Shown: positions 1-64,000 of the stretch, piece after piece
How the letters are laid out: the number at the start of each line of letters is the position of its first letter
Numbering within the stretch: the stretch's first letter is position 1
Assembly: GCA_031292625.1 (NCBI GenBank)
Contig: JARLGU010000021.1
Coordinates: 44,682 to 108,681 of the forward strand
DNA: 64,000 bases
Direction: 5' to 3'
DNA from: Capsulimonadaceae bacterium
Lineage (GTDB): Bacteria > Armatimonadota > Armatimonadia > Armatimonadales > Capsulimonadaceae
Position numbers and translations under genes: made by a program
Notes under the pieces: model-generated
Told to the model about the DNA's origin: nothing
Seen by the model: only the letters and a program-made list of their open reading frames with translations
The model's database searches: none

Positions 1-20
1 CGTCAACTGGGATCGTCCTA

Positions 21-1076
21 GTGAGTGTATACGTTTCCAAGATAAGCTTCCTTCCTCGACGAAAACCTGTGCTCCCGCGAGATGATTGCCCATTGTACAT
101 TGCGTATCATGCGAAATGCGGCTGGTATAATGCCAATAACATTGCGTATTCTGCTACACAGTCATCTCAGACGCTTACGATAACAAGACCGGACACAAGA
201 TTCATGTACGATGTCCCTGAACAAGCGATCCTTGCGTTTGAGCGCATACACGGCCTGCGAGTTACCGTTCACGACCTCACCGGCTCGCTATGGGCCTTTC
301 TAGCGCCTGACCGGCACGCCCATAAGAATCCGCTCTGCGGCGCTGTCAAGATGCGCGATGGCGGATTTTACTGCTCTCAGTTGGAAGTCGACGAGCTGCG
401 CACGGAGTTACCGCTGTTTCCGGAAGGCCGGTATCACATCTGCCACGCCGGTCTTGTTGAATGGGTCGTACCGGTATTCCAGGAGACAAAATTGGCCTGG
501 GTGCTTTTCGCCGGCGCGCGTATCCCCGGTCAGACGATCGCGGGCGCGCTCCGAATGGGACGGTGGAAAGGAAGCGACGCTCCGTGGCCATCGAGCGCAA
601 GCCTTCCCGAGCAAATCGAGCGCGCGGAAGCAGACGACATTCTTGAGCATCTTCGTCAACTAGCGGCCCGGCTCTCCCAATGGGCAACGGAACTTCAGCA
701 GGAACGGGATCGGCATGAACGAAGCCGCGCCTTCGCTCCGCATTTCGACCAGGAGCAGGATCGTAGCGTACTCATTCGCCGGGTTATCGCGATGATGCAT
801 ACGGACCATGTGTCGCTCAAGGATCTTGCCGGAAAACTTTCCTTGAGCGAGAGCCGGACGAGCCACCTTGTCAAGGAGACTTGCGGGGCGACGTTTCAGG
901 ACCTGCTAATTGACGCCCGCATTAAGACCGCGATGGGCTTGCTCAGGACTTCGAGCATGCCGGTCGTGGATGTCGCCGCGTACAGCGGGTTTCGCGACAT
1001 TGCGCACTTCCACCGCATTTTCCGCCGCATTACCGGACTTTCGCCCGGCCGCTACCGCGCGCAACGATCGACGTGA
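21..1076 (+). CDS. AraC-family transcriptional regulator with PocR-like sensory domain (true start may be the internal ATG at 204)
   Basis: Cys-containing N-terminal domain (NPLCGAVKMRDGG..C....YHICHAGLVEWVVPV) resembles PocR; C-terminal double HTH ...LSESRTSHLVKETCGATFQDLLIDARIKTAMGLL...DVAAYSGFRDIAHFHRIFRRITGLSPGRYR is AraC/XylS. Confidence 0.85.
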   Translation: MSVYVSKISFLPRRKPVLPRDDCPLYIAYHAKCGWYNANNIAYSATQSSQTLTITRPDTRFMYDVPEQAILAFERIHGLRVTVHDLTGSLWAFLAPDRHAHKNPLCGAVKMRDGGFYCSQLEVDELRTELPLFPEGRYHICHAGLVEWVVPVFQETKLAWVLFAGARIPGQTIAGALRMGRWKGSDAPWPSSASLPEQIERAEADDILEHLRQLAARLSQWATELQQERDRHERSRAFAPHFDQEQDRSVLIRRVIAMMHTDHVSLKDLAGKLSLSESRTSHLVKETCGATFQDLLIDARIKTAMGLLRTSSMPVVDVAAYSGFRDIAHFHRIFRRITGLSPGRYRAQRST

Positions 1077-1145
1077 CGCCGGGCTGCTTAGAACGCGCAA
1101 AAGAAACGCTATCGACAAGCATCGGAAAGTCGGCAAACAAACTTC

Positions 1146-1206
1146 TTGACACCCGAATATTTCAGTGGTATCATATGGATAGACGTTCATGTGCTACACC
1201 ATATGA
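1146..1206 (+). promoter_or_regulatory. Sigma70-like promoter TTGACA-17-TATCAT (extended -10 TGG) with 8-bp inverted repeat TCATATGG/CCATATGA overlapping the -10
   Basis: TTGACA 1146-1151, TATCAT 1169-1174, arms 1171-1178 and 1199-1206; upstream of DUF1559 gene 1318. Confidence 0.6.
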
Positions 1207-1317
1207 CATCCCGTCCAATCAGCGAGCCTCTCGTAGCTGGTCGCATAGACTGAAGTTCCATAGAGATCATCTTGGCGGAGCAACTCCCAGAAAACTCGGC
1301 CAGAGGAGACATCCAAA

Positions 1318-2103
1318 ATGAAACGACGCCACGGATTTACATTGATTGAGCTACTCGTCGTAATCGCAATTATTGCGATACTTGCCGCAATTCTTTTTCC
1401 TGTATTTGCAACAGCCCGGGAAAAGGCGCGGCAGAGCGCTTGCTCAAGCAACCTCAAGCAGGTTGGATTAGCATTTGCCCAATACTGCCAGGACTTCGAC
1501 GAAACGACGCCCTACTGTCCGTATGATGGAAGTCGCGAGATTCCCGCGTTCCATGCGTTTCCCTACCAATATGGCATCTCCCTGGGTTCCCAGCTCTATC
1601 CCTACACAAAGAGTCTCCAAGTATGGCGGTGCCCGAGCGACAGCGTCGATACGGGCGGCGTCCACAGCTATCTAGACAGCGCCAACGACAACTCGTGTTA
1701 CGGTTGCAATGGAGGTTTGGACAATCCCAGCTATCTCTACAATATGTACTTTCTTGAGCTATCGATGCCCAACACGACGGATGGGAGTACATGCTATGAG
1801 GTACCTCTTCAGCTAAGCCAGCTACAGACGCCTGGCAACGACGGAATCGTTTTCGGCGGCTGGAACAATACTTGGTTCTCCGACAACAACGGAACCTGGA
1901 CGAGACTTGAGGGCTATCCAACCGCGACAACGCCACAGTTACAGGCCGGTCACAGCAACGGCTGCAACGCACTATTTGCCGACACGCATGTCAAGTGGAT
2001 CGCAGGCAACGTCCTGCAAACGAATCAGGTCAAGGAAACAACGACTTGCGGCAACAAAGCGATACGCTCGTTCGGTGTATGCTCGACCATATTCCACGAG
2101 TAG
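1318..2103 (+). CDS. DUF1559-type pseudopilin-like protein (prepilin N-terminal cleavage/methylation motif)
   Basis: [39 protein letters not shown]-terminus; C-terminal [10 protein letters not shown] motif. Confidence 0.92.
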
Positions 2104-2207
2104 AATGAATCCATGTCCGGGCGATATCGCGGACCGCGGAAGAGGGGGTGGGAGCAACTTACCATAAAGTGCGCAACCGGGGCCGGATACACCGGCAATA
2201 ATCCTGC

Positions 2208-2236
2208 TTGACAAGGCCTGCATTCAGTGCTACGAT
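2208..2236 (+). promoter_or_regulatory. Promoter TTGACA-17-TACGAT upstream of second DUF1559 gene
   Basis: TTGACA 2208-2213, TACGAT 2231-2236; shares TTCAGTG just before the -10 with the 1146 promoter. Confidence 0.5.
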
Positions 2237-2374
2237 ACCAATAGTCATATGCTATGAGACGCCATGTGACTTCTGCGAACGATCGCTGAATTGGCGGCGA
2301 CCGAATGCTTTCCGCCAGAGTGCACGTGAAGGACTGGCGATGCGGAACAAGGTCGCGCGAGGAGGGTTAACTCA

Positions 2375-3178
2375 ATGGCACGCTATCGAGGTTTCACGCT
2401 CATAGAGCTGCTCGTCGTGATCGCAATCATAGCGATTCTCGCTGCAATACTGTTTCCTGTATTCGCAACGGCGCGCGAAAAGGCGCGGCAAGCGACGTGT
2501 GCGAGCAACCTGAAGCAGATTGGCATCGCGTATGTCCAGTACTGCCAGGACTTTGACGAAGGTACGCCCTATTGTCCCTATGACCCAAACCGCGTAACGC
2601 CGGCGTTTGCCGCGGCCCCGTTCAATTACGGTATATCGCTCGGCTGCCAGCTTTACCCTTATACGAAGAGCACACAAGTGTGGCGGTGTCCGAGCGACAC
2701 CGTTAACGCGAATCCCATGGTGCACTCGTACCTGAACTCATCCGGCGATCAGGCCGGCGGATGCTGGGGTTGTTACGGCGGATTGGACAATCCGAGCTAC
2801 ATTTACAATATTTACTTTTTAGAACTCTCGCCAACCGGGGCCTCGGAAACCACGAACCCAATATCGGAGAAGCCACTCATGGTTTCGCAGTTGTCCACTC
2901 CCGCCCTCGACGGCGTCGTGTTCGGCGCTTGGAGCGGTTGGTGGTTTAACGACTATATCGGCGGCTGGGCTCGTCTGGAAGGATTTCCGACGGCAACCTC
3001 GCCCGCGCTTCAGGCGGGACACAACTACGGCTGTGAAGCGCTGTTCGCGGACGGACATGTCAAATGGGTGCCAGGAAGCGTCTTGGCGACCAATTCCGCG
3101 CTTGAGGCATCCGCCGCATGCGGCAAGAATACGCCGCAGCGCGCAACCGGCGTTTGCCCGACTCTATTTCACGAATAA
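2375..3178 (+). CDS. DUF1559-type pseudopilin-like protein (tandem paralogue of 1318..2103)
   Basis: [33 protein letters not shown]; extensive similarity to the preceding ORF ([37 protein letters not shown]). Confidence 0.92.
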
Positions 3179-3245
3179 TGCGTCCGCACTCGACCAACTC
3201 TCCTTGGCGGTCGTCGTGCCATTGCGAACGCATACGGAGAGACAA

Positions 3246-4613
3246 TTGAGCAAATCATGTATCGCGGCTTGTGTGGCGCTCCTTTGCGCCGCCCTTCCAG
3301 CAATGGCGGCGGCAGCCCCTAAATCGCTCGTCGGAAGCGTCATCTGCGGCTATCAGGGCTGGCAATGCTGTCCAGGCGATCCAGCCAATTCGGGCTGGAC
3401 TCATTGGGCGATCAGCAGGGAGATCACGCCATCCTCGGTCAACTTCGACTTCTGGCCGGATATGTCCTATTTTGACGGCTGCCCGCAATACCCTGCGGGA
3501 CAGTTCAAGTACCCCAATGGCAAGCAGGCGACGCTTTATAGCCCGGTCGATGCACTCTCCGTGAATGCTCAGTTCCGCATGATGGCCAAGCACGGGATTG
3601 ACGGCGTCGCCCTCCAGTGCTTTGCAGGCGGTCTCGACAAGCCTGACGGTGGAGGAGGCTGGACCCCAGGTCGCGACAAGCGCTTCGCTCTTGTACTTGC
3701 CAACGTCAAGGCAGCCGCCGAAGCCAACAACCGCGTCTGGTGCATGGAATATGATCTTTCGGGCGTCCCCGCGGAGAATATCATCCCGGTCGTCACCCGC
3801 CACTGGACATTTCTAGTCGATTCCGGCATCACCAGCAGCCCAGCCTACCTACGCCAAAACGGCCTCCCCGTACTCCTGGTATTCGGCTATTTCGCCAACG
3901 CCAAGAGCCACGCGGTGGAATATCCCGCCGGTCCGAACCCGATCGGTTCCCAATTGGTCGATTGGTTTCACCGGGACGGCAAATACAAGGCGTTCTTCGT
4001 CGCGTCAGGGCAGTGGAGTTTTCCGGCCGTTAACGACCCGGACTACATCGCTATGATGAAGAAGCCCGACGGGCTCCAGGGCTGGGAGGCGGGCAACAAT
4101 CCGCCGTGGAACAGCTACGCCGCACAGGCAAAGTTTTGCCGGGAAAACCACCAGGTGTGGCTACCCGAGATATTTCCAGGCTTTCATTGGTTCAACCTCA
4201 TGGCGAACACGCACAAAGACAAGGGCGCAAAAGTATTCATCGATCGCGACGGCGGCAGGTTTCTATGGCGGCAGTTCCATGAAGCGTCGCTCCTCGGAGC
4301 GCAAACGGCGTTTGTCGGGATGTTCGACGAATTCGATGAAGGAACGGCCATTCAGCCAGCAACGACAACGCCGCCGTCCGGCCAGCCGCCGGCGGCCTGG
4401 CATGACGTTGCGCAGGGCACGCCGGGCGAAGCGCCTCTGACGCCTCCTTGGTGGAGCGTAAATCCGAATGGAGCGCAGTTTGACGATTTCGGTCAGGCGC
4501 TTCCGACCGACTGGTATCTGCGCCTGACGGGTTGCGCGACGTCCTATATCGCCGCCGGCAAGCCCGTACCGGAAGCAATCCCAATCCAGCCAAGCGCTGC
4601 TACGAGCAGGTAA
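3246..4613 (+). CDS. Secreted glycoside hydrolase, GH71/GH99-like (TTG start preferred to ORF-track start 3033)
   Basis: Signal peptide SKSCIAACVALLCAALPAMAAAA; GYQGWQCCPGD...W.HW...GIDGVALQCFAGG...VWCMEYDLSG...WLPEIFPGFHW; 3033 start overlaps the upstream CDS. Confidence 0.7.
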   Translation: MSKSCIAACVALLCAALPAMAAAAPKSLVGSVICGYQGWQCCPGDPANSGWTHWAISREITPSSVNFDFWPDMSYFDGCPQYPAGQFKYPNGKQATLYSPVDALSVNAQFRMMAKHGIDGVALQCFAGGLDKPDGGGGWTPGRDKRFALVLANVKAAAEANNRVWCMEYDLSGVPAENIIPVVTRHWTFLVDSGITSSPAYLRQNGLPVLLVFGYFANAKSHAVEYPAGPNPIGSQLVDWFHRDGKYKAFFVASGQWSFPAVNDPDYIAMMKKPDGLQGWEAGNNPPWNSYAAQAKFCRENHQVWLPEIFPGFHWFNLMANTHKDKGAKVFIDRDGGRFLWRQFHEASLLGAQTAFVGMFDEFDEGTAIQPATTTPPSGQPPAAWHDVAQGTPGEAPLTPPWWSVNPNGAQFDDFGQALPTDWYLRLTGCATSYIAAGKPVPEAIPIQPSAATSR

Positions 4614-4624
4614 AGTGGGTCGTA

Positions 4625-5866
4625 ATGGAGAACTATCAGCAAGGACGCAACAAGGTGGCGTACAGAGAGATTAACTTGCGCGAACAAGAAATTCAACATG
4701 TGCCAATCGCCGTCTACAGACGGATCGAGCAGGATCTCAGATCCAAAGTGCGCTCTGGCGCATGGCGCGCGGGAACGCTGATCCCAAGCCGCAAGGCGTT
4801 ATCCCGGGAATACGGCGTCGATCTACGAACCGTGCAGCGCGCGATCGGGCTGTTGCTTGACGACGGAACGCTGTCGGCGGAGAACGGACGCGGGACGTTT
4901 GTCACGGATCAATCCACCGGCAATCCGCGGCTCAGCGGTTGGCTTGAGTCGAAGGACGTCCGCACGATCGGTTTGATTGTTGACCACATTGGAACCACGG
5001 CTGAGCATGGCGCTCGGGCAATCACGCAGTCGATCCACTCGGCGGTTCGCGCGTTCTCGTCGAACTACCGTATCATCACGTTTGAAACAATCGATGCAAC
5101 CGTTGAGGAAGCGGCGGCGCACGAGGCGGACGCGCTCGGACTCGTCGAGCACCAAGGGTTGGCTGGCGCGATCGTGTGGCACTCTGGAAGCAGCCAGACA
5201 ATCCCGATCATGCGCCGGATCCTGCAGCACCGGATCCCCATGGTCCTCATCGACCGCCTTCCGCCAGGCCTGAACTGCGACTTCGTCGGCATTGACAATA
5301 TCTTCAGCGCGCGAGAAGCCACCGAGTATCTTCTGTCGCTCAGGCACCGGCGGATCGCATTCCTTGCGCCAGCCGACCCGATTTCCAGCCTGGACGACCG
5401 CCTGGAAGGCTACAAAATGGCCATCGAGCGAGCCGGACTGACAGTCGATGAAAATCTGGTGTTCCGTCCGCCGCTCAACGAGAGCTTAGTGCTGGACAAA
5501 TTGAAGGTTCAGTTCGACCAGATTGTAACACGCATCCAGACCATGGCGGAGCCGCCGACGGCGATCTTTGCGGCAAACGACGTGCTCGCGCAGCATACGG
5601 TCAATGCTCTGGAGGCAGCTGGTCTCAAGGTTCCCGATTCGATCAGCGTCATTGGAATGGACGACATCGAGCGCTTCTCCCCCCGGCCGCCGTTTCTGAC
5701 CAGCATGCGCCAGCCGTTCGACATGATTGGCGAACGCGCCGCGCGCATCCTGCTCGAACGCATGGAATGCCATCCCGACGCCAACGACCCCTTCCCATCG
5801 TTCCGGCAAATCCTGCTGCCTACGAAACTCGTCGAGCGCAAATCCTGCCGCGCGTATACGGAGTAG
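4625..5866 (+). CDS. GntR-type DNA-binding domain fused to LacI-type periplasmic binding domain, transcriptional regulator
   Basis: YRRIEQDLRSKVRSGAWRAGTLIPSRKALSREYGVDLRTVQRAIGLLLDDGTL + TIGLIVDHIG...DFVGIDN...HRRIAFLA...VIGMDDIERF; ATG at 4625 in-frame inside the 4532 ORF. Confidence 0.9.
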   Translation: MENYQQGRNKVAYREINLREQEIQHVPIAVYRRIEQDLRSKVRSGAWRAGTLIPSRKALSREYGVDLRTVQRAIGLLLDDGTLSAENGRGTFVTDQSTGNPRLSGWLESKDVRTIGLIVDHIGTTAEHGARAITQSIHSAVRAFSSNYRIITFETIDATVEEAAAHEADALGLVEHQGLAGAIVWHSGSSQTIPIMRRILQHRIPMVLIDRLPPGLNCDFVGIDNIFSAREATEYLLSLRHRRIAFLAPADPISSLDDRLEGYKMAIERAGLTVDENLVFRPPLNESLVLDKLKVQFDQIVTRIQTMAEPPTAIFAANDVLAQHTVNALEAAGLKVPDSISVIGMDDIERFSPRPPFLTSMRQPFDMIGERAARILLERMECHPDANDPFPSFRQILLPTKLVERKSCRAYTE

Positions 5867-5869
5867 AGG

Positions 5870-7282
5870 CTAGCGGACGCCCGTAACCGGCGATGCCGCG
5901 AAATCGCCCAGCCACGCGCCGCGAGCGATCAGTTCCGTCTGCAGGCAGCGCACGTCGAGGTTTCGCGGGCTTTTCCCCTCCCTGAGCGCCAACGCAGCCG
6001 CCGTGCCTGCGGCCTCGCCCATGGCAATCGTGTTCGCCATGCACCGCACGGCCGAGAGAGCTTCGTGGGTGGCGCTCAAGCACCGGCCCGCGACGAGCAG
6101 GTTGTCGACGTTCAGCGGGACCAATGAGCGATATGGGATCGTCCAGTAGCGCCCACCGTAAAACTCTCCTGGCAGAAACCGCGTCCCGTCTCCCGTCGGG
6201 CTGTGAATATCGATGGGATAGGAACCGCAAACGACCGTATCGTCGAACTTGCGGAACGATACGATATCGTTCTCGTTCAGCACATACTCGCCGACGATCC
6301 GCCGCGTCTCCCGCACGCCAATTTTGCCTGCCGTCCAAGATATGAAGGCGTTTTCGAAGCCGGGCACATGCGGTTTCAGGAAGCGCTCAAGAAACTCCCA
6401 CGCCTGCGTGCGGCCTTCGATTTCCGCTTCCGTCAGCGACTTCGCGTCGGAGCCGTCGTAGCCAAGGATCCTGGTGACGTTAAACGCCCGCTCCCCGATC
6501 CGGTTCGCGGAGCCCCAACTCCCGCTCAGATCCGTCCGTCGCGGGTTCCGAAAGTGCTCCGATTCAGAGACTTTAATGTACTCTCTGACCATGCGATCAT
6601 AGCCGCCCCACTCTTCGTAGCGCGTCGTATCGATGTTGCCGACTGCAAACATCAGCGTCATCGACTGCATCTTGCCGTCTTCGCGCCGGCCTTTCTCCAT
6701 CGGCGCCCCCGCCGATTCCGCAAGATCGCCGTCGCCCGTAGCGTCGATGAAGATCTTCGCGGCGAGCGCCCTGCGCCCCGCTTTTCCCTCGACAACCGCG
6801 TGGGTGATCGTGCCTTCCGAAGTCACCGCGCGCGCAAAAAGCGTGTGCAGGCGCAAGCTGACTTTGGCCTCCGCAAGCATCTCGATAATGAGCAACTTCA
6901 AGCGTTCCGGATCGACGTTTACACAGGTGCTGCGCGAGACATCGCCCATCGCGGCCCCGAGCGCCTTGAGCCGATTGAACATCTCGGACGCAATGCCGTA
7001 TACCACCTGCTTTTCGCCATCATGAAAGCCCAAAAGCGGCAACCCGCTCACAAGCGTCCCTCCCGGATACCCGGCCGGATCGACAATTAGCGTCTTCGCG
7101 CCCAGACGCGCCGCCGCGAGCGCCGCCCCGATCCCAGCACTGCCCGAGCCAAGAACCAGCACATCGACGGCCTCTTCGACAGGCGTCGAGAGCGTCTCCA
7201 ACACAACATTCGATTGATCGTTCTGCATTATGAATATCTTTCTACGATCCGCGAGTAGCCGCCGGATCGTGTGTATTGACAC
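5870..7282 (-). CDS. FAD-dependent oxidoreductase
   Basis: VLVLGSGSAGIGAALAAARLGAKTLIVDPAGYPGGTLVSGLPLLGF and IFIDATGDGDLAESAGAP motifs; probable start near 7228. Confidence 0.9.
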   Translation of the reverse strand: MSIHTIRRLLADRRKIFIMQNDQSNVVLETLSTPVEEAVDVLVLGSGSAGIGAALAAARLGAKTLIVDPAGYPGGTLVSGLPLLGFHDGEKQVVYGIASEMFNRLKALGAAMGDVSRSTCVNVDPERLKLLIIEMLAEAKVSLRLHTLFARAVTSEGTITHAVVEGKAGRRALAAKIFIDATGDGDLAESAGAPMEKGRREDGKMQSMTLMFAVGNIDTTRYEEWGGYDRMVREYIKVSESEHFRNPRRTDLSGSWGSANRIGERAFNVTRILGYDGSDAKSLTEAEIEGRTQAWEFLERFLKPHVPGFENAFISWTAGKIGVRETRRIVGEYVLNENDIVSFRKFDDTVVCGSYPIDIHSPTGDGTRFLPGEFYGGRYWTIPYRSLVPLNVDNLLVAGRCLSATHEALSAVRCMANTIAMGEAAGTAAALALREGKSPRNLDVRCLQTELIARGAWLGDFAASPVTGVR

Positions 7283-7292
7283 TTTGATAAGC

Positions 7293-8063
7293 CTAGATCT
7301 TGCTCCGGCTCCTAAACTCCGACGGGCTCACCCCAAATCGCTGCTTAAAGAGCCTGCTCAAATAGAACGCAGACCGATAGCCGCATTTGTGCGCGATAAC
7401 GTCGAGCACGTTATCTGTCTCTACCAGCATGGTTCGCGCATGTTGCAGGCGAATGGCCTCAACGTACTCACGCGGCGTCTGCCCCATCGCGGCATGAAAG
7501 CGCCGCACGAGTTGAACCGGGCTCAGCGAAGCGCCGGCCGCGACTTCGCGCAGAGCCACGCCCTCAAGCGCGCGCTCGCGAAGCTTCCGTGAGACATCCG
7601 CGACGAGCGAGTCGCCCGTCTGCCCGCCGCGTTGCCGGCAGTCCGAGTCGCAAAGGAAGATAATGTCCCGCACGAAGTGCGCCACGCGCGCCAATCGCGC
7701 TGGCGCAATGCTAGACGCTTCCCTGCGCAAATAGGTGAACGTGTTATTCAGCCTGTCCAAATCCGCAACCAAGGCAGCCGTGCACGTCTCGCTCTCCTGA
7801 GGAGGGTAAAGCGAGAATTCCACAAAGTGAAAGGACAGCGGCGTGAGGACTCTGCGTTCCATCGCCACGCCAGGCGGGCAAAGCACGACATCGCCGAGTC
7901 CGGCGACGCCGGACAGGTTCCCCATGTGGTACTCGAAGCGCCCCGACTCGGCGACCAGCACCGCCCAATTCTGGTATGTATCCACCGGCAGCCTAAAACT
8001 CGAGGCGGCCGCATTGTAGGAGTGGGAAATAGCGGTCAGGGATTCAATGGAAGCAAAGCGCAA
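7293..8063 (-). CDS. AraC-family transcriptional regulator
   Basis: C-terminal VALREVAAGASLSPVQLVRRFHAAMGQTPREYVEAIRLQHARTML...VIAHKCGYRSAFYLSRLFKQRFGVSPSEFR. Confidence 0.9.
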   Translation of the reverse strand: MRFASIESLTAISHSYNAAASSFRLPVDTYQNWAVLVAESGRFEYHMGNLSGVAGLGDVVLCPPGVAMERRVLTPLSFHFVEFSLYPPQESETCTAALVADLDRLNNTFTYLRREASSIAPARLARVAHFVRDIIFLCDSDCRQRGGQTGDSLVADVSRKLRERALEGVALREVAAGASLSPVQLVRRFHAAMGQTPREYVEAIRLQHARTMLVETDNVLDVIAHKCGYRSAFYLSRLFKQRFGVSPSEFRSRSKI

Positions 8064-8290
8064 GCACGTATACTCCTTACTGAAATTATAGATATGTGAG
8101 CGATAGAAAACTGCATGTATCGTCTCGCAGACGCCTCACGCGGCAAAACCATTATACGTCCTAAATCACCTAACAATACGCGTGATTTGAGCAAATATTG
8201 AATTCACTTATTCCCAGGGGTAAAAATGATATATTCGGATATGCATCGTGTGCAACTACGGCATGACCGCCTCGCAATTCCTATATCGGC

Positions 8291-8341
8291 CGAAAAAAAC
8301 AGAGCCCCTCGGGCGCCGCAACGTTGGGACCTCCGGGGCTT
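8291..8341 (-). terminator. Possible intrinsic terminator of the 8356 reductase gene
   Basis: Minus strand AGCCCCGGAGG...GAGGGGCTCTGTTTTTTT (outer GC stem, long loop, T-tract). Confidence 0.45.
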
Positions 8342-8355
8342 CTACGCCATTCCCG

Positions 8356-9267
8356 TCAGTTCACGATAAGCACGATCTTGCCGCCAGCGTGGCCGCTCTC
8401 GCTCAGTTCGTGCGCCTTTGCGGCGTCCTCAAGCGCAAACGTTCGGGCAATTTGAACGCGGACCGTGCCGTCGACCACGAGATGAGCGAGACGTTCAAGA
8501 GCGCTTGCGGAACGGGTCGCCGGAGTGCCAGCCGAAAACGCGATACCCAGCTCAAACGCCTGCGGATCCGCGATGGTTACAATGCGCTCTTTACCCCCGC
8601 GCAGTTCTATCAACGCCGGGAGAGCTCCCTTCCCTGCCGCGTCAATTGCGGCGTCGACGCCCTGCGGAGCCAGCGCTCGAACGCTTTCGACCAGCCCGTC
8701 GCCATAAACCACGGCGATCGCCCCAAGCGACGTCACATAGTCGCGGTTCGCGGCGCTCGCGGCGCCGATCACGGTCACGCCGCGTTCGACGGCTAGCTGA
8801 ACCGCAACAGCGCCGACGCCGCCCGATGCGCCGAAAATCAGCAGTGTTTCGCCCTTTGCCGCGCCGACCGCATTCAGCGCGCGTTCTGCCGTTTCGCCAA
8901 TTACGGGGATCGCCGCCGCTAGCGTCCAACTGAGATCAGACGGCTTGATCGCAAACTTGCTTACGAGCGCCAGTTCAGCGTACGATCCTGTGTCGGCCCA
9001 TCCGAGAACCGCGTCGCCAACCGAAACGCCGTCGACGCCGGGGCCGATCTCGTCGACCACGCCGGCAACATCAGTGCCAATTCCGGCCGGCAGCTTTAGC
9101 GCGATATATCCCTTCATTTCGCCGGACCTTACCTTCGCATCGAACGGATTTACTCCCGCCGCCGCAACACGCACGCGGACCTGCCCGGATCCAGGATGCG
9201 GATCGTCCGCCTCGACAAGTCGCAACACATCTGGAGCCCCATACTCGCTAAACTGGATAGCCTTCAT
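8356..9267 (-). CDS. NADP-dependent zinc-independent alcohol dehydrogenase / quinone oxidoreductase (MDR family)
   Basis: MKAIQFSEYGAPDVLRLVEADDPHPGSGQVRVRVAAAGVNPFDAKVRSG...LLIFGASGGVGAVAVQLA; start refined from 9369. Confidence 0.9.
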   Translation of the reverse strand: MKAIQFSEYGAPDVLRLVEADDPHPGSGQVRVRVAAAGVNPFDAKVRSGEMKGYIALKLPAGIGTDVAGVVDEIGPGVDGVSVGDAVLGWADTGSYAELALVSKFAIKPSDLSWTLAAAIPVIGETAERALNAVGAAKGETLLIFGASGGVGAVAVQLAVERGVTVIGAASAANRDYVTSLGAIAVVYGDGLVESVRALAPQGVDAAIDAAGKGALPALIELRGGKERIVTIADPQAFELGIAFSAGTPATRSASALERLAHLVVDGTVRVQIARTFALEDAAKAHELSESGHAGGKIVLIVN

Positions 9268-9396
9268 GCTTTCTCCTTCTTTCTCCCTGAGCGTAAAAGT
9301 TTTCGTCATACGAGAAACCATAGACATACCCATATCGATGCACAAACAAAAACCCCGCTCATCGACCAATCAGGTACACTGATCGCCTGGATAATC

Positions 9397-10794
9397 ATGG
9401 AAATTCCCGACGACGAAATGCAGGTCTGCCTCAGCGTTCTTCAGCGTATCGCAAACGCAAGGTGCACAATTCAGCGCAGCGAGCGGTTCAACACGCTGAT
9501 CTCAAAGGTCTACCGCGAGGGCAAACGCTACGACCAGCAAGAGCTAGACCGCCGTCAGAGGGCAGCCGACCGCGAGGTGCAGGCGACCACGGGCATGGTT
9601 CAGATCCAGCGCGACGCGGTTAGTCCGGCCGCGCTCCCGGCCCCGGATGCTCAAACGGACGCCCCTCCGCCGGTGCGCGTGCTGAACCAGCCAGAGGCGT
9701 GCTATATCTGCAAGGCCGAGTTTACCGAAGTCCACTTTTTCTATCACCTGCTCTGCCCAAAATGCGCTGAATATAACTACCGGATGCGCAGTCTTTCCTC
9801 GGATCTGAGCGGCCGGACCGCAATGGTCACGGGCGGCCGCGTTAAGATCGGGCACCAGACGGTCCTGCGGCTTCTTCGAGACGGCGCGAACGTCATCGTC
9901 ACGACGCGTTTCCCGCATGCGGCCGCCAAGCGCCTCTACGCCGAACCGGACTCCGCCAATTGGCGCGACCGCGTCCGCGTCTTCGGTCTCGACCTGCGCA
10001 ACATTCCCACCGTTGAGCTCTTTGCGCAACACCTGTTGGACACGGAGCCATCGATCGACATCCTGATCCACAACGCGGCGCAAACAATCCGGCGACCGCG
10101 CGGGTTCTACAACGAACTCGTCGCGCAGGAGCAGAATCCTCAGGCGTTCCTGCCTGCCGAAGTGCGCCGGCTGGTCGCCAAGGACGCGCCGTCCACGCTC
10201 GCAATCTCCGATAGCTCAACCCTGCTGCCATCGGTCATGCCGACGGTCACCGACGTCCTCCCGGCGGATGCCTTCCACGACAATGAAGAGTTGGCCGATC
10301 AGCGGTCGGAGAACAGTTGGCGATTGAAGCTTGACGACGTGGGACCACAGGAGATGCTCGAGGTGCAGCTTGTCAACTCGGTCGCGCCGTTCTTGCTGAA
10401 CAGCCGCCTCAAGCCGCTCATGATGCGCGCCCCGTTCGAGCGCCGCTTTATCGTAAACGTCAGCGCGATGGAAGGCCAATTCGCGCGCCGCAAGACGATC
10501 TACCACCCGCACACGAACATGGCGAAGGCCGCGCTGAACATGATGACCCGCACATCCGGCGACGATTACGCCCGTGACCACATCTACATGACGAGCGTCG
10601 ATACAGGCTGGGTCACCGACGAAAACCCCGGCCCGCGCCGCATGCGCAAGCAGCAAGAGACCGGCTTCTTCGCTCCCCTAGACATCATCGACGGCATGGC
10701 CCGCATCTACCATCCCATCGCCGCCGGCATCAACGAGCCCGCGGAGCCGTTCTACGGCGTGTTTTTGAAGGACTACGCCGTAACGCCGTGGTAA
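9397..10794 (+). CDS. SDR-family oxidoreductase with N-terminal cysteine-motif region
   Basis: CYICKAEFTEVHFFYHLLCPKCAEYNYRMR then GRTAMVTGGRVKIGHQTVLRLLRDGANVIVTTRFP...YHPHTNMAKAALNMMTRT. Confidence 0.8.
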   Translation: MEIPDDEMQVCLSVLQRIANARCTIQRSERFNTLISKVYREGKRYDQQELDRRQRAADREVQATTGMVQIQRDAVSPAALPAPDAQTDAPPPVRVLNQPEACYICKAEFTEVHFFYHLLCPKCAEYNYRMRSLSSDLSGRTAMVTGGRVKIGHQTVLRLLRDGANVIVTTRFPHAAAKRLYAEPDSANWRDRVRVFGLDLRNIPTVELFAQHLLDTEPSIDILIHNAAQTIRRPRGFYNELVAQEQNPQAFLPAEVRRLVAKDAPSTLAISDSSTLLPSVMPTVTDVLPADAFHDNEELADQRSENSWRLKLDDVGPQEMLEVQLVNSVAPFLLNSRLKPLMMRAPFERRFIVNVSAMEGQFARRKTIYHPHTNMAKAALNMMTRTSGDDYARDHIYMTSVDTGWVTDENPGPRRMRKQQETGFFAPLDIIDGMARIYHPIAAGINEPAEPFYGVFLKDYAVTPW

Positions 10795-10869
10795 TAGGAC
10801 GCTAGATGCTCGCGCCTATGGCGCGCCACGAATCTCGTTTTGCAAGCCAAACTTCTAATGAGGTAAGTT

Positions 10870-13257
10870 ATGACCGAGTTCGCCAATATCGACGAAATCC
10901 TCGTCGTGCCGCAATTCCACTACGACGTCGCATACCTGCAAACCGAAGAGCAATATTACCCGCGCTGCTTCGACAACTTCCGGCAGGCGATCGCTCTCAT
11001 GGACGCCAACCCCGACTATCGCTACACGATCGAGCAGCCGTTTCTGATCGAGGCGTTCGAGAAGCGATGCCCGGACGACTTCGTGAGGCTCACGGCATGC
11101 CAGAAGCGCGGCCAGCTCGAATTTGGCGGGGCGCTCTACGTTATTCCCGATATGAACATCCCTTGCGGCGAAGCGCTTATCCGGCACGTCCTGCTCGGCA
11201 AGCGATACGTCGCCAGCCGCTTCGGCGTCGATGTCAGGATAGCCTGGATCGCGGATACGTGGGGACATTCGCCATCTTTGCCGGGGATCATGAGACACGC
11301 TGGTATCGACACCTATATCTTCAGCCGCGGAATGCGCCCTGAGCTGCGAAAAGGGGAGTTCATATGGAGAGGCCTGGGCGAAACGGAAATCGTCGCACAC
11401 TGGCTTCCCGCTGGATATAGCTCCATTCGCTTCCCGTCGGAAACCGAAATCGAAAACGCGCTCGAACTCAACATGGCGTCCGCGACTGAGGAAAATCTTC
11501 GCTCGGTCTCCCAAGGGATTCGCAATGTGCTGTCTCAAAATACGGTGTTGATTTGCAACGGCGGCGATATGGCGCCGCCACAGGCGAGTGCGCCATCGGT
11601 AGTTAGCCGCTGGCAGGAGCAGGGCTTGCCCGTTCGATTCGGCAAGCTCGCCGAATACGCAGAGGCTCTGCATGACAGCGCGGCGGCCCTGCCTCGGATC
11701 GAAGCAGACTTCAATCCGCTGTTTGTCGGCGCCCAGGCGTCGCGGATACGGCTTAAGCAGCTTAACAGAAAGCTCGAAAACGCTTTGCTTTCGATTGAAG
11801 CGCTTCATGCATCCCTCCGCATTGGCGGCGCCAACGCGCCAATGCCGCCAATCGAACGCGCATGGAAGATCTGCCTCAAGAACCAGTTCCACGATATCAT
11901 TTCGGGCACCCTGGTCGACGGCGCATACCACGATGCGCTGCGCGACTACGATACCGCGCTTAGCGATGTCGCGCTCGCGGCCGAAACGGTGTCCGGCGAG
12001 CACGGGGATATTGCCGTATTTAACCCGAGCGGATTTGCGAGAAGCGAATGGATAGAGACCAAAGCCGGCGCTGGGCAAGTAAACGTCCAGCCGTACGGCT
12101 GGTCCCCGCTGCCGGAGAAGGCGCTGCCGGAGACAATCCGCACAATCGCCCCGAACGAGGACATCGTTATCGAGAACGAGTTCTGGCGCGTCGTTGTTGG
12201 TCCGAGCGGGGTGATCACAAGTTGTCTAGACCAAAGAACCTGCGAAGAGTTCGTGGGCGAAAGCTGGGGCAACCTGGTTTATAAACCGGACAACGGCGAT
12301 CTGTGGCGTCTCGACCATAGTCCCCTCGACGGCGGATCGTTACAGTCGGCGCTGACGGAGCCGGGGATAGACGATCCGATGAGTTCCGGACCTGACCCGC
12401 TCGTAAACGATGGTCCTGTTCGTCAGGATCGATCCCGAAGCGAGAGAACGCTGGCGCAACGAAACGGGAAGCAGACGGTGACTGCACGGGGAAATCTCAG
12501 CTTCTGGCAGAATTCCGTCGGGTACGAAACCACGATTTCGCTCATAGCGGGCGATCCCGTAATCCACTTTAGGACCGTGTGCCATCCGCATGGACGCCAC
12601 TACCGCATCTATTCCTGCTTTGCGACGCCTTGGTCCACTTGCACGGCGCGGCATGGAATTCCGTTCGGCGCGATTATTCGCGATGCTAAGCGCTACGCCG
12701 ACCAGAATTATGTCGAGGCGATTGGGCCCGGCAAACGCGGCGTTCGCGTTCTGAATGCCGGTTTGCCAGGCAATGCCGTGGTGGATGGAGTTGCGTCCAT
12801 TCTTCTCTTCCGGTCGGCGGCAATGGAATATAAGGCGCAAAGCGACAGTGCGTTCGAGGACGGAGAAGAATTGATATTCGAGTACGGCGTCCGCCCAATC
12901 ACCGCCGCCGATCCCGGCAGCGCCGAACGCGAAGGCGAGCGCCTCAACCGGCCGCTGCTCGTCGCCAAACGGCCGGAAGGAGCGCCGCTCACGCCGCCGC
13001 TTCTATCAATGCCGCCCAATCTCCACGTTGACGCATTCTATGCAACCACCAGCGGCGACATCATTCTGCGCGTGCATGAAGCGACCGGCGAACCAGCGGA
13101 AGGCCGCATTGTCTTCGGCGCCGCCCCCCATTCCGTGTTCGCGTCCGACGGCATGGAGACCCTTGGAGAACGCCTGGACGTCGACGGCGCTTCGATTCCC
13201 GTCAAGCTGGGTTCGTGGCAAATCGCTACGTGGAGACTGCGCTACGGGCAAGAATAG
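10870..13257 (+). CDS. GH38 alpha-mannosidase-like glycoside hydrolase
   Basis: VVPQFHYDVAYLQTEEQYYPRCFDNFRQAIALMDANPDYRYTIEQPFLIEAFEKR and WIADTWGHSPSLPGIMRHAGIDTYIFSRG. Confidence 0.85.
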   Translation: MTEFANIDEILVVPQFHYDVAYLQTEEQYYPRCFDNFRQAIALMDANPDYRYTIEQPFLIEAFEKRCPDDFVRLTACQKRGQLEFGGALYVIPDMNIPCGEALIRHVLLGKRYVASRFGVDVRIAWIADTWGHSPSLPGIMRHAGIDTYIFSRGMRPELRKGEFIWRGLGETEIVAHWLPAGYSSIRFPSETEIENALELNMASATEENLRSVSQGIRNVLSQNTVLICNGGDMAPPQASAPSVVSRWQEQGLPVRFGKLAEYAEALHDSAAALPRIEADFNPLFVGAQASRIRLKQLNRKLENALLSIEALHASLRIGGANAPMPPIERAWKICLKNQFHDIISGTLVDGAYHDALRDYDTALSDVALAAETVSGEHGDIAVFNPSGFARSEWIETKAGAGQVNVQPYGWSPLPEKALPETIRTIAPNEDIVIENEFWRVVVGPSGVITSCLDQRTCEEFVGESWGNLVYKPDNGDLWRLDHSPLDGGSLQSALTEPGIDDPMSSGPDPLVNDGPVRQDRSRSERTLAQRNGKQTVTARGNLSFWQNSVGYETTISLIAGDPVIHFRTVCHPHGRHYRIYSCFATPWSTCTARHGIPFGAIIRDAKRYADQNYVEAIGPGKRGVRVLNAGLPGNAVVDGVASILLFRSAAMEYKAQSDSAFEDGEELIFEYGVRPITAADPGSAEREGERLNRPLLVAKRPEGAPLTPPLLSMPPNLHVDAFYATTSGDIILRVHEATGEPAEGRIVFGAAPHSVFASDGMETLGERLDVDGASIPVKLGSWQIATWRLRYGQE

Positions 13258-13350
13258 CCTGCGCCGCAAGCTGCACGGACGTCTCTTGTCCGGCGCCCGC
13301 ATCGAATAAGGAATATACCGTCAGACCGTGGTGATGCACGGCGGAGAGCA

Positions 13351-13728
13351 GTGGAGACGCCAATGGACTCAGCCAATACGCCGGATGCTCGGCTATCAAT
13401 CGCATCAGAATACGTGATCAACCTGTTCGCGCAGAATTATGAGGCTGCATACAGCCTCTGCACCTCAACCATTCGGCAATCAGTAACGCCGGAAAGGGCG
13501 GCCGCTGGACGCGCGCTGTACATAAAGAACTGGGGCGACTTTAAGGGGATTACCGGTTCCGAAGAACAACACTTTTCGAAACCCAACGGAGTATTCGACG
13601 GATATTCTCTTCAGTGCGAGTTTGAAGACGGCATTAAGACGATCGATATCGTGTTCGATCACGAACCGCGCCAAAATGAGATCTACAGCATCGAAATTCC
13701 GGACGACCAGGAGTTCCAAATAGACTAG
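13351..13728 (+). CDS. Small protein, DUF3887-like
   Basis: ASEYVINLFAQNYEAAYSLCTSTIRQSVTPERA...WGDFKGITG. Confidence 0.5.
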   Translation: METPMDSANTPDARLSIASEYVINLFAQNYEAAYSLCTSTIRQSVTPERAAAGRALYIKNWGDFKGITGSEEQHFSKPNGVFDGYSLQCEFEDGIKTIDIVFDHEPRQNEIYSIEIPDDQEFQID

Positions 13729-13765
13729 CCGGCTTCTTCCGCGCTGCGCCTCTCCCCGGGCCCGA

Positions 13766-15724
13766 TCACCCCTCCGCCGCCAGCCACGCGAGCACGTCGC
13801 GGAAGTGCGCGTCCTCCAGCGCGCCGTAGAGTGCGTTGCGCGTGAGCTTGGCGCGTATGAGCGCCGGGCTGGTTAAGCCGCAGAGAAATCGCGCTGATTG
13901 GCGCGGCAGGGCAAGCGCCGCGGGATGCTTTGCGCGCAGCTGCTTGAACGCTTCTACATCGAGCGCACCGGGTACGTCGTGCTTGCTTGCCGTAGGCTGC
14001 AATGGGCGGGCGGCGCCGGTGCGGCAATGGGTGCAGTGGCCGCAAGGCTCCGCGCGAATCTCGCCGAAGTGCGCGACAAGCAAGTTTGTCTGGCAACCGT
14101 CGTGTCCAACGAGGTCGACCACCTGACGCAATCGCGCCTCCTCGGCCTGCTCGCGACGCAGGTAGCGGCTTTCCAGCTCAGCCGCGACCGAGTCGGCGTC
14201 GTACTCGCCAGGCTGGCGGTAGTATCGGTGGCGCAGCTCCGATGCGCGCAGCTCGATCCAGGCGTGTTGTTCCAGATACTCGAGCGCCTTGGCAACGCGT
14301 CCTCGCGGCTTCCGTAGTCGTTCGGCGAATTCATCGGGGTTCAGCGTATGCCACTTCGCGCCGAACTTCGATTTCTCGAACAGGTCTCGTACGAGTTGAG
14401 CCGGTTCGCCGGAAAACTGCGATGCGATCCACTCCATGTCCTTAAGCGGCCGGAACTGATATCCCGCATAAAACGGCGTCCCTTGCCGAAACACGCCCAG
14501 CAGTTCAAGATACGTCAGCGCCGTGCGCAAGACGAGCATCCGGATATCAAAGCGAAAGGAAAGGTCGTACTGGCTTATCGCGAACTCGTCGCCCAGCGAC
14601 AGCAGTTCGCCAACCAGACCCCGCAGCGATTCCAGCGTCGGAGTGTCGCCATAGACGAAATTCTCCAGCGTCGTCAGGTCCTCCGCGCACGCCAGCATCT
14701 CGACCGTGGAAGGTTTGTCGTCGCGTCCCGCTCGTCCAATCTCCTGGCTATAGCTCTCCAGGCTCTTCGGCAGATTGTAATGATAGACGTAGCGCACATC
14801 AGCTTTGTCGATCCCCATGCCGAAAGCGATGGTCGCGACCACAATGTGCGATGCCGATTCCATCCACCAGTCTTGCACGGCGTGACGCTCCTCCGCCTCC
14901 ATTCCCGCATGATAGGCCTTCGCCTCGAACCCAGCGCTCGTCAAGCCGTTCGCGATCCGCTCCGCCGTCTTCTGCAGCGTGACGTAGACGATCGTGGGGC
15001 CTACAGGCCGGTTGCGCAAGCGAGTTGCGAGCACCGTATCGCGATCGGCAGCGGAGACAGGCGTCGTCGCCAGCATCAGATTGCGCCGGTAAAAGCCCGT
15101 TACAATCGCTGCGCTCTCATCGATGTTGAACGCCCGGCAAATGTCGCGCACCACGTCAGGCGTCGCCGTCGCGGTCAGCGCCAGGACGCGCTCAGCGCCG
15201 ATTGCGCGCGCGGTCTCGGCGATCTTGAGGTAGTCGGGGCGGAAGTTATGGCCCCACTCGGAGATGCAATGCGCCTCATCGACCGCGAAGAGCGAGATCT
15301 TCGCCTGCTTGATCATGGACAGGAACCGCTCGTTATTGAAACGCTCGGGCGAGACATAAAGAAGGCGCAGTTCGCCTGAGCGGATCTGGTCCGTCACCCG
15401 GCGCGATCCGTCGGCGCCCAGCGAGCTATCCAGCCGCGCCGCTGCAATGTTGCGGCTAAGCAGAAAGTCGATCTGATCCTTCATCAGCGCAATCAGCGGC
15501 GAGACAACCAGCGTAACGCCATCGAAGGCGAGCGCGGGAAGCTGGTAGCAGAGCGACTTCCCGCCGCCGGTCGGAAAGACCGCTAACGCCGCGCCCTTAT
15601 TGATGATCGCATCGATCACCTCGCGCTGGCCAGGCCGGAATTCGCCGAAACCGAAGTGCTGCTGGAGCAGTTCTTGCATTTGCGTTTCTGATCCTAATTT
15701 CAGTGCATCCAATGCAGCACTCAC
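13766..15724 (-). CDS. recQ: RecQ-family ATP-dependent DNA helicase
   Basis: FGFGEFRPGQREVIDAIINKGAALAVFPTGGGKSLCYQLPAL...AVDEAHCISEWGHNFRPDYLKI...IAFGMGIDKADVRYVYHYNLPKSLESYSQEIGRAGRD. Confidence 0.96.
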   Translation of the reverse strand: MSAALDALKLGSETQMQELLQQHFGFGEFRPGQREVIDAIINKGAALAVFPTGGGKSLCYQLPALAFDGVTLVVSPLIALMKDQIDFLLSRNIAAARLDSSLGADGSRRVTDQIRSGELRLLYVSPERFNNERFLSMIKQAKISLFAVDEAHCISEWGHNFRPDYLKIAETARAIGAERVLALTATATPDVVRDICRAFNIDESAAIVTGFYRRNLMLATTPVSAADRDTVLATRLRNRPVGPTIVYVTLQKTAERIANGLTSAGFEAKAYHAGMEAEERHAVQDWWMESASHIVVATIAFGMGIDKADVRYVYHYNLPKSLESYSQEIGRAGRDDKPSTVEMLACAEDLTTLENFVYGDTPTLESLRGLVGELLSLGDEFAISQYDLSFRFDIRMLVLRTALTYLELLGVFRQGTPFYAGYQFRPLKDMEWIASQFSGEPAQLVRDLFEKSKFGAKWHTLNPDEFAERLRKPRGRVAKALEYLEQHAWIELRASELRHRYYRQPGEYDADSVAAELESRYLRREQAEEARLRQVVDLVGHDGCQTNLLVAHFGEIRAEPCGHCTHCRTGAARPLQPTASKHDVPGALDVEAFKQLRAKHPAALALPRQSARFLCGLTSPALIRAKLTRNALYGALEDAHFRDVLAWLAAEG

Positions 15725-15764
15725 AGCAGTCCTCCAGAAACGGAAATCGAAGCGCTAAATACTT

Positions 15765-17162
15765 TCAATGCTTGAACCCGCTCCCATCCGCCTCAGTTTG
15801 CGGCGACGTTACCGGATGCGCGCGGAAGTAATCGAGCGCCCGGTGCAGGTCCCCGATGAGCATGTCGGCCATATCACGCGTGAAGCCATTGCGGCACAAG
15901 ATGCGCTGGACGGCGACATCCTCGACATTCGCAGGCAACGAGTACGCGGGCACCTGCCAACCGCGCACGCGCAGGCGATCCGCGAGGTCGTAGAGGCTGA
16001 AGCCGGGATCGACGCCGGCCTTGAACTTCCACGTGCAGCCAGGCAGCCCGCCCGCGCCATCGTAAACGATGTCGAACAATCCGGCATTCGCGATCTCGCG
16101 CGCAATCTTCTGACCGATCGCGGCGCTGGTTCCGTGGACGCGTGCGTATCCTTCCCTGCCAAGGCGAACGAGATTATAGTATTGACTGATCACCTGCCCA
16201 CCCGGCCGCGAGAAGTTGAGCGCAAACGTCGGCATTTCGCCGCCGAGGTAGTTCACGCGAAACACCAGATCGTTGGGCAAGTCCTTCTCCTCGCGCCAGA
16301 TCACCCACCCCACGCCGAGCGGGCTCAAGCCGAACTTGTGCCCGGAGGAGTTAATCGACTTGACGCGGGGCAGGCGGAAATCCCAAACCACATCCGGCGT
16401 CAGAAACGGCGCGACGAAACCGCCGCTCGCCGCATCGACGTGGATCGGCACATCGATCCCAGTGCGCGTCTGCAGGTCGTCGAGCGCCGCCGCGATCTGC
16501 TGGACCGGCTCGTACATCAGCGTGAAAGTCTGCCCGAGCGTCGGAACAACCCCGATCGTGTTCTCATCCACCCGCTCAAGCACCTGGTCGACGGTCATCG
16601 TGTACTGGTCGCGCTCCATGGGCGCTTCGCGGATCTCGACATCGAAGTAGCGACAGAACTTGTGCCAGCAGACCTGGACTGGTCCCGTCACGAGATTGGG
16701 GCGCTCGATGGACTTTCCAGCCGCCTTTTGCCACTCGCGCCAGCGCCACTTGAGCGCTAGCCCGCCAAGCATCGCCGCCTCGCTCGAACCGGTCGTCGAG
16801 CATCCTACCGCGCTCACGGACTCCGGAGCATTCCAAAGGTCCGCGATCATATGAACGCAACGGGATTCAATTTCGGCGGTCTGCGGATACTCGTCCTTGT
16901 CGATCATGTTCTTGTCGACACAATCGTCCATGAGCTTGCGGATCTGTGGTTCCAGAGTAGTCTGGCAAAATGTCGCCAGGTTTTGCTTGCTGCTGCCGTC
17001 GAGAATGAGTTCATCGTGGATAAGCTGATACACGGCATCCGCGTCCTGCTGCGCGCGCGGCATCCGGCATTTGGGGAGGATCGTGCCCGATATGGGCGAA
17101 ACGATGGCGTCGTGACACGGCGTCTCGTGATCGCAGCCGTGCTTATGGCGATGTAGCGACAT
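15765..17162 (-). CDS. gadB: Glutamate decarboxylase (PLP-dependent)
   Basis: [24 protein letters not shown]..., [36 protein letters not shown]. Confidence 0.95.
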
Positions 17163-17321
17163 GAGCGTATCTCCTTCGGCGCAGTTGCCTGGGCAATGGA
17201 AGTCAGTCCTTCTCCGTCCTCATTCCACAATCGGCACGCACCGACATCTCATTTGGCGCCGCATGTGGACTGTCCCAGCCGTCAACACGGTTGGACGCGA
17301 TGTTTCGATTGCCTGCTTGTG

Positions 17322-17348
17322 GGATATATCGTTCTTAACGATATATCC
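17322..17348. promoter_or_regulatory. Perfect 12-bp-arm palindrome (3-nt spacer) immediately upstream of an RBS
   Basis: GGATATATCGTT-CTT-AACGATATATCC followed by AAAAGGGAGGG and ATG at 17364. Confidence 0.6.
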
Positions 17349-17363
17349 AAAAGGGAGGGTTCG

Positions 17364-17570
17364 ATGAAAATCTCAAGAATCCTGTTGGCGCTGCTTTTAG
17401 TTATGACCGTTATGAGCGCATTCGCAACGGCAGGCCCGGTGGCCGCATCTCCATCCTACGGCTCAACCATGACATCCGGCACAGCATCAGGCGCCGGTTC
17501 GACGAACTGGCGACACCACCACAGGCACCATCGCCGGCATGGCCATGGCGGAATAACCATCCGGTTGTAG
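17364..17570 (+). CDS. Small secreted His/Arg-rich protein
   Basis: Signal-peptide-like MKISRILLALLLVMTVMSAFATAGPVAA; C-terminal WRHHHRHHRRHGHGG; good RBS. Confidence 0.6.
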   Translation: MKISRILLALLLVMTVMSAFATAGPVAASPSYGSTMTSGTASGAGSTNWRHHHRHHRRHGHGGITIRL

Positions 17571-17595
17571 CTGCGGTTGCCTATCAGAAAATTGC

Positions 17596-17629
17596 CGCGC
17601 CCGCATTCCCATCAGGGTGTGCGGGCGCG
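17596..17629 (+). terminator. GC hairpin after His-rich gene (terminator-like, weak T-tract)
   Basis: CGCGCCCGCA...TGCGGGCGCG perfect 10-bp arms. Confidence 0.4.
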
Positions 17630-18004
17630 ACTGTCTTCAAGCTCAGCGATCTTGCTCAGCCCTTGCGTGTACGCGTTTCCGCTCCGCGCCGCTTGCCGGG
17701 ATCTTGCTGATCACTTCCCGCGACCGCCTTGGTCTCGACCGCTGTCGTCGCGGTACTGGCGGTAGCCGCCGACGACGACTTGCTAACCTTTGACTTAAGT
17801 AACTTTCGTCTGTCGTGTTTGTCTGACAATGATCTTGCCTCGATTTCTACGCCCTTTTTTGGGCGTTGTCTATAAAGTTGTACCCATTGTCAGTCTGCAT
17901 TCGGCGCAAATCTTAAAGATGTCCCGCAAAACCCTGTGTTTGTTCGCCTTCCCGCGATCCTGTCCGACGACGCGATACGTTGCAGGCCAGCCCCAATCGA
18001 GCGC

Positions 18005-18940
18005 CTATTCCGAGACCATCGCCAGGCTTGCCGCCCCGATTACGGAAGCGTCCGGACCGAGCGATGCGGTTTTCACAGGGCAGTGATTGGGTCCCTCGAG
18101 GGCGCGCGCGCTCAGGACGCGCCGGGCTGGATCCAGCAGCCGGTTGCCAAGTAACGCGAGGCCGCCTCCGATTACAAACATATCCGGATCAATCGCATTG
18201 GCCAACGACGCCAACCCGAGACCAAGGTATTCTCCGGTACGTTCAATCGCGCGCGCCGCCGCACCGTCGGGATCGGCAAGAGCCTGGCTTGCAATCTCCT
18301 CCCCGCGAACTGGCGCTGCGTCTTCACCCGCGATCTCATGATACGTCGCGACCAACCCCGAGCCGCAAACATAGGCTTCGAGCGTACCCCTATCCCCGCC
18401 CGCGTCCAGACGGGCATCGGGAGACAAATCGATCAGAAGATGGCCGAACTCGCCTCCCGAAAAGTGCGCCCCGTGGTGAATGCGTCCATCAAACACGAGT
18501 GCGCCGCCTACTCCCGTTCCAAGCGCAAGGAAGGCAACCGTCGCAACGCCTTTTCCTGCGCCAAATCGGCACTCCCCCGACGCCAATGCGTTTACGTCGT
18601 TATCGACGCTCACAGGCAGCCCCAGGCGCTCTGAGAGCCCATCAGCAATCGCCGCCCCCGTCCAACCTGGCAGGATATCGGTCGCGCTAAGAACAACGCC
18701 TCGCCTAGAATCGATTCGCCCGCCTGCCCCGGCTCCGACGGCCGCGACCGATCCTCGCGGCACGGACGAGACAATCGTCTCCGCAAGAAGGATCGTCCTG
18801 GCGAGGACACTTGCTCCGCCCTCTCTCGCGTTTGTAGCGATCTGGCGGCGCACAACGAGGGTTCCATCGTCGTTAACCAGAGCCGCCGCGATTTTCGTGC
18901 CGCCAATGTCTATCCCAAGCGTGAGCCGTCCAGTAGTCAT
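18005..18940 (-). CDS. ROK-family sugar kinase/regulator
   Basis: LTLGIDIGGTKIAAALVNDDG...GAGAGGRIDSRRGVVLSATDILPGW...VSVDNDVNALASGECRFGAGKG...LALGTGVGGALVFDG. Confidence 0.92.
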   Translation of the reverse strand: MTTGRLTLGIDIGGTKIAAALVNDDGTLVVRRQIATNAREGGASVLARTILLAETIVSSVPRGSVAAVGAGAGGRIDSRRGVVLSATDILPGWTGAAIADGLSERLGLPVSVDNDVNALASGECRFGAGKGVATVAFLALGTGVGGALVFDGRIHHGAHFSGGEFGHLLIDLSPDARLDAGGDRGTLEAYVCGSGLVATYHEIAGEDAAPVRGEEIASQALADPDGAAARAIERTGEYLGLGLASLANAIDPDMFVIGGGLALLGNRLLDPARRVLSARALEGPNHCPVKTASLGPDASVIGAASLAMVSE

Positions 18941-19086
18941 ATGGGATGATGCGGGGAAGCGCGTTCCGAATCCTGCGCAAGTTGGCGCAAATCAAGACAA
19001 CATCCGCCGTCGATTACATTTCGACTGCGGATGTAAAGCGGTTGGGTAATGTTTTGGCCAGGGCGTACACCCCGCGATAAAATCGA

Positions 19087-20601
19087 CTAGAACCGGCCTG
19101 GGTGGTATGCGTGCTCGCGCTCGACGCGAAGCTGCGCGGTGTATTGCTGCCCGCTCACGATCGACGCTTGCAACACCTGCCGGTCTACCTGCTTGGCGCG
19201 AATTTCAAGATCAAGTTCGCCAACCCTCTTGTTGGCTTCCGCAACCCCGTTCTCGACTGCGGGAGGCGCGGCAAGTTTGTCCACTTTCGCCTGCAGCTCG
19301 CCTTCGCGGATATTCAACTCCGCAAGCCGCTTAGCGTCCGCGCCGAGCATTGCCAGGTTCAGGTTCCAGCTCTCATCGTGCTTTGAATCTCGAGAATTAC
19401 TCATGCCCCTGCGGATCTGATCGTCATTGGCCGTGAGCGACGCAATCGAGAGTTGAACGTCCGCCAGGTCGGAACTCGCCTGTTGCTGAGGCGTAAGGTA
19501 CGGTTTCAATTCACGGGCTTTGTCCTGCGCCTGAAGGTAGTCCTGGCTAAGCGCTGCAATCTGACGATCCAAATCGGCCGCCGTTCGTTGCTGCTGCTTG
19601 ATGATCTGATTCATCTTAACGATACGCGCGCCAAGGCGATCTCCGCGAGCCTTGTTCACATATTCCATCACATGGGGATACGCCAACGCGCCAACAAATA
19701 CGACGAAGAGAACCGCTACGACGAATCCCGCAAGCGTCCTGGGCTTCGGAGGCGCTAACCTGTACCACGCCTGACGCGTAACACGGGGTCCCGCGGTACG
19801 ATACTGGTTACCGGCCCCCTCCCCGCCGGAAGCCTTTTGTCCGTGTGTCGTCTCATCCCAATCGCTGAGAACGAGCGCCGGCGCATCTGGCGCGGGCGCT
19901 ACGGGCGCTACGGGCGCATCCGTTACGATCCGCAACGCCTGTTCTCCAGAAGCGACGCCAACGTACGGGCTTTGCTTGGAAGTCGATGGGGAAGGGTCGG
20001 GATCGTCAGGCAAGAGTCCTATCGTCTGGGATGGCGTCGCCGAGGCGGCCATAGGCGGCGCAGCCGGACGAACATCTGCAGCTTGAACGGAAGTAACCGG
20101 ATCAACCGAAAATGGATTCTCGGCCGGAGGCGCAGAGACCTCTTCATCGACGCGAGAGATAGGCGAAATCGAAACGTTCGCAGGACGTACCGGCTCGGGG
20201 GGAGCCGTGGGAGTATGCGTTTCGGATACAATTGGGGCGCCCGGCACAACGGGACGGGGCTCTGCCAGAATTCGAGCGTTCAATTCGCGCGAACGCACTT
20301 CGATCTCTTTAATCTTAAGACGCGCCGCGATCGCATTTGCCGGACAAACGTTCTGAGCCGTTACGAGGGCGGAGGCAGCGGACATGGACGCGGCAGTCGC
20401 ATTCGTTACTCGCCGAACCCAGAGAAACGGACGATCGAGATGGGCTCTCGAATCAGCCTCGCTGAGATACTCTCGCGTCTGGCGCGCCGCTTCCAATGCG
20501 TTCCGAAGGCGTTCCGCAGCCTCTTCGAGCGCCGCGTAATCTTCGCTCGCCTTCTCTAACTCGCTCACCAAATGATCCGCGTATTCTATAGTCGCCTTCA
20601 T
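19087..20601 (-). CDS. Hypothetical protein with Pro-rich linker, one TM segment and C-terminal coiled coil
   Basis: LAGFVVAVLFVVFVGALAY TM, long heptad-rich region; start refined to MKATIEYADH. Confidence 0.6.
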   Translation of the reverse strand: MKATIEYADHLVSELEKASEDYAALEEAAERLRNALEAARQTREYLSEADSRAHLDRPFLWVRRVTNATAASMSAASALVTAQNVCPANAIAARLKIKEIEVRSRELNARILAEPRPVVPGAPIVSETHTPTAPPEPVRPANVSISPISRVDEEVSAPPAENPFSVDPVTSVQAADVRPAAPPMAASATPSQTIGLLPDDPDPSPSTSKQSPYVGVASGEQALRIVTDAPVAPVAPAPDAPALVLSDWDETTHGQKASGGEGAGNQYRTAGPRVTRQAWYRLAPPKPRTLAGFVVAVLFVVFVGALAYPHVMEYVNKARGDRLGARIVKMNQIIKQQQRTAADLDRQIAALSQDYLQAQDKARELKPYLTPQQQASSDLADVQLSIASLTANDDQIRRGMSNSRDSKHDESWNLNLAMLGADAKRLAELNIREGELQAKVDKLAAPPAVENGVAEANKRVGELDLEIRAKQVDRQVLQASIVSGQQYTAQLRVEREHAYHPGRF

Positions 20602-20789
20602 GTTGTCAGGTTTTACCAATTCGCCAATCGAGAAATGGGACGCGATACGGTGCGACCTGCTCTCTATTATTGGAAAACCAGGGAAAACGTTCAGGGTAAA
20701 TTGACGCAATGCGGAAGAAAGGGGCAAGCAAGCAAACATAAAGCCGCATCCGGCTGCACATTTGAGCAGCCAGACACGGCCAGCGCATC

Positions 20790-21266
20790 TTATTTGCGAA
20801 TGCTGATAATCTCGTAGGTTTGACGGCCATCAGGCGCTATAACATTGACTTTATCGCCAACGCGCTTCCCCATCAAACTCTCGCCCAGCGGCGATTCATC
20901 CGAGATTCGGTCCCGATTCGGGTCAGCCTCAATGGGGCTGACGATTCGGAACTCCCAATCGTCCCCGGTCGACTCGCGAACCGTTACCAGGGAGCCCAGG
21001 CCGACGACATCCTCTGGCACCTCTGCATCCTCGAGGACGCGGGCGATTTGCAGAATATGCCTGAGATCCTCAATGCGCCCTTCGAGGAACGCCTGCTGGT
21101 TCTTGGCATCTTCATACTCGCTATTTTCCGTCAGTTCACCGTAAGAGATTGCGTCTCGAATACGCTCGGCGATTTCCCGGCGCTCAACTGTGCGCAGCCG
21201 GTCGTACTCCGACGATAACTCTTCGAATCCAGACGGCGTCAGAACTACTTCCTCTTTTTCAGCCAA
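20790..21266 (-). CDS. greA: Transcription elongation factor GreA
   Basis: LTPSGFEELSSEYDRLRTVERREIAERIRDAISYGELTENSEYEDAKNQQAFLEGRI...SPLGESLMGKRVGDKV. Confidence 0.95.
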   Translation of the reverse strand: MAEKEEVVLTPSGFEELSSEYDRLRTVERREIAERIRDAISYGELTENSEYEDAKNQQAFLEGRIEDLRHILQIARVLEDAEVPEDVVGLGSLVTVRESTGDDWEFRIVSPIEADPNRDRISDESPLGESLMGKRVGDKVNVIAPDGRQTYEIISIRK

Positions 21267-21535
21267 TTCGATCGCGCTCCTTCTTTATGGCGCTCATCGC
21301 CGTGCGCCGGCAGTCAGCTTATATGCCATTCTCTTCGCACGGGAATCACATAGTATGAAGCGCCGGTGTGGCCCGAAAGATCGGTCACCAGCGCTCAGTA
21401 AACCGTTGCGTGGTCAAAAGCGGCTAGTATAATACCTGATCGAACCAGATACATGTGCTGAGTTAGACGAATTTACCATAGAATCCATGCAAGCGCGCTC
21501 ACTTTTATCTCCGCCGTCTGGCGTATTTGTTAAAT

Positions 21536-22354
21536 CTAGCGATTTCTTGGCGTTCTAAGCACCCTCATACCATCCCGGATGTAGCGCCGGACGTCGGTCG
21601 ACGACGCGCCATGCCCTCCCGAAGCGAAGTAAGCTCCTGCCGCCCGGCCAATGGCATACGTTCCTGCGTACGCTACGGCCGCCTTCACAACGACGCCAAC
21701 TCCGGCCGGAACAAAGCCGATCGCCTGCCTTGCGGCCGCGCGCCAGAGGAACGCTCCGCCGACCACAAACGCGAACTCGCGAGTGCGCTGGCGCAAATCC
21801 GGAGGTAACCCGTAACAAGCCGCGACCATCAAGAAAAGCTCAACTTGATTGCGGGTCAGGGCCACGAGATCCCCGGCTGCCGTAAACGGCAGCAACCAGT
21901 CGCCTGCGGGAATCACGCCAGGCAAGGCCGAGAGGCCGGCAAGCTTCGCGTTTCGACGAGCATACTCGGCGCTGACCTGTTCGATCACCGCCGGACGAAA
22001 GGCGGGAAAGCGTTTCGCAAGGCCGATGCGCGCCTCGCCACGGCGATCCAGGATATCGTCGACCACCGCCTTAAGCGCCTGTTCACTTCCCGCAACAAGA
22101 TCGGCATCGAACACAATGACATCGCCAGCCCCTTGTCCGGGTTCCGCGCCGCGCCGGATATGCTCGCTGACGTCCTGCCCGGCAATCGTATCCGCCCTCT
22201 CGCGGCCGAGGCGGTCAATGGCCGACGCGATCGCGTCATCCGCGCCCACAACGGCCAGCGTCACCGGAAGCGCAATGGCGGCCTCGATCTCAGCAGTCGA
22301 AATCCCTTGCGCCATGTTCCAGATTTTGACCGCGCCAGCGATCTTGTTTTTCAA
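21536..22354 (-). CDS. DUF697/YcjF-like protein
   Basis: FPAFRPAVIEQVSAEYARRNAKLAGLSALPGVIPAGDWLLPFTAAGDLVALTRNQVELFLMVAACYG...GRAAGAYFASG. Confidence 0.65.
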   Translation of the reverse strand: MKNKIAGAVKIWNMAQGISTAEIEAAIALPVTLAVVGADDAIASAIDRLGRERADTIAGQDVSEHIRRGAEPGQGAGDVIVFDADLVAGSEQALKAVVDDILDRRGEARIGLAKRFPAFRPAVIEQVSAEYARRNAKLAGLSALPGVIPAGDWLLPFTAAGDLVALTRNQVELFLMVAACYGLPPDLRQRTREFAFVVGGAFLWRAAARQAIGFVPAGVGVVVKAAVAYAGTYAIGRAAGAYFASGGHGASSTDVRRYIRDGMRVLRTPRNR

Positions 22355-22479
22355 GCGGTCCTCCAGTTAACAACAACAACCAATCTGCACATGGAGAAAT
22401 AGACGCAAATACGCGCCAATTTGTTGCAGGGAGATTCGCGGCGCGGCAACGAGGCCCGCCAATGCTTAACGGTGGGACA

Positions 22480-22519
22480 TAAAAACTGGGGCGGCGGACG
22501 TCCAAGGACGCCCGCCGCG
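22480..22519 (-). terminator. Intrinsic terminator between riboswitch-like element and DUF697 gene
   Basis: Minus strand GCGGCGGGCGUCC-UU-GGACGUCCGCCGC-CCCAGUUUUUAU. Confidence 0.75.
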
Positions 22520-22569
22520 AATGGAGCTCACCCAACCCAGGGAGATAGACAATCGAACAATACGCACCT

Positions 22570-22655
22570 ATTCGATAGCTCGGCCTTCTTCCCGAAGGAA
22601 GACCCGGTAGCTTTGCGTCACCGCCTCACGGCGGCTTTGCCATTGTCGTAGATGA
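22570..22655 (-). ncRNA. GEMM-I (cyclic-di-GMP-I class) riboswitch-like aptamer
   Basis: Minus strand ACAAUGGCAAAGCCGCC-GUGA-GGCGGUGACGCAAAGCUACCGGGUCUUCC-UUCG-GGAAGAAGGCCGAGCUAUCG: GGCAAA, GNRA-capped P1b, GACGCAAAGC junction, second hairpin, and 3' GCUAU able to pair with 5' AUGGC. Confidence 0.72.
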
Positions 22656-22731
22656 GTGAGACTACCGATAAAGATTATGTGCAGCAGGCAAGCGTCTCCA
22701 TACTGTTACAATTACCAGTGTTGTCTCGGCA

Positions 22732-23754
22732 TCAGAGAGAGCGTCCCGCCGCCGCCGCAAATGCCGGTAAATCGACCATCAGCTGATTAAAAGCCGGGAT
22801 CGTGATCGATTGCGCGCCGTCTTTAAGCGCCTTCTCGGGATTCGGATGCACCTCAATAATCAATCCATCCGCGCCAACCGCGACAGCAGCCTTGCTCATC
22901 GCGGGAACCATGGACGAGCGCCCAGTCCCCTGCGACGGATCGACGATCACCGGAAGGTGACTCAATTCCCGAACAGCCAGCACCGCTGATAGGTCCAGCG
23001 TGTTGCGAGTGTAAGGCTCGAACGTGCGAACGCCCCTCTCACAGAGCATCACCTGCGTATTTCCGCCCATCACGATGTACTCGGCCGCCTGCAGCCATTC
23101 CTCGATCTTCGCGGTCATCCCGCGCTTAAGCATAACCGGCTTGCGGATCTTGCCGACTTCTTCAAGGATTTCGTAATTCTGCATATTGCGCGTGCCGATC
23201 TGCAAAATATCCGCATACTCGGCGACCAGCTCGATGTTGCGCACATGCATAACCTCGGTGATCACCTGCAGGCCGGTCTCTTCCCGCGCTTCCGCGAGCA
23301 ACTTGAGACCGTCGAGCCCCATTCCTTGAAACGAGTACGGCGACGTGCTCGGCTTGTAAGCTCCGCCGCGCAGGACGGTGGCTCCAGCCGCTTTCACCGC
23401 GCGCGCAGTCTTAAGAAGCTGCTCCCGCGACTCCACCGTACACGGTCCCGCCATCACTACGACGCGGTTTCCGCCGATCTCGACATCACCGGCGCGCACC
23501 ACCGACTTCTCCGATTTAAACTCCTTGGCGACGAACTTGTACGGCTTGAGCACGAAAACAATGTCGGCGACCGCCTCCAGCGCCCTCAGCTGATCCGCCG
23601 CCGCTTCCTTGTCGGCCCCGGGAGCGCCAACGGCTCCAATCACCGTTCGCTCGACCCCGTAGATCGGATGAACGCCGTATCCCATCTCCTTGAGCGTGCT
23701 CTCCACACCCTCGACCTGCTCGGGCGTCGAGCCCTGCTTCAGAATAATTATCAC
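22732..23754 (-). CDS. aroF: 3-deoxy-7-phosphoheptulonate synthase (DAHP synthase)
   Basis: [49 protein letters not shown]...[42 protein letters not shown]...[13 protein letters not shown]. Confidence 0.96.
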
Positions 23755-23864
23755 AACCGAACTCCTATCTCTTAGCGCACATTTAGCGTAATTATACCTT
23801 GGCGAGCAATTGGCAGGCGTCGAACACAGCGCGCCGGCGCATGCGATGGAAGCTCAAACCGTGC

Positions 23865-24344
23865 TTAAGGGTGCAAGCGAGCCGCCGCGCGAAGCTGTTC
23901 GAGGCGGTCACGCTGATCGGGGGTAAGGAGGGTTTGGAGCGCCTGCCGCTCCTGGTCGTTCACGCCTTTGAGCGCAGCCCGTTTTTGCAACGGCGTGAGT
24001 GTCGGATCGTTTTTGTACGACTGGCGAAGCCCCTTGAACCATTCGCTGACCGCTCGAAACTGAGAGCGCTGCGCCGGACTAAGGGCGAGAGCACGCACGA
24101 CATTCTTGCCTGCGGTCAGGGCGCGGCGATCGACAACAGGAACCGGAACGCGCGTGGTCGACAGGGGGGAAATCGACTGCGAAATGACTGCGGAAGCGCC
24201 TGGCTTGTCAGGCAACTGCGCCATTGGGCGCGCAATTGGACCATCGCCAAAAGCGGCAACGGATGTTAGAGCCATCGCCAAGATGAGTTGAATCGCCGCT
24301 GCTCCGAGGCTGCAACGCCCAAAATATCTTCTCCCATCGTCCAT
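23865..24344 (-). CDS. Hypothetical secreted protein (Spy/LTxxQ-like)
   Basis: Hydrophobic N-terminus; LSPAQRSQFRAV...LTPLQKRAAL...LLTPDQRDRLEQL. Confidence 0.5.
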   Translation of the reverse strand: MDDGRRYFGRCSLGAAAIQLILAMALTSVAAFGDGPIARPMAQLPDKPGASAVISQSISPLSTTRVPVPVVDRRALTAGKNVVRALALSPAQRSQFRAVSEWFKGLRQSYKNDPTLTPLQKRAALKGVNDQERQALQTLLTPDQRDRLEQLRAAARLHP

Positions 24345-24626
24345 CGTCCAAATGCTCCCTTAAGAGCTTAGACGCTATAACGCTTATCGGGTTCATACAC
24401 CTCTAAGGTTGAAGGCTTTAGTGCGATATAAAATGACGAGTATTGTAAAATCACGCTATATAGCATACAGTATTACAAAAATACTTGAATAAACGTAAGC
24501 CAGATTACAGATTATCACGTCTACTTGCTATAAGCTAAAATTGCACTCGGATAAGCATTCGATATCATTAGAATCATGTCGTACCGAAGAGCTTATCAAT
24601 AATGAACGTGGACACCAGGAGTCACC

Positions 24627-24851
24627 ATGTTACTAGGTAAAGAGAAGATAATGCTACGGCCTGGAACCGTAGTAAGGCTCAAATCCGGAGGTCCTGACAT
24701 GTCTGTCAAGGAAGATTTGGGCAGCGTCATTCTATGTCAATGGTTTGTCGGTTGCAAACTCGAAAGCGCATTTTTCCCTATGGAATCGCTCTGTATGTTG
24801 GAGAACAAGGCCGACGCCGCCCGCTTCTCCGGAGAGACCTTGGCGGCCTAG
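24627..24851 (+). CDS. YodC-like DUF2158 small protein
   Basis: RPGTVVRLKSGGPDMSV.....VILCQWFVGCKLESAFFPMESL. Confidence 0.75.
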   Translation: MLLGKEKIMLRPGTVVRLKSGGPDMSVKEDLGSVILCQWFVGCKLESAFFPMESLCMLENKADAARFSGETLAA

Positions 24852-25092
24852 CCCGCTTATTATCCCCTCGATTTGTACCGCCCGTCCCAAAGCCAATGTT
24901 GCACCTGGGACGGGCATTATCTCTATTTAACAGCGCTTTCACTCAACCGCCAAGCGCTCGTCGCAAGATTGCGCTAGACGCATATGAACAGCTCTTACGA
25001 GGGCCAAAATCCTCGTAAGGAAGACTGCATAGAATCGACGATCACTGAGTGCGCTTGCCCCGCGAGGACGCACTCAGCGACTTCTTCCCACC

Positions 25093-26085
25093 CTAGCCGT
25101 ACGTCACGATCACCTTGCCAGACTCGCCTTCCATCGCACGGTACGCCTCGCCGATCCGATCAATCGGAAACGTATGCGTGATCAGCGTCTCGACCGGCAG
25201 GCCTTTACGCCAAAGCGCAACCATTTCGGGGAACTCACAGAAATGGAAGAACCACGAACCGGTCGCGGTAATATCGCGTCGAATGAAGTGCTCGCTCGGC
25301 GATAGTTCCACGGCCCCTTGCTCGCCATTGAAGATGACGTGTCCCGCCGTGCGCACTGACGTAAAGCACTGCTTGGCGGTCACTGGCGAGCCTGCGGCCT
25401 CGATGCAAACGTCCGCGCCGCCCCCGGTAATTTCCCGGATCTTTGCCGGGACATCCGTTTCAGCGTCGGCCAAGATCGTCATCGACGCGCCCATTTGTTT
25501 GGCGAGCGCCAAACGCGGGGTGACGCGATCGATGCCGATAACAGTGCGTCCGAGGAAGCTCTGAAGAATGACGCTTCCCAACCCAATGGGTCCGAGGCCA
25601 AAGATAGCGACGGTTTTCGGATTCTCCGCCTCAAATTTCTTGGACGTATGATACGGCACGCCAAAGCCGTCGCCGCCCACGAGCACGCCGACGTCCCACG
25701 GCAGGTCGTCGGGAAGCTTGTTGCAAGCCCTCGCAGGGACCGTAAAGTACTCGGCGTGCATATTCGAGTAGCCGGCAAACTTCGGACACCACGTGTACTG
25801 CCCCTTGCGGCAGTAGTCGCACTCGCCGCAACCTACGACGGCGGACGCGGCGACCCGGTCGCCGGCGTGAACGATGTCGACGCCTTCGCCCACCGCGCTG
25901 ATCACGCCCGCTGCTTCGTGCCCCGAGTTGCCGGTCGCATTTCCTTTGCCTCGGTAGCCATGCATTTCACTGCCGCAGATGGCGGACATCACCGTCTTGA
26001 TAACGACGAACCCCGGCTCCGCAACCGGAATCGGAACGTCTTCAATGCGCACCTCGGAATTGCCAATTAATTTCGCGATTTTCAT
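25093..26085 (-). CDS. Zinc-dependent alcohol/polyol dehydrogenase (MDR)
   Basis: ICGSEMHGYRG...GHEAAGVISAVGEGVDIVHAGDRVAASAVVGCGECDYCRKGQYTWCP. Confidence 0.93.
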   Translation of the reverse strand: MKIAKLIGNSEVRIEDVPIPVAEPGFVVIKTVMSAICGSEMHGYRGKGNATGNSGHEAAGVISAVGEGVDIVHAGDRVAASAVVGCGECDYCRKGQYTWCPKFAGYSNMHAEYFTVPARACNKLPDDLPWDVGVLVGGDGFGVPYHTSKKFEAENPKTVAIFGLGPIGLGSVILQSFLGRTVIGIDRVTPRLALAKQMGASMTILADAETDVPAKIREITGGGADVCIEAAGSPVTAKQCFTSVRTAGHVIFNGEQGAVELSPSEHFIRRDITATGSWFFHFCEFPEMVALWRKGLPVETLITHTFPIDRIGEAYRAMEGESGKVIVTYG

Positions 26086-27068
26086 AGCGCAAACTCCTCC
26101 TGAACTTGAACACGCCGCCCCTCCGCAATCGACCGCTTGAGCGCGGCCTCGAACTGAAGCTCCCGTAGACCGGCGATGCCGGGGACAGGGGGCTTGCCGC
26201 CGGTTCGCAGCGATTCGAGGTAAGCCGCGAGCGAACGCTGAAAGGAACGATCGTAGCTCGCCCAGCGATTTGCGTTGGCTCCCGGACTGTAGTGCTCGAT
26301 CTGATCCCCATCGCCGGCAATGAGGTCAAGCGGACCGTCCAGGTCCTGCACGCGAATGCGGCCATGTTCAAAGAGGAACGTCATGTCGTAAAGCGGCGTG
26401 CTCAAGCTCCAGCCGCATGTCCCGACGAGGGTTCCGGCGCCGCCGCCCGCAAGTCGAAACGCCGCAGTAACGTCGACCGCGTCATAGAACGACCGGACCG
26501 TCGTTCCGCTTGAGCCCGAGAGTTCCGTGACGTCTCCCGCCAGAAAAAGCATCAGATCGATGCAGTGGCTCCAACACGCATAATGCGCCGCCCCATACAC
26601 GCCGACGACGCTGCCGAGGTTGCGCTCTTCGATCAGTTTGACCGTCTGAACGGCGTGATCAAAGAAACGATAATTAAACACCATGGCCGTCTCGCAGCCT
26701 CGCTTCTCCGCAAGATGAATCACCTCGCGACCGCGGACGAAGTCCTCCTCGCTCACGTGCGCCTGGCCATTGCGCGCGACAAGCGGCTTCTCGAAGAACA
26801 GGCGCGGCGCCCCCAGTTCAATCAGCGCCGTCGCTACCTCGTCCCGGCATGTTTCCGACGTCAACACGAGCACGGCGTCAGGCTTCCAGAGCGCCAAATC
26901 CTCGAGGGAGGCGAAAAGCTCGCCGCCGTGAGCCGCCACGATCTCCTGCGCGGCGACGGCCGTCCTGTTGTAGTAGCCAAGCGAAACGTCTTCGACGCTT
27001 GCCAAATACGGAATGTACTGCTTGCGGGCCACATTGCCGGTCCCCGCGATTGCGATCTTCAGTGACAT
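26082..27068 (-). CDS. Gfo/Idh/MocA-family oxidoreductase
   Basis: LKIAIAGTGNVARKQYIPYLASVEDVSLGYYNRT...LFFEKPLVARNGQ. Confidence 0.92.
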   Translation of the reverse strand: MSLKIAIAGTGNVARKQYIPYLASVEDVSLGYYNRTAVAAQEIVAAHGGELFASLEDLALWKPDAVLVLTSETCRDEVATALIELGAPRLFFEKPLVARNGQAHVSEEDFVRGREVIHLAEKRGCETAMVFNYRFFDHAVQTVKLIEERNLGSVVGVYGAAHYACWSHCIDLMLFLAGDVTELSGSSGTTVRSFYDAVDVTAAFRLAGGGAGTLVGTCGWSLSTPLYDMTFLFEHGRIRVQDLDGPLDLIAGDGDQIEHYSPGANANRWASYDRSFQRSLAAYLESLRTGGKPPVPGIAGLRELQFEAALKRSIAEGRRVQVQEEFAL

Positions 27069-27209
27069 GGTGTTGTCCTCAATGAATGGTTATCGATATT
27101 TCGACAGTCAGGCGCGCCGGCTTATTCGTACCGGACGACGTCAACGCTGAAATACTGTACACCTAGCGCCGGGCGAATGCGAGGATAATATTCAGCGATG
27201 ACAGGACAA

Positions 27210-28112
27210 TTATCTGCGGCAAGCAGAACGGTATGCGGTCGGACTGCAGCCTTCCGCCGCGCGAAAGACGCGAGCATAATAGGCGGCGTCGGAATAACCG
27301 CAAGCTTGAGCGATCTGCGAAATGGACATGCCCGTATATGTCGTTAGCAAATGCTTTGAGTGCAAGACACGCAGTGCCGTCAGAAACTCCCACGGGCTCT
27401 TGCCCGTCTCGCGTTTGAAGACCTCGCAAAAGTGCCCTGGCGTCAGACAGGCGACATCCGCGATCTCGCTGAGCGTAAGGGAATCGGAGAAGCGGAGCCG
27501 GATATACTCGATCGCCGATGCAACCGACGCCGGTCCCGCGGTTCCAGCTACGGCATCGTCCATTGGCTCCAAGCCGGACCCGACGACCGCGGCCCTCCCC
27601 ACCTGAACGACACAATCGAGAAACCACGAAAACGCCGCCGTGCGAAAGCCCGGACGGCGTCGGCGGAGTTCCTCGTCCATCAATACCACGCTTCGCCAAA
27701 CCCGTTCGCGCTGCTCAACGGGCAGACGCACGCCCCGGCGGACCGGCGGCAGGCGGAACAGCTCTTCGAGCAGCGAAAGGGCGTCCAAAGCGAGCGAGCG
27801 CGCCGGGCCGGTCAAAAGATCGTGGCGAAAGAGGAGGTTGTCGATCACGAGGTTCGTACAGTCGTAGCCGTGTCGTTCCCCAGGGGCAATCAGCAGCACA
27901 TCGCCCGGCACGATTCCGCAACGCTCGCGCGTGTCGCCGACGATGTGCACCCCGTTGCCGTCGCGCACGAAGACCATCTCCGCAAAGTCGTGCGTGTGCA
28001 ACGGCTGCGGCGTCTGGTGATGCGCTCGCGTCAACGTGAGCGGAACGCCAAGCGACGCAAAGAAATCATCGGCGGTATACTCAAAGACTTGTGGCCGTCT
28101 CGCTACCATCAT
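27210..28112 (-). CDS. AraC-family transcriptional regulator
   Basis: Cupin-like H..DFAEMVFV..G....G....; C-terminal LTLSEIADVACLTPGHFCEVFKRETGKSPWEFLTALRVLHSKHLLTTYTGMSISQIAQACGYSDAAYYARVFRAAEG. Confidence 0.9.
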   Translation of the reverse strand: MMVARRPQVFEYTADDFFASLGVPLTLTRAHHQTPQPLHTHDFAEMVFVRDGNGVHIVGDTRERCGIVPGDVLLIAPGERHGYDCTNLVIDNLLFRHDLLTGPARSLALDALSLLEELFRLPPVRRGVRLPVEQRERVWRSVVLMDEELRRRRPGFRTAAFSWFLDCVVQVGRAAVVGSGLEPMDDAVAGTAGPASVASAIEYIRLRFSDSLTLSEIADVACLTPGHFCEVFKRETGKSPWEFLTALRVLHSKHLLTTYTGMSISQIAQACGYSDAAYYARVFRAAEGCSPTAYRSACRR

Positions 28113-28162
28113 TCAGTCCTTCGGGCCCGAACCGGCCCTGCCTCAGCGGAAGGCGCCTCAAT

Positions 28163-29407
28163 TTACTTCCTGATCAATTCGATCGCGCCCCAATGTCCTG
28201 GCGCAACGGGAATATCGATAACCGCGCCGCGCCGCGCTTCGTAATAACGCAAGAGCTGTTTGCTCCAAGAATAGCCTACCTCGTGCCGGTCGTATTGGAA
28301 CCATGCGGGCGCGGTAAATGCCAGAAAAAGAACGATTAGAAACAGTTTGGCATATCCAACGCCCCGTCCGTGCGGCAGCGCGGAAGACGGCGTCAGGGAA
28401 AGGCATGCCGCGATAACCGCAAGCGTATGATAGCGTCCCCATGACAAAGCGCCGTGGCTCATGGAAGCTGATACGAGAGCGCACGCCGCAACCAGAAAGA
28501 GGCTGATCGAGAACCTATTCCGATCCATTACGGCCGTAACAAACAAGCCGATCCAAACGACAACGCCAATCCAGCACGGCGTGCTTGTGGTAAAGAGTCG
28601 ATCGACCACGCTGTTGACGGCGATTGCGACCGCGCCTAAGTGGACGGAATGAGCCAGCCTCCCGGAGTGCATGAGGAAGATAATCTGAACGGCGGATCCG
28701 GCCAACAAAGTCGCAACCTTCCAAAGAGCCCCCTTGTCGCGCAGTTTCCCGAGCGCGACGGCGCAAAGCGCGACGTAGATCGCGAACGGCCCCGTCAAAC
28801 TGAAGATAACAAACATTGCGGCATCGAGGGCAGTAAAGACCCGATTCTTCGCCGGCTCGCAGAGGAGGATCAACAGCATGATGACGCAAGTAAACCAATG
28901 CGCGTTCGTAGCGTTGCCATAGGCTTCCGAGGGAATCGGCGCCAGCGCGTAGAGAAGAGCGCTCGCCAAACGCGTCGCCGGAATCCTCAGAAAAGTCGCG
29001 CGATCACTGACCAGGTAGAACAACGGCAGCACGAGCACGGCCAAGCTCAAGACGGTCATAACAAGCGGGCCGTCGACCAAGGGAAACCGGACAGCGAACC
29101 ATGCAAATAACCGCGGGACAAGGTGAAGATAACCCGAGTACGGCTGCAAGAACAGCGCCATGGATGGATTGTTGAATGCCGGACCGTAAAACTCCTTGCC
29201 ATCCTCCGCCCAGAAAGCCGCATGCGCCAGCAAATCCCATGCACGCAAAACCATAACAGCCGAGCACGCGAGCGCGAATACCAGGCGAACAGCAGGCGAT
29301 GGACGAAACAACGCAATATGATCGACAATCACGCGAACGCCATTACGCTGCCGATGAGGCTGTTTGTCCTCCAATACAGTTTGGGTGATCGAAGGTTGGT
29401 TATCCAT
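28163..29407 (-). CDS. Multi-pass membrane protein (hypothetical)
   Basis: Numerous hydrophobic segments (e.g. FALACSAVMVLRAWDLL, VMTVLSLAVLVLPLFYLV). Confidence 0.6.
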   Translation of the reverse strand: MDNQPSITQTVLEDKQPHRQRNGVRVIVDHIALFRPSPAVRLVFALACSAVMVLRAWDLLAHAAFWAEDGKEFYGPAFNNPSMALFLQPYSGYLHLVPRLFAWFAVRFPLVDGPLVMTVLSLAVLVLPLFYLVSDRATFLRIPATRLASALLYALAPIPSEAYGNATNAHWFTCVIMLLILLCEPAKNRVFTALDAAMFVIFSLTGPFAIYVALCAVALGKLRDKGALWKVATLLAGSAVQIIFLMHSGRLAHSVHLGAVAIAVNSVVDRLFTTSTPCWIGVVVWIGLFVTAVMDRNRFSISLFLVAACALVSASMSHGALSWGRYHTLAVIAACLSLTPSSALPHGRGVGYAKLFLIVLFLAFTAPAWFQYDRHEVGYSWSKQLLRYYEARRGAVIDIPVAPGHWGAIELIRK

Positions 29408-29550
29408 TTCGTTGGATCGGCAGTGAACCAGTCTAGAGGATCACATGCGTTTCGTTTTCCTATTATGATGCGTTTTGCCGGATCTCTCGAACATCGACCA
29501 AGTTTTACGCCCATCGCGCCTTTCTGCATGAGATCCAAAAAACTATATCA

Positions 29551-29619
29551 ACTCCATCGATGGAGTACTTGACAGGACGGACGAAGTAACCTATAATGGA
29601 ACAACTCCATCGATGGAGT
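29551..29619 (+). promoter_or_regulatory. Consensus promoter TTGACA-17-TATAAT flanked by two identical 16-bp palindromic operators
   Basis: ACTCCATCGATGGAGT at 29551-29566 and 29604-29619; TTGACA 29569-29574; TATAAT 29592-29597. Confidence 0.85.
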
Positions 29620-29634
29620 GTCCGGAACCAGTCC

Positions 29635-30705
29635 ATGCCAATTGATACACGCCTCGGGGCGGCGCCAAAATATGTTCAGCTTGCGGATCATCTGCGTAAG
29701 CAGATCAAGCGCGGCACTTTGAAGCCGGGCGACCGACTGCCCTCGCAAGCCGAGCTCAAAGCGCAATACGGCATCAGTCAGGCGACCATGGAGAGGCTGC
29801 ACGCCAGCTTGGAGCAGGAAGGCTTGATCGTCCGCCGCCAGGGCAGCGGAACGTTTGTCGCGCCGCCTCCGGAACGTATCCGGACGGGAATAGTCGGCGT
29901 CACCGGCGTCGGTTTTCTCGTCGACAGGAGCTTCTATTGGATGCATATCCTCGAAGGCATTCGCTCCGTCGCCACCCCGGCAGGCTTCCAAATCATGCTG
30001 ATCGACCCACGAGCGTCGGAGATCAATACCGATAGCGTCGATGGCCTCTTCGTGACTGGCTGGGACAAGCCGGAATTCATTCGTACGTTCCCGAATGTCG
30101 AGACGGTTGAACTTATCACCGCATCGGGATCAGGAAGCAGCGTCGTCGCGGACGATTTCGGCGGCGGCGTGATCGCCACTGAATATCTTCTTGGTCTGGG
30201 CCACAAGCGCATCGCCATGCTAGGCAACGAAGGATATCACATCTCGGAGATTCGCGCCGAGGGTTACAAATATGCGCTTAAACGGGCCGGGATCGAGCCG
30301 GATCCTGCTTGGCTCCGAATGATTGCGGATCTTTGGCCAGAGTTCCAGAAAAATGGCCAATCTCATATGAACAAATGGCTGGATGAAGATTGGGACAAGC
30401 TCGGCTGCACGGCGCTGCTCGCGCACAACGACCCGACTGCGCTCGGCGCAATCGCCGCGTTCCGAAAACGAGGCTACGACGTTCCGGGGAAAGTCAGTGT
30501 CGTCGGATATGACGCGACGGGGCTGTATGACAACGCGGACCCCTTGCTTACGAGCGTGGCCGTCCCTCTTCAAGAGGTTGGAAGAATCGGGATGAGCACA
30601 TTGCTTGCGCGCATCAATGACGATGGTGACCGCAACGGACAGGAAGTAGTTCCCGTAACGCTGCGGCACGGTCATTCGGCGGCAGCGATCGCGGACACAA
30701 AGTAA
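29635..30705 (+). CDS. GntR/LacI-type transcriptional regulator (start downstream of the +1 region, not 29596)
   Basis: KYVQLADHLRKQIKRGTLKPGDRLPSQAELKAQYGISQATMERLHASLEQEGLIVRRQGSGTFV + LacI-like sensor domain (GLGHKRIAMLGNEGYH...VVGYDATGLYD). Confidence 0.9.
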   Translation: MPIDTRLGAAPKYVQLADHLRKQIKRGTLKPGDRLPSQAELKAQYGISQATMERLHASLEQEGLIVRRQGSGTFVAPPPERIRTGIVGVTGVGFLVDRSFYWMHILEGIRSVATPAGFQIMLIDPRASEINTDSVDGLFVTGWDKPEFIRTFPNVETVELITASGSGSSVVADDFGGGVIATEYLLGLGHKRIAMLGNEGYHISEIRAEGYKYALKRAGIEPDPAWLRMIADLWPEFQKNGQSHMNKWLDEDWDKLGCTALLAHNDPTALGAIAAFRKRGYDVPGKVSVVGYDATGLYDNADPLLTSVAVPLQEVGRIGMSTLLARINDDGDRNGQEVVPVTLRHGHSAAAIADTK

Positions 30706-30736
30706 GAGCTAGATATACGAAAGGTCGACAAAGACG

Positions 30737-31579
30737 ATGGACACGAAACCGAAAGCTACTCACGCTCCTCATGGAGGATTTACTCTTATCGAGTTGCTCG
30801 TCGTTATCGCAATCATTGCGATTCTTGCAGCAATATTGTTTCCTGTATTCGCGACGGCCAGAGAGAAAGCAAGGGCGACCGCCTGTACGAGCAATCTGAA
30901 GCAGCTCGGAATCGCCTTCCTCCAATACGAGCAGGACTACGACGAACTTAACCCCGCGGGCGACAGCGGATGGATGGCCAATGGATGGGCATACTGTCTA
31001 TACCCATACGTTAAGTCTAAGGCTGTCTTCACATGCCCTGACGACACGACTGCCGTCAAAGCGAACGCACAAGCTCCTGGCGACACTCTCGTGTCGTATG
31101 CCTCCAACTCGCAGTTGTACAGCCTTCCAATGACCAAGGCCACGGCCGTTGCGAAGACGGTGCAACTCATCGAAGTCGCCGGAGTCCAGTGCGCGATCGG
31201 CGTCTCAAACAGTGCATGCTGGAACTCTTCGTGGGGTATGGCGTTCGACTACAGTTGCGCGACCTACCAGTTTTCGCCCGGCACGGAAGGGGCGCAGGTA
31301 TATACGGGGCGCCAAAACCTGAACGACGGGTCGACGTTTGCCACAGGCTATTTGGGTGGACGCGGTACCTTTGGAAATCCATATGGACAGTTCGCGTCTC
31401 CGACCGGGCGTCACAACAATGGGGCGAACTACCTTATGGCTGATGGACACGTTAAATGGCTGATGGGCAACTTGGTGTCAAGCGGCACCGTCGCCCCCAA
31501 CTCGACTTACGCTCAGGGATCACAAAACGCCGCCGGGGCTGAAGTATCGACCTTTGCCGCCACATTCTCGCCGATCTAA
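30737..31579 (+). CDS. DUF1559-type pseudopilin-like protein
   Basis: [46 protein letters not shown]...[11 protein letters not shown]. Confidence 0.93.
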
Positions 31580-31582
31580 CAA

Positions 31583-34075
31583 ATGACCAAACCTATGAAC
31601 TCAACCATAATCCGCAATCAATGCCCACGCTTGATGTGGGCATTGTCCCTTGTTATCATGTCAGTCACAGCCTGCATACCAACCATCACAGCTGCCGATC
31701 AGCCAGAGCCCGCCGCGGCTACCGCTGCCTCGACAACAACCCCGCCAGCGCTTCCGGCGACGTGGCCAAAGACGGTGATGATAACCGTCTGCCCAAACTG
31801 GGAAAATCCGCGCGGACACAACGAATGCTACCGGACTTGCTACGACCGTCCTGTCGCTACCGGGACCCTGCCGTCGGCAGTGTGGCAACTGACGCAATTG
31901 CAAAAGTATCTTCCGGGTGCGGTCTTTGCCATTGACTTGATCCCAGGCAAGGACAACACAGGCATTCTAAAGATCTTCGGCGACTATGTGGAAGCGACCC
32001 ATCAGGTTCCCGGCGCACGGGTCATCCCGTTTTCCGACGTATCGCAGGGATCGACGCCGGAAGAACAGGAGGATCGCCTCTTCGATTTTTTCCACAAGGC
32101 GCTCGCCGAACATGGCGGCGATCCAGGCTGGTTTCGTGTAAACGGCATTCCCGTCGTCACCGATTACGCGCATGGCGGCATGGGTTTCGAGAGCGTCGCC
32201 CGCCTCTCTCCGCGATTTGCGCAGGCGGGCGACAAGATCTACTGGCTTACCGATGTCGGCGCGACAACGCAGTGGACGGTTCCCGGACGCGTCGATAGTC
32301 TGCACATCCCCGATCTCATGCCATACGTCGCCGGCGCCTATACGTTCGGTCCGCCAAGCCTCGATACCGCCGTCGCCACGGGATTTACCGACCTTGCGCG
32401 AGCAATCCGCGCCTACCCGGAGAAGCGCATTTACGGCGCGTGCGCGACCAACGGCTACTATTCGGCGCGCACCTCGCAACGAAACTACGTCAGTCCCCGG
32501 GGCACGTTCACGCTCAGGAATGCGCTCGATCATATTTTGCCGACCAACCCCGATATCCTGACCTCTGGAACGTGGAACGACTATGTCGAAGCTGGAACCG
32601 TTGAGCCAAGCTACAAGCATACCAGCGCCTTGCTCGAGATCTTGAGAAGCTACGCCGACGACTGGACAGCGCAGCCCCACTCCGCCGACACGCAGCCTCA
32701 TCTCATCGTAAGCTACCACAAGAACGCATTCCCCGGCGAGCCTCTCTCCATTGAGGTGCTCAATCTTCCAGTCGCGAAGCCCTTCGCCACGATCCATTGT
32801 ACGATTACGATCCGGAGCGGAGCGGGTGACGTGCTTGCGAAATTGCCGGTCACGCCGCTTACCGGGAACGCGCGCTCAGCCGCAAGCGTCATGTATACGA
32901 TCCCGGCCGCCATGAAGCGCGACATGTTGCGCATCGAGCCGAGCGTCGACGCCGAGGGACCGCAACAGTTCCACCGCGACTACGTCAACCTGCCGCCAAT
33001 CCCCGTCCTGACCGATGGCGTGCTGGCAGATCCGCTTTACTTTAGCGTCCCGCTGCACCGCCTGCGGACCGGCCGGGTGCAGCTTGAAATTAACGGCGCG
33101 CTCGCAAGCACTCCGTTGGCGGCGACATCGCCCGTTATGCTGAGCGTAAAATCGACTGACGGCCCAGCTGTCGAAGGCGTATCCTACATGAAGGATGGCG
33201 ACATCATTAATGAGCCTACGCCGACGACCGGAAGCGCTCCCGTACTCGATAACTGGACGCCCGACCCAACGTTGCCGGCCCCGCCTCGCGCCGACTACTA
33301 CGGCGCCCTGGTGCAGTTCGTCGACGGATCGATCGCCTACTCGTCCGGCGCATGGCGCGACGACGGCGCGGACCGCATATGGTTGGACTACAACTTCATG
33401 AAGCAAGATCGATGGGCGGTCAAAAAGCTGGACGACAACAAGATCAGGGACATCTCCGGACACGGCCTGAACGGAACGCTTATTAAGGCCGCTCCCACGC
33501 AAGGGAGATTGCCGGAGTGGACGCCGGTTGGATACATGCACGATGCGCTTTCCTTCGACGGCGTCAGTTCGATGGTCGAACTCGGAATCACCGCGTTTCC
33601 GATTGGTCCGGTTACGATCGAGCTTATGATCAAGCCCGACGCCATTGGGCGCAAGCAAGACGTCCTCACCCAGGGCGGGGACGTGGCATCGATCATTCTC
33701 GAAAAGGATGGTACGCTCTCCGTAACCCGCTCGAACGAAGCGCGCCTTGGCGACACGATCCACGGCTCCACGAAGATATCCCCGAACACATGGACATACG
33801 TGGTTGCGAGCTACGATATGCAGTCGCTTCGCCTCTACGTAAACGGGCGCCTCGACGGTAAGGTCTCCACCTCGGGGTTCAAGAGCACCGAAGGAGCGCG
33901 CTTAGGCGGACCAGTCTGGGGAGCCAGCGGATCACGCGAACTGTATGCCGGCCAAATCGCGCGATTTCGTGTCTTGAGCGGCGCATCGACGGACGCTCAA
34001 ATCGCTCGCGACGCGTCGTCTCTTCAATATGTCTATAGTTCGTTACTTTCCACGCCGAAAGGACAGGTACCGTAA
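31583..34075 (+). CDS. Secreted GH71-like glycoside hydrolase with C-terminal LamG/concanavalin-like domain
   Basis: Secretion signal; WFRVNGIPVVTDYAHGG..., LTSGTWNDYVEAGTVEPSYKHT; C-terminal LSFDGVSSMVELGITAFPIGPVTIELMIKPD...TWTYVVASYDMQSLRLYVNGRLDG. Confidence 0.78.
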   Translation: MTKPMNSTIIRNQCPRLMWALSLVIMSVTACIPTITAADQPEPAAATAASTTTPPALPATWPKTVMITVCPNWENPRGHNECYRTCYDRPVATGTLPSAVWQLTQLQKYLPGAVFAIDLIPGKDNTGILKIFGDYVEATHQVPGARVIPFSDVSQGSTPEEQEDRLFDFFHKALAEHGGDPGWFRVNGIPVVTDYAHGGMGFESVARLSPRFAQAGDKIYWLTDVGATTQWTVPGRVDSLHIPDLMPYVAGAYTFGPPSLDTAVATGFTDLARAIRAYPEKRIYGACATNGYYSARTSQRNYVSPRGTFTLRNALDHILPTNPDILTSGTWNDYVEAGTVEPSYKHTSALLEILRSYADDWTAQPHSADTQPHLIVSYHKNAFPGEPLSIEVLNLPVAKPFATIHCTITIRSGAGDVLAKLPVTPLTGNARSAASVMYTIPAAMKRDMLRIEPSVDAEGPQQFHRDYVNLPPIPVLTDGVLADPLYFSVPLHRLRTGRVQLEINGALASTPLAATSPVMLSVKSTDGPAVEGVSYMKDGDIINEPTPTTGSAPVLDNWTPDPTLPAPPRADYYGALVQFVDGSIAYSSGAWRDDGADRIWLDYNFMKQDRWAVKKLDDNKIRDISGHGLNGTLIKAAPTQGRLPEWTPVGYMHDALSFDGVSSMVELGITAFPIGPVTIELMIKPDAIGRKQDVLTQGGDVASIILEKDGTLSVTRSNEARLGDTIHGSTKISPNTWTYVVASYDMQSLRLYVNGRLDGKVSTSGFKSTEGARLGGPVWGASGSRELYAGQIARFRVLSGASTDAQIARDASSLQYVYSSLLSTPKGQVP

Positions 34076-34798
34076 GTGAACTCCATTTCCAAGATCCATC
34101 GCAACCTTTTTGCAGCGGCAATACTCGCCGCGTTCACGTTGCTAGCTCAGCCTCCGGCAACCGCCGATGATGCGGGGCGCCCAATCCCTCCGTCCACGTC
34201 GACGCCGCGCCCCGCGAGCGGCTCGAACTCAACTCTCGTCGAGGAATACATATTCTCCGCGGCGACAGGCGAAAGCGTCGCGGGAACGCCGGGCTACGAC
34301 GATCCAGCGAAGCTAGTAGGCTGCGAGTGGACCAAGCCCGGCTACAAGACGGCTGCGGCCGCGCTTCGCTTCGATGGGAAGACGTCCATCGCGTGGCTGC
34401 CCGCCACGAAGACGCCGGCTGGCCCCATCTCGATCAAAATCGTCCTGCGCCCAACCGTCCTCGGCGGAAATGTCTTAAGCGACGTCGGCGGCCTTGTCAT
34501 CGGAATAACGCCCAAAGGCGCGCCGAGCGCGATGCGGCATACGTCAACGACCCCCTGGCAATACATCGAGAGCAGCGCCACGATCAATGCCGGAGAATGG
34601 GCGGAAGTCGAGTACCAATGGGACGGCGCGACGCAGCGTCTGTTCGTCAACGGCCAACTTGCCGCCGAAGGACCCTGCGACAAGGGATTCGCCAGCGGTC
34701 CGCGTGCGCTCGGCTGCAACTGCTACGGACCAACCTCCGATCACTATGCGGGCGATATTGCATCGCTCGATATCCATACGTTGAAGGTCGCGCCTTAG
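34076..34798 (+). CDS. Secreted LamG/concanavalin-like domain protein (GTG start)
   Basis: ALRFDGKTSIAWLPATKTPAGPISIKIVLRP...WAEVEYQWDGATQRLFVNGQLA. Confidence 0.7.
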   Translation: MNSISKIHRNLFAAAILAAFTLLAQPPATADDAGRPIPPSTSTPRPASGSNSTLVEEYIFSAATGESVAGTPGYDDPAKLVGCEWTKPGYKTAAAALRFDGKTSIAWLPATKTPAGPISIKIVLRPTVLGGNVLSDVGGLVIGITPKGAPSAMRHTSTTPWQYIESSATINAGEWAEVEYQWDGATQRLFVNGQLAAEGPCDKGFASGPRALGCNCYGPTSDHYAGDIASLDIHTLKVAP

Positions 34799-34905
34799 CG
34801 CATCGCGAATTGATCTCGCCTCAGCCGCGCACCACCGCGACGTCTCGCACGACGGCGCCGGCGGTGCGCGGCTTGTTTTCGCCACGGCAATGGGCAAAAT
34901 CCCGC

Positions 34906-34954
34906 TTGACAGCTCTGGTCGCGAGTGTTATACTAAGCATGTACTTATTAGTAT
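34906..34954 (+). promoter_or_regulatory. Promoter TTGACA-17-TATACT with inverted repeat ATACTAA-N11-TTAGTAT over the -10/+1
   Basis: TTGACA 34906-34911; TATACT 34929-34934; arms 34930-34936 and 34948-34954. Confidence 0.78.
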
Positions 34955-34969
34955 GAAGTTAGATAGACG

Positions 34970-36052
34970 ATGACGACCATGAGAACAATCGCCACTAAAC
35001 ACGAGGATGTCCGTAAGAGACTTGAAGCGGCAATCCGCTCCGGCCAATATCTTCCGGGAGAACAGCTGCCCGCGGAACAGGACCTAGCCACCCAATACGG
35101 GGTGTCATTCCCGACGGCGCGACGGGCAGTGAGCGACCTGGTTGCATCGGACGTTCTTGAGCGGCGCGGTCGCAAGGGCACGTTCGTCCGGCGCCAACTC
35201 TCTCGTTTGCCGGCGCGCAAGACGCTCAACCTCATTACATCCGCCTACGAGGGCAACGCACAGCGCAGCTTTATCGCGCAAGGAATGGTGGCGGCGGAGG
35301 CGGCGGGCCTCAACGCCAATATTATCCGGCTGGCAAATGGACAGCAAGACTCCGCCGTGCGCGTCATCCGCAACGGCGAGCTCGCAATCGTCACGATCGG
35401 CGACGTCAGGCCGACAAGCGCGCTTGGGGTCGAGCTTCGCGCTGCAAATGGACGGGCGGTGGTGATGTATCCGGACATGAGCGAGTATGGCGTGCCCACT
35501 GTTCAGATTTCGAAGTCGGCCGAGTTCAACATGGCCTTCGAGCACCTCAAAGAGCACGGTCATAAGCGGATCGCCGTTGTCGCCCAGTTTCCATCGGAAT
35601 GCGGCAACGAGATGATCCCTTGGGAGCGCGAGATTCTCGCCATTATGGAAGCCGCAGGAGATGACTTCGACCTCGTGCGCGTCGATACGCCAGTGTTTCA
35701 TTCGCCCACAAAGAAGACGTACGCGCGCATCCAACGCTATCTTGCGGAGCATCCCGAGACCACCGCGTTTACGACAATGGGCGACGAGCTTGCTTTGGGT
35801 CTTGCAGCAGCCTGCCGCGACGCGAAGCGTCCAGTGGGACAATCTATTTCGCTGGTTAACATCGGCGATTCGGACATCATGGAGTTCATGACGCCCGCTA
35901 TTACGTGCGTCGACGAAAACTTGGCGAGTTGCTTCGATGTCGCCATAGGCTGGCTGACCACGGAAGGTTCGTCCGCCGGCCATCGCAACGCCCCGTACTA
36001 TGTACAAAGCCGGCTAGTCCAGCGAGGAAGCGTTATTTCGGTCCGCCAATAG
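34970..36052 (+). CDS. GntR/LacI-type transcriptional regulator
   Basis: HEDVRKRLEAAIRSGQYLPGEQLPAEQDLATQYGVSFPTARRAVSDLVASDVLERRGRKGTFVRR + LacI-like C-terminal domain. Confidence 0.9.
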   Translation: MTTMRTIATKHEDVRKRLEAAIRSGQYLPGEQLPAEQDLATQYGVSFPTARRAVSDLVASDVLERRGRKGTFVRRQLSRLPARKTLNLITSAYEGNAQRSFIAQGMVAAEAAGLNANIIRLANGQQDSAVRVIRNGELAIVTIGDVRPTSALGVELRAANGRAVVMYPDMSEYGVPTVQISKSAEFNMAFEHLKEHGHKRIAVVAQFPSECGNEMIPWEREILAIMEAAGDDFDLVRVDTPVFHSPTKKTYARIQRYLAEHPETTAFTTMGDELALGLAAACRDAKRPVGQSISLVNIGDSDIMEFMTPAITCVDENLASCFDVAIGWLTTEGSSAGHRNAPYYVQSRLVQRGSVISVRQ

Positions 36053-36079
36053 GACCTAACTACCATCTGGAGGCACAAG

Positions 36080-36982
36080 ATGTTGTTCGCGAAATATAAT
36101 GGACGACGAATGGACCGAGGGCGAGGGTTTACGCTTATCGAGCTATTAGTTGTCATCGCTATTATTGCAATTCTCGCAGCGATACTTTTCCCCGTGTTTT
36201 CTCAAGCGCGCGAAAAGGCGCGTGGGGCAGCATGTTTATCCAATCTGAAACAGATCGGGCTGGCGTATACACAATACGAGCAGGACTACGACGAGTTCGT
36301 ACCTTGCGGTCTCAACGCAACGGGACAAGGGATTGGCTGGGCGGGAATGATCTATCCCTATGTCAAGAGCGCCAATTTGTACCTGTGCCCCGACGATGTC
36401 AATCCAGCCGATGTCGTCTCGTACGCCGTCAACTCGAACATGGTAGACCATAGACAGGTCGGATCAACCTACTATCCTGCGCCCACGGCCATATCGATCA
36501 TGATTGCGCCCTCCAAAACCGTCATGCTCTTCGAGGTCATCAACAGCTCTGGCTATACGGTTACCGCCGACAATCAAAAGTCTCCCGCGGGATATGGCAA
36601 TAACCTCAGCGCATCGAACACGCTGAACGGGGCCAACTCCGGGACCTCGTCGACCTCCCTAAAATACGCGACGGGCCTGCTCTACAATGCCAGTGCGACG
36701 GCGGACGGCGCATCCTATGCCGCCTCAAGCATCACGACGACAAACTCCTACTTCCTGCCTGGAGGCTTGGGCGATCACCAATATGGCGCGAATTACCTGA
36801 TGGCCGATTGTCACGCCAAGTGGTTTCCGCCGTCGCTCGTCGGAGCGGGTTTCGACATTCCGGTCGCGCACCCATCGGACTCGACGCACGATGCGACATG
36901 TCCGCCCGTCTCAGGATGGTCCGCGCCGACCGTGACGTGCACGACCCCAATCTCTCCCGCCGCAACCTTCGCGCTGCATTAA
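36080..36982 (+). CDS. DUF1559-type pseudopilin-like protein
   Basis: [57 protein letters not shown]. Confidence 0.93.
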
Positions 36983-36995
36983 GCCTATACTGAAT

Positions 36996-38642
36996 ATGGG
37001 AGAATTACGCACATTGAAAGCATCCATTGTTCACGTCATCGCGGCGCTAACGCTTCTTGCCGGCCCAAATGGTTTAGCAGACAGCCCTGTGGACGCCGCC
37101 AGACAAGCCACGTTCAGCGTCACGGGCAAATGGTCCTATAGCTCACGCGTACCCGGATATGAGCCGGGGAAGGTGACCGCATGGACGCTCACGACCGGCG
37201 CGACGGCGACCTGGCGTCCGGCTATTGCGGCGGCTGGCCCGGTGAGCGTGTCACTCTGGCTGCCGATCTATGCGGGAAGCGACGGCCACGTTCAGGTGCA
37301 GGTGGTCGCTGGCGGGCAGACCGCGACCCGCTTCGTCGACGAAGCGTCAGGCGAGTCGCGCTGGATTGACCTTGGGCAATTCCAGTTCGACGGCAAGGGC
37401 GGCGAATTGCTGCGAATCACGAAAGTTCAGGCGGAAGGCGCAGCAAGGATTGGCGCGGCGCGGTTCGAGATTCGCGACCCGAATAACCCGGCGTATATCT
37501 GGCAAAGCCGGATTCTCGATGCCCTTCGCCTTGAGGACGCCAAGATCATGGACGCCTCTTTCACGAAGTTTACGGATCTTCACGACGGCGACGAACTATA
37601 TCAAGCAGCAGGCCTCCTTGCCGCCCGCAAGGTATTCCCGGGCTGTTCGGCCACCTCGTTTGGCCCCGATGCACCTGCAACGCGTTCGGAGATTGCAGGC
37701 GCGCTAGCCGCCATTGCGCCAGGCTCCGTGCTTCCGTCCGGCGAGACCGGCGTCTCGGGCGCCGAACTCATCCAAACCAGCGCGCAGATCGTCCGCCGGT
37801 CAGGCAAGAACCTGGACTGGCTTTCGCCAGACGCGCGAATATCGCAATCGCAGGTGTTCTTCGCGGCCGCACTCGGCCTCATCAGGAGCGAAAGCGATCC
37901 AATCGCGAAGACACCGGTGCTGACGCGTGGCGAAGCCGTCTTACTTCTCCGCCGCCTCCAGCGTATCGTGGTCGACCAAGGACCGCCGACGAACGCGCGG
38001 TGGCATATGACGTTCGACGACGAATTCAACGGCAATACGTTGGACGCCTCCCGCTGGAAAAGCGCGGCGGGCGGGGACAGCTGGGGCGACCTTCTGTCGT
38101 CGCGCTGGCCGGAGAACATCACGGTGAGCGGCGGCATGATGCGCATCGTCACGCGCAAAGAGGATCGCGGCGGCAAGCACTGGACGTCCGGGAACGTCGC
38201 CACAAGGGCCTTCCGGCAGGCGTACGGCTACTTCGAGGCACGATACCGCTACGCGGGCGCAAGCGGCCTCAACAACGCATTCTGGACGACCGCCGATCTA
38301 AACGGCAAGCACTTCGAAATTGATTTTAACGAAGGCCACTATCCAGACGAAATCTGCACGTCCCTCCACCAGAAAGACGCGCGGGATCAATCGGCCGCCA
38401 CGCATACCGGCCTCGATCTCTCGCAGGACTTTCATGTGTACGGTTGCCAATGGAACGAACACGACGTGACGTTCTATTTCGACGGCAAGGAGATTTACAG
38501 GGCATCGAACGCGGAAGCCCACTTTCCGGGTCCCCTGATCTTCAGCACCGCGGTCCTGCCCAACTGGGCCGGTCCCGTCACCGACGCGCTTGACGGCAAG
38601 AGCATGGATGTGGACTGGGTGCGCGCGTACGAAAAGCAGTAG
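36996..38642 (+). CDS. Secreted GH16-like glycoside hydrolase
   Basis: WHMTFDDEFNGNTLDASRWKS...YGYFEARYRYAGASGLNNAFWTTADLNGKHFEIDFNEGHYPDEICTSLHQ...FHVYGCQWNEHDVTFYFDGKEIYR. Confidence 0.85.
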   Translation: MGELRTLKASIVHVIAALTLLAGPNGLADSPVDAARQATFSVTGKWSYSSRVPGYEPGKVTAWTLTTGATATWRPAIAAAGPVSVSLWLPIYAGSDGHVQVQVVAGGQTATRFVDEASGESRWIDLGQFQFDGKGGELLRITKVQAEGAARIGAARFEIRDPNNPAYIWQSRILDALRLEDAKIMDASFTKFTDLHDGDELYQAAGLLAARKVFPGCSATSFGPDAPATRSEIAGALAAIAPGSVLPSGETGVSGAELIQTSAQIVRRSGKNLDWLSPDARISQSQVFFAAALGLIRSESDPIAKTPVLTRGEAVLLLRRLQRIVVDQGPPTNARWHMTFDDEFNGNTLDASRWKSAAGGDSWGDLLSSRWPENITVSGGMMRIVTRKEDRGGKHWTSGNVATRAFRQAYGYFEARYRYAGASGLNNAFWTTADLNGKHFEIDFNEGHYPDEICTSLHQKDARDQSAATHTGLDLSQDFHVYGCQWNEHDVTFYFDGKEIYRASNAEAHFPGPLIFSTAVLPNWAGPVTDALDGKSMDVDWVRAYEKQ

Positions 38643-38717
38643 GCGCGGGGCAAGCCAAAAACGCCCACCCGCCAACACAAAAAATCAATCGGAAACAAAC
38701 GGGGGAGAAAAGATGCT

Positions 38718-38762
38718 TGGTGGAGCGACGGGGGATCGAACCCCGGACCTCCTCAATGCCAT
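38718..38762 (-). pseudogene. 3' half of tRNA-Ala(GGC), predicted prophage attachment site remnant
   Basis: Reverse complement AUGGCAU-UGAGG-AGGUC-CGGGGUUCGAUCCCCCG-UCGCUCC-A-CCA: GGC anticodon loop with A32/U38, intact T-arm and CCA; no D-arm/5' half adjacent. Confidence 0.82.
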
Positions 38763-38909
38763 GAAATTGTTATTTCCGAGGCTTATGGAGGGTCCATTCG
38801 CGCTCGAAGTATGGCTCGCAAGTGCCGCTTTATATGCTATTGATACTCTCTCGTTTGGATCCTCTCGGCCCCACGATTCCAAAGCTAATCACAAGAAAGG
38901 TTCTCCTTT

Positions 38910-39188
38910 ATGGATAAGCATATTACGACGCCCCAGGAGGCTGTCGATCTGATTAATAAGGTCATCGATCTTAATCGCCCGCAGACTCAATTCGATGTGC
39001 ATCTCGCACTTGGTAATGATCCGAAACTGGTCGACTTCGTGATCGGCTGCTCGCGGTTTACCGGTACTATCCTAGGACAATATCTCGGCGCAGATAAGGT
39101 GGCTGCCGTGGGGGCCACTCCGGAATACCCCGATTCGCTCTGCGTCGTTCTTGACCGTCGCGACGATCAACATAGAAAGGAGGAATAG
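38910..39188 (+). CDS. Hypothetical small protein at prophage left edge
   Basis: 92 aa ORF preceded by GAAAGGTT RBS-like sequence. Confidence 0.5.
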   Translation: MDKHITTPQEAVDLINKVIDLNRPQTQFDVHLALGNDPKLVDFVIGCSRFTGTILGQYLGADKVAAVGATPEYPDSLCVVLDRRDDQHRKEE

Positions 39189-39192
39189 ATCC

Positions 39193-39381
39193 ATGAAAAA
39201 ACGCAAGAAATCTCGCCAATGTGAAACTCTCGACGATCGAGAACGGCGCAGACGCGAAACCGACGCAGAACTTGTCGAATATAGTCGTCTCATCGCTCGA
39301 GCTGTCTTTATGGCACACGAATCTGAGAGACTAATGAGCCGTTTGAAGTCAATAGGCATCACTGTGCCGGATCTATACTAA
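39193..39381 (+). CDS. Hypothetical small protein
   Basis: MKKRKKSRQCETLDDRERRRRET...; AAAGGAGGAA RBS upstream. Confidence 0.5.
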   Translation: MKKRKKSRQCETLDDRERRRRETDAELVEYSRLIARAVFMAHESERLMSRLKSIGITVPDLY

Positions 39382-39385
39382 GCTA

Positions 39386-39664
39386 CTAGGCGAAGCCGCC
39401 TGCTGTTCCCCTGCGCGATCGTGCGGGGGAACCTTCATCTCGCTGCGCCTTCTTAACCGCATCTTCCGCTTCCCCAGCGTCCGTGGATATGAAGGCTACA
39501 ATCGCGCTCGGCTTTATAAGGATGTAGCCTCTAGGTGTCGGCACACGGACGGTTTCTGACGACTTATCTCCGCTCATGGCCTTGTCGATGCGGTCCTTCA
39601 ATTCTTCACTCAGGTGAAGGTCGTCGAAGGATTGTCCTCCGTTTAGCAAAATTTGATGCGACAT
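39386..39664 (-). CDS. Hypothetical small protein co-oriented with the repressor
   Basis: MSHQILLNGGQSFDDLHLSEELKDRIDKAMSGDKSSETVRVPTPRGYILIKPSAIVAFI; abuts 39667 ORF. Confidence 0.5.
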   Translation of the reverse strand: MSHQILLNGGQSFDDLHLSEELKDRIDKAMSGDKSSETVRVPTPRGYILIKPSAIVAFISTDAGEAEDAVKKAQRDEGSPARSRRGTAGGFA

Positions 39665-39666
39665 GA

Positions 39667-40506
39667 CTAATGGTGATCTCCTTTATCGTCTGGGGTGATA
39701 TCGCTGCCGCGCTTCGGGACTACGGGGCCGAATGCACTGATAACGCCGTCGATCTGGCGCAGTGCGATGCCCTGCAGCTCTTTCGGTAAATCCTTGATCC
39801 GGATCACGATGTCGGTAATTTCGCTGTCGGTGCTCGAAGGATGGGCATCCACGTTCGGTGGATCACTTGCTGCGCTTCCGGGAGCGCGCGCACGATCAGC
39901 CCCGATGCCGCGCGCACTCTCCCATATTGCAGGCTTCCCGGCGGCAATCGTCCACCAACTGACCGCCTCCACCCTTGGCGCATGCTCATGTGGCCAAGGG
40001 TTAGGTATATCCTCGTCGCCGGCACGAACATAAAATACGCGTCTGAGGAATCCTTCTATACTTCTCTCCGCTCCGGGAGCGAGTTCCGCGTAGGCCACGA
40101 TTTTATCGCCTTGCTGATGGCGACGAATAGGTTTAGTTCGAGTCGGTGTGTATTTCGCAGTGCACCGAACGAATGCGTATTTCTCAAGCTCCTCCCTGTC
40201 CATTACAAATATAATCGTAGACTCGCCACGCCACGCGTTCATGACTCCAGCAGGGATCTGACCGGAGGTATCAATTTCATCGTGCAGCCTAAGCGATTCG
40301 CTAAATCCTACAAGGAACCCGAAGTCTACGCCCAGCGTCGATGCTAGTCTCGACAGGTCCTCGAGGGATAGTGCGCGCTTTCCACTCTCATAAAGGGATA
40401 TGGCTTCTCCCGTAACGCCGAAACGAACACCGAGCGAGCTCTGAGGCCATCCCCTGCTCAAACGAGCCTTCTTAATTCTCTGGCCTATCTCTGTTTGAGA
40501 AATCAT
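39667..40506 (-). CDS. XRE/CI-like prophage repressor
   Basis: IGQRIKKARLSRGWPQSSLGVRFGVTGEAISLYESGKRALSLEDLSRLASTLGVDFGFLVG; divergent from Cro-like ORF. Confidence 0.82.
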   Translation of the reverse strand: MISQTEIGQRIKKARLSRGWPQSSLGVRFGVTGEAISLYESGKRALSLEDLSRLASTLGVDFGFLVGFSESLRLHDEIDTSGQIPAGVMNAWRGESTIIFVMDREELEKYAFVRCTAKYTPTRTKPIRRHQQGDKIVAYAELAPGAERSIEGFLRRVFYVRAGDEDIPNPWPHEHAPRVEAVSWWTIAAGKPAIWESARGIGADRARAPGSAASDPPNVDAHPSSTDSEITDIVIRIKDLPKELQGIALRQIDGVISAFGPVVPKRGSDITPDDKGDHH

Positions 40507-40561
40507 GAATTACCCTTTGTTAAAGTATAAGCGGCCGCGCGTTAAATCTCACGAAAATTGA

Positions 40562-40609
40562 TTGACATTTTAATAACAATGTGTTAAGCTATTGGCAAAA
40601 CACATTGTT
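40562..40609 (+). promoter_or_regulatory. CI/Cro intergenic operator: perfect 11-bp inverted repeat plus promoter TTGACA-17-TAAGCT
   Basis: AACAATGTGTT (40575-40585)-N13-AACACATTGTT (40599-40609); TTGACA 40562-40567; TAAGCT 40585-40590. Confidence 0.8.
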
Positions 40610-40634
40610 GACTTACGAAAAATCTTATATCGCC

Positions 40635-40880
40635 ATGAAGATTACAAAACTTCTCGGACTGCGCAAAGAGCGCGGCATCAATCAGGCCGACCTGGCTAAA
40701 GATCTCAAGCTTTGCGTGCAAACACTTTCTGATCTAGAATGTGGGCGCCTAGGCGTGGACCTCAAGACCTACGATATGATCCTCCGTGCTATCGACAAGT
40801 TAACGCCTGCCGCTGGAAGCGCCGGGATAGACACTCCATCTGCCGATGAGGATCCGGAAGAGGTTCACGAAAATGGTTGA
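40635..40880 (+). CDS. XRE-family small HTH protein (Cro-like)
   Basis: MKITKLLGLRKERGINQADLAKDLKLCVQTLSDLECGRLGVDLKTYDMILRA. Confidence 0.8.
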   Translation: MKITKLLGLRKERGINQADLAKDLKLCVQTLSDLECGRLGVDLKTYDMILRAIDKLTPAAGSAGIDTPSADEDPEEVHENG

Positions 40881-41238
40881 CGTCTCTTCTTCTCCCGAAA
40901 CATTCCGGATTGATTTGCGTCTGGGCGGCGCCCTCGTCACGAGCTTCGATGTTGCGCCCGAAGTGGCACGGGCTCTGACGCTCGGACTTATAGAGCATGC
41001 GCGGAGTGTTGCTCCCGATCAGTCGAGCGAGCTTCCTCCTGCCCGTTTTGTTGATTTCATGCTCTGCAAGGAGCCCGGAAAACTCGGCGCGACACGCGAG
41101 GAGTTGCCTGTAGAGTGCGATCGGTGGGAGCTGCGCGCCAAGCGATCGGCTGCACAACGTGGGGCGTATATCACCCGCAAAAGAAACGAGAGAGTTCGCT
41201 ACGGGCACATTTCCGAGGGGGCTGTCGAAAATTCATGA
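40873..41238 (+). CDS. Hypothetical phage protein
   Basis: Start overlaps the upstream stop; ATGA overlap with the next ORF. Confidence 0.55.
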   Translation: MVDVSSSPETFRIDLRLGGALVTSFDVAPEVARALTLGLIEHARSVAPDQSSELPPARFVDFMLCKEPGKLGATREELPVECDRWELRAKRSAAQRGAYITRKRNERVRYGHISEGAVENS

Positions 41239-41570
41239 GCGCGAATGTTGGGCGGCAAAAATCCACTGAGGAGGGGGTGATTGAGGTTCCCGCTGCGGAG
41301 TTGGCGCGGCTGGCCGCTGGTTATACGCTCGAACGGGCGGCCAGGAGGATCCACGTCACGGCGTCCTATCTGCGTCATGCCGAGCTGCACGGGGTCCGAA
41401 GCGATCTTATGATTACGCGCATCGAGAACACGATGCAATACCGCGCGGCGTTCCTCGGAGAGCGGGTGGCCGTCCCGCGCATCTATTACCGGGCGCTGCG
41501 TGCTGAAGCGAAAAACAATGACACTCAATCCGCGCGAGGCCGTTGCCGCGGCGTCGCGCGCTCGTTTTGA
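41235..41570 (+). CDS. Hypothetical phage protein (HTH-like region)
   Basis: ATGA overlap; LARLAAGYTLERAARRIHVTASYLRHAELHG. Confidence 0.5.
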   Translation: MSANVGRQKSTEEGVIEVPAAELARLAAGYTLERAARRIHVTASYLRHAELHGVRSDLMITRIENTMQYRAAFLGERVAVPRIYYRALRAEAKNNDTQSARGRCRGVARSF

Positions 41571-41615
41571 CGGATCGACACGTGGCCACGGATGGCCTCT
41601 TTTCTAATTGACAGG

Positions 41616-41655
41616 ACCCTCACCCCACCCTCTCCCTTAAGAAAGGGCGAGGGAG
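41616..41655 (+). repeat. Type-B hairpin repeat (CCCTCACCCCACCCTCTCCC...GGGCGAGGGAG)
   Basis: GACCCTCACCCCACCCTCTCCCTTAAGAAAGGGCGAGGGAG; similar copies at 48629, 56011, 58155. Confidence 0.8.
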
Positions 41656-41702
41656 TTAAGATCTACCGCCCATTTAAGGGCGGAGATCAGGAGAGACGCG
41701 CA

Positions 41703-42590
41703 ATGGAACTCTTTGACGAGCCCCCTTCGGGGCCATATATCAGTGACCTGAAGCCGGGGATGCGGCTGGACGGGGCGCTGTTCGCTGTTGTGGATGTCAA
41801 GCCAGTGAACGCAAAGGGTTTTGAGTTTGTCAAGGTAAGGCTCTCCGACTCAAGCGGCAGCGTGGACGGGATAGTTACCCCCTACTCGGATGATAAGGTC
41901 GATCAGCTGCGCGGCGCGGATGTTGTCGCCATATGGGGCGATGTCGACTCTCGCGAGCGTTACGCCGGCCAAGTCAACGTCCGGTCGTTCTCTCCCCAAG
42001 AATTCTACGATGAGACCCGGTTTGTGCAGCCTCTCCCGGCAAATCACGACGCAGTTATTCAGCGTTTCTTTGACGTCGCTGCTACGATTGCCGACGCCCC
42101 ATATCGCACGCTCCTTGACTGCGTCCTAACGCATATGCCGGAGTATTTCACGGCTTGCGCAGCCATGCGAATTCACCATGCCTACCGCGGCGGTCTAGTT
42201 ACTCATTCCACTGAGGTTGCAGAAGTTTGCCTCGCTGCGTCGCAGATTTTTCCCGCTCTCGATCGCTCCCTGCTCATTACCGGAGCGCTGCTGCACGATG
42301 TCGGTAAGGTCCGCGAAATGGAGCACGGATTGCGTCGCGGAAAATACGCGGTTCACGGCGAGCTCGTTGGCCACGTCGTGTCCGGAGCGCTGCTCGTGCG
42401 TGATTTTGCCGGCGCGGCAGGCCTCGCCGATGTGGACGCCGATCGGCTCATGCATTTGATTTTGTCGCATCATGCGCGTCTCGATCAGGGCTCGCCGCGA
42501 GAGCCGAAAACGGCCGAGGCGTGGGTTCTCGCGATGGCTGACTCGATGAGCGCGAATGTCGCGCGATGCGCGACGGAGGGGGCGAAATGA
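41703..42590 (+). CDS. OB-fold + HD-domain protein (YhaM-like 3'-5' exoribonuclease family)
   Basis: VKVRLSDSSGSVDGIVTPYSDD...RIHHAYRGGLVTHSTEVAEVCLAASQ...LLITGALLHDVGKVREME...HHARLDQGSPREPKTAEAWVLAMADSMSANV. Confidence 0.78.
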   Translation: MELFDEPPSGPYISDLKPGMRLDGALFAVVDVKPVNAKGFEFVKVRLSDSSGSVDGIVTPYSDDKVDQLRGADVVAIWGDVDSRERYAGQVNVRSFSPQEFYDETRFVQPLPANHDAVIQRFFDVAATIADAPYRTLLDCVLTHMPEYFTACAAMRIHHAYRGGLVTHSTEVAEVCLAASQIFPALDRSLLITGALLHDVGKVREMEHGLRRGKYAVHGELVGHVVSGALLVRDFAGAAGLADVDADRLMHLILSHHARLDQGSPREPKTAEAWVLAMADSMSANVARCATEGAK

Positions 42591-43099
42591 GCGAGACCTA
42601 CCTTCCCGCCGAAGACGGCAGGCAGCGTCCGGAGACCTACCTTCCCACCGAGGACGGCGGGCCCCTTCCTCCCGCAACGGGAGGAGTTCCAGAGGATCCG
42701 CACCGCGTGACTCTTTCCGTTGATGGGCTGCCGTTTTGGACGGAGGACCTGCTCGAAACAATGCTTCGCGGGAATGTAGAGCCAAAGGCTCCTAGAGCCG
42801 AGAAAGATGTTTCGCGCGAAACGGAGATGTATGCCGCGTTTGATTGGGATCAGCCGGGGCTCCGTGAGGCCGTGTGTATTGGTATTAGTCTCGTTGGAGC
42901 AATTGGCGCAAAGAGGTTCCTTGTCGTACGCTGGCCGTCCTCAAAAGCGTGGCAACCGGTTGTGGAGATCAGTCGAGCTGCTCAGATTAAACAAGATTTC
43001 ATTGATATCGACTGTCGTGGATGCTGGGCATATCTTCGCCGACCGGGACTCGCATTTCCGATTGATGCCGTCCCTCTTGAGCGATTTGGAATTATTTGA
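42587..43099 (+). CDS. Hypothetical phage protein carrying an in-frame type-A repeat near its N-terminus
   Basis: MSETYLPAEDGRQRPETYLPTEDGGPLPPATGGVPEDP...; ATGA overlap with HD gene. Confidence 0.6.
   Translation: MSETYLPAEDGRQRPETYLPTEDGGPLPPATGGVPEDPHRVTLSVDGLPFWTEDLLETMLRGNVEPKAPRAEKDVSRETEMYAAFDWDQPGLREAVCIGISLVGAIGAKRFLVVRWPSSKAWQPVVEISRAAQIKQDFIDIDCRGCWAYLRRPGLAFPIDAVPLERFGII
42593..42686 (+). repeat. Type-A double-hairpin repeat, in-frame within CDS
   Basis: GAGACCTACCTTCCC...GGCGGGCCCCTTCCTCCCGCAACGGGAGGAG. Confidence 0.85.
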
Positions 43100-43112
43100 T
43101 AGGAGGTTCGCG

Positions 43113-43523
43113 ATGGCAACTTCTTTACAGATTAACGGGCTCCCGCCGAGCTTGGCGGATCGCGGGGCTGCCGATTGGCCCGCGATCGCTGAATGGTACG
43201 GGTTGCCGGCGCAGGTAATCGAAGGACTGGCCACGTCGCCGAATGAGGCTGATCGGCGCTGCTATCGTTGGCTCCGCGAGGATTGGGAGCGGGCGATGAA
43301 GGGCGGCGATGTGGATAACGTCCCTACCCGTTTGGCGTACTACGAGGATGCGATTGGGCGTGAGGAGGCCACGCGCCGTCGAGCGCGGATTGAGTTTGTC
43401 GCGCGGGTCGTCAAGCGCGTCATGCGTCCGCGCCATGTCGTGATTGCGCAGGACTCGATCATCTTTTTCGTGTTCCTCGGGATCGTGGCACTGATGTTGT
43501 ATGTGCTCGGGGCGCTCCCGTAG
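43113..43523 (+). CDS. Hypothetical phage protein with C-terminal TM segment
   Basis: MATSLQINGLPPSLADRG...; IFFVFLGIVALMLYVLGAL; AGGAGGT RBS. Confidence 0.55.
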   Translation: MATSLQINGLPPSLADRGAADWPAIAEWYGLPAQVIEGLATSPNEADRRCYRWLREDWERAMKGGDVDNVPTRLAYYEDAIGREEATRRRARIEFVARVVKRVMRPRHVVIAQDSIIFFVFLGIVALMLYVLGALP

Positions 43524-43590
43524 GACCTACTTTCCCGCAGGAGAAACCTACCTTCCCCTTCGGGGCCCCTTCCTCCCGAAACGGGAGGAG
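43523..43590 (+). repeat. Type-A repeat, upstream of 43605 ORF
   Basis: ACCTACTTTCCC...ACCTACCTTCCCCTTCGGGGCCCCTTCCTCCCGAAACGGGAGGAG. Confidence 0.85.
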
Positions 43591-43604
43591 TTTGGGAGGC
43601 GCAG

Positions 43605-44150
43605 ATGGTTACCGGATGCTGTGATTTTGATGCGCGGATGCTGGCGGATACGTTCGAGAATTCGGTCTATTACGACCGGCTGCTACGGCGTCCGGAGGGG
43701 GATGTCAAGCCGTGGGAGCGGGTCGAGATCGACGCGATTGCTTCGCAGATCGCCTTTCTCGCGGCGCGGTATCCCTGTTACGATTATCACGAAATGCCGT
43801 ATATTGCGCCGACGCCCGGGGATGCGTCGCGAGAGTATCGCGCGATCGACGCTGCACTGCGGGATCCGGCCAGGGCGGCGCGTTCGTCGCGTAAACGTCG
43901 TATGATATTGCGGCTCAAAATGGGGATCAGAACGGGGCGATCGCCGATGACATGGGTCGAGCTCGCGCAGTGGGCGAACCTGGTCGATGTAAACGGCGTC
44001 CCGGTCGCCGAGCGTGCAAAGGGGGCGTGGCGTGTCGCGCTACTCGATCTCGGATTGCTCGATCAGCTGTACGTCCCGAAAGCGCAGGAGCTCTCGTTTG
44101 ACATGGATGCGCCTAAGCGCGCCGCTGCCGGCGCAGGTCATGGGGGATAG
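43605..44150 (+). CDS. Hypothetical phage protein
   Basis: 181 aa ORF, co-directional, repeat-derived/RBS-like GGGAGG upstream. Confidence 0.5.
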   Translation: MVTGCCDFDARMLADTFENSVYYDRLLRRPEGDVKPWERVEIDAIASQIAFLAARYPCYDYHEMPYIAPTPGDASREYRAIDAALRDPARAARSSRKRRMILRLKMGIRTGRSPMTWVELAQWANLVDVNGVPVAERAKGAWRVALLDLGLLDQLYVPKAQELSFDMDAPKRAAAGAGHGG

Positions 44151-44216
44151 GCCTGCCTTCCGGCCGAAGAGACCTACCTTCCCCTTCGGGGCCCCTTCCT
44201 CCCGCGCCGGGAGGAG
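44150..44216 (+). repeat. Type-A repeat, upstream of 44232 ORF
   Basis: GAGACCTACCTTCCCCTTCGGGGCCCCTTCCTCCCGCGCCGGGAGGAG. Confidence 0.85.
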
Positions 44217-44231
44217 TTAGATATAAACAAC

Positions 44232-44564
44232 ATGGCAGGAGTTTCAGACATGGTGGTCGAGAAGGATCCGTCGATTGCGATTAGTATGGGGCCGCGGATT
44301 GTCGACTGGGTTGCCGCGCGAATTACGGCCGTGAGCGTCTATTCGTCTCCCCGTCGCCGTGGACCTGGCGTCATTTGGTCCGCGGAGGTAGTCGACCGGC
44401 AGGGGCGGCTCCTGGATGCGCGTCTGGTCGCCAGCGGGCTATCGATCGAAGGCGCTTGCCAATGGCTTGCGTATTCCGCGCGGCAGGTGCTCGATGAGGA
44501 GCAATTCGAGCGCGTGTGCGATTTGATCGAGGACGCGAAGGCGCGCGGGAAGCGTTTCGCATGA
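44232..44564 (+). CDS. Hypothetical phage protein
   Basis: MAGVSDMVVEKDPSIAISMGPRIVDWVAARITAVSVYSSPRRRGPGVIWSAEVVD. Confidence 0.5.
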   Translation: MAGVSDMVVEKDPSIAISMGPRIVDWVAARITAVSVYSSPRRRGPGVIWSAEVVDRQGRLLDARLVASGLSIEGACQWLAYSARQVLDEEQFERVCDLIEDAKARGKRFA

Positions 44565-44584
44565 CCTACACTCCGGGCGATGGG

Positions 44585-44644
44585 GAACCTAACCCTCCCA
44601 CTTCGTGGGTCCCTCCCTTCCCTAAGAAGGAAGGGGAAAAGGAG
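44585..44644 (+). repeat. Variant type-A-like repeat
   Basis: AACCTAACCCTCCCACTTCGTGGGTCCCTCCCTTCCCTAAGAAGGAAGGGGAAAAGGAG. Confidence 0.6.
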
Positions 44645-44650
44645 CAAGTT

Positions 44651-44974
44651 ATGGCTGAGAATATTGTTTGTCCGAAATGCGGAGGCAAGGGCTATAGCCT
44701 GGGATTTGCCTGCGGGCCGTCCGTTCACTGCGATCAGCGGCGGATAACTTGCTTCTATTGCCATGGATCGGGCGCGATCGATGCCGAGACGAAAGCGCGG
44801 ATCGATGCCGGAACGAGGTTGCGCGAAGAAAGGCTTTCGCGCAGATTGGGCTTGCGCGAGGAAGCGCACCGTCGCGGAATGGATCCCCGCGAGCTCATGG
44901 CGATCGAGTTGGGGCACGCGTTTTACGATGGGTGTCCGGTTCGCGCCATTAAAGATTTGCCGATTGGCGGCTGA
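44651..44974 (+). CDS. Zinc-ribbon-like small phage protein
   Basis: CPKCGGKGYSLGFACG......RITCFYCHGSG; alternative start 44561 would translate the repeat. Confidence 0.55.
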   Translation: MAENIVCPKCGGKGYSLGFACGPSVHCDQRRITCFYCHGSGAIDAETKARIDAGTRLREERLSRRLGLREEAHRRGMDPRELMAIELGHAFYDGCPVRAIKDLPIGG

Positions 44975-45170
44975 GGCTTATGGCCTCGGGCCGCAAGCGC
45001 GAGCAGGATGGTAAGTGACGCCTGTTTGTGCGCAGCGGGCTAGGAGAGCTCGGAGGGGTACGTTTCCTCTTGAGCCCTCCAGCCCCCTTGTCTTCATCGC
45101 GGGCTCGCATGGGCTCGATTGTCAATCCCGGCGCGGCAACGCAGTCGCCGGATGAGTTTGAGGTAATTGT

Positions 45171-47978
45171 ATGGCTGCCCCTTTGTTCGAGAATATCCCC
45201 GATGAGCTGAAGATCCATCCTCGTTGGACGCCCTGGGCCTACAAGGATACTGACCCCGGCGAAGAGCCCAAAAAATTGCCTCTTAACGCTAATGGACGCG
45301 GGGGGGCGAAAATTAACCATCCCGAGACACTGGTCGATTACCCCCGCGCCGTGGAGGCCTTCGAGAACTCGCAGTCTTGGACTCGGGGGCCTGGTTACGA
45401 CGGTCTGATGTTCGCGATCGTCGAAGGCGACGGGTTCGCGGGTTTGGATATCGACGACTGCATCGATCCTGACACGGGCATTATCGAGCAGTGGGCGCTT
45501 GAGATCGTCGAACAGCTGAATAGCTACACGGAGATTTCGCCATCCGGAACCGGCGTTAAGATCTTCATGATTGCGTCTAAACCGGGCGCTCGGTGCTGCA
45601 AAAAACCGCACTTCGAGTTCTACGATCGTTCGCGGTTCTTCACGGTGACCGGCAATCGTTTCCCGGGCTCTCCTTCGACGGTCGAAAAGCGCCAGGCCGA
45701 GTGTGAAGCCGTCTATAACCTTCTGTTCCCGCCAGAGCCCCCTCGCCCCGTGGCCGTCATGCCCGACAAGATGGTCGATCTGAGCGACTCTGCCCTTCTT
45801 GCGCGCGCGTTGGGTCCCTGGAAGAATAGCGCGAAGTTTAATCAGCTCTGGTTTGGCGATTACTCGATGTATTCGCACGCGAAAGACCCGAAGAGCAAGA
45901 AGGGATATCGCGAGCCCTACGACCATTCCGCCGGCGATCTAGGCCTCTGCAACTTGCTCGCATTCTGGTGTGGACCTCAAGGTCATGCGCAGGTCGATCG
46001 GCTTTTCCGGCAATCCGGTATGATGCGCGCTAAATGGGATCGGCATGCTCGTGCGCAGGACGCAACATATGGGGCCGGCACGGTTCGATTGGCTGTAGAT
46101 GGCTGCAGCACGTTTTGGGATCCGCGGTATCGCTCCGGCATTTCGCCGCGTTCCCGCGCCCTTACTTTAGGGGATCGTGGGGATGATGCCCAACATCCCG
46201 CTTTCGAGGGGGAAGGGGCGCGCGGCGAAATGCCGGACGGCGGTCGTTCGGATAAACCGGAGACCCTCCTCCCCGCGAGCGGGTCCCCTCCTCCCGATCA
46301 GGGAGGAATTGAAAGGTATCCGGCTGCGCCGGATGATCCGGATCGCGAAGCGTCGCTTCTCGATGAAGCTGCGTGGGGACCGAGGAACGATCTTCCACGA
46401 ATTGAGACGTATAACGTCCATCTGCGCGAGCGCGCCGGTGAGACGTTTAGATATATGGTTGCAGCCAATGATCCTCCCGAGGTCTTTCGCAGGGGGTCTT
46501 GCCTTGCTCGGATCGAAGTTGACGCCGCTGAGACGATCTCGATTAAAGATCTGAATGTTCCCACATTGCGGAATCGTTTGACGCATGTCGTGGCTTTTAT
46601 CTCGACATCCGAAAAACGCGGATCTATCGCCGTCAAGGCGCCCGTCGATATTATGGAAGACATTATGGCGTGGGGTAAATGGCCTGAAGTGCCAATCGTT
46701 GAAGGCGTCACGCGCACGCCAATTTTTGACCAGAGTGGTACGCTGCTGGATACGCCGGGATACCATCCTTCTGCGCGCATTTATTATCTGCCTGAGCCCG
46801 GTCTCGAAATCGGGGACACGACACCTTCGCCAGAGTCAGTCGCCGCGGCCAGGTCGCTGATTGAGGAAGAGATTTTCGTTAATTTCCCTTTTGCGGATCA
46901 GGCGTCCAAGGCGCATGCCATGGCTTTGGTTTTATTACCTTTTCTACGGCCGCTCATTTCAGGCCCCACGCCCCTCCACTTGATCGACGCGCCCCAGGCC
47001 GGGACGGGCAAATCACTCTTGGCGCAGGCGTGTATCTCCGTCTTTACGGGAATGCTGCCCGGCGCGGTCATCCCTCCCACGACGGAGGAAGAGTGGCAAA
47101 AGACCTTGACCGGCGTATTTAAGGCGGGGGGCTCTCACTTCTTTCTTGATAATGCGCGGATGCTTAACTCGATCTCGCTTTTCGCGGCGCTCACGACGGG
47201 GTATTGGGAAGGCCGTCTTTTGAACATGAATGAGATGGGGCGGTATCCGATCGTTTGCACGTTCGTGGCCACGGCTAATAATGTCGCTGCAGGGCCGGAG
47301 CTCCTCCGTCGATCGATCTCTATTCGCCTCGACTCCGGCGTGGAACGGCCGGAGGAACGGTCTGGCTGGAAGCATGATCCGCTCCTTTCATGGATCCGTG
47401 AAAACCGAAGCGAATTTGTTACCGCAGCTATCACGCTTGCCCGCGCGTGGGTTGACGGGGGCAGGCCGAAATATACGGGCGCAATGCGTCCTCTCGGCTC
47501 GTTTGAGGGCTGGTTTCATACAATGGGCGGCGTTCTTGACGTGATAGGAATGCAGGGTTTTTTGGAAAATCGCGAGGCGTTTAGGGATCGCGCCGAAAAT
47601 GAGGACGCTCCCTGGTACGTATTTGTCGAAAAATGGGCGGAATTATTCTCCAACAGGGTAGTCGGTGCGGCCGAATTGTTCGAGTTGGCGACCGAATATC
47701 TTGGTCCCGATGCGGATGGCGCGACCGAAACCGCGAAGAAAGCCAAATTCGGCAAGCGGTTAGCGTCGCATACTGACAGGATTTACGGCGCGTATCGCAT
47801 TGTATACAAGGGCAAATCTACATCCGGCGCAAACAAAGGCGCGAAACTATTTGCGCTTTCGCCTACCGATTACAATAATCCCATGCCCTCCCTCGGGAAT
47901 ACGGATCCGACAATTTCGGGCGAAACTACGTCTAAATTAGCGACACAAGGAGCGTTCGACGAAGAGTTAGGCGTCTAG
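45171..47978 (+). CDS. Phage primase/helicase (prim-pol-like N-terminus + AAA/D5-like ATPase)
   Basis: ENIPDELKIHPRWTPWAYKDTDPGEEPKKLPLNANGR...GLMFAIVEGDGFAGLDIDDCI...; IDAPQAGTGKSLLAQA Walker A; FFLDNARML. Confidence 0.82.
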   Translation: MAAPLFENIPDELKIHPRWTPWAYKDTDPGEEPKKLPLNANGRGGAKINHPETLVDYPRAVEAFENSQSWTRGPGYDGLMFAIVEGDGFAGLDIDDCIDPDTGIIEQWALEIVEQLNSYTEISPSGTGVKIFMIASKPGARCCKKPHFEFYDRSRFFTVTGNRFPGSPSTVEKRQAECEAVYNLLFPPEPPRPVAVMPDKMVDLSDSALLARALGPWKNSAKFNQLWFGDYSMYSHAKDPKSKKGYREPYDHSAGDLGLCNLLAFWCGPQGHAQVDRLFRQSGMMRAKWDRHARAQDATYGAGTVRLAVDGCSTFWDPRYRSGISPRSRALTLGDRGDDAQHPAFEGEGARGEMPDGGRSDKPETLLPASGSPPPDQGGIERYPAAPDDPDREASLLDEAAWGPRNDLPRIETYNVHLRERAGETFRYMVAANDPPEVFRRGSCLARIEVDAAETISIKDLNVPTLRNRLTHVVAFISTSEKRGSIAVKAPVDIMEDIMAWGKWPEVPIVEGVTRTPIFDQSGTLLDTPGYHPSARIYYLPEPGLEIGDTTPSPESVAAARSLIEEEIFVNFPFADQASKAHAMALVLLPFLRPLISGPTPLHLIDAPQAGTGKSLLAQACISVFTGMLPGAVIPPTTEEEWQKTLTGVFKAGGSHFFLDNARMLNSISLFAALTTGYWEGRLLNMNEMGRYPIVCTFVATANNVAAGPELLRRSISIRLDSGVERPEERSGWKHDPLLSWIRENRSEFVTAAITLARAWVDGGRPKYTGAMRPLGSFEGWFHTMGGVLDVIGMQGFLENREAFRDRAENEDAPWYVFVEKWAELFSNRVVGAAELFELATEYLGPDADGATETAKKAKFGKRLASHTDRIYGAYRIVYKGKSTSGANKGAKLFALSPTDYNNPMPSLGNTDPTISGETTSKLATQGAFDEELGV
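46258..46309 (+). repeat. Type-A-like repeat in-frame between primase and ATPase domains
   Basis: GGAGACCCTCCTCCCCGCGAGCGGGTCCCCTCCTCCCGATCAGGGAGGAATT encodes PETLLPASGSPPPDQGGI. Confidence 0.75.
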
Positions 47979-48048
47979 CCCCGGCCCTCCTTCGCATGTT
48001 CAGGGGACGTTCGCGCCGTTCGGGGCCGTTTGCTAGCGCTTCTATGAA

Positions 48049-48500
48049 ACTTATCTTTTCTCTCGCGTTATAAAAAATAAGAATAAGAAAGATAAGTATA
48101 CGTATTGGGCCAGAGAACGCCCCCTAACGTCCTGACCGTCCCCTACAGGCTTTTGACCACAAATATTGTCTGCTTGAAAAGTTCGCGGTTGTTCGGCGTC
48201 TTTGGTTAGTTTTTTTGCGCGGGCGTAGGGGTGGCGCCGATTGCGGCGGCCGCTGAACGATTGGTTGCTTCGTCCGCGATTTCCGGGGCGGCGGAATGGT
48301 TGCAATTGGACCGGTTTCGGGATTGCGAATGGACCGGTTTTGGTGTTTTTGACGCATCGCGATAATGATGGTTATTGAGAGTTATTAACATGCTGATTTT
48401 GGATGAATTTGACATAATCGAAAATATTTCGAGCAACAACGGCAGTAAGTAGCCCATTATGTCAACAATTATCAGATTTTCCTTGTCATAACAAACATTA
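48049..48500. promoter_or_regulatory. AT-rich intergenic region with several inverted repeats (candidate origin / ParB or operator region)
   Basis: ACTTATCTTT 48049-48058 / AAAGATAAGT 48088-48097; TTGACATAAT 48409-48418 / ATTATGTCAA 48456-48465; CGAAA-ATA-TTTCG. Confidence 0.4.
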
Positions 48501-48584
48501 TCGGAACATGGTCTCTTTGGGAATGCGCGGTTTTCGGCGGTAGTTGACGATTGTTTGGTTGAGTTTACGGAGGAGGTAAACATC

Positions 48585-50894
48585 ATGGCAGGACGAAAGA
48601 GCAAGAGCGCGGTGATTGAGACGGAGGAGGGACCCTCACCCCAGCCCTCTCCCATAGGAATGGGCGAGGGAGTTGCGGAAATGGCCGTAAAGGCGTCCGT
48701 GGGGCCGTCCATGGCGCGTTTGGCGGATGGGCCGTCTGTTGCGACGGCGGCGGACGGACGGCCGCTTGCGGAGGGCGATGATCGAACGTTTGGCGGATGG
48801 GCGCAGGGATCGGCCGAGCAAGAGATCCCAGTTGTTCGGATCCATGCGAGTTCGTTCAACCCGAGGAAGGCATTTGACGAGGCCAAGACCGTTAGCCTGG
48901 CAGCTTCTATGGGTAAGCACGGGCTTTTGTCGCCGATCATCCTTCGGCCATCGGAAGAAGCAGAAGGGGATTTTGAGATCGTCGCCGGAGAGCGGCGGTT
49001 TCGCGCGGCGTTGACGCTTGGATGGAATGCGATCCGGGCGATTGTCCGTGAGGCGGGAGACCTGGCGGCGGAGGAGATCGCCATTATTGAGAACGTGATG
49101 CGTGAGAACCTGAACGCGGTCGAAGAGGCGGAAGCGTATCGCCGGCTTCGTGAGATCCATGGGCTTAAGGTCGAAGAGATCGCCGAGCGGGTTGGGCGTT
49201 CGCGGAGCGCGGTGTCGAACGCGATGCGGCTGCCGGAGGGCGTCCGGGCGCTGGTCGCATCCGGGGAGCTGTCTGAGGCGCATGGACGGGCGATCGTGCG
49301 CTGGGCGCCATTCGAGCCGATCATGAGTGAGCTTGCTCGGATCGTAATCGATGACAAGCTATCGTCTAAAAGCATTGAAGGCGAGTTGAATAGTCAACTT
49401 ACGCACGCGCTCGAACAAGGAGGCGCTATTCGCAGTTTGGACGGTTATCACAGAGATTTCGATACGAATATCTGCCGCGAATGTCCGTTTGACGCGATGC
49501 GCAATCTTCGGGAGCCGACAGATTGGAGCGCGAACCGGTATTGTCTGCGGCCGGATCACTTCGCCGAGCTCGTGGCTATGAAGCAAAACGAGGAGCGCAT
49601 CAAAGCCGAGGAGCAAGCCGCTAAGCACGGGGAAAGCGCCGCCAAGCAGATCGAGAAGAAGCGAGCGTCGGTTGACAAAGCAGTTACGGCCGTTCACGCG
49701 GCGAACACCGCGCCAGAGCGTAAGGCTGCCGAGCGCGAGCTCGCGGCCGCAATGAAGGCGATCGAACTCGTAGCTCCTGGCGTATGCGGCGAAGACGGCG
49801 CTCCCATTCCTGCGGAAGCGATCGGAAAAGACTCGGATGCAGCGTCGCCCGCGCTGCCGGACATCCACGGCATGAAGCAAGGATCTTATATCGACATTTG
49901 GAGTGAAGGCCAGCGACCGAAGGGTTGCTCTCCGAACTGCCCATGCAACGTCAAGGCGCGCGCCGCGGGCCAGGTGCGGACGATCTGTTGCGATCCCGGC
50001 AGGTGGCGTTCGCTCTCCTCTATGGCTAAGCGAGAGGCGACGAAGAGGCGCAAGGAGGCGATCGAGAAAAACTTGGCGCGCGCATCCAAAGTGGTTTGGA
50101 TGAGCGGCTATTCCGAGATGGCCAGCCGGCGCGTCATTGCCATGCTTGTCGCTCGGCTTGTTAGCAGTGTGGGGCTCGATACGCGCCGTGCCGCCTTGGA
50201 AGCGCTCGTGATGGAGCGGCCAAAGATCGAAATAGGCGCATTAAGCCCGCTCGATACCGCTAAGGACATCTATCGAGATGCCGATGCGGAGTGCTTCCGG
50301 AAGGCCTTCATGACACTCCCGCCCGATACGGCGCTTGCATATGCCGCTGAGTGTCTCGTGGCTGTCGAGATCCGGAATGCCGGAGACAGCAAGGATATGC
50401 GAACGCCGCTGATGGATTGGTTGATCGGGAGGCTGCTGGAAAGCGGCGAGAGCGCGGAGGCGGTGGTTTCGCGCGGAACGGGCGCCGGGTCAGATCAGGA
50501 GCCGGAGACCTACGTTGCCGCCGCAGACGCTAGACCGGAGACCTACCTTCCCACAAGCGGGCCCCTTCCTCCCGAAACGGGAGGAGACCCGGAGGGAGAG
50601 GATGCCGACGACGACAGTATGGACGCGGACGGCCTTAGCGATGGCGGGTTGGAGGCGAGGGAGTGGATTGAATGTCACGGGGTACCCGGGAGTTACCACG
50701 GCGATCTGCGCGTAGGGGACCGTGTATTGTTCGATGAACCGATGCTTCCTGAGGGGGATAGGATCGGCGTCTTGATTTGTGTTGGATCGCCGGAGAGCAT
50801 CGTGAAGTTTGACACGACCGGGAACAGCGCGTCTTGGCCGAATGAGCGATTGAGCAAGGTTGCAGAGTCTGCAGGGGTGGGGGAAGCGAAATGA
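48585..50894 (+). CDS. ParB-like nuclease-domain/HTH protein
   Basis: IPVVRIHASSFNPRKAFDEAKTVSLAASMGKHGLLSPIILRPSEEAEGDFEIVAGERRFRAALTLGW...EAYRRLREIHGLKVEEIAERVGRSRSAVSNAMRL. Confidence 0.88.
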   Translation: MAGRKSKSAVIETEEGPSPQPSPIGMGEGVAEMAVKASVGPSMARLADGPSVATAADGRPLAEGDDRTFGGWAQGSAEQEIPVVRIHASSFNPRKAFDEAKTVSLAASMGKHGLLSPIILRPSEEAEGDFEIVAGERRFRAALTLGWNAIRAIVREAGDLAAEEIAIIENVMRENLNAVEEAEAYRRLREIHGLKVEEIAERVGRSRSAVSNAMRLPEGVRALVASGELSEAHGRAIVRWAPFEPIMSELARIVIDDKLSSKSIEGELNSQLTHALEQGGAIRSLDGYHRDFDTNICRECPFDAMRNLREPTDWSANRYCLRPDHFAELVAMKQNEERIKAEEQAAKHGESAAKQIEKKRASVDKAVTAVHAANTAPERKAAERELAAAMKAIELVAPGVCGEDGAPIPAEAIGKDSDAASPALPDIHGMKQGSYIDIWSEGQRPKGCSPNCPCNVKARAAGQVRTICCDPGRWRSLSSMAKREATKRRKEAIEKNLARASKVVWMSGYSEMASRRVIAMLVARLVSSVGLDTRRAALEALVMERPKIEIGALSPLDTAKDIYRDADAECFRKAFMTLPPDTALAYAAECLVAVEIRNAGDSKDMRTPLMDWLIGRLLESGESAEAVVSRGTGAGSDQEPETYVAAADARPETYLPTSGPLPPETGGDPEGEDADDDSMDADGLSDGGLEAREWIECHGVPGSYHGDLRVGDRVLFDEPMLPEGDRIGVLICVGSPESIVKFDTTGNSASWPNERLSKVAESAGVGEAK
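48629..48674 (+). repeat. Type-B repeat in-frame in the ParB-like CDS
   Basis: GGGACCCTCACCCCAGCCCTCTCCCATAGGAATGGGCGAGGGAG encodes ..GPSPQPSPIGMGEG.. Confidence 0.8.
50502..50586 (+). repeat. Type-A repeat in-frame in the ParB-like CDS
   Basis: GGAGACCTACGTTGCC...GGAGACCTACCTTCCCACAAGCGGGCCCCTTCCTCCCGAAACGGGAGGAG encodes PETYV...PETYLPTSGPLPPETGG. Confidence 0.85.
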
Positions 50895-51463
50895 TCTGCG
50901 AGACGATGTTTGACGTTGAGAAGATCGGGATTATTGACGAGCCGCCTGTCATCGGGTCGGACCGGCGCGTGCGGGCTTGGGATATGGGCGGCTCCGGGCG
51001 TGCCGATTACACCGCTGGCGTGCTAATGGCGGAGATCAAACCAAGGATGAGCACGAACGTATTCTTCATCGTGCTCGATGTTGCTCTGTTTCGTTCGACG
51101 TTCGAGGCGCTCACCGATAGGGTCCGGCGCATAGCTGATGAGGATGGGAAAGACGTTCTCATTGCTCTTAAGAAGCCTCAGTGTGGCTTTGCATGTGACG
51201 CAGTAATGCAGGTTCGGCAGGCGGTCAGGGGCTATCGCGTTGCTGAGTGGCGCAACCCGGGACCACCGACTGCCCGCGCGTCCGCATTTGCAAAGGTTGT
51301 AAACTCGAGGAGGGTTGCTCTCGCGCGAGGTGCCTGGAATGATTCGCTTATCGAGGAGATGAGGCTTTTCCCGCTTTGCGTGTACGACAACCAGGTTCAG
51401 GCGGCGAGCGACGCTTTCTTGGAACTCGCGCATCCGAGCGCACCTTTATCCCGTGGCGATTGA
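50891..51463 (+). CDS. Stand-alone protein resembling a terminase large-subunit nuclease (RNase H-like) domain
   Basis: RVRAWDMGGSGRADYTAGVLMAEI... and ...YDNQVQAASDAFLELAHP parallel AWDTALK...DESALVTIG and HDDITDAFVYAVKRF of the TerL at 54481. Confidence 0.5.
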   Translation: MICETMFDVEKIGIIDEPPVIGSDRRVRAWDMGGSGRADYTAGVLMAEIKPRMSTNVFFIVLDVALFRSTFEALTDRVRRIADEDGKDVLIALKKPQCGFACDAVMQVRQAVRGYRVAEWRNPGPPTARASAFAKVVNSRRVALARGAWNDSLIEEMRLFPLCVYDNQVQAASDAFLELAHPSAPLSRGD

Positions 51464-51560
51464 GCGGGAGCCTGGGGAGCTTAGCGCCACGGGATCGGTG
51501 AACGGGGGCTGGGGATCGGATTGGCAGGCGGGGCGGCGGGGGCTAGAAAGGCAGCATCAA

Positions 51561-51911
51561 ATGATTAACAGCGTTGTATTGTCGGGACGGATCGGGAAGG
51601 ATCTGGAGGTTAAGACCACGCCGTCCGGGGTGCCGGTTTTGACGTTCGGGCTTGCAGTGACCAGGCCGCAGTCATCGGAGAGCCGCCAGGCCGGCGAGGA
51701 TCCGGTTACGGATTGGTTTAATTGCGTCATTTGGCGCGGGCTGGCAAACTATGTCGGCACGCACGGGAAGAAGGGTGGCCGGGTCGAGGTGCGCGGGCGG
51801 CTGCAAAGCCGGAAGTATACGGGCCAGGACGGGACCGAGCGTTCGGTGGTCGAGGTGCTGGTCGAGGATGCCACGGTGATCGATTACAAGGAGTGGGAGG
51901 GAGCGGGATAG
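51561..51911 (+). CDS. ssb: Single-stranded DNA-binding protein
   Basis: MINSVVLSGRIGKDLEVKTTPSGVPVLTFGLAVTRP...DWFNCVIWRGLANYVGTHGKKGGRVEVRGRLQSRKYTGQDG. Confidence 0.93.
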   Translation: MINSVVLSGRIGKDLEVKTTPSGVPVLTFGLAVTRPQSSESRQAGEDPVTDWFNCVIWRGLANYVGTHGKKGGRVEVRGRLQSRKYTGQDGTERSVVEVLVEDATVIDYKEWEGAG

Positions 51912-51948
51912 CGGCGGCGTTCGGGCAACGAAATTTATTCGAGCGGGC

Positions 51949-51977
51949 TTGACAATGGGAATCGAGTGGTATATCAT
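51949..51977 (+). promoter_or_regulatory. Promoter TTGACA-17-TATCAT preceding the structured leader
   Basis: TTGACA 51949-51954; TATCAT 51972-51977. Confidence 0.7.
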
Positions 51978-51984
51978 AAAGGTA

Positions 51985-52192
51985 GACAATCAATTGAGGT
52001 TATTCTGGCGATAGGACCTCGGCCCACGCCCTTTTCGGGTATGTGGGGAACGCTGACCACAATGGCAATAGTTCGCTACATTGGGTCAGGTGCGTCTGAA
52101 AGTTTCACGTTGCTCCGCTCTTCCGGGGGCGGAGAGGATCGAAATCACACAGGCTGTTTCAAGGCTTCGCGCTTATTGCGCGAGGCCTTTTT
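51985..52192 (+). ncRNA. Candidate structured leader RNA / prophage ncRNA ending at intrinsic terminator
   Basis: Hairpins CCCAC..GTGGG (52023-52047), TGACC(A)CAATG..CATTGGGTCA (52054-52088), CTCCGC..GCGGAG (52113-52134), then terminator; no convincing CDS. Confidence 0.55.
52163..52192 (+). terminator. Intrinsic terminator
   Basis: GGCTTCGCGC-TTATT-GCGCGAGGCC-TTTTT. Confidence 0.85.
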
Positions 52193-52214
52193 GACGTTCA
52201 TGGGGAGATCGAAA

Positions 52215-52586
52215 ATGCCTCGGATTACCTGGGAAGATGTCGCGCGGGATAAGACGCCTGTTGAAGTGGCCGCCGTGTTTATGCGTTGTTCCGTCAAGAC
52301 CGCGAAAGTGCGGCTGCATGAGGCGCATAACCGCATGGAACGCGATCGTCAGCGAAGAATGAGACAGACGCGGCCCGTTGTCGGAAAGGCCACTAATTGC
52401 GAGGCGCGCGCTGTGAGCGTGGGGGTCGTCGGGACGCTGCCGAAGAAAACCTTTGCTGACGAGCTCGGGCGCAAAGCGCCGGGGCCGTCGCATACGCTGC
52501 CGACGAACGTCAAGCAGCACTATTACGCGGCGCGGGATAGCTTTTTCCGGGATCGGGATCCGGAGCTCGCGGATCGGGGCGTGTAG
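52215..52586 (+). CDS. Hypothetical phage protein (possible HTH), first gene after the leader terminator
   Basis: MPRITWEDVARDKTPVEVAAVFMRCSVKTAKVRLHEAHNRMERDRQRR; GGGGA RBS upstream. Confidence 0.5.
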   Translation: MPRITWEDVARDKTPVEVAAVFMRCSVKTAKVRLHEAHNRMERDRQRRMRQTRPVVGKATNCEARAVSVGVVGTLPKKTFADELGRKAPGPSHTLPTNVKQHYYAARDSFFRDRDPELADRGV

Positions 52587-52588
52587 GG

Positions 52589-53413
52589 ATGCCAAAGCAG
52601 AGTTTTATTGGCTATAGGTTCGGACGGTTGGTTGTTACCGCTCATGCCGCGCCTGCTAGGGATAAACACCGCCAGGTAGCTTGTCTGTGCGACTGCGGGG
52701 CTAGATGTGTCGTTGTCTTGAGTAGGTTAAGAACCGGCATGACGCGCTCGTGTGGTTGTTTGGTTCGGGAGCCGCGTGTCGATCTATCAGGTCAGCGCTT
52801 CGGACGCCTTCTCGTTTTGTCGCGGTTGATCGATGTTGCGGATGGTTCCTTAAATGCGAGATTTGAATGTTTGTGTGATTGCGGAACGATGGCGGTTGTT
52901 CGATCATACGACCTTGTCTCGCACGCTGCCCGAAGTTGCGGATGTTTGAGGAAGGAAACGACTCGTGACCGTGCTTCAACGCATGGCCTGTCTCATTTAC
53001 CTGAATATCATATTTGGATGGACATGAGGGCAAGGTGTGGCCGACAGACTAATAAGGCTTACGCCAATTATGGCGGTCGCGGCATTCGCGTTAGTCCTGA
53101 GTGGAATGAGTCGTTTGAATGCTTTCTTAGAGATGTTGGCCGGCGTCCAGGCCCCGAATATTCGCTGGACCGCATAGATGTGAATGGTAATTACTCTCCC
53201 GGTAACGTTCGCTGGGCCACTAAGCAGACGCAAGCAAACAATACGCGAGCCAATAGGCGACTCACTGCGTTTGGACGAACTAAGACGTTATCGGAGTGGG
53301 CTCGGCAGTATTCCATCCCTGTGGCTGCTCTCGGGTACCGAATAAATCGCCGTGGAATGTCTTTGGAAGCCGCGCTAGTGCTCTTATCTTCCGAGTGCGA
53401 TACTGCGAGGTAG
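52589..53413 (+). CDS. Phage zinc-binding HNH-like / homing-endonuclease-like protein
   Basis: Repeated RFGRLVV...CDCG...SCGCL motifs; DRIDVNGNYSPGNVRWATKQTQANNTRANRR typical of phage HNH-like proteins. Confidence 0.6.
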   Translation: MPKQSFIGYRFGRLVVTAHAAPARDKHRQVACLCDCGARCVVVLSRLRTGMTRSCGCLVREPRVDLSGQRFGRLLVLSRLIDVADGSLNARFECLCDCGTMAVVRSYDLVSHAARSCGCLRKETTRDRASTHGLSHLPEYHIWMDMRARCGRQTNKAYANYGGRGIRVSPEWNESFECFLRDVGRRPGPEYSLDRIDVNGNYSPGNVRWATKQTQANNTRANRRLTAFGRTKTLSEWARQYSIPVAALGYRINRRGMSLEAALVLLSSECDTAR

Positions 53414-53419
53414 CCGACT

Positions 53420-54064
53420 ATGGAATCTTTAAGCGAGGGGAATTCCTTTAAGTGGGATTCTCGAAAAGAGCGGGCGGCCGCGTTGAAGGCAGCGGGGCGA
53501 ACGACGTCCGAGATCGCGCATGATTTGGAACTCTCCGCAAGATGTATTCAGAAGTGGGCTTCGCATAAGAAATTCACTGACCGCGTTTCCGAATATGTTC
53601 GGATGTACCGTCGTGAGATCAAGGATTTCTCGATCGCCTCGCTAACCGATCGTGTGGATGCCAAAGATCGTCGCTGGAAGGCGCTGCAGCAGATTATCGA
53701 TTCGCGCGCGGAGGCGTTCGCAGAGATCGAAGAGACGGGCGGCGCGAGCATCCCGGGCCGCGTTAAGATCGAGCCGGGCATGGGTACCGGGCTCATGAAC
53801 AAGGCTGTCACGGTTGTCTCGACGAAGGACGGCGACCGCGTGACTACTGAGTTCAGGCCGGATCTCGGGATTGTGTCCGCGATGACCGCGCTTGAAGAGA
53901 GTGCCGCGAAAGAGCTGGGGCAGCTGCCGTCGCGGATGGAGCTGACCGGTAAGGGCGGCGGCCCCGTGCGCGTCATGGACGAACCGGACTTGTCCGGTCT
54001 CACGGAAGCGGAGCTCGCGCAGCTGGAAGCGCTGCTTGTGAAGGGGAGCGGAGAGAGCGAATAG
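53420..54064 (+). CDS. Terminase small-subunit-like protein
   Basis: N-terminal HTH (ALKAAGRTTSEIAHDLELSARCIQKWASHKKF), acidic C-terminus, position upstream of TerL. Confidence 0.6.
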   Translation: MESLSEGNSFKWDSRKERAAALKAAGRTTSEIAHDLELSARCIQKWASHKKFTDRVSEYVRMYRREIKDFSIASLTDRVDAKDRRWKALQQIIDSRAEAFAEIEETGGASIPGRVKIEPGMGTGLMNKAVTVVSTKDGDRVTTEFRPDLGIVSAMTALEESAAKELGQLPSRMELTGKGGGPVRVMDEPDLSGLTEAELAQLEALLVKGSGESE

Positions 54065-54066
54065 CC

Positions 54067-54384
54067 CGAAACGCGTGGGCCCCTTCCTGCGCAGAGACCT
54101 ACCTTCCCTGCGCAGAGACCCACCTTCCCTGCGAAGAGACCTACCTTCCCTGCGAAGAGACCTACCTTCCCGCAAGCGGGCCCCTTCCTCCCGAAACGGG
54201 AGGAGTTCAGAAAGACCTACCTTCCCACTTCCCCTTCGAGGGGCACTCCCGGCCGGAGACCTACCTTCCCGCCGAGGAGATCTACCTTCCCACTTCGTGG
54301 GTCCCTTCCTCCCTAAATGGGAGGAGTCTCGGAAAGACCTACCTTCCCACTTCGTGGGCCCCTTCCTCCCTGAACGGGAGGAGC
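54067..54384 (+). repeat. Cluster of type-A repeats including 21-bp tandem half-units
   Basis: Four near-tandem GCAGAGACCTACCTTCCCTGC-like units, then multiple full ACCTACCTTCCC...CCTCCCGAAACGGGAGGAG copies. Confidence 0.9.
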
Positions 54385-54480
54385 TCAGATGTCCGCGAGT
54401 AAGTTTCGCGGGCGATGCCCTCATGGCCGGGATAAACTCCTCGATCCCGCTGTGGGGGCTAATTTTTTGAAGGTGCGCAT

Positions 54481-55998
54481 ATGGGACTTATTCCGTCGCT
54501 TAGGGCAGTCCGCGCTGAAACGTGCCGGAGGCATTTGAGGGACTTTGTCCGCTGGAGCTGGGATGTCCTTGAGCCGGAAACGCCACTGCAGTGGAACTGG
54601 CATATAGATGCCATTTGCGACCACAAGGAAGCGCAATTTTTTGACTGGCTGGCCATTCGCAAGGCGCTGAAGAAGGGCGAAACGCCTCCTCCGATGCGGA
54701 TGCAGAACCTGGTCATGAATGTGCCGCCCGGGTCGACCAAGTCCCGTATCATGATGGTCGACTATCCCGCGTGGGTATGGCTGCATGCTCCCACGTGGCA
54801 CGGGATCTGTGTATCGAGCGCAAAGCTGGCCACGCGCGACTCGCTGCTTACGCGTCGATTGATCGAGAGTGATTGGTACCAGGAGTGGTTCCAGCCGGAA
54901 TGGGGCTTTACCGCCGATCAGAACGCGAAGCTGAACTTTATCAACACGCTCGGGGGGCAGCGGGAGGCGATCACGCCGGGGGCGTCGATCGTCGGCAACC
55001 GCGGCGATGAGCTGCTGATGGATGATCTCAACGATCCCGACGACGAAAACGAGTCGGCGAAGCGCGAGCAGATCAATGACTGGTGGGACATGGGGGCCGG
55101 AAACCGGCTTAACGACCTGCGGTATAGCATGCGCTCGATGATCCAGCAGCGGATGCACCACGAGGATGCAACCGGCCACTTCACCCAATCCATGGAGTGG
55201 GTGAAGGTCGTCATCCCGATGGAGTTTGAGCCGTCGCGGGCAACGAAGACCCCGATTGGTTGGATTGATCCGCGTATGATCTCTGGGGAGCTGATGTTCC
55301 CTGCCCGATTTCCCGCAAGCGTGATCGAGCAGGAGAAAAAACGGCTTGGGACGTACGGCTACCAGGGGCAATATCAGCAGGAGCCGTCCCCGCCGGGAGG
55401 GTCGATTTTCAAGGAGAGCTGGTTCGGCTCATACAAGTCGCTTCCCGCGATGAAGGAAGTTTGGACCGCGTGGGATACCGCGCTTAAGACCAAGGAAGAG
55501 AATGACGAGAGCGCGCTTGTAACGATCGGGCTTGGCGAAGACGGCAATCTGTACGTGCTGCGGATGTGGCATGGCCGCGAGGAGACGCCCGATATTGCGA
55601 GACGGCTCATTCAGCACGCGGGACACCTAAGACAGCTTTATGGCGACCGGTATCGGGGCGATTACATAGAGGACGCGCCTGGCGGTACTGCGCTCATGCA
55701 GTATTTGCGGCGCACGAGCTCGGCGCTGGCGGTGATCCCGATCCGGGCGGCGACCGACAAGGTTTCGCGGGCTCATGTGGTTTCGCCAATTTGCGAGGCG
55801 GGACGCGTGCTCCTGCCGGACCCCTGGGCATATGCGAAGGTGAGTGGGTGGCGCAGGGATTTACTTGCGAACCTGACGTCCTTTCCGAAAGCCTCCCACG
55901 ATGATATTACCGACGCCTTCGTGTATGCTGTCAAGCGATTTATGAGTTCGATGGGCACTGGCAAGAGCCGTCGCGGGACGGCTGGCGGGTGGGTGTAG
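54481..55998 (+). CDS. terL: Phage terminase large subunit
   Basis: NVPPGSTKSRIMMVDYPAWVWLH, RGDELLMDDLNDPDDENES, AWDTALKTKEENDESALVTIG, HDDITDAFVYAVKRF. Confidence 0.93.
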   Translation: MGLIPSLRAVRAETCRRHLRDFVRWSWDVLEPETPLQWNWHIDAICDHKEAQFFDWLAIRKALKKGETPPPMRMQNLVMNVPPGSTKSRIMMVDYPAWVWLHAPTWHGICVSSAKLATRDSLLTRRLIESDWYQEWFQPEWGFTADQNAKLNFINTLGGQREAITPGASIVGNRGDELLMDDLNDPDDENESAKREQINDWWDMGAGNRLNDLRYSMRSMIQQRMHHEDATGHFTQSMEWVKVVIPMEFEPSRATKTPIGWIDPRMISGELMFPARFPASVIEQEKKRLGTYGYQGQYQQEPSPPGGSIFKESWFGSYKSLPAMKEVWTAWDTALKTKEENDESALVTIGLGEDGNLYVLRMWHGREETPDIARRLIQHAGHLRQLYGDRYRGDYIEDAPGGTALMQYLRRTSSALAVIPIRAATDKVSRAHVVSPICEAGRVLLPDPWAYAKVSGWRRDLLANLTSFPKASHDDITDAFVYAVKRFMSSMGTGKSRRGTAGGWV

Positions 55999-56010
55999 AG
56001 GCGCGAGAAA

Positions 56011-56235
56011 GAGCCCTCACCCCACCCTCTCCCGCAAAGCCGGGCGAGGGAGCCGGAGCCTATCTTCCTCCCGCTGAAGAGACCTACCTTCCCGTGCAGA
56101 GACCTACCTTCCCACTTCGTGGGCCCCTTCCTCCCGCAACGGGAGGAGTTTGGGAGAACCTACCTTCCCACTGAAGACGGCAGGCCCCTTCCTCCCGCGC
56201 CCTTCGAGAACATCAGAGTCTCCGAGCGGGAGGAG
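56011..56235 (+). repeat. Type-B plus several type-A repeats; the last copy has a 27-nt insertion in its hairpin loop
   Basis: CCCTCACCCCACCCTCTCCC..GGGCGAGGGAG; ...CCTCCCGC[GCCCTTCGAGAACATCAGAGTCTCCGA]GCGGGAGGAG. Confidence 0.85.
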
Positions 56236-56486
56236 TTCCAGATTTACGGTTTGCGGAGGGCTACGGGATCGCGCAAAGGTTTACAGCCACGGGTTACGGC
56301 CTAGATAAAGCGCCGCCGCGTATATTGCCGAAAGGCCCATGTACAACGCCGCGTCTTGGCTTCCTTTCATGGGGATCCCGTCCCTTCGCAATATATTTGT
56401 GTGGGTGTCATCGGTTCGAGGCTCGCTCAGGCCGCGCATTTAAGAACGTTCGTAGAACGTTTACATCTTTCCATCAGGTTCAGTCA

Positions 56487-58016
56487 ATGCAATCCTCCAC
56501 GGCACTCGCACAAGCGTTAATAGGGGCACGTAACTTGCCGAGCGGGTTGCCGTCGATTAAGAGCCGATCGCTCGAGGCGCGGGCTTACGAGCAGCTGAAA
56601 CCGTATCCGATTTTCTATTTCATCGATTGGAAAACCGAGGACAGGGGACCTCTTCCGCGCTGTTTGCCGCTTGTTAAGGCGATCACGTGGCGCGGGGCGC
56701 GGTGGTTGTTTGGGAAGACTCCTCAGATTGTCGTTGCCGGGAATTCCAAGCTGGAGGAGTTCCTGCGCGCGATGTGGATAAAAAATAGGATGCCGGCGCG
56801 CGCGGTCGCGATGGCGCGGAGCGGGGCGCTCGACGGCGGCGTCGTGCTTAAATATGCGTACGACGATGCCGCTAAGACGCCGCTGTCCATTCAGACCCTC
56901 TCCCTTGTGGACGAATGCCGCCTCTACTACAATCCCCACAATCGTGACGAGCTCCTGATGGCTCGCGTCCAATATCCCTACTTCGATGCCGCGGAGGGAA
57001 AGACCTATTTTTACCGGGAGGAATGGACGGCGGAAGAGCAGGTCGTCTACAAGCCCCTCGATCAAGAATTGATGGCGATCGGGACGGGCGGCGTCCAGGA
57101 TCCGGACACGTTCGACGGATGGATCGAAGAGAGCCGTGAGCCGAATGTTTTCGGCCGGATCCCAATGACGCACATTCGCAACGTCGAGACGGATGACACG
57201 TGGGGGAGCGGTGACCTATGGGATCTGTTTCGCGTATTCGACCGGGTTAATCTGACGTACCATTTGATGGACAGGAGCAACCAGTTTGACAGCGAAGTCA
57301 ATCCGCTCTATATCGATCTCAATGTCAATGAAGCTGACGTAAACCGGCCGCTTGAGCCCGGCCAGCCGCTCGATTTGAAGAGCGATAATGCAGAAGGCGG
57401 CGGCAAGGGAGATGTCAAGTTTCCGCCGACTGGCAACGCGCTCCGGCCAGCCATGATGGATTATGCGAAGGATCTCCGGAAGCAGATCATGGACGCGGCA
57501 TCCACTATCTTTATCGATCAGCACGAGTTCAGCAATAAGGGAAACCTCACGACGGCAGTGCTTGAGCAGCTTTATCAACCGCTGATCGAGCTGACCCTTG
57601 AAAAGCGCAAAACGTACGGCGACAATGGGGTTATCGAGTTTTTCAAAAATGTGGCGCTGGGTTTGGCCGAGGCCGGCGTCAGTGATTTCGCCGTGAACGA
57701 GAGCGATGAGGACAGTTATACCGCGCAGTTGAAATGGCAGCCATTCTTCGATCTATCCCAGGATGAACGCACGGCGGCGATGGGGCGTGTTCAGGAAGAA
57801 GAAACGGCCGGTTACGTGACGCATGATCGAGCGATCGAAGAGGTCGCGCTTATCGAGGGCCGCGAAGATGTCGCGGCGCTGAAGGAAGAGCTGGCCGCAG
57901 AGCCGAAGCCGAGCCCCACGGAGACCCTTGGCGGCGGGGAGCAGGATGCGTCGCTCGATGAGATGGAAAAGACGATCCAAGGGCTTACGCGCGTTGCCGG
58001 GAAGGGCGCAGAGTAG
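56487..58016 (+). CDS. Phage portal protein
   Basis: Position after TerL; ARAVAMARSGALDGGVVLKYAYDD, YHLMDRSNQFDSEVNPLYIDLN, STIFIDQHEFSNKGNLTTAVLEQLYQPLIELTLEKRKTYG; start refined from 56325. Confidence 0.8.
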   Translation: MQSSTALAQALIGARNLPSGLPSIKSRSLEARAYEQLKPYPIFYFIDWKTEDRGPLPRCLPLVKAITWRGARWLFGKTPQIVVAGNSKLEEFLRAMWIKNRMPARAVAMARSGALDGGVVLKYAYDDAAKTPLSIQTLSLVDECRLYYNPHNRDELLMARVQYPYFDAAEGKTYFYREEWTAEEQVVYKPLDQELMAIGTGGVQDPDTFDGWIEESREPNVFGRIPMTHIRNVETDDTWGSGDLWDLFRVFDRVNLTYHLMDRSNQFDSEVNPLYIDLNVNEADVNRPLEPGQPLDLKSDNAEGGGKGDVKFPPTGNALRPAMMDYAKDLRKQIMDAASTIFIDQHEFSNKGNLTTAVLEQLYQPLIELTLEKRKTYGDNGVIEFFKNVALGLAEAGVSDFAVNESDEDSYTAQLKWQPFFDLSQDERTAAMGRVQEEETAGYVTHDRAIEEVALIEGREDVAALKEELAAEPKPSPTETLGGGEQDASLDEMEKTIQGLTRVAGKGAE

Positions 58017-58060
58017 GCCCTTGAGGCCGGTAGGAACCGCTCGCCGCGAGGGGGCCGAGG

Positions 58061-58110
58061 GAGACCTACCTTCCCACTTCGTGGGCCCCTTCCTCCCGCA
58101 ACGGGAGGAG
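58061..58110 (+). repeat. Type-A repeat
   Basis: GAGACCTACCTTCCCACTTCGTGGGCCCCTTCCTCCCGCAACGGGAGGAG (reference-like copy). Confidence 0.9.
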
Positions 58111-58154
58111 ATCGTGAAGGAATAGAGTATGGCGAGTGCGGGTGACCAAGGATA

Positions 58155-58197
58155 GAGACCGTCGCCCCACCCTCTCTCATAAGAATGGGCGAGGGAG
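58155..58197 (+). repeat. Type-B repeat
   Basis: GAGACCGTCGCCCCACCCTCTCTCATAAGAATGGGCGAGGGAG. Confidence 0.8.
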
Positions 58198-58217
58198 CGG
58201 AGAAGGACTGGTGAGAG

Positions 58218-58508
58218 ATGGATTTGGATATATCGCATGATGCGCCTGGCTCGGAAATGCCTGATGACGCCGAAGATATTGCTCCGATTGAGGAGATCGC
58301 GCCGGACCCTCCCGCTCAGGAAAAGCTATGGGAGGCCCGATTGCTTGCGATCGGAAAGGAGATGCGCGCGCTCGGGTATACGAGCGTCTTCCTATTCGCC
58401 GGAGACGATCGTATGAACAAAGAGGATGGTAATTTCGGGCATTTCCAATGGAACGGCAATTACTATGCCGCGCTTGGAATGATCGAGCGTGCTCGCGGTT
58501 GGTTGTAG
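58218..58508 (+). CDS. Hypothetical small phage protein (cassette-like)
   Basis: 96 aa ORF; flanked by 40-bp direct repeats (58103-58142 and 58676-58715). Confidence 0.5.
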   Translation: MDLDISHDAPGSEMPDDAEDIAPIEEIAPDPPAQEKLWEARLLAIGKEMRALGYTSVFLFAGDDRMNKEDGNFGHFQWNGNYYAALGMIERARGWL

Positions 58509-58608
58509 ACAACGCATACCTTCCCAGTTCATATTCGACCACTTCGACAGGCTCAGGGGTCCCGGATGGGCTCACGGTCCCGAGGGAGGCCGAGGAAGCG
58601 GGCACGCA

Positions 58609-58658
58609 GAGACCTACCTTTCGACTTCGTGGGCCCCTTCCTCCCGCAACGGGAGGAG
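58609..58658 (+). repeat. Type-A repeat
   Basis: GAGACCTACCTTTCGACTTCGTGGGCCCCTTCCTCCCGCAACGGGAGGAG. Confidence 0.88.
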
Positions 58659-58701
58659 TCTCGGGATCTTCGGATGGGAGGAGATAGTGAAGGAATAGGG
58701 T

Positions 58702-60207
58702 ATGGCGAATGCGGAGGAATTTGCGGCGATTGTCAGGGCGGCGCGTTCTGCTCAGGTTCGGCTGGATGCTAAGACAATCAGGGATGTGGACGGCCTCTTG
58801 GCTGCGGCGGCCGCGCAAATCAGCGCCGATATCCGGAGCGTTCCGCGCGGAACGTTAAGCGACCGTTACCGCCGGGAAATTGTCAAGGAATTGAATGGGA
58901 CGCTCGATACCCTGCGTATAAGCTATAAGGCCACACTTGATGGAGGGATCGATAAGGCGGCGAAGATCGCGGTCGAACGGGAACAAGGCATTCTCTCCGC
59001 GCTTAAGACCAACTGGCGGGAACTCGCGCCGGGGCACGCTGCGTCGCTTTTTGGGTCGGCCGATAAGATTGGCGTCGAGTTCGCGCGCGTCCCGGCTCAA
59101 GTGCTTGATCGCCTCTATGCTCGCACGTATAGCGACGGTCTGACGCTCTCGAAGCGCCTCTACAATATGGACCGCGCAGCGCGGAAGGCGGTTGCAGGCG
59201 AGATTTACAAGGCGATCGCGACGGGCGCGAGCGCACGCAAAACGGCAAAGGCGATCGAACCGCTCTTGACGGCGGCGGGATCCGAGAACGTGCGCTATAA
59301 TGCGCTACGGATCGCTCGGACGGAGATCGGCACGGCGTTTCGCGAGGGGCACATTGCGACGGCGACGGACGGGCAGGGGAAGCTCCATCCGTGGCTACGC
59401 GCGATCGGCTGGAGGCTCAGTGCCAGCCATCCGCGACGCGATATTTGTGATGCTTGGGCTGGCGATGACTACGGCCTGGGCGCAGGGAACTACCCGGATG
59501 CCGGGAGCTTGCCGCCGGGGCATCCGCACTGCATGTGCTATTCGGTTAGTTTGATAGCGGGCGTGGATGCGGAGTTCACCGGTTACGCTCCTGAGCCGGA
59601 TGCGTGCCCGGCGTCGCAGATCAAATATTATGGGCAGGATCAGGAACGGACATCCACGAGCCGTGCGGTCCGTCAGCTGCGGGGAGAGGAATTAGCGAAC
59701 CCTTCGCCTAAAGAAGCTCATGTGCTTCCTGAACATCTCGCCAAGCAGATCCCTGATGAAATACGCTCCGGGCTTGTCAAGCCGCATCCCGATGTGGAAG
59801 TCTACGAGCAATCCGGGTATAAGGAGGATAGCCGTGAGCGCACGATTGCCGCGCGCGTTGCGGAGTCCGGATCAACTGTCATTCTGCGCAGGAAAGACGA
59901 AACGCCCAATGAGACGAGTTTCGACGCTTTCATGGAAATCGATGGGCGTATGGAGCCGGTCGAGTTTAAGCGGATTACCGAAGCGGCCGTTAATTTGGCT
60001 GGGGTCGCCGATGCTCAGTTGCGAAGCGCAAAGAAGCAAGCCCAGAACGTCTTGATTTATGTGGACCGGGCCGACTATAATAACCAGCTGCAGGACATTG
60101 AAGCGGGCCTCAGTCTCCGGTTAGCGAGGACCAAACGAGATGGCACGGCAATAAAGCGTGTGCTATTGGTCACGCCGGACGGGGTCATAAGAGAGATAGC
60201 GCCATGA
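58702..60207 (+). CDS. MuF-type minor head protein with candidate C-terminal nuclease toxin domain
   Basis: MuF core: LRIARTEIGTAFREGHIATA...ASHPRRDICDAWAGDDYG...LPPGHPHCMCYSV; C-terminus ETSFDAFMEIDGRMEPVEFKRITEAAVNLAGVADAQLRSAKKQAQNVLIYVDR resembles CdiA_C-type tRNase. Confidence 0.72.
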   Translation: MANAEEFAAIVRAARSAQVRLDAKTIRDVDGLLAAAAAQISADIRSVPRGTLSDRYRREIVKELNGTLDTLRISYKATLDGGIDKAAKIAVEREQGILSALKTNWRELAPGHAASLFGSADKIGVEFARVPAQVLDRLYARTYSDGLTLSKRLYNMDRAARKAVAGEIYKAIATGASARKTAKAIEPLLTAAGSENVRYNALRIARTEIGTAFREGHIATATDGQGKLHPWLRAIGWRLSASHPRRDICDAWAGDDYGLGAGNYPDAGSLPPGHPHCMCYSVSLIAGVDAEFTGYAPEPDACPASQIKYYGQDQERTSTSRAVRQLRGEELANPSPKEAHVLPEHLAKQIPDEIRSGLVKPHPDVEVYEQSGYKEDSRERTIAARVAESGSTVILRRKDETPNETSFDAFMEIDGRMEPVEFKRITEAAVNLAGVADAQLRSAKKQAQNVLIYVDRADYNNQLQDIEAGLSLRLARTKRDGTAIKRVLLVTPDGVIREIAP

Positions 60208-60488
60208 TACAATCAATCGAGACATCCACGCCGGGTCAGAAAGCTGCAAATACCGAGGCTTGTAGATATAGGATTTTGCGTCTCCAGCGAGACGGGCGTT
60301 TAACCAACGATGTCAAATTGATCCTACTCGGGCAGATCGAGATGCTCGTTGGCGCCAGGCGCATTTCATTTGAGCAGGGCGAAGAGCTTCGGTCGCTGCT
60401 TGGTGAAGACTTTCTGCGGAGTAGCTCTCTTGCGCTTGATCTGGCTACATTTGGGCGAAGAGAAGATGAGGTTGACGAAGCGGCCTAA
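60204..60488 (+). CDS. Candidate immunity protein for the MuF toxin
   Basis: ATGA 4-bp overlap with the toxin ORF; small (94 aa) acidic C-terminus; followed by terminator. Confidence 0.5.
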   Translation: MIQSIETSTPGQKAANTEACRYRILRLQRDGRLTNDVKLILLGQIEMLVGARRISFEQGEELRSLLGEDFLRSSSLALDLATFGRREDEVDEAA

Positions 60489-60528
60489 CCGGTCTCTCTT
60501 ACGATAGCGAGCTAGTTTAGAAACAATG

Positions 60529-60559
60529 GGCGATCCCTGGAAACAGGGGTCGCCTTTTT
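60529..60559 (+). terminator. Intrinsic terminator
   Basis: GGCGATCCCTG-GAAA-CAGGGGTCGCC-TTTTT. Confidence 0.85.
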
Positions 60560-60620
60560 GCGTCACTGCCCGCACGGCGCGGAGTATTAGCCGAGACCCT
60601 GACAAGGAGTAACAATAATC

Positions 60621-61220
60621 ATGATTTCCAACATTGGCCGCATCTTTCACGGCGGCATTTTCTTTGCGCCTGACGAGCCCCCCGCAGCTCCCCCCGCGCC
60701 GCAAACGCCTCCGGCAGCTCCCCCTCCCCCCGCGGACCCTCCGGCGGCTCCCGCATCCGGCGGAGGTGACGATGCGGCGAAATACCGCAGGCTTTTCGAG
60801 GCGGAGGAGAGCAAGCGCAAGGATTATGAGGCCAGGCTTAAGGCCTTCGAGGACGACAAGAAGAAGCGCGATGAAGCCGATCTCACGGAGTCGCAGAAGG
60901 CAACCAAACGCGCGGACGAAGCCGAGGCGGAAGCCAAGAAACTGAAGCGAGACAATGTCATTTTGAAGGTTGGGAAGGAGCTCGGTCTCGACGATGAGCT
61001 GCTCTCATTCGTTACGGGGGACGACGAAGCCACTATCCGCGCGAACGCCACGAAGCTCGCCGGGCATGTCAAGCGTCCTCCTGTAAACGGCGGCACCATG
61101 ACGCAGCCTGGCGGCAATCAGCAGGCGACGTTGGACGAGAAGATTAAGGCAGCGGAGCAGAAGGGCACGGCCTATCAGAGTATAGCGCTCAAGCTTACGA
61201 AAATGCACGGCGAAGGCTAA
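60621..61220 (+). CDS. Phage scaffolding-like protein
   Basis: Pro-rich N-terminus, long charged coiled coil (AAKYRRLFEAEESKRKDYEARLKAFEDDKKKRDEADLTESQKATKRADEAEAEAKKLK), precedes capsid gene. Confidence 0.7.
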   Translation: MISNIGRIFHGGIFFAPDEPPAAPPAPQTPPAAPPPPADPPAAPASGGGDDAAKYRRLFEAEESKRKDYEARLKAFEDDKKKRDEADLTESQKATKRADEAEAEAKKLKRDNVILKVGKELGLDDELLSFVTGDDEATIRANATKLAGHVKRPPVNGGTMTQPGGNQQATLDEKIKAAEQKGTAYQSIALKLTKMHGEG

Positions 61221-61238
61221 GGCGGCTCGGTTTTTCAG

Positions 61239-61326
61239 AAGACCTACCTTCCCGCAAGCGGGGTCACGAGGCCTTAGGAGACCTACCTTCCCGCAAGCGG
61301 GCCCCTTCCTCCCGAAACGGGAGGAG
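61239..61326 (+). repeat. Type-A repeats between scaffold and capsid genes
   Basis: GACCTACCTTCCCGCAAGCGGG.. and GAGACCTACCTTCCCGCAAGCGGGCCCCTTCCTCCCGAAACGGGAGGAG. Confidence 0.9.
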
Positions 61327-61388
61327 TTCAGAGTGTTCGGCGCGAGGAGCCAAGAACGAAATCTCTCGGATCGAAAGGATCAAAATAA

Positions 61389-62378
61389 ATGGCAGGTACA
61401 AACACGAATGCAGTTTCCTTTCTAGGCGAACTGTTTCAGAGCGGCAAGAGGCCGAACAATTTTCTGCGTTTGATTGGCGGTTTACAGGGAAGCGTCCACG
61501 AGACGATGAGCCGCGAATTCCCTACGGGCGTCGTCTATTCACTCCGTGCGCCGTCCCAGGACAATGTCGCGCTTGAGGGGGCAAACGCTCCCGCCGCGCA
61601 GACGGTTGGTCTGAACCAGGCGATGAATGTCGTCCAGCTCATTCAGGAGACGGTCTCATTGACATATCTTGGCGCCTCCGACAAGACGATGTCCGGGATC
61701 GTGCCCATTCCTCAGGCGGACGCAAACGGCCCCGTGCAGAACCCGCGCTCGGAAGCGTTTCAGGTTGCGCGCCGAATGGAGACGATCGCGCAGGACACGA
61801 ACTTTTCGTTCCTCAATGGCACCTACAACAACCCGGTTGACGCGACCGACGACGCGCTGAAGACGCGCGGCATCCTCACTGCGATCGCGACAAACCTGAT
61901 CGACAATAGCGCCGTCGCGGCCAATACGGTCACCGATGCCATCTATCGAGGCTGGGTGGGGACGCTGCTGCAGGACATCGTCACGTCGACGGGATACAAT
62001 CCTGACGAGACGTGGACGCTCTTCGCCGGCGCGATCGAATACGCCAATATCCAGGCGGCCTATGAGGCCAAGGGCACGATCTACCTCCAGCCTGAAAGCA
62101 ACCTTGCGGGTATCAAGATCCGCCGCATTTTGACGCGATACGGCCTGATTAATATCGTGCTCGATCCGGACATGCCCAATCAGGAGCTCGCGATCTTCAA
62201 CATCGGCGTCGTGGGTGTTGTGGGTATGCCTGTTCCGAACAAGGGCATTCTGTTTGCCGAGCCGCTGGCCAAGACGGGATCCGCCGACAATATCCAGATC
62301 TACGGTCAGATCGGCATTGACCATGGACCGGAGTTCCATCATGGGCTGGTGAAAGTCCCCGCCGGAATGTCGTTGTAG
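61389..62378 (+). CDS. Major capsid protein (HK97-like)
   Basis: Position after scaffold; FRLIGGLQGS..., ARRMETIAQDTNFSFLNGTYNNPVDATDDALKTRGILTAIATN. Confidence 0.75.
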   Translation: MAGTNTNAVSFLGELFQSGKRPNNFLRLIGGLQGSVHETMSREFPTGVVYSLRAPSQDNVALEGANAPAAQTVGLNQAMNVVQLIQETVSLTYLGASDKTMSGIVPIPQADANGPVQNPRSEAFQVARRMETIAQDTNFSFLNGTYNNPVDATDDALKTRGILTAIATNLIDNSAVAANTVTDAIYRGWVGTLLQDIVTSTGYNPDETWTLFAGAIEYANIQAAYEAKGTIYLQPESNLAGIKIRRILTRYGLINIVLDPDMPNQELAIFNIGVVGVVGMPVPNKGILFAEPLAKTGSADNIQIYGQIGIDHGPEFHHGLVKVPAGMSL

Positions 62379-62395
62379 GGGTTCCGGAGGGTGCG

Positions 62396-62642
62396 GCCGC
62401 CCCACCCTTATTGCCATTCGAGAGCCTCATAATCTTCGACGGGCGAGGGAAACCTACCTTCCCGCAAGCGGGCACCTTCCTCCCGAAACGGGAGGAGCTC
62501 AGAAGGCCTACCTTCCCGCTTCCCATTCGAGGGGCCTCAGTATCCTGTGCAGAGACCTACCTTCCCCCTTCGTGGGGATCACGAGGCCTTAAGAGACCTA
62601 CCTTCCCACTTCATGGGCCCCTTCCTCCCGCAACGGGAGGAG
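62396..62642 (+). repeat. Mosaic of type-B (with loop insertion) and type-A repeats
   Basis: GCCCCACCCT[TATTGCCATTCGAGAGCCTCATAATCTTCGA]CGGGCGAGGGA; then several ACCTACCTTCCC...GGGAGGAG copies. Confidence 0.85.
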
Positions 62643-62660
62643 ATAGGAGAGACATATTTT

Positions 62661-62984
62661 ATGCCGCGAGTTATTTGCCGTAAATACAGTACGTTCTATG
62701 ACGCCAAGAATGGCGTCCAATTCAGTCCGATCGTCGATGTGTCGAAGCAATGCTATGTTGGTCTTGCTGTCGTTGAGGGCGATTTGGTTGAAATCTACGA
62801 GGGGCGCGATGGTTTCGATGTCGTCACGGACGAAGAATATCTCGCCATTATCAATCCCGCTCCGAAGGCGGCGGCCGCAACTGCCAGCGAGACCGCAACT
62901 GGGACGCCGGCGGCGGCCGATGGCGGCGCGGCGCAGCAGGATGATCCATTGGATCCGCCGAGCGCCAAGCCCGCTGCGTCCTAA
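62661..62984 (+). CDS. Hypothetical phage head protein
   Basis: MPRVICRKYSTFYDAKNGVQFSPIVDVSKQCYVGLAVVEGDLVEIYEGRDGFDVVTDEEYLAII. Confidence 0.55.
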   Translation: MPRVICRKYSTFYDAKNGVQFSPIVDVSKQCYVGLAVVEGDLVEIYEGRDGFDVVTDEEYLAIINPAPKAAAATASETATGTPAAADGGAAQQDDPLDPPSAKPAAS

Positions 62985-62996
62985 AAGGGTTTCACC

Positions 62997-63704
62997 ATGG
63001 CAGCAGATTATACGAACTGGCCGGTGGTAGGCGACATTACGGCGCAGCTCGCGTCGGTAGGTGTATCGCTGCGCTTGACGAACGACGCTGCCTCGGCCAG
63101 GCTGCAGCAAATATCCGGCGATGTGACGGCGGATGTTGCTCGCAGGACGTGCAGGCAGTTCGTCGCGGATCCGGCGGACACGGTTCGCTTGTTCGATGGG
63201 ACCGGGACGGCGGAAATCGAGATCGACGAATACGTTTCGTTCACGTCGGCTCAAGCGCTCGGATATCAGTCGTATCCCGGATATCCCCTCGCCAACATCG
63301 TCGCGGTGCAGGAGTATGGCAAGCCGAACACGCGGCTGGTTCGCGGCCAAGGAAGTGTCCCCGCCTACCCTACCGAGGCGGTGCTCGTTCCTATTCCGGC
63401 AATCTTCCCCGCAGGCCGTCAGAACATTCAGGTGACCGCGACGTTCGGCTTTGCGGCGGCGATCCCGGTGGACCTCTGGAATGCCGTCTGCGGGGAGATT
63501 GCGCGCAGGGCTGGGAATGAGGCGCTCTTCAATCCCGATGGCGGCATGGTCATCGAATGGCAGCGCGGCGATGGTCGCGAGCGTTACGCGGCCGGCGGCC
63601 TGGACGCACTTGGATGGGGCGCGGTCTACGAGCGCAAGGTCAAGGTCGATTATAAGCGTCCCGCCGGGCGCCGATTGAGAAATCTGAAGCCGAAGATGAT
63701 CTGA
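62997..63704 (+). CDS. Head-tail connector/adaptor-like protein
   Basis: Position after capsid; ADVARRTCRQFVADPADTVRLFDGTGTAEIEIDEYVSF...VTATFGFAAAIPVDLWNAVCGEIARRAGNEAL. Confidence 0.6.
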   Translation: MAADYTNWPVVGDITAQLASVGVSLRLTNDAASARLQQISGDVTADVARRTCRQFVADPADTVRLFDGTGTAEIEIDEYVSFTSAQALGYQSYPGYPLANIVAVQEYGKPNTRLVRGQGSVPAYPTEAVLVPIPAIFPAGRQNIQVTATFGFAAAIPVDLWNAVCGEIARRAGNEALFNPDGGMVIEWQRGDGRERYAAGGLDALGWGAVYERKVKVDYKRPAGRRLRNLKPKMI

Positions 63705-63732
63705 TTAGCGTTTCGCGCGAAACGTGAGACGG

Positions 63733-63858
63733 GCTACCTACCGAAGCCTACCTTCCCCTTCCCGTGCAGGAGACCCACATTCCCACTTCCCATTCGACGG
63801 GATCAGGGTCACTTATGGAGACCTACCTTCCCACTTCGTGGGCCCCTTCCTCCCTAAG
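63733..63858 (+). repeat. Type-A repeat cluster, last copy truncated at the IS-like end
   Basis: ...GAGACCTACCTTCCCACTTCGTGGGCCCCTTCCTCCCTAAG| then TGTGTCAGG. Confidence 0.85.
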
Positions 63859-64000
63859 TGTGTCAGGAATCGGGTTAAACTAGACCACATGGAATCGGCA
63901 TGAGTAGACCGGGGTGAATCGGCATATGTAGGCCACCCGGAATCGGCATGTCTAGACCAGGTGGAATCGGCATATCTAGACCACTTTGAGTATCGCGATG
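63859..64000. mobile_element. Likely IS21-family element end with ~5 imperfect 24-25-bp direct repeats (rest outside window)
   Basis: TGTGTCAGGAATCGGGTTAAACTAGACCACAT / GGAATCGGCATGAGTAGACCGGGGT / GAATCGGCATATGTAGGCCACCC / GGAATCGGCATGTCTAGACCAGGT / GGAATCGGCATATCTAGACCACTTT. Confidence 0.65.

Follow-up and report, generated by a model that had tools for sequence, protein, structure and literature searches.

Short palindromic repeats that are read in frame within genes raise the question of whether the peptide came with the DNA or the DNA merely reflects the protein, and whether the spread of such repeats supplies proteins with new linkers. The question is raised by the window, the whole 64,000-nt stretch analysed here, which covers bases 44682-108681 of the 108681-base contig C48, up to its end, in a draft genome of 5.77 Mb. 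Gene layout and a few domain matches suggest that roughly the first 39-41 kb of the window are host chromosome. From about 41.6 kb onward, the genes checked are phage genes on the + strand, with an HD protein, an NrS-1-like primase/helicase, a ParB-like protein, SSB, HNH, and terminase, portal, head morphogenesis, scaffold and SU10-like capsid genes. The segment C8:1-8762, which carries an endolysin and an integrase, is probably the opposite end of this prophage. A second prophage, unrelated to the first and with a Mu-like gpT capsid, spans contigs C17 (reverse) and C31, which share an identical repeat where they meet. We infer that C48 with C8, and C17 with C31, form the two prophages, whose contigs total about 52 kb. 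Genes were called with a simple hexamer ORF caller made for this analysis, which is less than a full annotation.

Structure and placement of the repeat

The principal repeat, type A, is a unit of about 50 nt with two hairpins, laid out as ACCTACCTTCCC-[hairpin 1]-GGGCCCCTTCCTCCCG-NNN-CGGGAGGAG, in which hairpin 1 has lengths of 11, 12, 13, 16 and 18 nt, nearly all of which pair. In an alignment of 29 copies (A1), compensatory change is found in both stems (GC 13, AU 10 and CG 4 in stem 1; C-G to U-A in stem 2), and 95.8% of the cells are paired, compared to 41-58% when slid. The hairpin-2 core CCTTCCTCCCGNNNCGGGAGGAG, allowing up to 3 mismatches, matches the window at 15 places vs. 0.04 expected, and CTACCTTCCC matches it at 24 places, all on the + strand, vs. 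0.05 expected. The units are modular, with partial modules and, at 54091-54170, 21-nt tandem units. No Rfam family was matched within positions 41500-64000 of the window. At 44340 (SSPRRRGPG), a possible third repeat was rejected for want of a recurring palindrome.

All copies catalogued in the window, of type A and of a second repeat, type B, lie on the + strand. Full type-A copies at 43539-43594 and 44165-44220 are intergenic and precede the ORFs at 43605 and 44232, and a diverged copy (44582-44640; 42.6 bits) falls towards the 5' end of ORF 44516-44974, whose true start is likely further downstream. The module array at 54061-54389, which contains the tandem units and three full copies, separates ORFs 53420-54064 and 54481-55998; type-B and then type-A copies lie at 56007-56245 between the terminase and portal ORFs, and a full type-A copy with a type-B copy follows the portal ORF (58058-58197). 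One further full copy precedes ORF 58702 (58606-58662), and another, together with a partial module, lies between the scaffold and capsid ORFs (61240-61330). Two full copies with partial modules are found 3' of the capsid ORF (62446-62646), the second directly 5' of the ATG at which the following gene likely starts, and modules including a diverged copy (63815-63873) occupy 63748-63873 at the contig end. The HD-domain ORF 41592-42590 has a type-B copy (41610-41655) close to its first ATG; the true start of the ORF could be downstream of this copy.

Copies inside genes are a minority of the full prophage copies: about 17 of 21 are intergenic, where about 3 would be expected by chance, and, the coding fraction of the region being 0.85, random placement would leave no more than four of the 21 inside genes with p ~ 3 × 10−11.

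Copies read within genes

The original prediction placed type-A repeats in frame in three phage proteins and assigned each a peptide; all three proved to encode these peptides at the predicted places, and the consensus was computed to have no stop in any + frame, as had been proposed. In the ORF at 42587-43099, a partial module (42590-42628) and a full copy (42629-42690) lie directly 3' of the start codon, at the N-terminus, in the ETYLP..PLPPATGG frame. The ATG at 42587 overlaps the preceding stop (ATGA) and has a ribosome site, GGAGGGGG, on its 5' side. Translation of this repeat is likely; a later start would leave it untranslated. In the primase/helicase (ORF 45171-47978), a diverged full copy (46256-46312; 53.9 bits) encodes PETLLPASGSPPPDQGG in an interdomain linker, as residues 363-379, between a helix-bundle domain (HBD, 252-318) and the helicase, which begins near residue 421; the domains on both flanks give good support for translation across the copy. 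Support is also good in the ParB-like protein, where a partial module (50502-50534) and a full copy (50535-50590; 74.8 bits) encode PETYVAAADARPETYLPTSGPLPPETGG, residues 640-667 counted from the ATG at 48585, just past the last conserved C-terminal helix, and the stop of the ORF, beyond the repeat, shares ATGA with the next start codon. The type-B copy predicted to be in frame in the same protein (48627-48674, GPSPQPSPIGMGEG) is so, near the N-terminus; since it lies 3' of the ATG at 48585, whose ribosome site (GGAGGAGGT) is strong, it is probably translated. A fourth in-frame type-A copy was identified in the second prophage, on C31 (L052:1919-1980), where an ORF of 657 aa reads LPETYLPAGDGGPLPPATGGAPE beyond the stretch that matches an F5/8C domain (positions 8-80 of the 127 in the profile; E = 0.015, below the Pfam cut-off). 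In keeping with the proposal that in-frame type-A copies sit at termini or linkers, these copies are found at a protein start, in linkers or in a loop.

All four phage copies use the ETYLP frame, as the prediction of a constant frame required, and in a relative, G001, a host gene carries a diverged copy read in another (EPTPAQAPSLPKREG), so that the frame rule is not general. The copy there is a diverged inverted pair, placed in frame within a Pro/Ser-rich linker; at this position, a homologue of 79% identity from the same genus is shorter and differs in sequence. If frames are equally likely, a single shared frame would arise by chance with a probability of 1/9 for three copies and 1/27 for four, and the phage copies thus argue only weakly for a rule. 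The length class that keeps both repeat ends in one frame (mod 3) was found in 4 of 4 in-gene copies vs. 5 of 17 intergenic copies (p = 0.021).

Predicted structures bear on the linker placement in part. In the AlphaFold model of the primase, residues 300-409 are all coil with pLDDT of about 30, and the ParB model, which is poor overall, likewise has coil at the repeat; with mean confidences of 54 (primase) and 52 (ParB), this agreement backs the placement weakly.

Comparison with homologues speaks to whether the peptides are older than the repeat. The ParB homologues L129 and L130 align up to the last conserved helix and are without the repeat segment. Between fixed anchors, the primase of the window has 155 residues vs. 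82-103 in six homologues; two homologues have 150 residues between the same anchors with an unrelated insert, which shows that this linker varies in length and that the repeat accounts for only part of the extra length. The ETYLP/PLPPxTGG motif was absent from all homologous proteins and loci scanned, and a covariance-model search of 77 viral loci with primase or ParB relatives found no repeat (one match, E = 0.09). Peptides kept in homologues that lack the DNA repeat would have pointed to ancestral protein sequence; the homologues carry neither. The clean indels that had been sought by this comparison were seen for none of the four phage insertions, as there is no close homologue and, in the primase linker, the difference exceeds the 17 residues that the repeat encodes. 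In searches of IMG/VR and phage records for close relatives, none of the top matches listed for terminase, capsid and primase reached 45% identity, and empty sites were accordingly not available.

A genome-wide family and its orientation

A covariance model, R1, which was built mainly from prophage copies and is biased toward them, gave about 70 matches genome-wide at E ≤ 0.001 (68 in a stricter scan), 28 of them in the prophages and about 45 in the chromosome. The strict core, allowing up to 2 mismatches, occurs at 35 places in the genome, of which 21 are on the prophage contigs and 14 elsewhere, and the density of type A in the prophages is approximately 60-150 times that in the chromosome. 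In the chromosome, most copies lie between genes, and many belong to inverted pairs some 140-180 bp long (e.g., L108-L114), in which the partner is a sister unit of identical architecture with different stems. Diverged relatives of type A were identified in G001, G002, G004, G006 and G010, from the bacterial family and order of the host, again with inverted pairs (e.g., G002). The strict pattern had no matches in 150 relatives and none in IMG/VR viral contigs. Mostly intergenic in the chromosome, often paired there in inverted orientation and, in its strict form, absent from these relatives and viral contigs, type A has the properties of a lineage-specific REP/BIME-like family. The similarity of copies between the two phages is about that within one phage (0.91 vs. 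0.88).

Orientation differs between the two compartments. Among the 28 prophage matches, all 26 that are informative, i.e., that have neighbouring or containing genes usable for the comparison, point with the genes in both prophages, and the other two lie at module edges. Of the chromosomal copies between genes of the same direction, 10 of 23 point with the genes (Fisher p = 4.4 × 10−6 for prophage vs. chromosome, with the caveat that inverted pairs are not independent). Because the host copies have no such preference, a plain selfish-repeat account fails to explain the strict co-orientation in the phages. The original prediction had missed this family in the host genome, its mostly intergenic location, the second, unrelated prophage and the strict co-orientation with phage genes.

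Origin of the repeat and its known parallels

Taken together, these observations make it probable that type A is an interspersed palindromic repeat of the host lineage, REP/BIME-like in kind, that has spread and been amplified in two unrelated prophages, where in-frame copies are tolerated. The repeat would have entered both prophages and then multiplied within them, with insertions and local duplications tolerated chiefly between genes; the in-gene copies that survived would be frame-preserving ones at protein termini, between domains or in loops, each adding some 17-30 proline/glycine-rich, probably disordered residues. The copies appear to have arrived by insertion, and we infer that selection rather than targeting shaped the in-gene pattern. 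Weighing against this account, no transposase with type-A ends was found, and a clean empty site was seen for none of the four phage insertions. For the co-orientation, the likeliest causes would be insertion into one strand at the replication fork or amplification of a phage copy that was already co-oriented. The proposal that repeat spread generates disordered linkers holds insofar as the palindromes are tolerated in frame at linkers; a benefit from such linkers is conjecture, and selection against harmful insertions accounts for the in-gene pattern equally well.

It is unlikely that the phage copies are instead functional hairpins in transcripts, with a free GGAGGAG end at gene borders and the in-gene copies as by-products. 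Strict co-orientation with transcription in both prophages, hairpins conserved with compensatory change and the adjacency of GGGAGGAG to several gene starts are what such elements would display, and one-way, start-linked repeats have a precedent in Cluster K phages (PMC3203893). However, the distance to the start codon varies from 7 to more than 250 nt, some copies and arrays are distant from starts, the host carries the element in both orientations, and its being common to unrelated phages favours an origin in the host genome over phage regulation. Distinctly unlikely, too, is a combination in which the two prophages co-opted the host repeat as a one-way, genome-wide transcript element, its in-gene copies being confined to a single frame because the acidic/neutral ETYLP...PLPPxTGG linker was preferred over the two more basic frames; were this true, the repeat would be a reusable linker donor for phage proteins.

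Quite unlikely as well is a movement of type A, as a GTAG-type REP, by a Y1 (TnpA-REP/RAYT) enzyme into the lagging-strand template, which would fix its orientation relative to replication. Hairpin 1 has at its 5' foot a C[TC]AC, complementary to the GT[AG]G tag of REPs, in 26 of the 29 copies aligned (20 of the 21 prophage rows with CTAC; 6 of the 8 host rows with CTAC or CCAC), the genome does encode one Y1 transposase, and both lagging-strand targeting and in-frame REPs inside tnpA-REP genes are on record (PMC6006769). Yet the tag is on the opposite side of the hairpin from that in canonical REPs, in which GT[AG]G marks the 5' foot of the stem-loop, and host copies have no orientation preference relative to genes. 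The only Y1 transposase of the genome, at C45:3907-4251, has palindromes of a different family at its ends, for which reason a link to type A through these ends was rejected; the nearest type-A copy is 1.8 kb away. That the peptides are ancestral protein parts resembling the repeat, or that the repeat was born from coding sequence, is highly improbable: the in-gene phage copies do share one frame, but the same two-hairpin DNA recurs at many intergenic places, four unrelated proteins bear it and homologues are without the peptide.

Among known families, type A resembles BIMEs in its inverted pairs (chromosome, G002), its mosaics of palindromic units and its intergenic location, and presumably also the Rhizobium intergenic mosaic elements (RIME), with their exchangeable palindromic modules between genes. 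Its sequence was matched to neither family, and prophage enrichment of BIMEs or RIMEs was not found in the literature examined. The parallel drawn originally, with Rickettsia palindromic elements (RPE; PMC3733652), is apt, in that dispersed palindromes are tolerated in frame in unrelated genes that stay intact, as in the four in-frame type-A copies; in RPE, in-frame insertion is described as unusually frequent (review PMC10969869). The two are unrelated in sequence and host. Nearly half of the RPE copies, of about 150 bp, are in ORFs, vs. about 4 of 21 full prophage copies of the ~50-nt type A, which is concentrated in prophages, mostly intergenic and one-way; and RPE have a CGTC tetranucleotide at one end, whereas the A1 consensus has none at either end.

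Intragenic GTAG/CGTC REPs, many of them in replication and repair genes and with a suggested linker location (PMC3733652), are likewise short stem-loops with inverted pairs in the chromosome and occasional in-frame copies, several in genes of DNA synthesis and repair, like type A. Type A differs from them in its two-hairpin unit, the tag across the hairpin and the strong prophage enrichment, and, whereas the RAYT gene is flanked by the repeat in GTAG REPs, no type-A copy surrounds the Y1_Tnp gene at C45:3907. Phage genomes themselves can hold many copies of a short repeat: Cluster K mycobacteriophages have one-way start-associated sequences (SAS) and ESAS near gene starts (PMC3203893), and Cluster O phages have dispersed 17-bp palindromes with about a third of sites within genes (PMC4351075). 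One-way arrangement is common to SAS and type A, but SAS lie 3-7 bp from the start codon; the spacing of type A is not fixed, and we rejected its reading as a start-associated sequence. From both phage repeats it is set apart by its covarying double hairpin and by its presence in a host chromosome and two unrelated phages. One-way packing of host palindromic repeats in prophages was not found in the open-licence literature searched.

The in-frame part of the observation is thus already known in kind, and the unusual part is the prophage concentration with fixed orientation. Documented in-frame palindromic repeats come mainly from Rickettsia, together with intragenic REPs in some other bacteria; here, two prophages that are unrelated but share one host have them in core phage genes (primase, ParB-like) and in a gene that is putatively structural, under an orientation rule that is absent from the host chromosome. 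It is this co-oriented concentration that merits follow-up, and it makes two questions testable, namely whether replicating phage DNA is a preferred target for the spread of host repeats and whether repeat invasion lengthens the linkers of phage proteins.

Tandem and nested repeats

At the contig end, 24-nt units (TAGACCANNNGGAATCGGCAT...) are repeated four times in tandem (window 63881-64000) and bear no relation to type A. The CTTCGACAGGCTCAG unit stands alone in prophage 1 (window 58538-58560) and is also found within hairpin 2 of chromosomal type-A copies (loci L108-L113), where it is a repeat nested within a repeat.

Palindromes and a duplicated gene start

The palindrome TTTCGCGCGAAA (window 42810-42821 and 63711-63722) is, by likeness, a candidate ParB-binding parS site, and the same phage encodes a ParB-like protein. 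A gene-start region is duplicated (window 58103-58141 and 58676-58714, 92% over 39 nt), ribosome site and start codon included. The only Y1 (HuH) transposase in the genome (G000:C45:3907-4251, locus L062) sits within a gene of the Mg-chelatase family that is comM-like and has a duplicated 3' segment. The palindromes on either side of the transposase are similar to a second two-hairpin repeat family, several copies of which lie in prophage 2 (positions 10, 3679 and 3869 of locus L051, and 132 of L052).

Type-B repeats

Type-B repeats occur at window 41610-41655, 48627-48672, 56007-56052 and 58152-58197. Because two of the three strict matches in a genome-wide search fall in prophage 1, type B, like type A, may be prophage-rich.

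Follow-up and report, generated by a model that had tools for sequence, protein, structure and literature searches.

A candidate type I-C RNA anti-CRISPR in the leader of the packaging genes of a Capsulimonadaceae prophage

A short leader in front of the packaging genes of a prophage carries a solitary copy of a CRISPR repeat that closely resembles the repeats of the host's own type I-C array. The leader lies in a stretch of 64,000 nucleotides, the whole of which we refer to as the window. We consider it quite probable that the leader RNA is a prophage decoy that uses the host CRISPR repeat to tie up the type I-C machinery. The most likely reading of the locus is a well-delimited candidate gene for a type I-C RNA anti-CRISPR (Racr), and this displaces the antitermination switch that a preliminary description had put forward. 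The same description had offered as a fallback that a short prophage RNA acts alone; this is the option that the analysis supports, with the RNA now identified as a solitary type I-C repeat unit. Coordinates are collected in Table 1.

Table 1. Features of the leader and its two neighboring genes (window positions)
Feature	Position	Strand	Basis
Upstream neighbor, phage single-strand DNA-binding protein (ssb)	51561-51911	+	Pfam SSB 1.6e-26, phrog_44
Sigma-70 promoter, TTGACA-17-TATCAT	-35 51949-51954, -10 51972-51977	+	consensus scan, 11/12 bases
Predicted free-standing RNA, ~205 nt, candidate Racr	51984-52192	+	promoter, terminator, fold
Structured 5' domain, ~125 nt	51984-52108	+	folds
Solitary type I-C CRISPR repeat unit, GTTGCTCCGCTCTTCCGGGGGCGGAGAGGATCGAAAT	52109-52145	+	alignment to host's own repeats
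Hairpin of the repeat (9 bp, 4-nt loop), presumed Cas5c site	52113-52134	+	folds of unit and host repeats
crRNA 5' handle-like 11-nt segment, AGGATCGAAAT (host AGGATTGAAAC)	52135-52145	+	alignment
Intrinsic terminator, 12-bp stem, TTATT loop, T5	52161-52192	+	fold
Downstream neighbor, no family match	52215-52586	+	Pfam/PHROGs

A solitary repeat unit in the leader

Comparison of the leader with its own genome returned the full self-match and 18 further matches, all of the latter confined to the bases around 52109-52144. Aligned with the repeats of the host array, the unit is identical at 33 of 37 positions to the closest variant and at 32 of 37 to the commonest one; against the 32 observed, the best that shuffled repeats reached in the window was 26 of 37. 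The 4-5 bases that distinguish the unit from the array repeats, two of which are in the handle, fall in the loop, in the handle, and at stem positions where a G-U pair takes the place of a Watson-Crick pair. The hairpin of the prophage unit is the same as that of the host repeat in both stem and loop size, and its pair probabilities are mostly 0.99. CRISPR-repeat mimicry accounts for the main third of the leader. The 5' handle of type I-C crRNAs is 11 nt long, and if the hairpin were cleaved at its 3' base, after 52134, precisely 11 nt of repeat would remain.

Phage solitary repeat units can act as RNA anti-CRISPRs, and nine tested candidates, one of them type I-C, inhibited CRISPR-Cas (PMC10651486). 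SRUFinder, the tool for recognizing such units, asks for 90% identity, 90% coverage and 41.1 bits; with the host's own repeat variant as the reference, the unit aligned by BLAST with 91.7% identity over 36 of its 37 nt and 48.1 bits. It is intergenic within a mobile element, between the prophage ssb and packaging genes, with no cas genes adjacent, and the promoter at 51949-51977 lies 132 bp upstream of it, inside the 250 bp allowed. No full or partial repeat occurs within 100 bp, and a search of these flanks for a second repeat or half repeat gave only weak local alignments. A host CRISPR-Cas system of the same subtype, usual for solitary repeat units (83% of cases), is present in the genome as a complete type I-C operon with an 18-repeat array.

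The unit appears to be restricted to this genome. Its pattern, with up to 2 mismatches allowed, was found in no other genome among 291 of the phylum, and none of the viral or genome contigs contained it in exact form; records of this genome may be missing from these collections. Related leaders or repeats were likewise absent from phages, plasmids, viral contigs, genome contigs and the phylum. Rfam, at both gathering and permissive thresholds, yielded at the leader only a chance-level sX14 match and a sub-threshold CRISPR-DR9 match.

Promoter, fold and terminator of the leader

All the elements that the preliminary description had read from the bases of this leader held up. The promoter that it proposed matches the consensus almost fully (Table 1). 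Promoter-like sites as a class are not above chance in the 4 kb around the leader, since 2 were found where 1.6 are expected, and the site at 51949-51977 is a far better match. From its position, transcription is expected to start near 51984. The claimed structured leader was confirmed by folding 51984-52196, which gave -87.4 kcal/mol compared with -67.3 +/- 4.5 for dinucleotide shuffles (z = -4.4), none of 200 shuffles being as stable. The claimed terminator is also there, a strong one with its stem followed by the run of T, and is absent from the list of a simple terminator scan. The ribosome binding site and ATG described for the next gene were recovered as a Shine-Dalgarno sequence, GGGGAG, at 52202-52207 and a start codon at 52215.

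A stop-free frame does cross the leader, in frame with the gene at 52215. Its GC content by codon position is 0.47/0.57/0.56, compared with about 0.6/0.47/0.7 in most neighboring genes, and we rejected translation of the leader on this difference in composition. Because of this non-genic composition and the good Shine-Dalgarno sequence in front of 52215, the leader is treated as non-coding, in agreement with the earlier statement that it holds no convincing coding sequence.

The 5' domain folds into hairpins near 51996-52020, 52023-52047 and 52053-52089. The last of these had been described as a 10-bp stem at 52054-52088 with one bulged A and a 14-nt loop; the bulge and the loop are as described, and the stem is 11 bp, spanning 52053-52089. 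No relatives of the 5' domain were detected in its own genome, phages, plasmids or relatives' prophages, and such a structured domain is unusual for a Racr. In the predicted fold, the GAAAT end of the repeat, which belongs to the handle, pairs with an upstream GTTTC. This pairing is only suggestive, because 9 of 200 shuffled flanks hid the GAAAT end likewise; it could either hinder or help Cas binding.

CRISPR-Cas systems of the host

The type I-C array lies on contig C34 and consists of 18 full repeats and a truncated last one, at a spacing of ~72 bp with spacers of 33-38 nt. Adjoining it are cas3, cas5c, cas8c, cas7, cas4, cas1 and cas2, assigned by NCBIfam to type I-C or general cas families. 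The operon beside the array is complete and its cas3 intact, the gene encoding 758 aa and being open through its N-terminal part. A second system (G000:C55:34000-53000) is assigned to type I-B on the basis of its cas5 and cas1 and has an array of 39 repeats of GCTTTAATCGCACCTTTGAGGAATTGAAAC, unrelated to the type I-C repeat. The prophage unit shows no similarity to this I-B repeat, and no copy of the I-B repeat was found in the prophage. The type I-B Cas1, of 428 aa, aligns with the Cas1 model over two segments that are separated by additional sequence.

Spacers of both arrays were compared with the prophage and none matched, so that they give no sign of a need for inhibition. Elsewhere in the genome, another prophage-like region (G000:C34:136000-155000) is matched by spacers of both systems: I-C spacer 7 at 31 of 34 positions, preceded by TGC, and I-B spacer 26 at 33 of 37. 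The matched sites lie at 9013-9046 (-) and 10078-10114 (+) of that region. These matches amount to imperfect self-targeting, which mutation or an inhibitor could account for.

The prophage and its relatives

The packaging and head genes that had been claimed downstream are present. After the gene at 52215 come an HNH endonuclease, TerS, TerL and portal (Pfam/PHROGs), and the prophage also contains ParB, a TerL-like nuclease fragment and the major head protein. A repressor-like HTH gene is found at 39670-40506. Because the contig stops at window base 64000, the prophage cannot be followed to its right end.

The protein encoded at 52215 has no relatives in viral contigs or in the order. TerL relatives were found, the closest prophage TerL at 55%, and a TerL search of genome contigs gave no match. 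Six genome regions and seven viral loci with TerL relatives contained no I-C-like repeat. The prophage with the closest TerL lacks the repeat unit, and no match to cas8c was obtained in the genome that carries it, which is consistent with, and weakly supports, a link between the repeat unit and the host system. Of four cas8c loci in relatives, one yielded a repeat, and it differs from the prophage unit.

Several other features of the window were observed. A short ORF upstream of ssb, at 50891-51463 (+), has a match to large terminases that is limited to their RNase H-like C-terminal part; the full TerL is a separate gene at 54481. An interspersed sequence recurs at 53990-54480, 55989-56300 and 62411-62683, at ORF ends and between phage genes, giving peptides such as PLRGPLPPATGG and SHFVGPFLP. 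The ORF at 58702-60207 (+) encodes a phage Mu F-like head protein, at the end of which is a weak match, below the curated cut-off, to a CdiA C-terminal (contact-dependent inhibition) domain. Outside the phage genes, a c-di-GMP-I riboswitch aptamer occurs at 22571-22651 (-) with 61.9 bits.

Proposed mechanism and alternatives

The steps that we infer, from transcription through binding and cleavage by Cas5c to inhibition of immunity, would proceed as follows. From the strong promoter a short RNA would be transcribed as far as the terminator, and it would bear one mimic of the host repeat. In type I-C systems the repeat is processed by Cas5, and Cas5c, as the repeat endonuclease, would bind the hairpin of the mimic. 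A possible cut after 52134 would leave an 11-nt end that resembles the handle but is followed by no real spacer, and Cas5c, perhaps along with Cas7 and Cas8c, would be held in unproductive complexes. The decoy RNA would in this way compete with host crRNAs for Cas5c and its partners, and fewer working crRNA complexes would form because these proteins are trapped. Points against the decoy are the base differences from the array repeats, the absence of spacers matching this prophage, the lack of a recognized acr gene next to the unit, and the absence of the unit from the prophage with the closest TerL.

A variant in which the 5' domain contributes is improbable: the domain and the handle-hiding GTTTC would make a locked decoy, or Cas5c binding or cutting would alter read-through of the terminator. 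If Cas5c-dependent read-through were true, the packaging operon would sense host CRISPR activity.

The nearly intact repeat and handle would also allow a complex to form in which the host I-C machinery uses the sequence after the repeat, CACACAGGCTGTTTC..., as a crRNA-like guide to repress a host or phage gene, and repeat-like sequences are known to bring about Cas-dependent repression (PMC10651486). We regard this as quite unlikely, since just 15 nt separate the repeat from the terminator stem and no convincing target emerged. A genome search for TTC followed by the first 15 bases returned nothing with fewer than 2 mismatches, and the matches with 2 mismatches numbered 5 compared with 6 for a reversed control; a 10/12 match in the I-C leader was equalled by 50 of 400 random 12-mers. 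Just as small is the chance that the repeat is an array relic or an integration platform, that is, a passenger or a site that recombines with the host array, with no RNA function. The sequence is clearly derived from, or a mimic of, the host array, but it sits between internal phage genes on a different contig from the array, has its own promoter and terminator and a preserved hairpin, and lacks a spacer or a partial second repeat.

Very unlikely, finally, is the switch of the preliminary description, in which a phage factor lets polymerase past the terminator at 52161-52192 into the late genes. The resemblance to the lambda pR'/6S leader with tR' and to the HK022 put RNAs is real in layout: a promoter, a short structured RNA and a terminator precede late genes, here the packaging genes, and in the 23 nt from terminator to start codon no further promoter was found. 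Against it, the Rfam scans matched no Q site or put element, and leader searches of phages, plasmids and relatives' prophages found no related leader, leaving the claimed Q- or put-like switch without specific support beyond its position, although read-through into the gene at 52215 may still occur. The late genes could also be transcribed from upstream of ssb, and an antitermination switch leaves the CRISPR repeat unexplained; the lambda 6S leader and the HK022 put RNAs are not known to contain a CRISPR repeat.

Comparison with known systems and significance

Taken as a decoy for the type I-C machinery, the leader RNA can be set beside known repeat-bearing elements. RacrIC1, from a Bifidobacterium pseudocatenulatum prophage, is likewise a solitary type I-C unit that mimics the repeat hairpin, but it lies downstream of acrIC5, 11 nt away, and shares one RNA with it (PMC10651486). 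The candidate comes with a promoter of its own, a terminator and a folded 125-nt 5' domain. Beside it no known acr gene was recognized, and a defense-family scan of the neighboring small proteins gave nothing clear. RacrIF1, from a Thiocystis violascens prophage, is also a small RNA encoded between prophage genes, driven by its own promoter and bearing a single repeat mimic, but it is of type I-F, with processing by Cas6f and filling by Cas7f (PMC10651486); here Cas5c is the expected first target because type I-C is without Cas6. Viral CRISPR mini-arrays similarly place a host-like repeat on a virus and carry spacers against related viruses (PMC11656645), in contrast to the one repeat and no spacer of the candidate. 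We rejected assignment to this class, which is defined by at least 2 repeats enclosing a spacer.

The candidate adds to the RNA anti-CRISPRs a free-standing type I-C form with its own promoter and terminator. It leads to a testable prediction, that a prophage RNA shuts off one named CRISPR-Cas system within the same cell. A comparison of unusual prophage leaders with the rest of the genome in which they lie can bring to light anti-CRISPR RNAs overlooked by family libraries.
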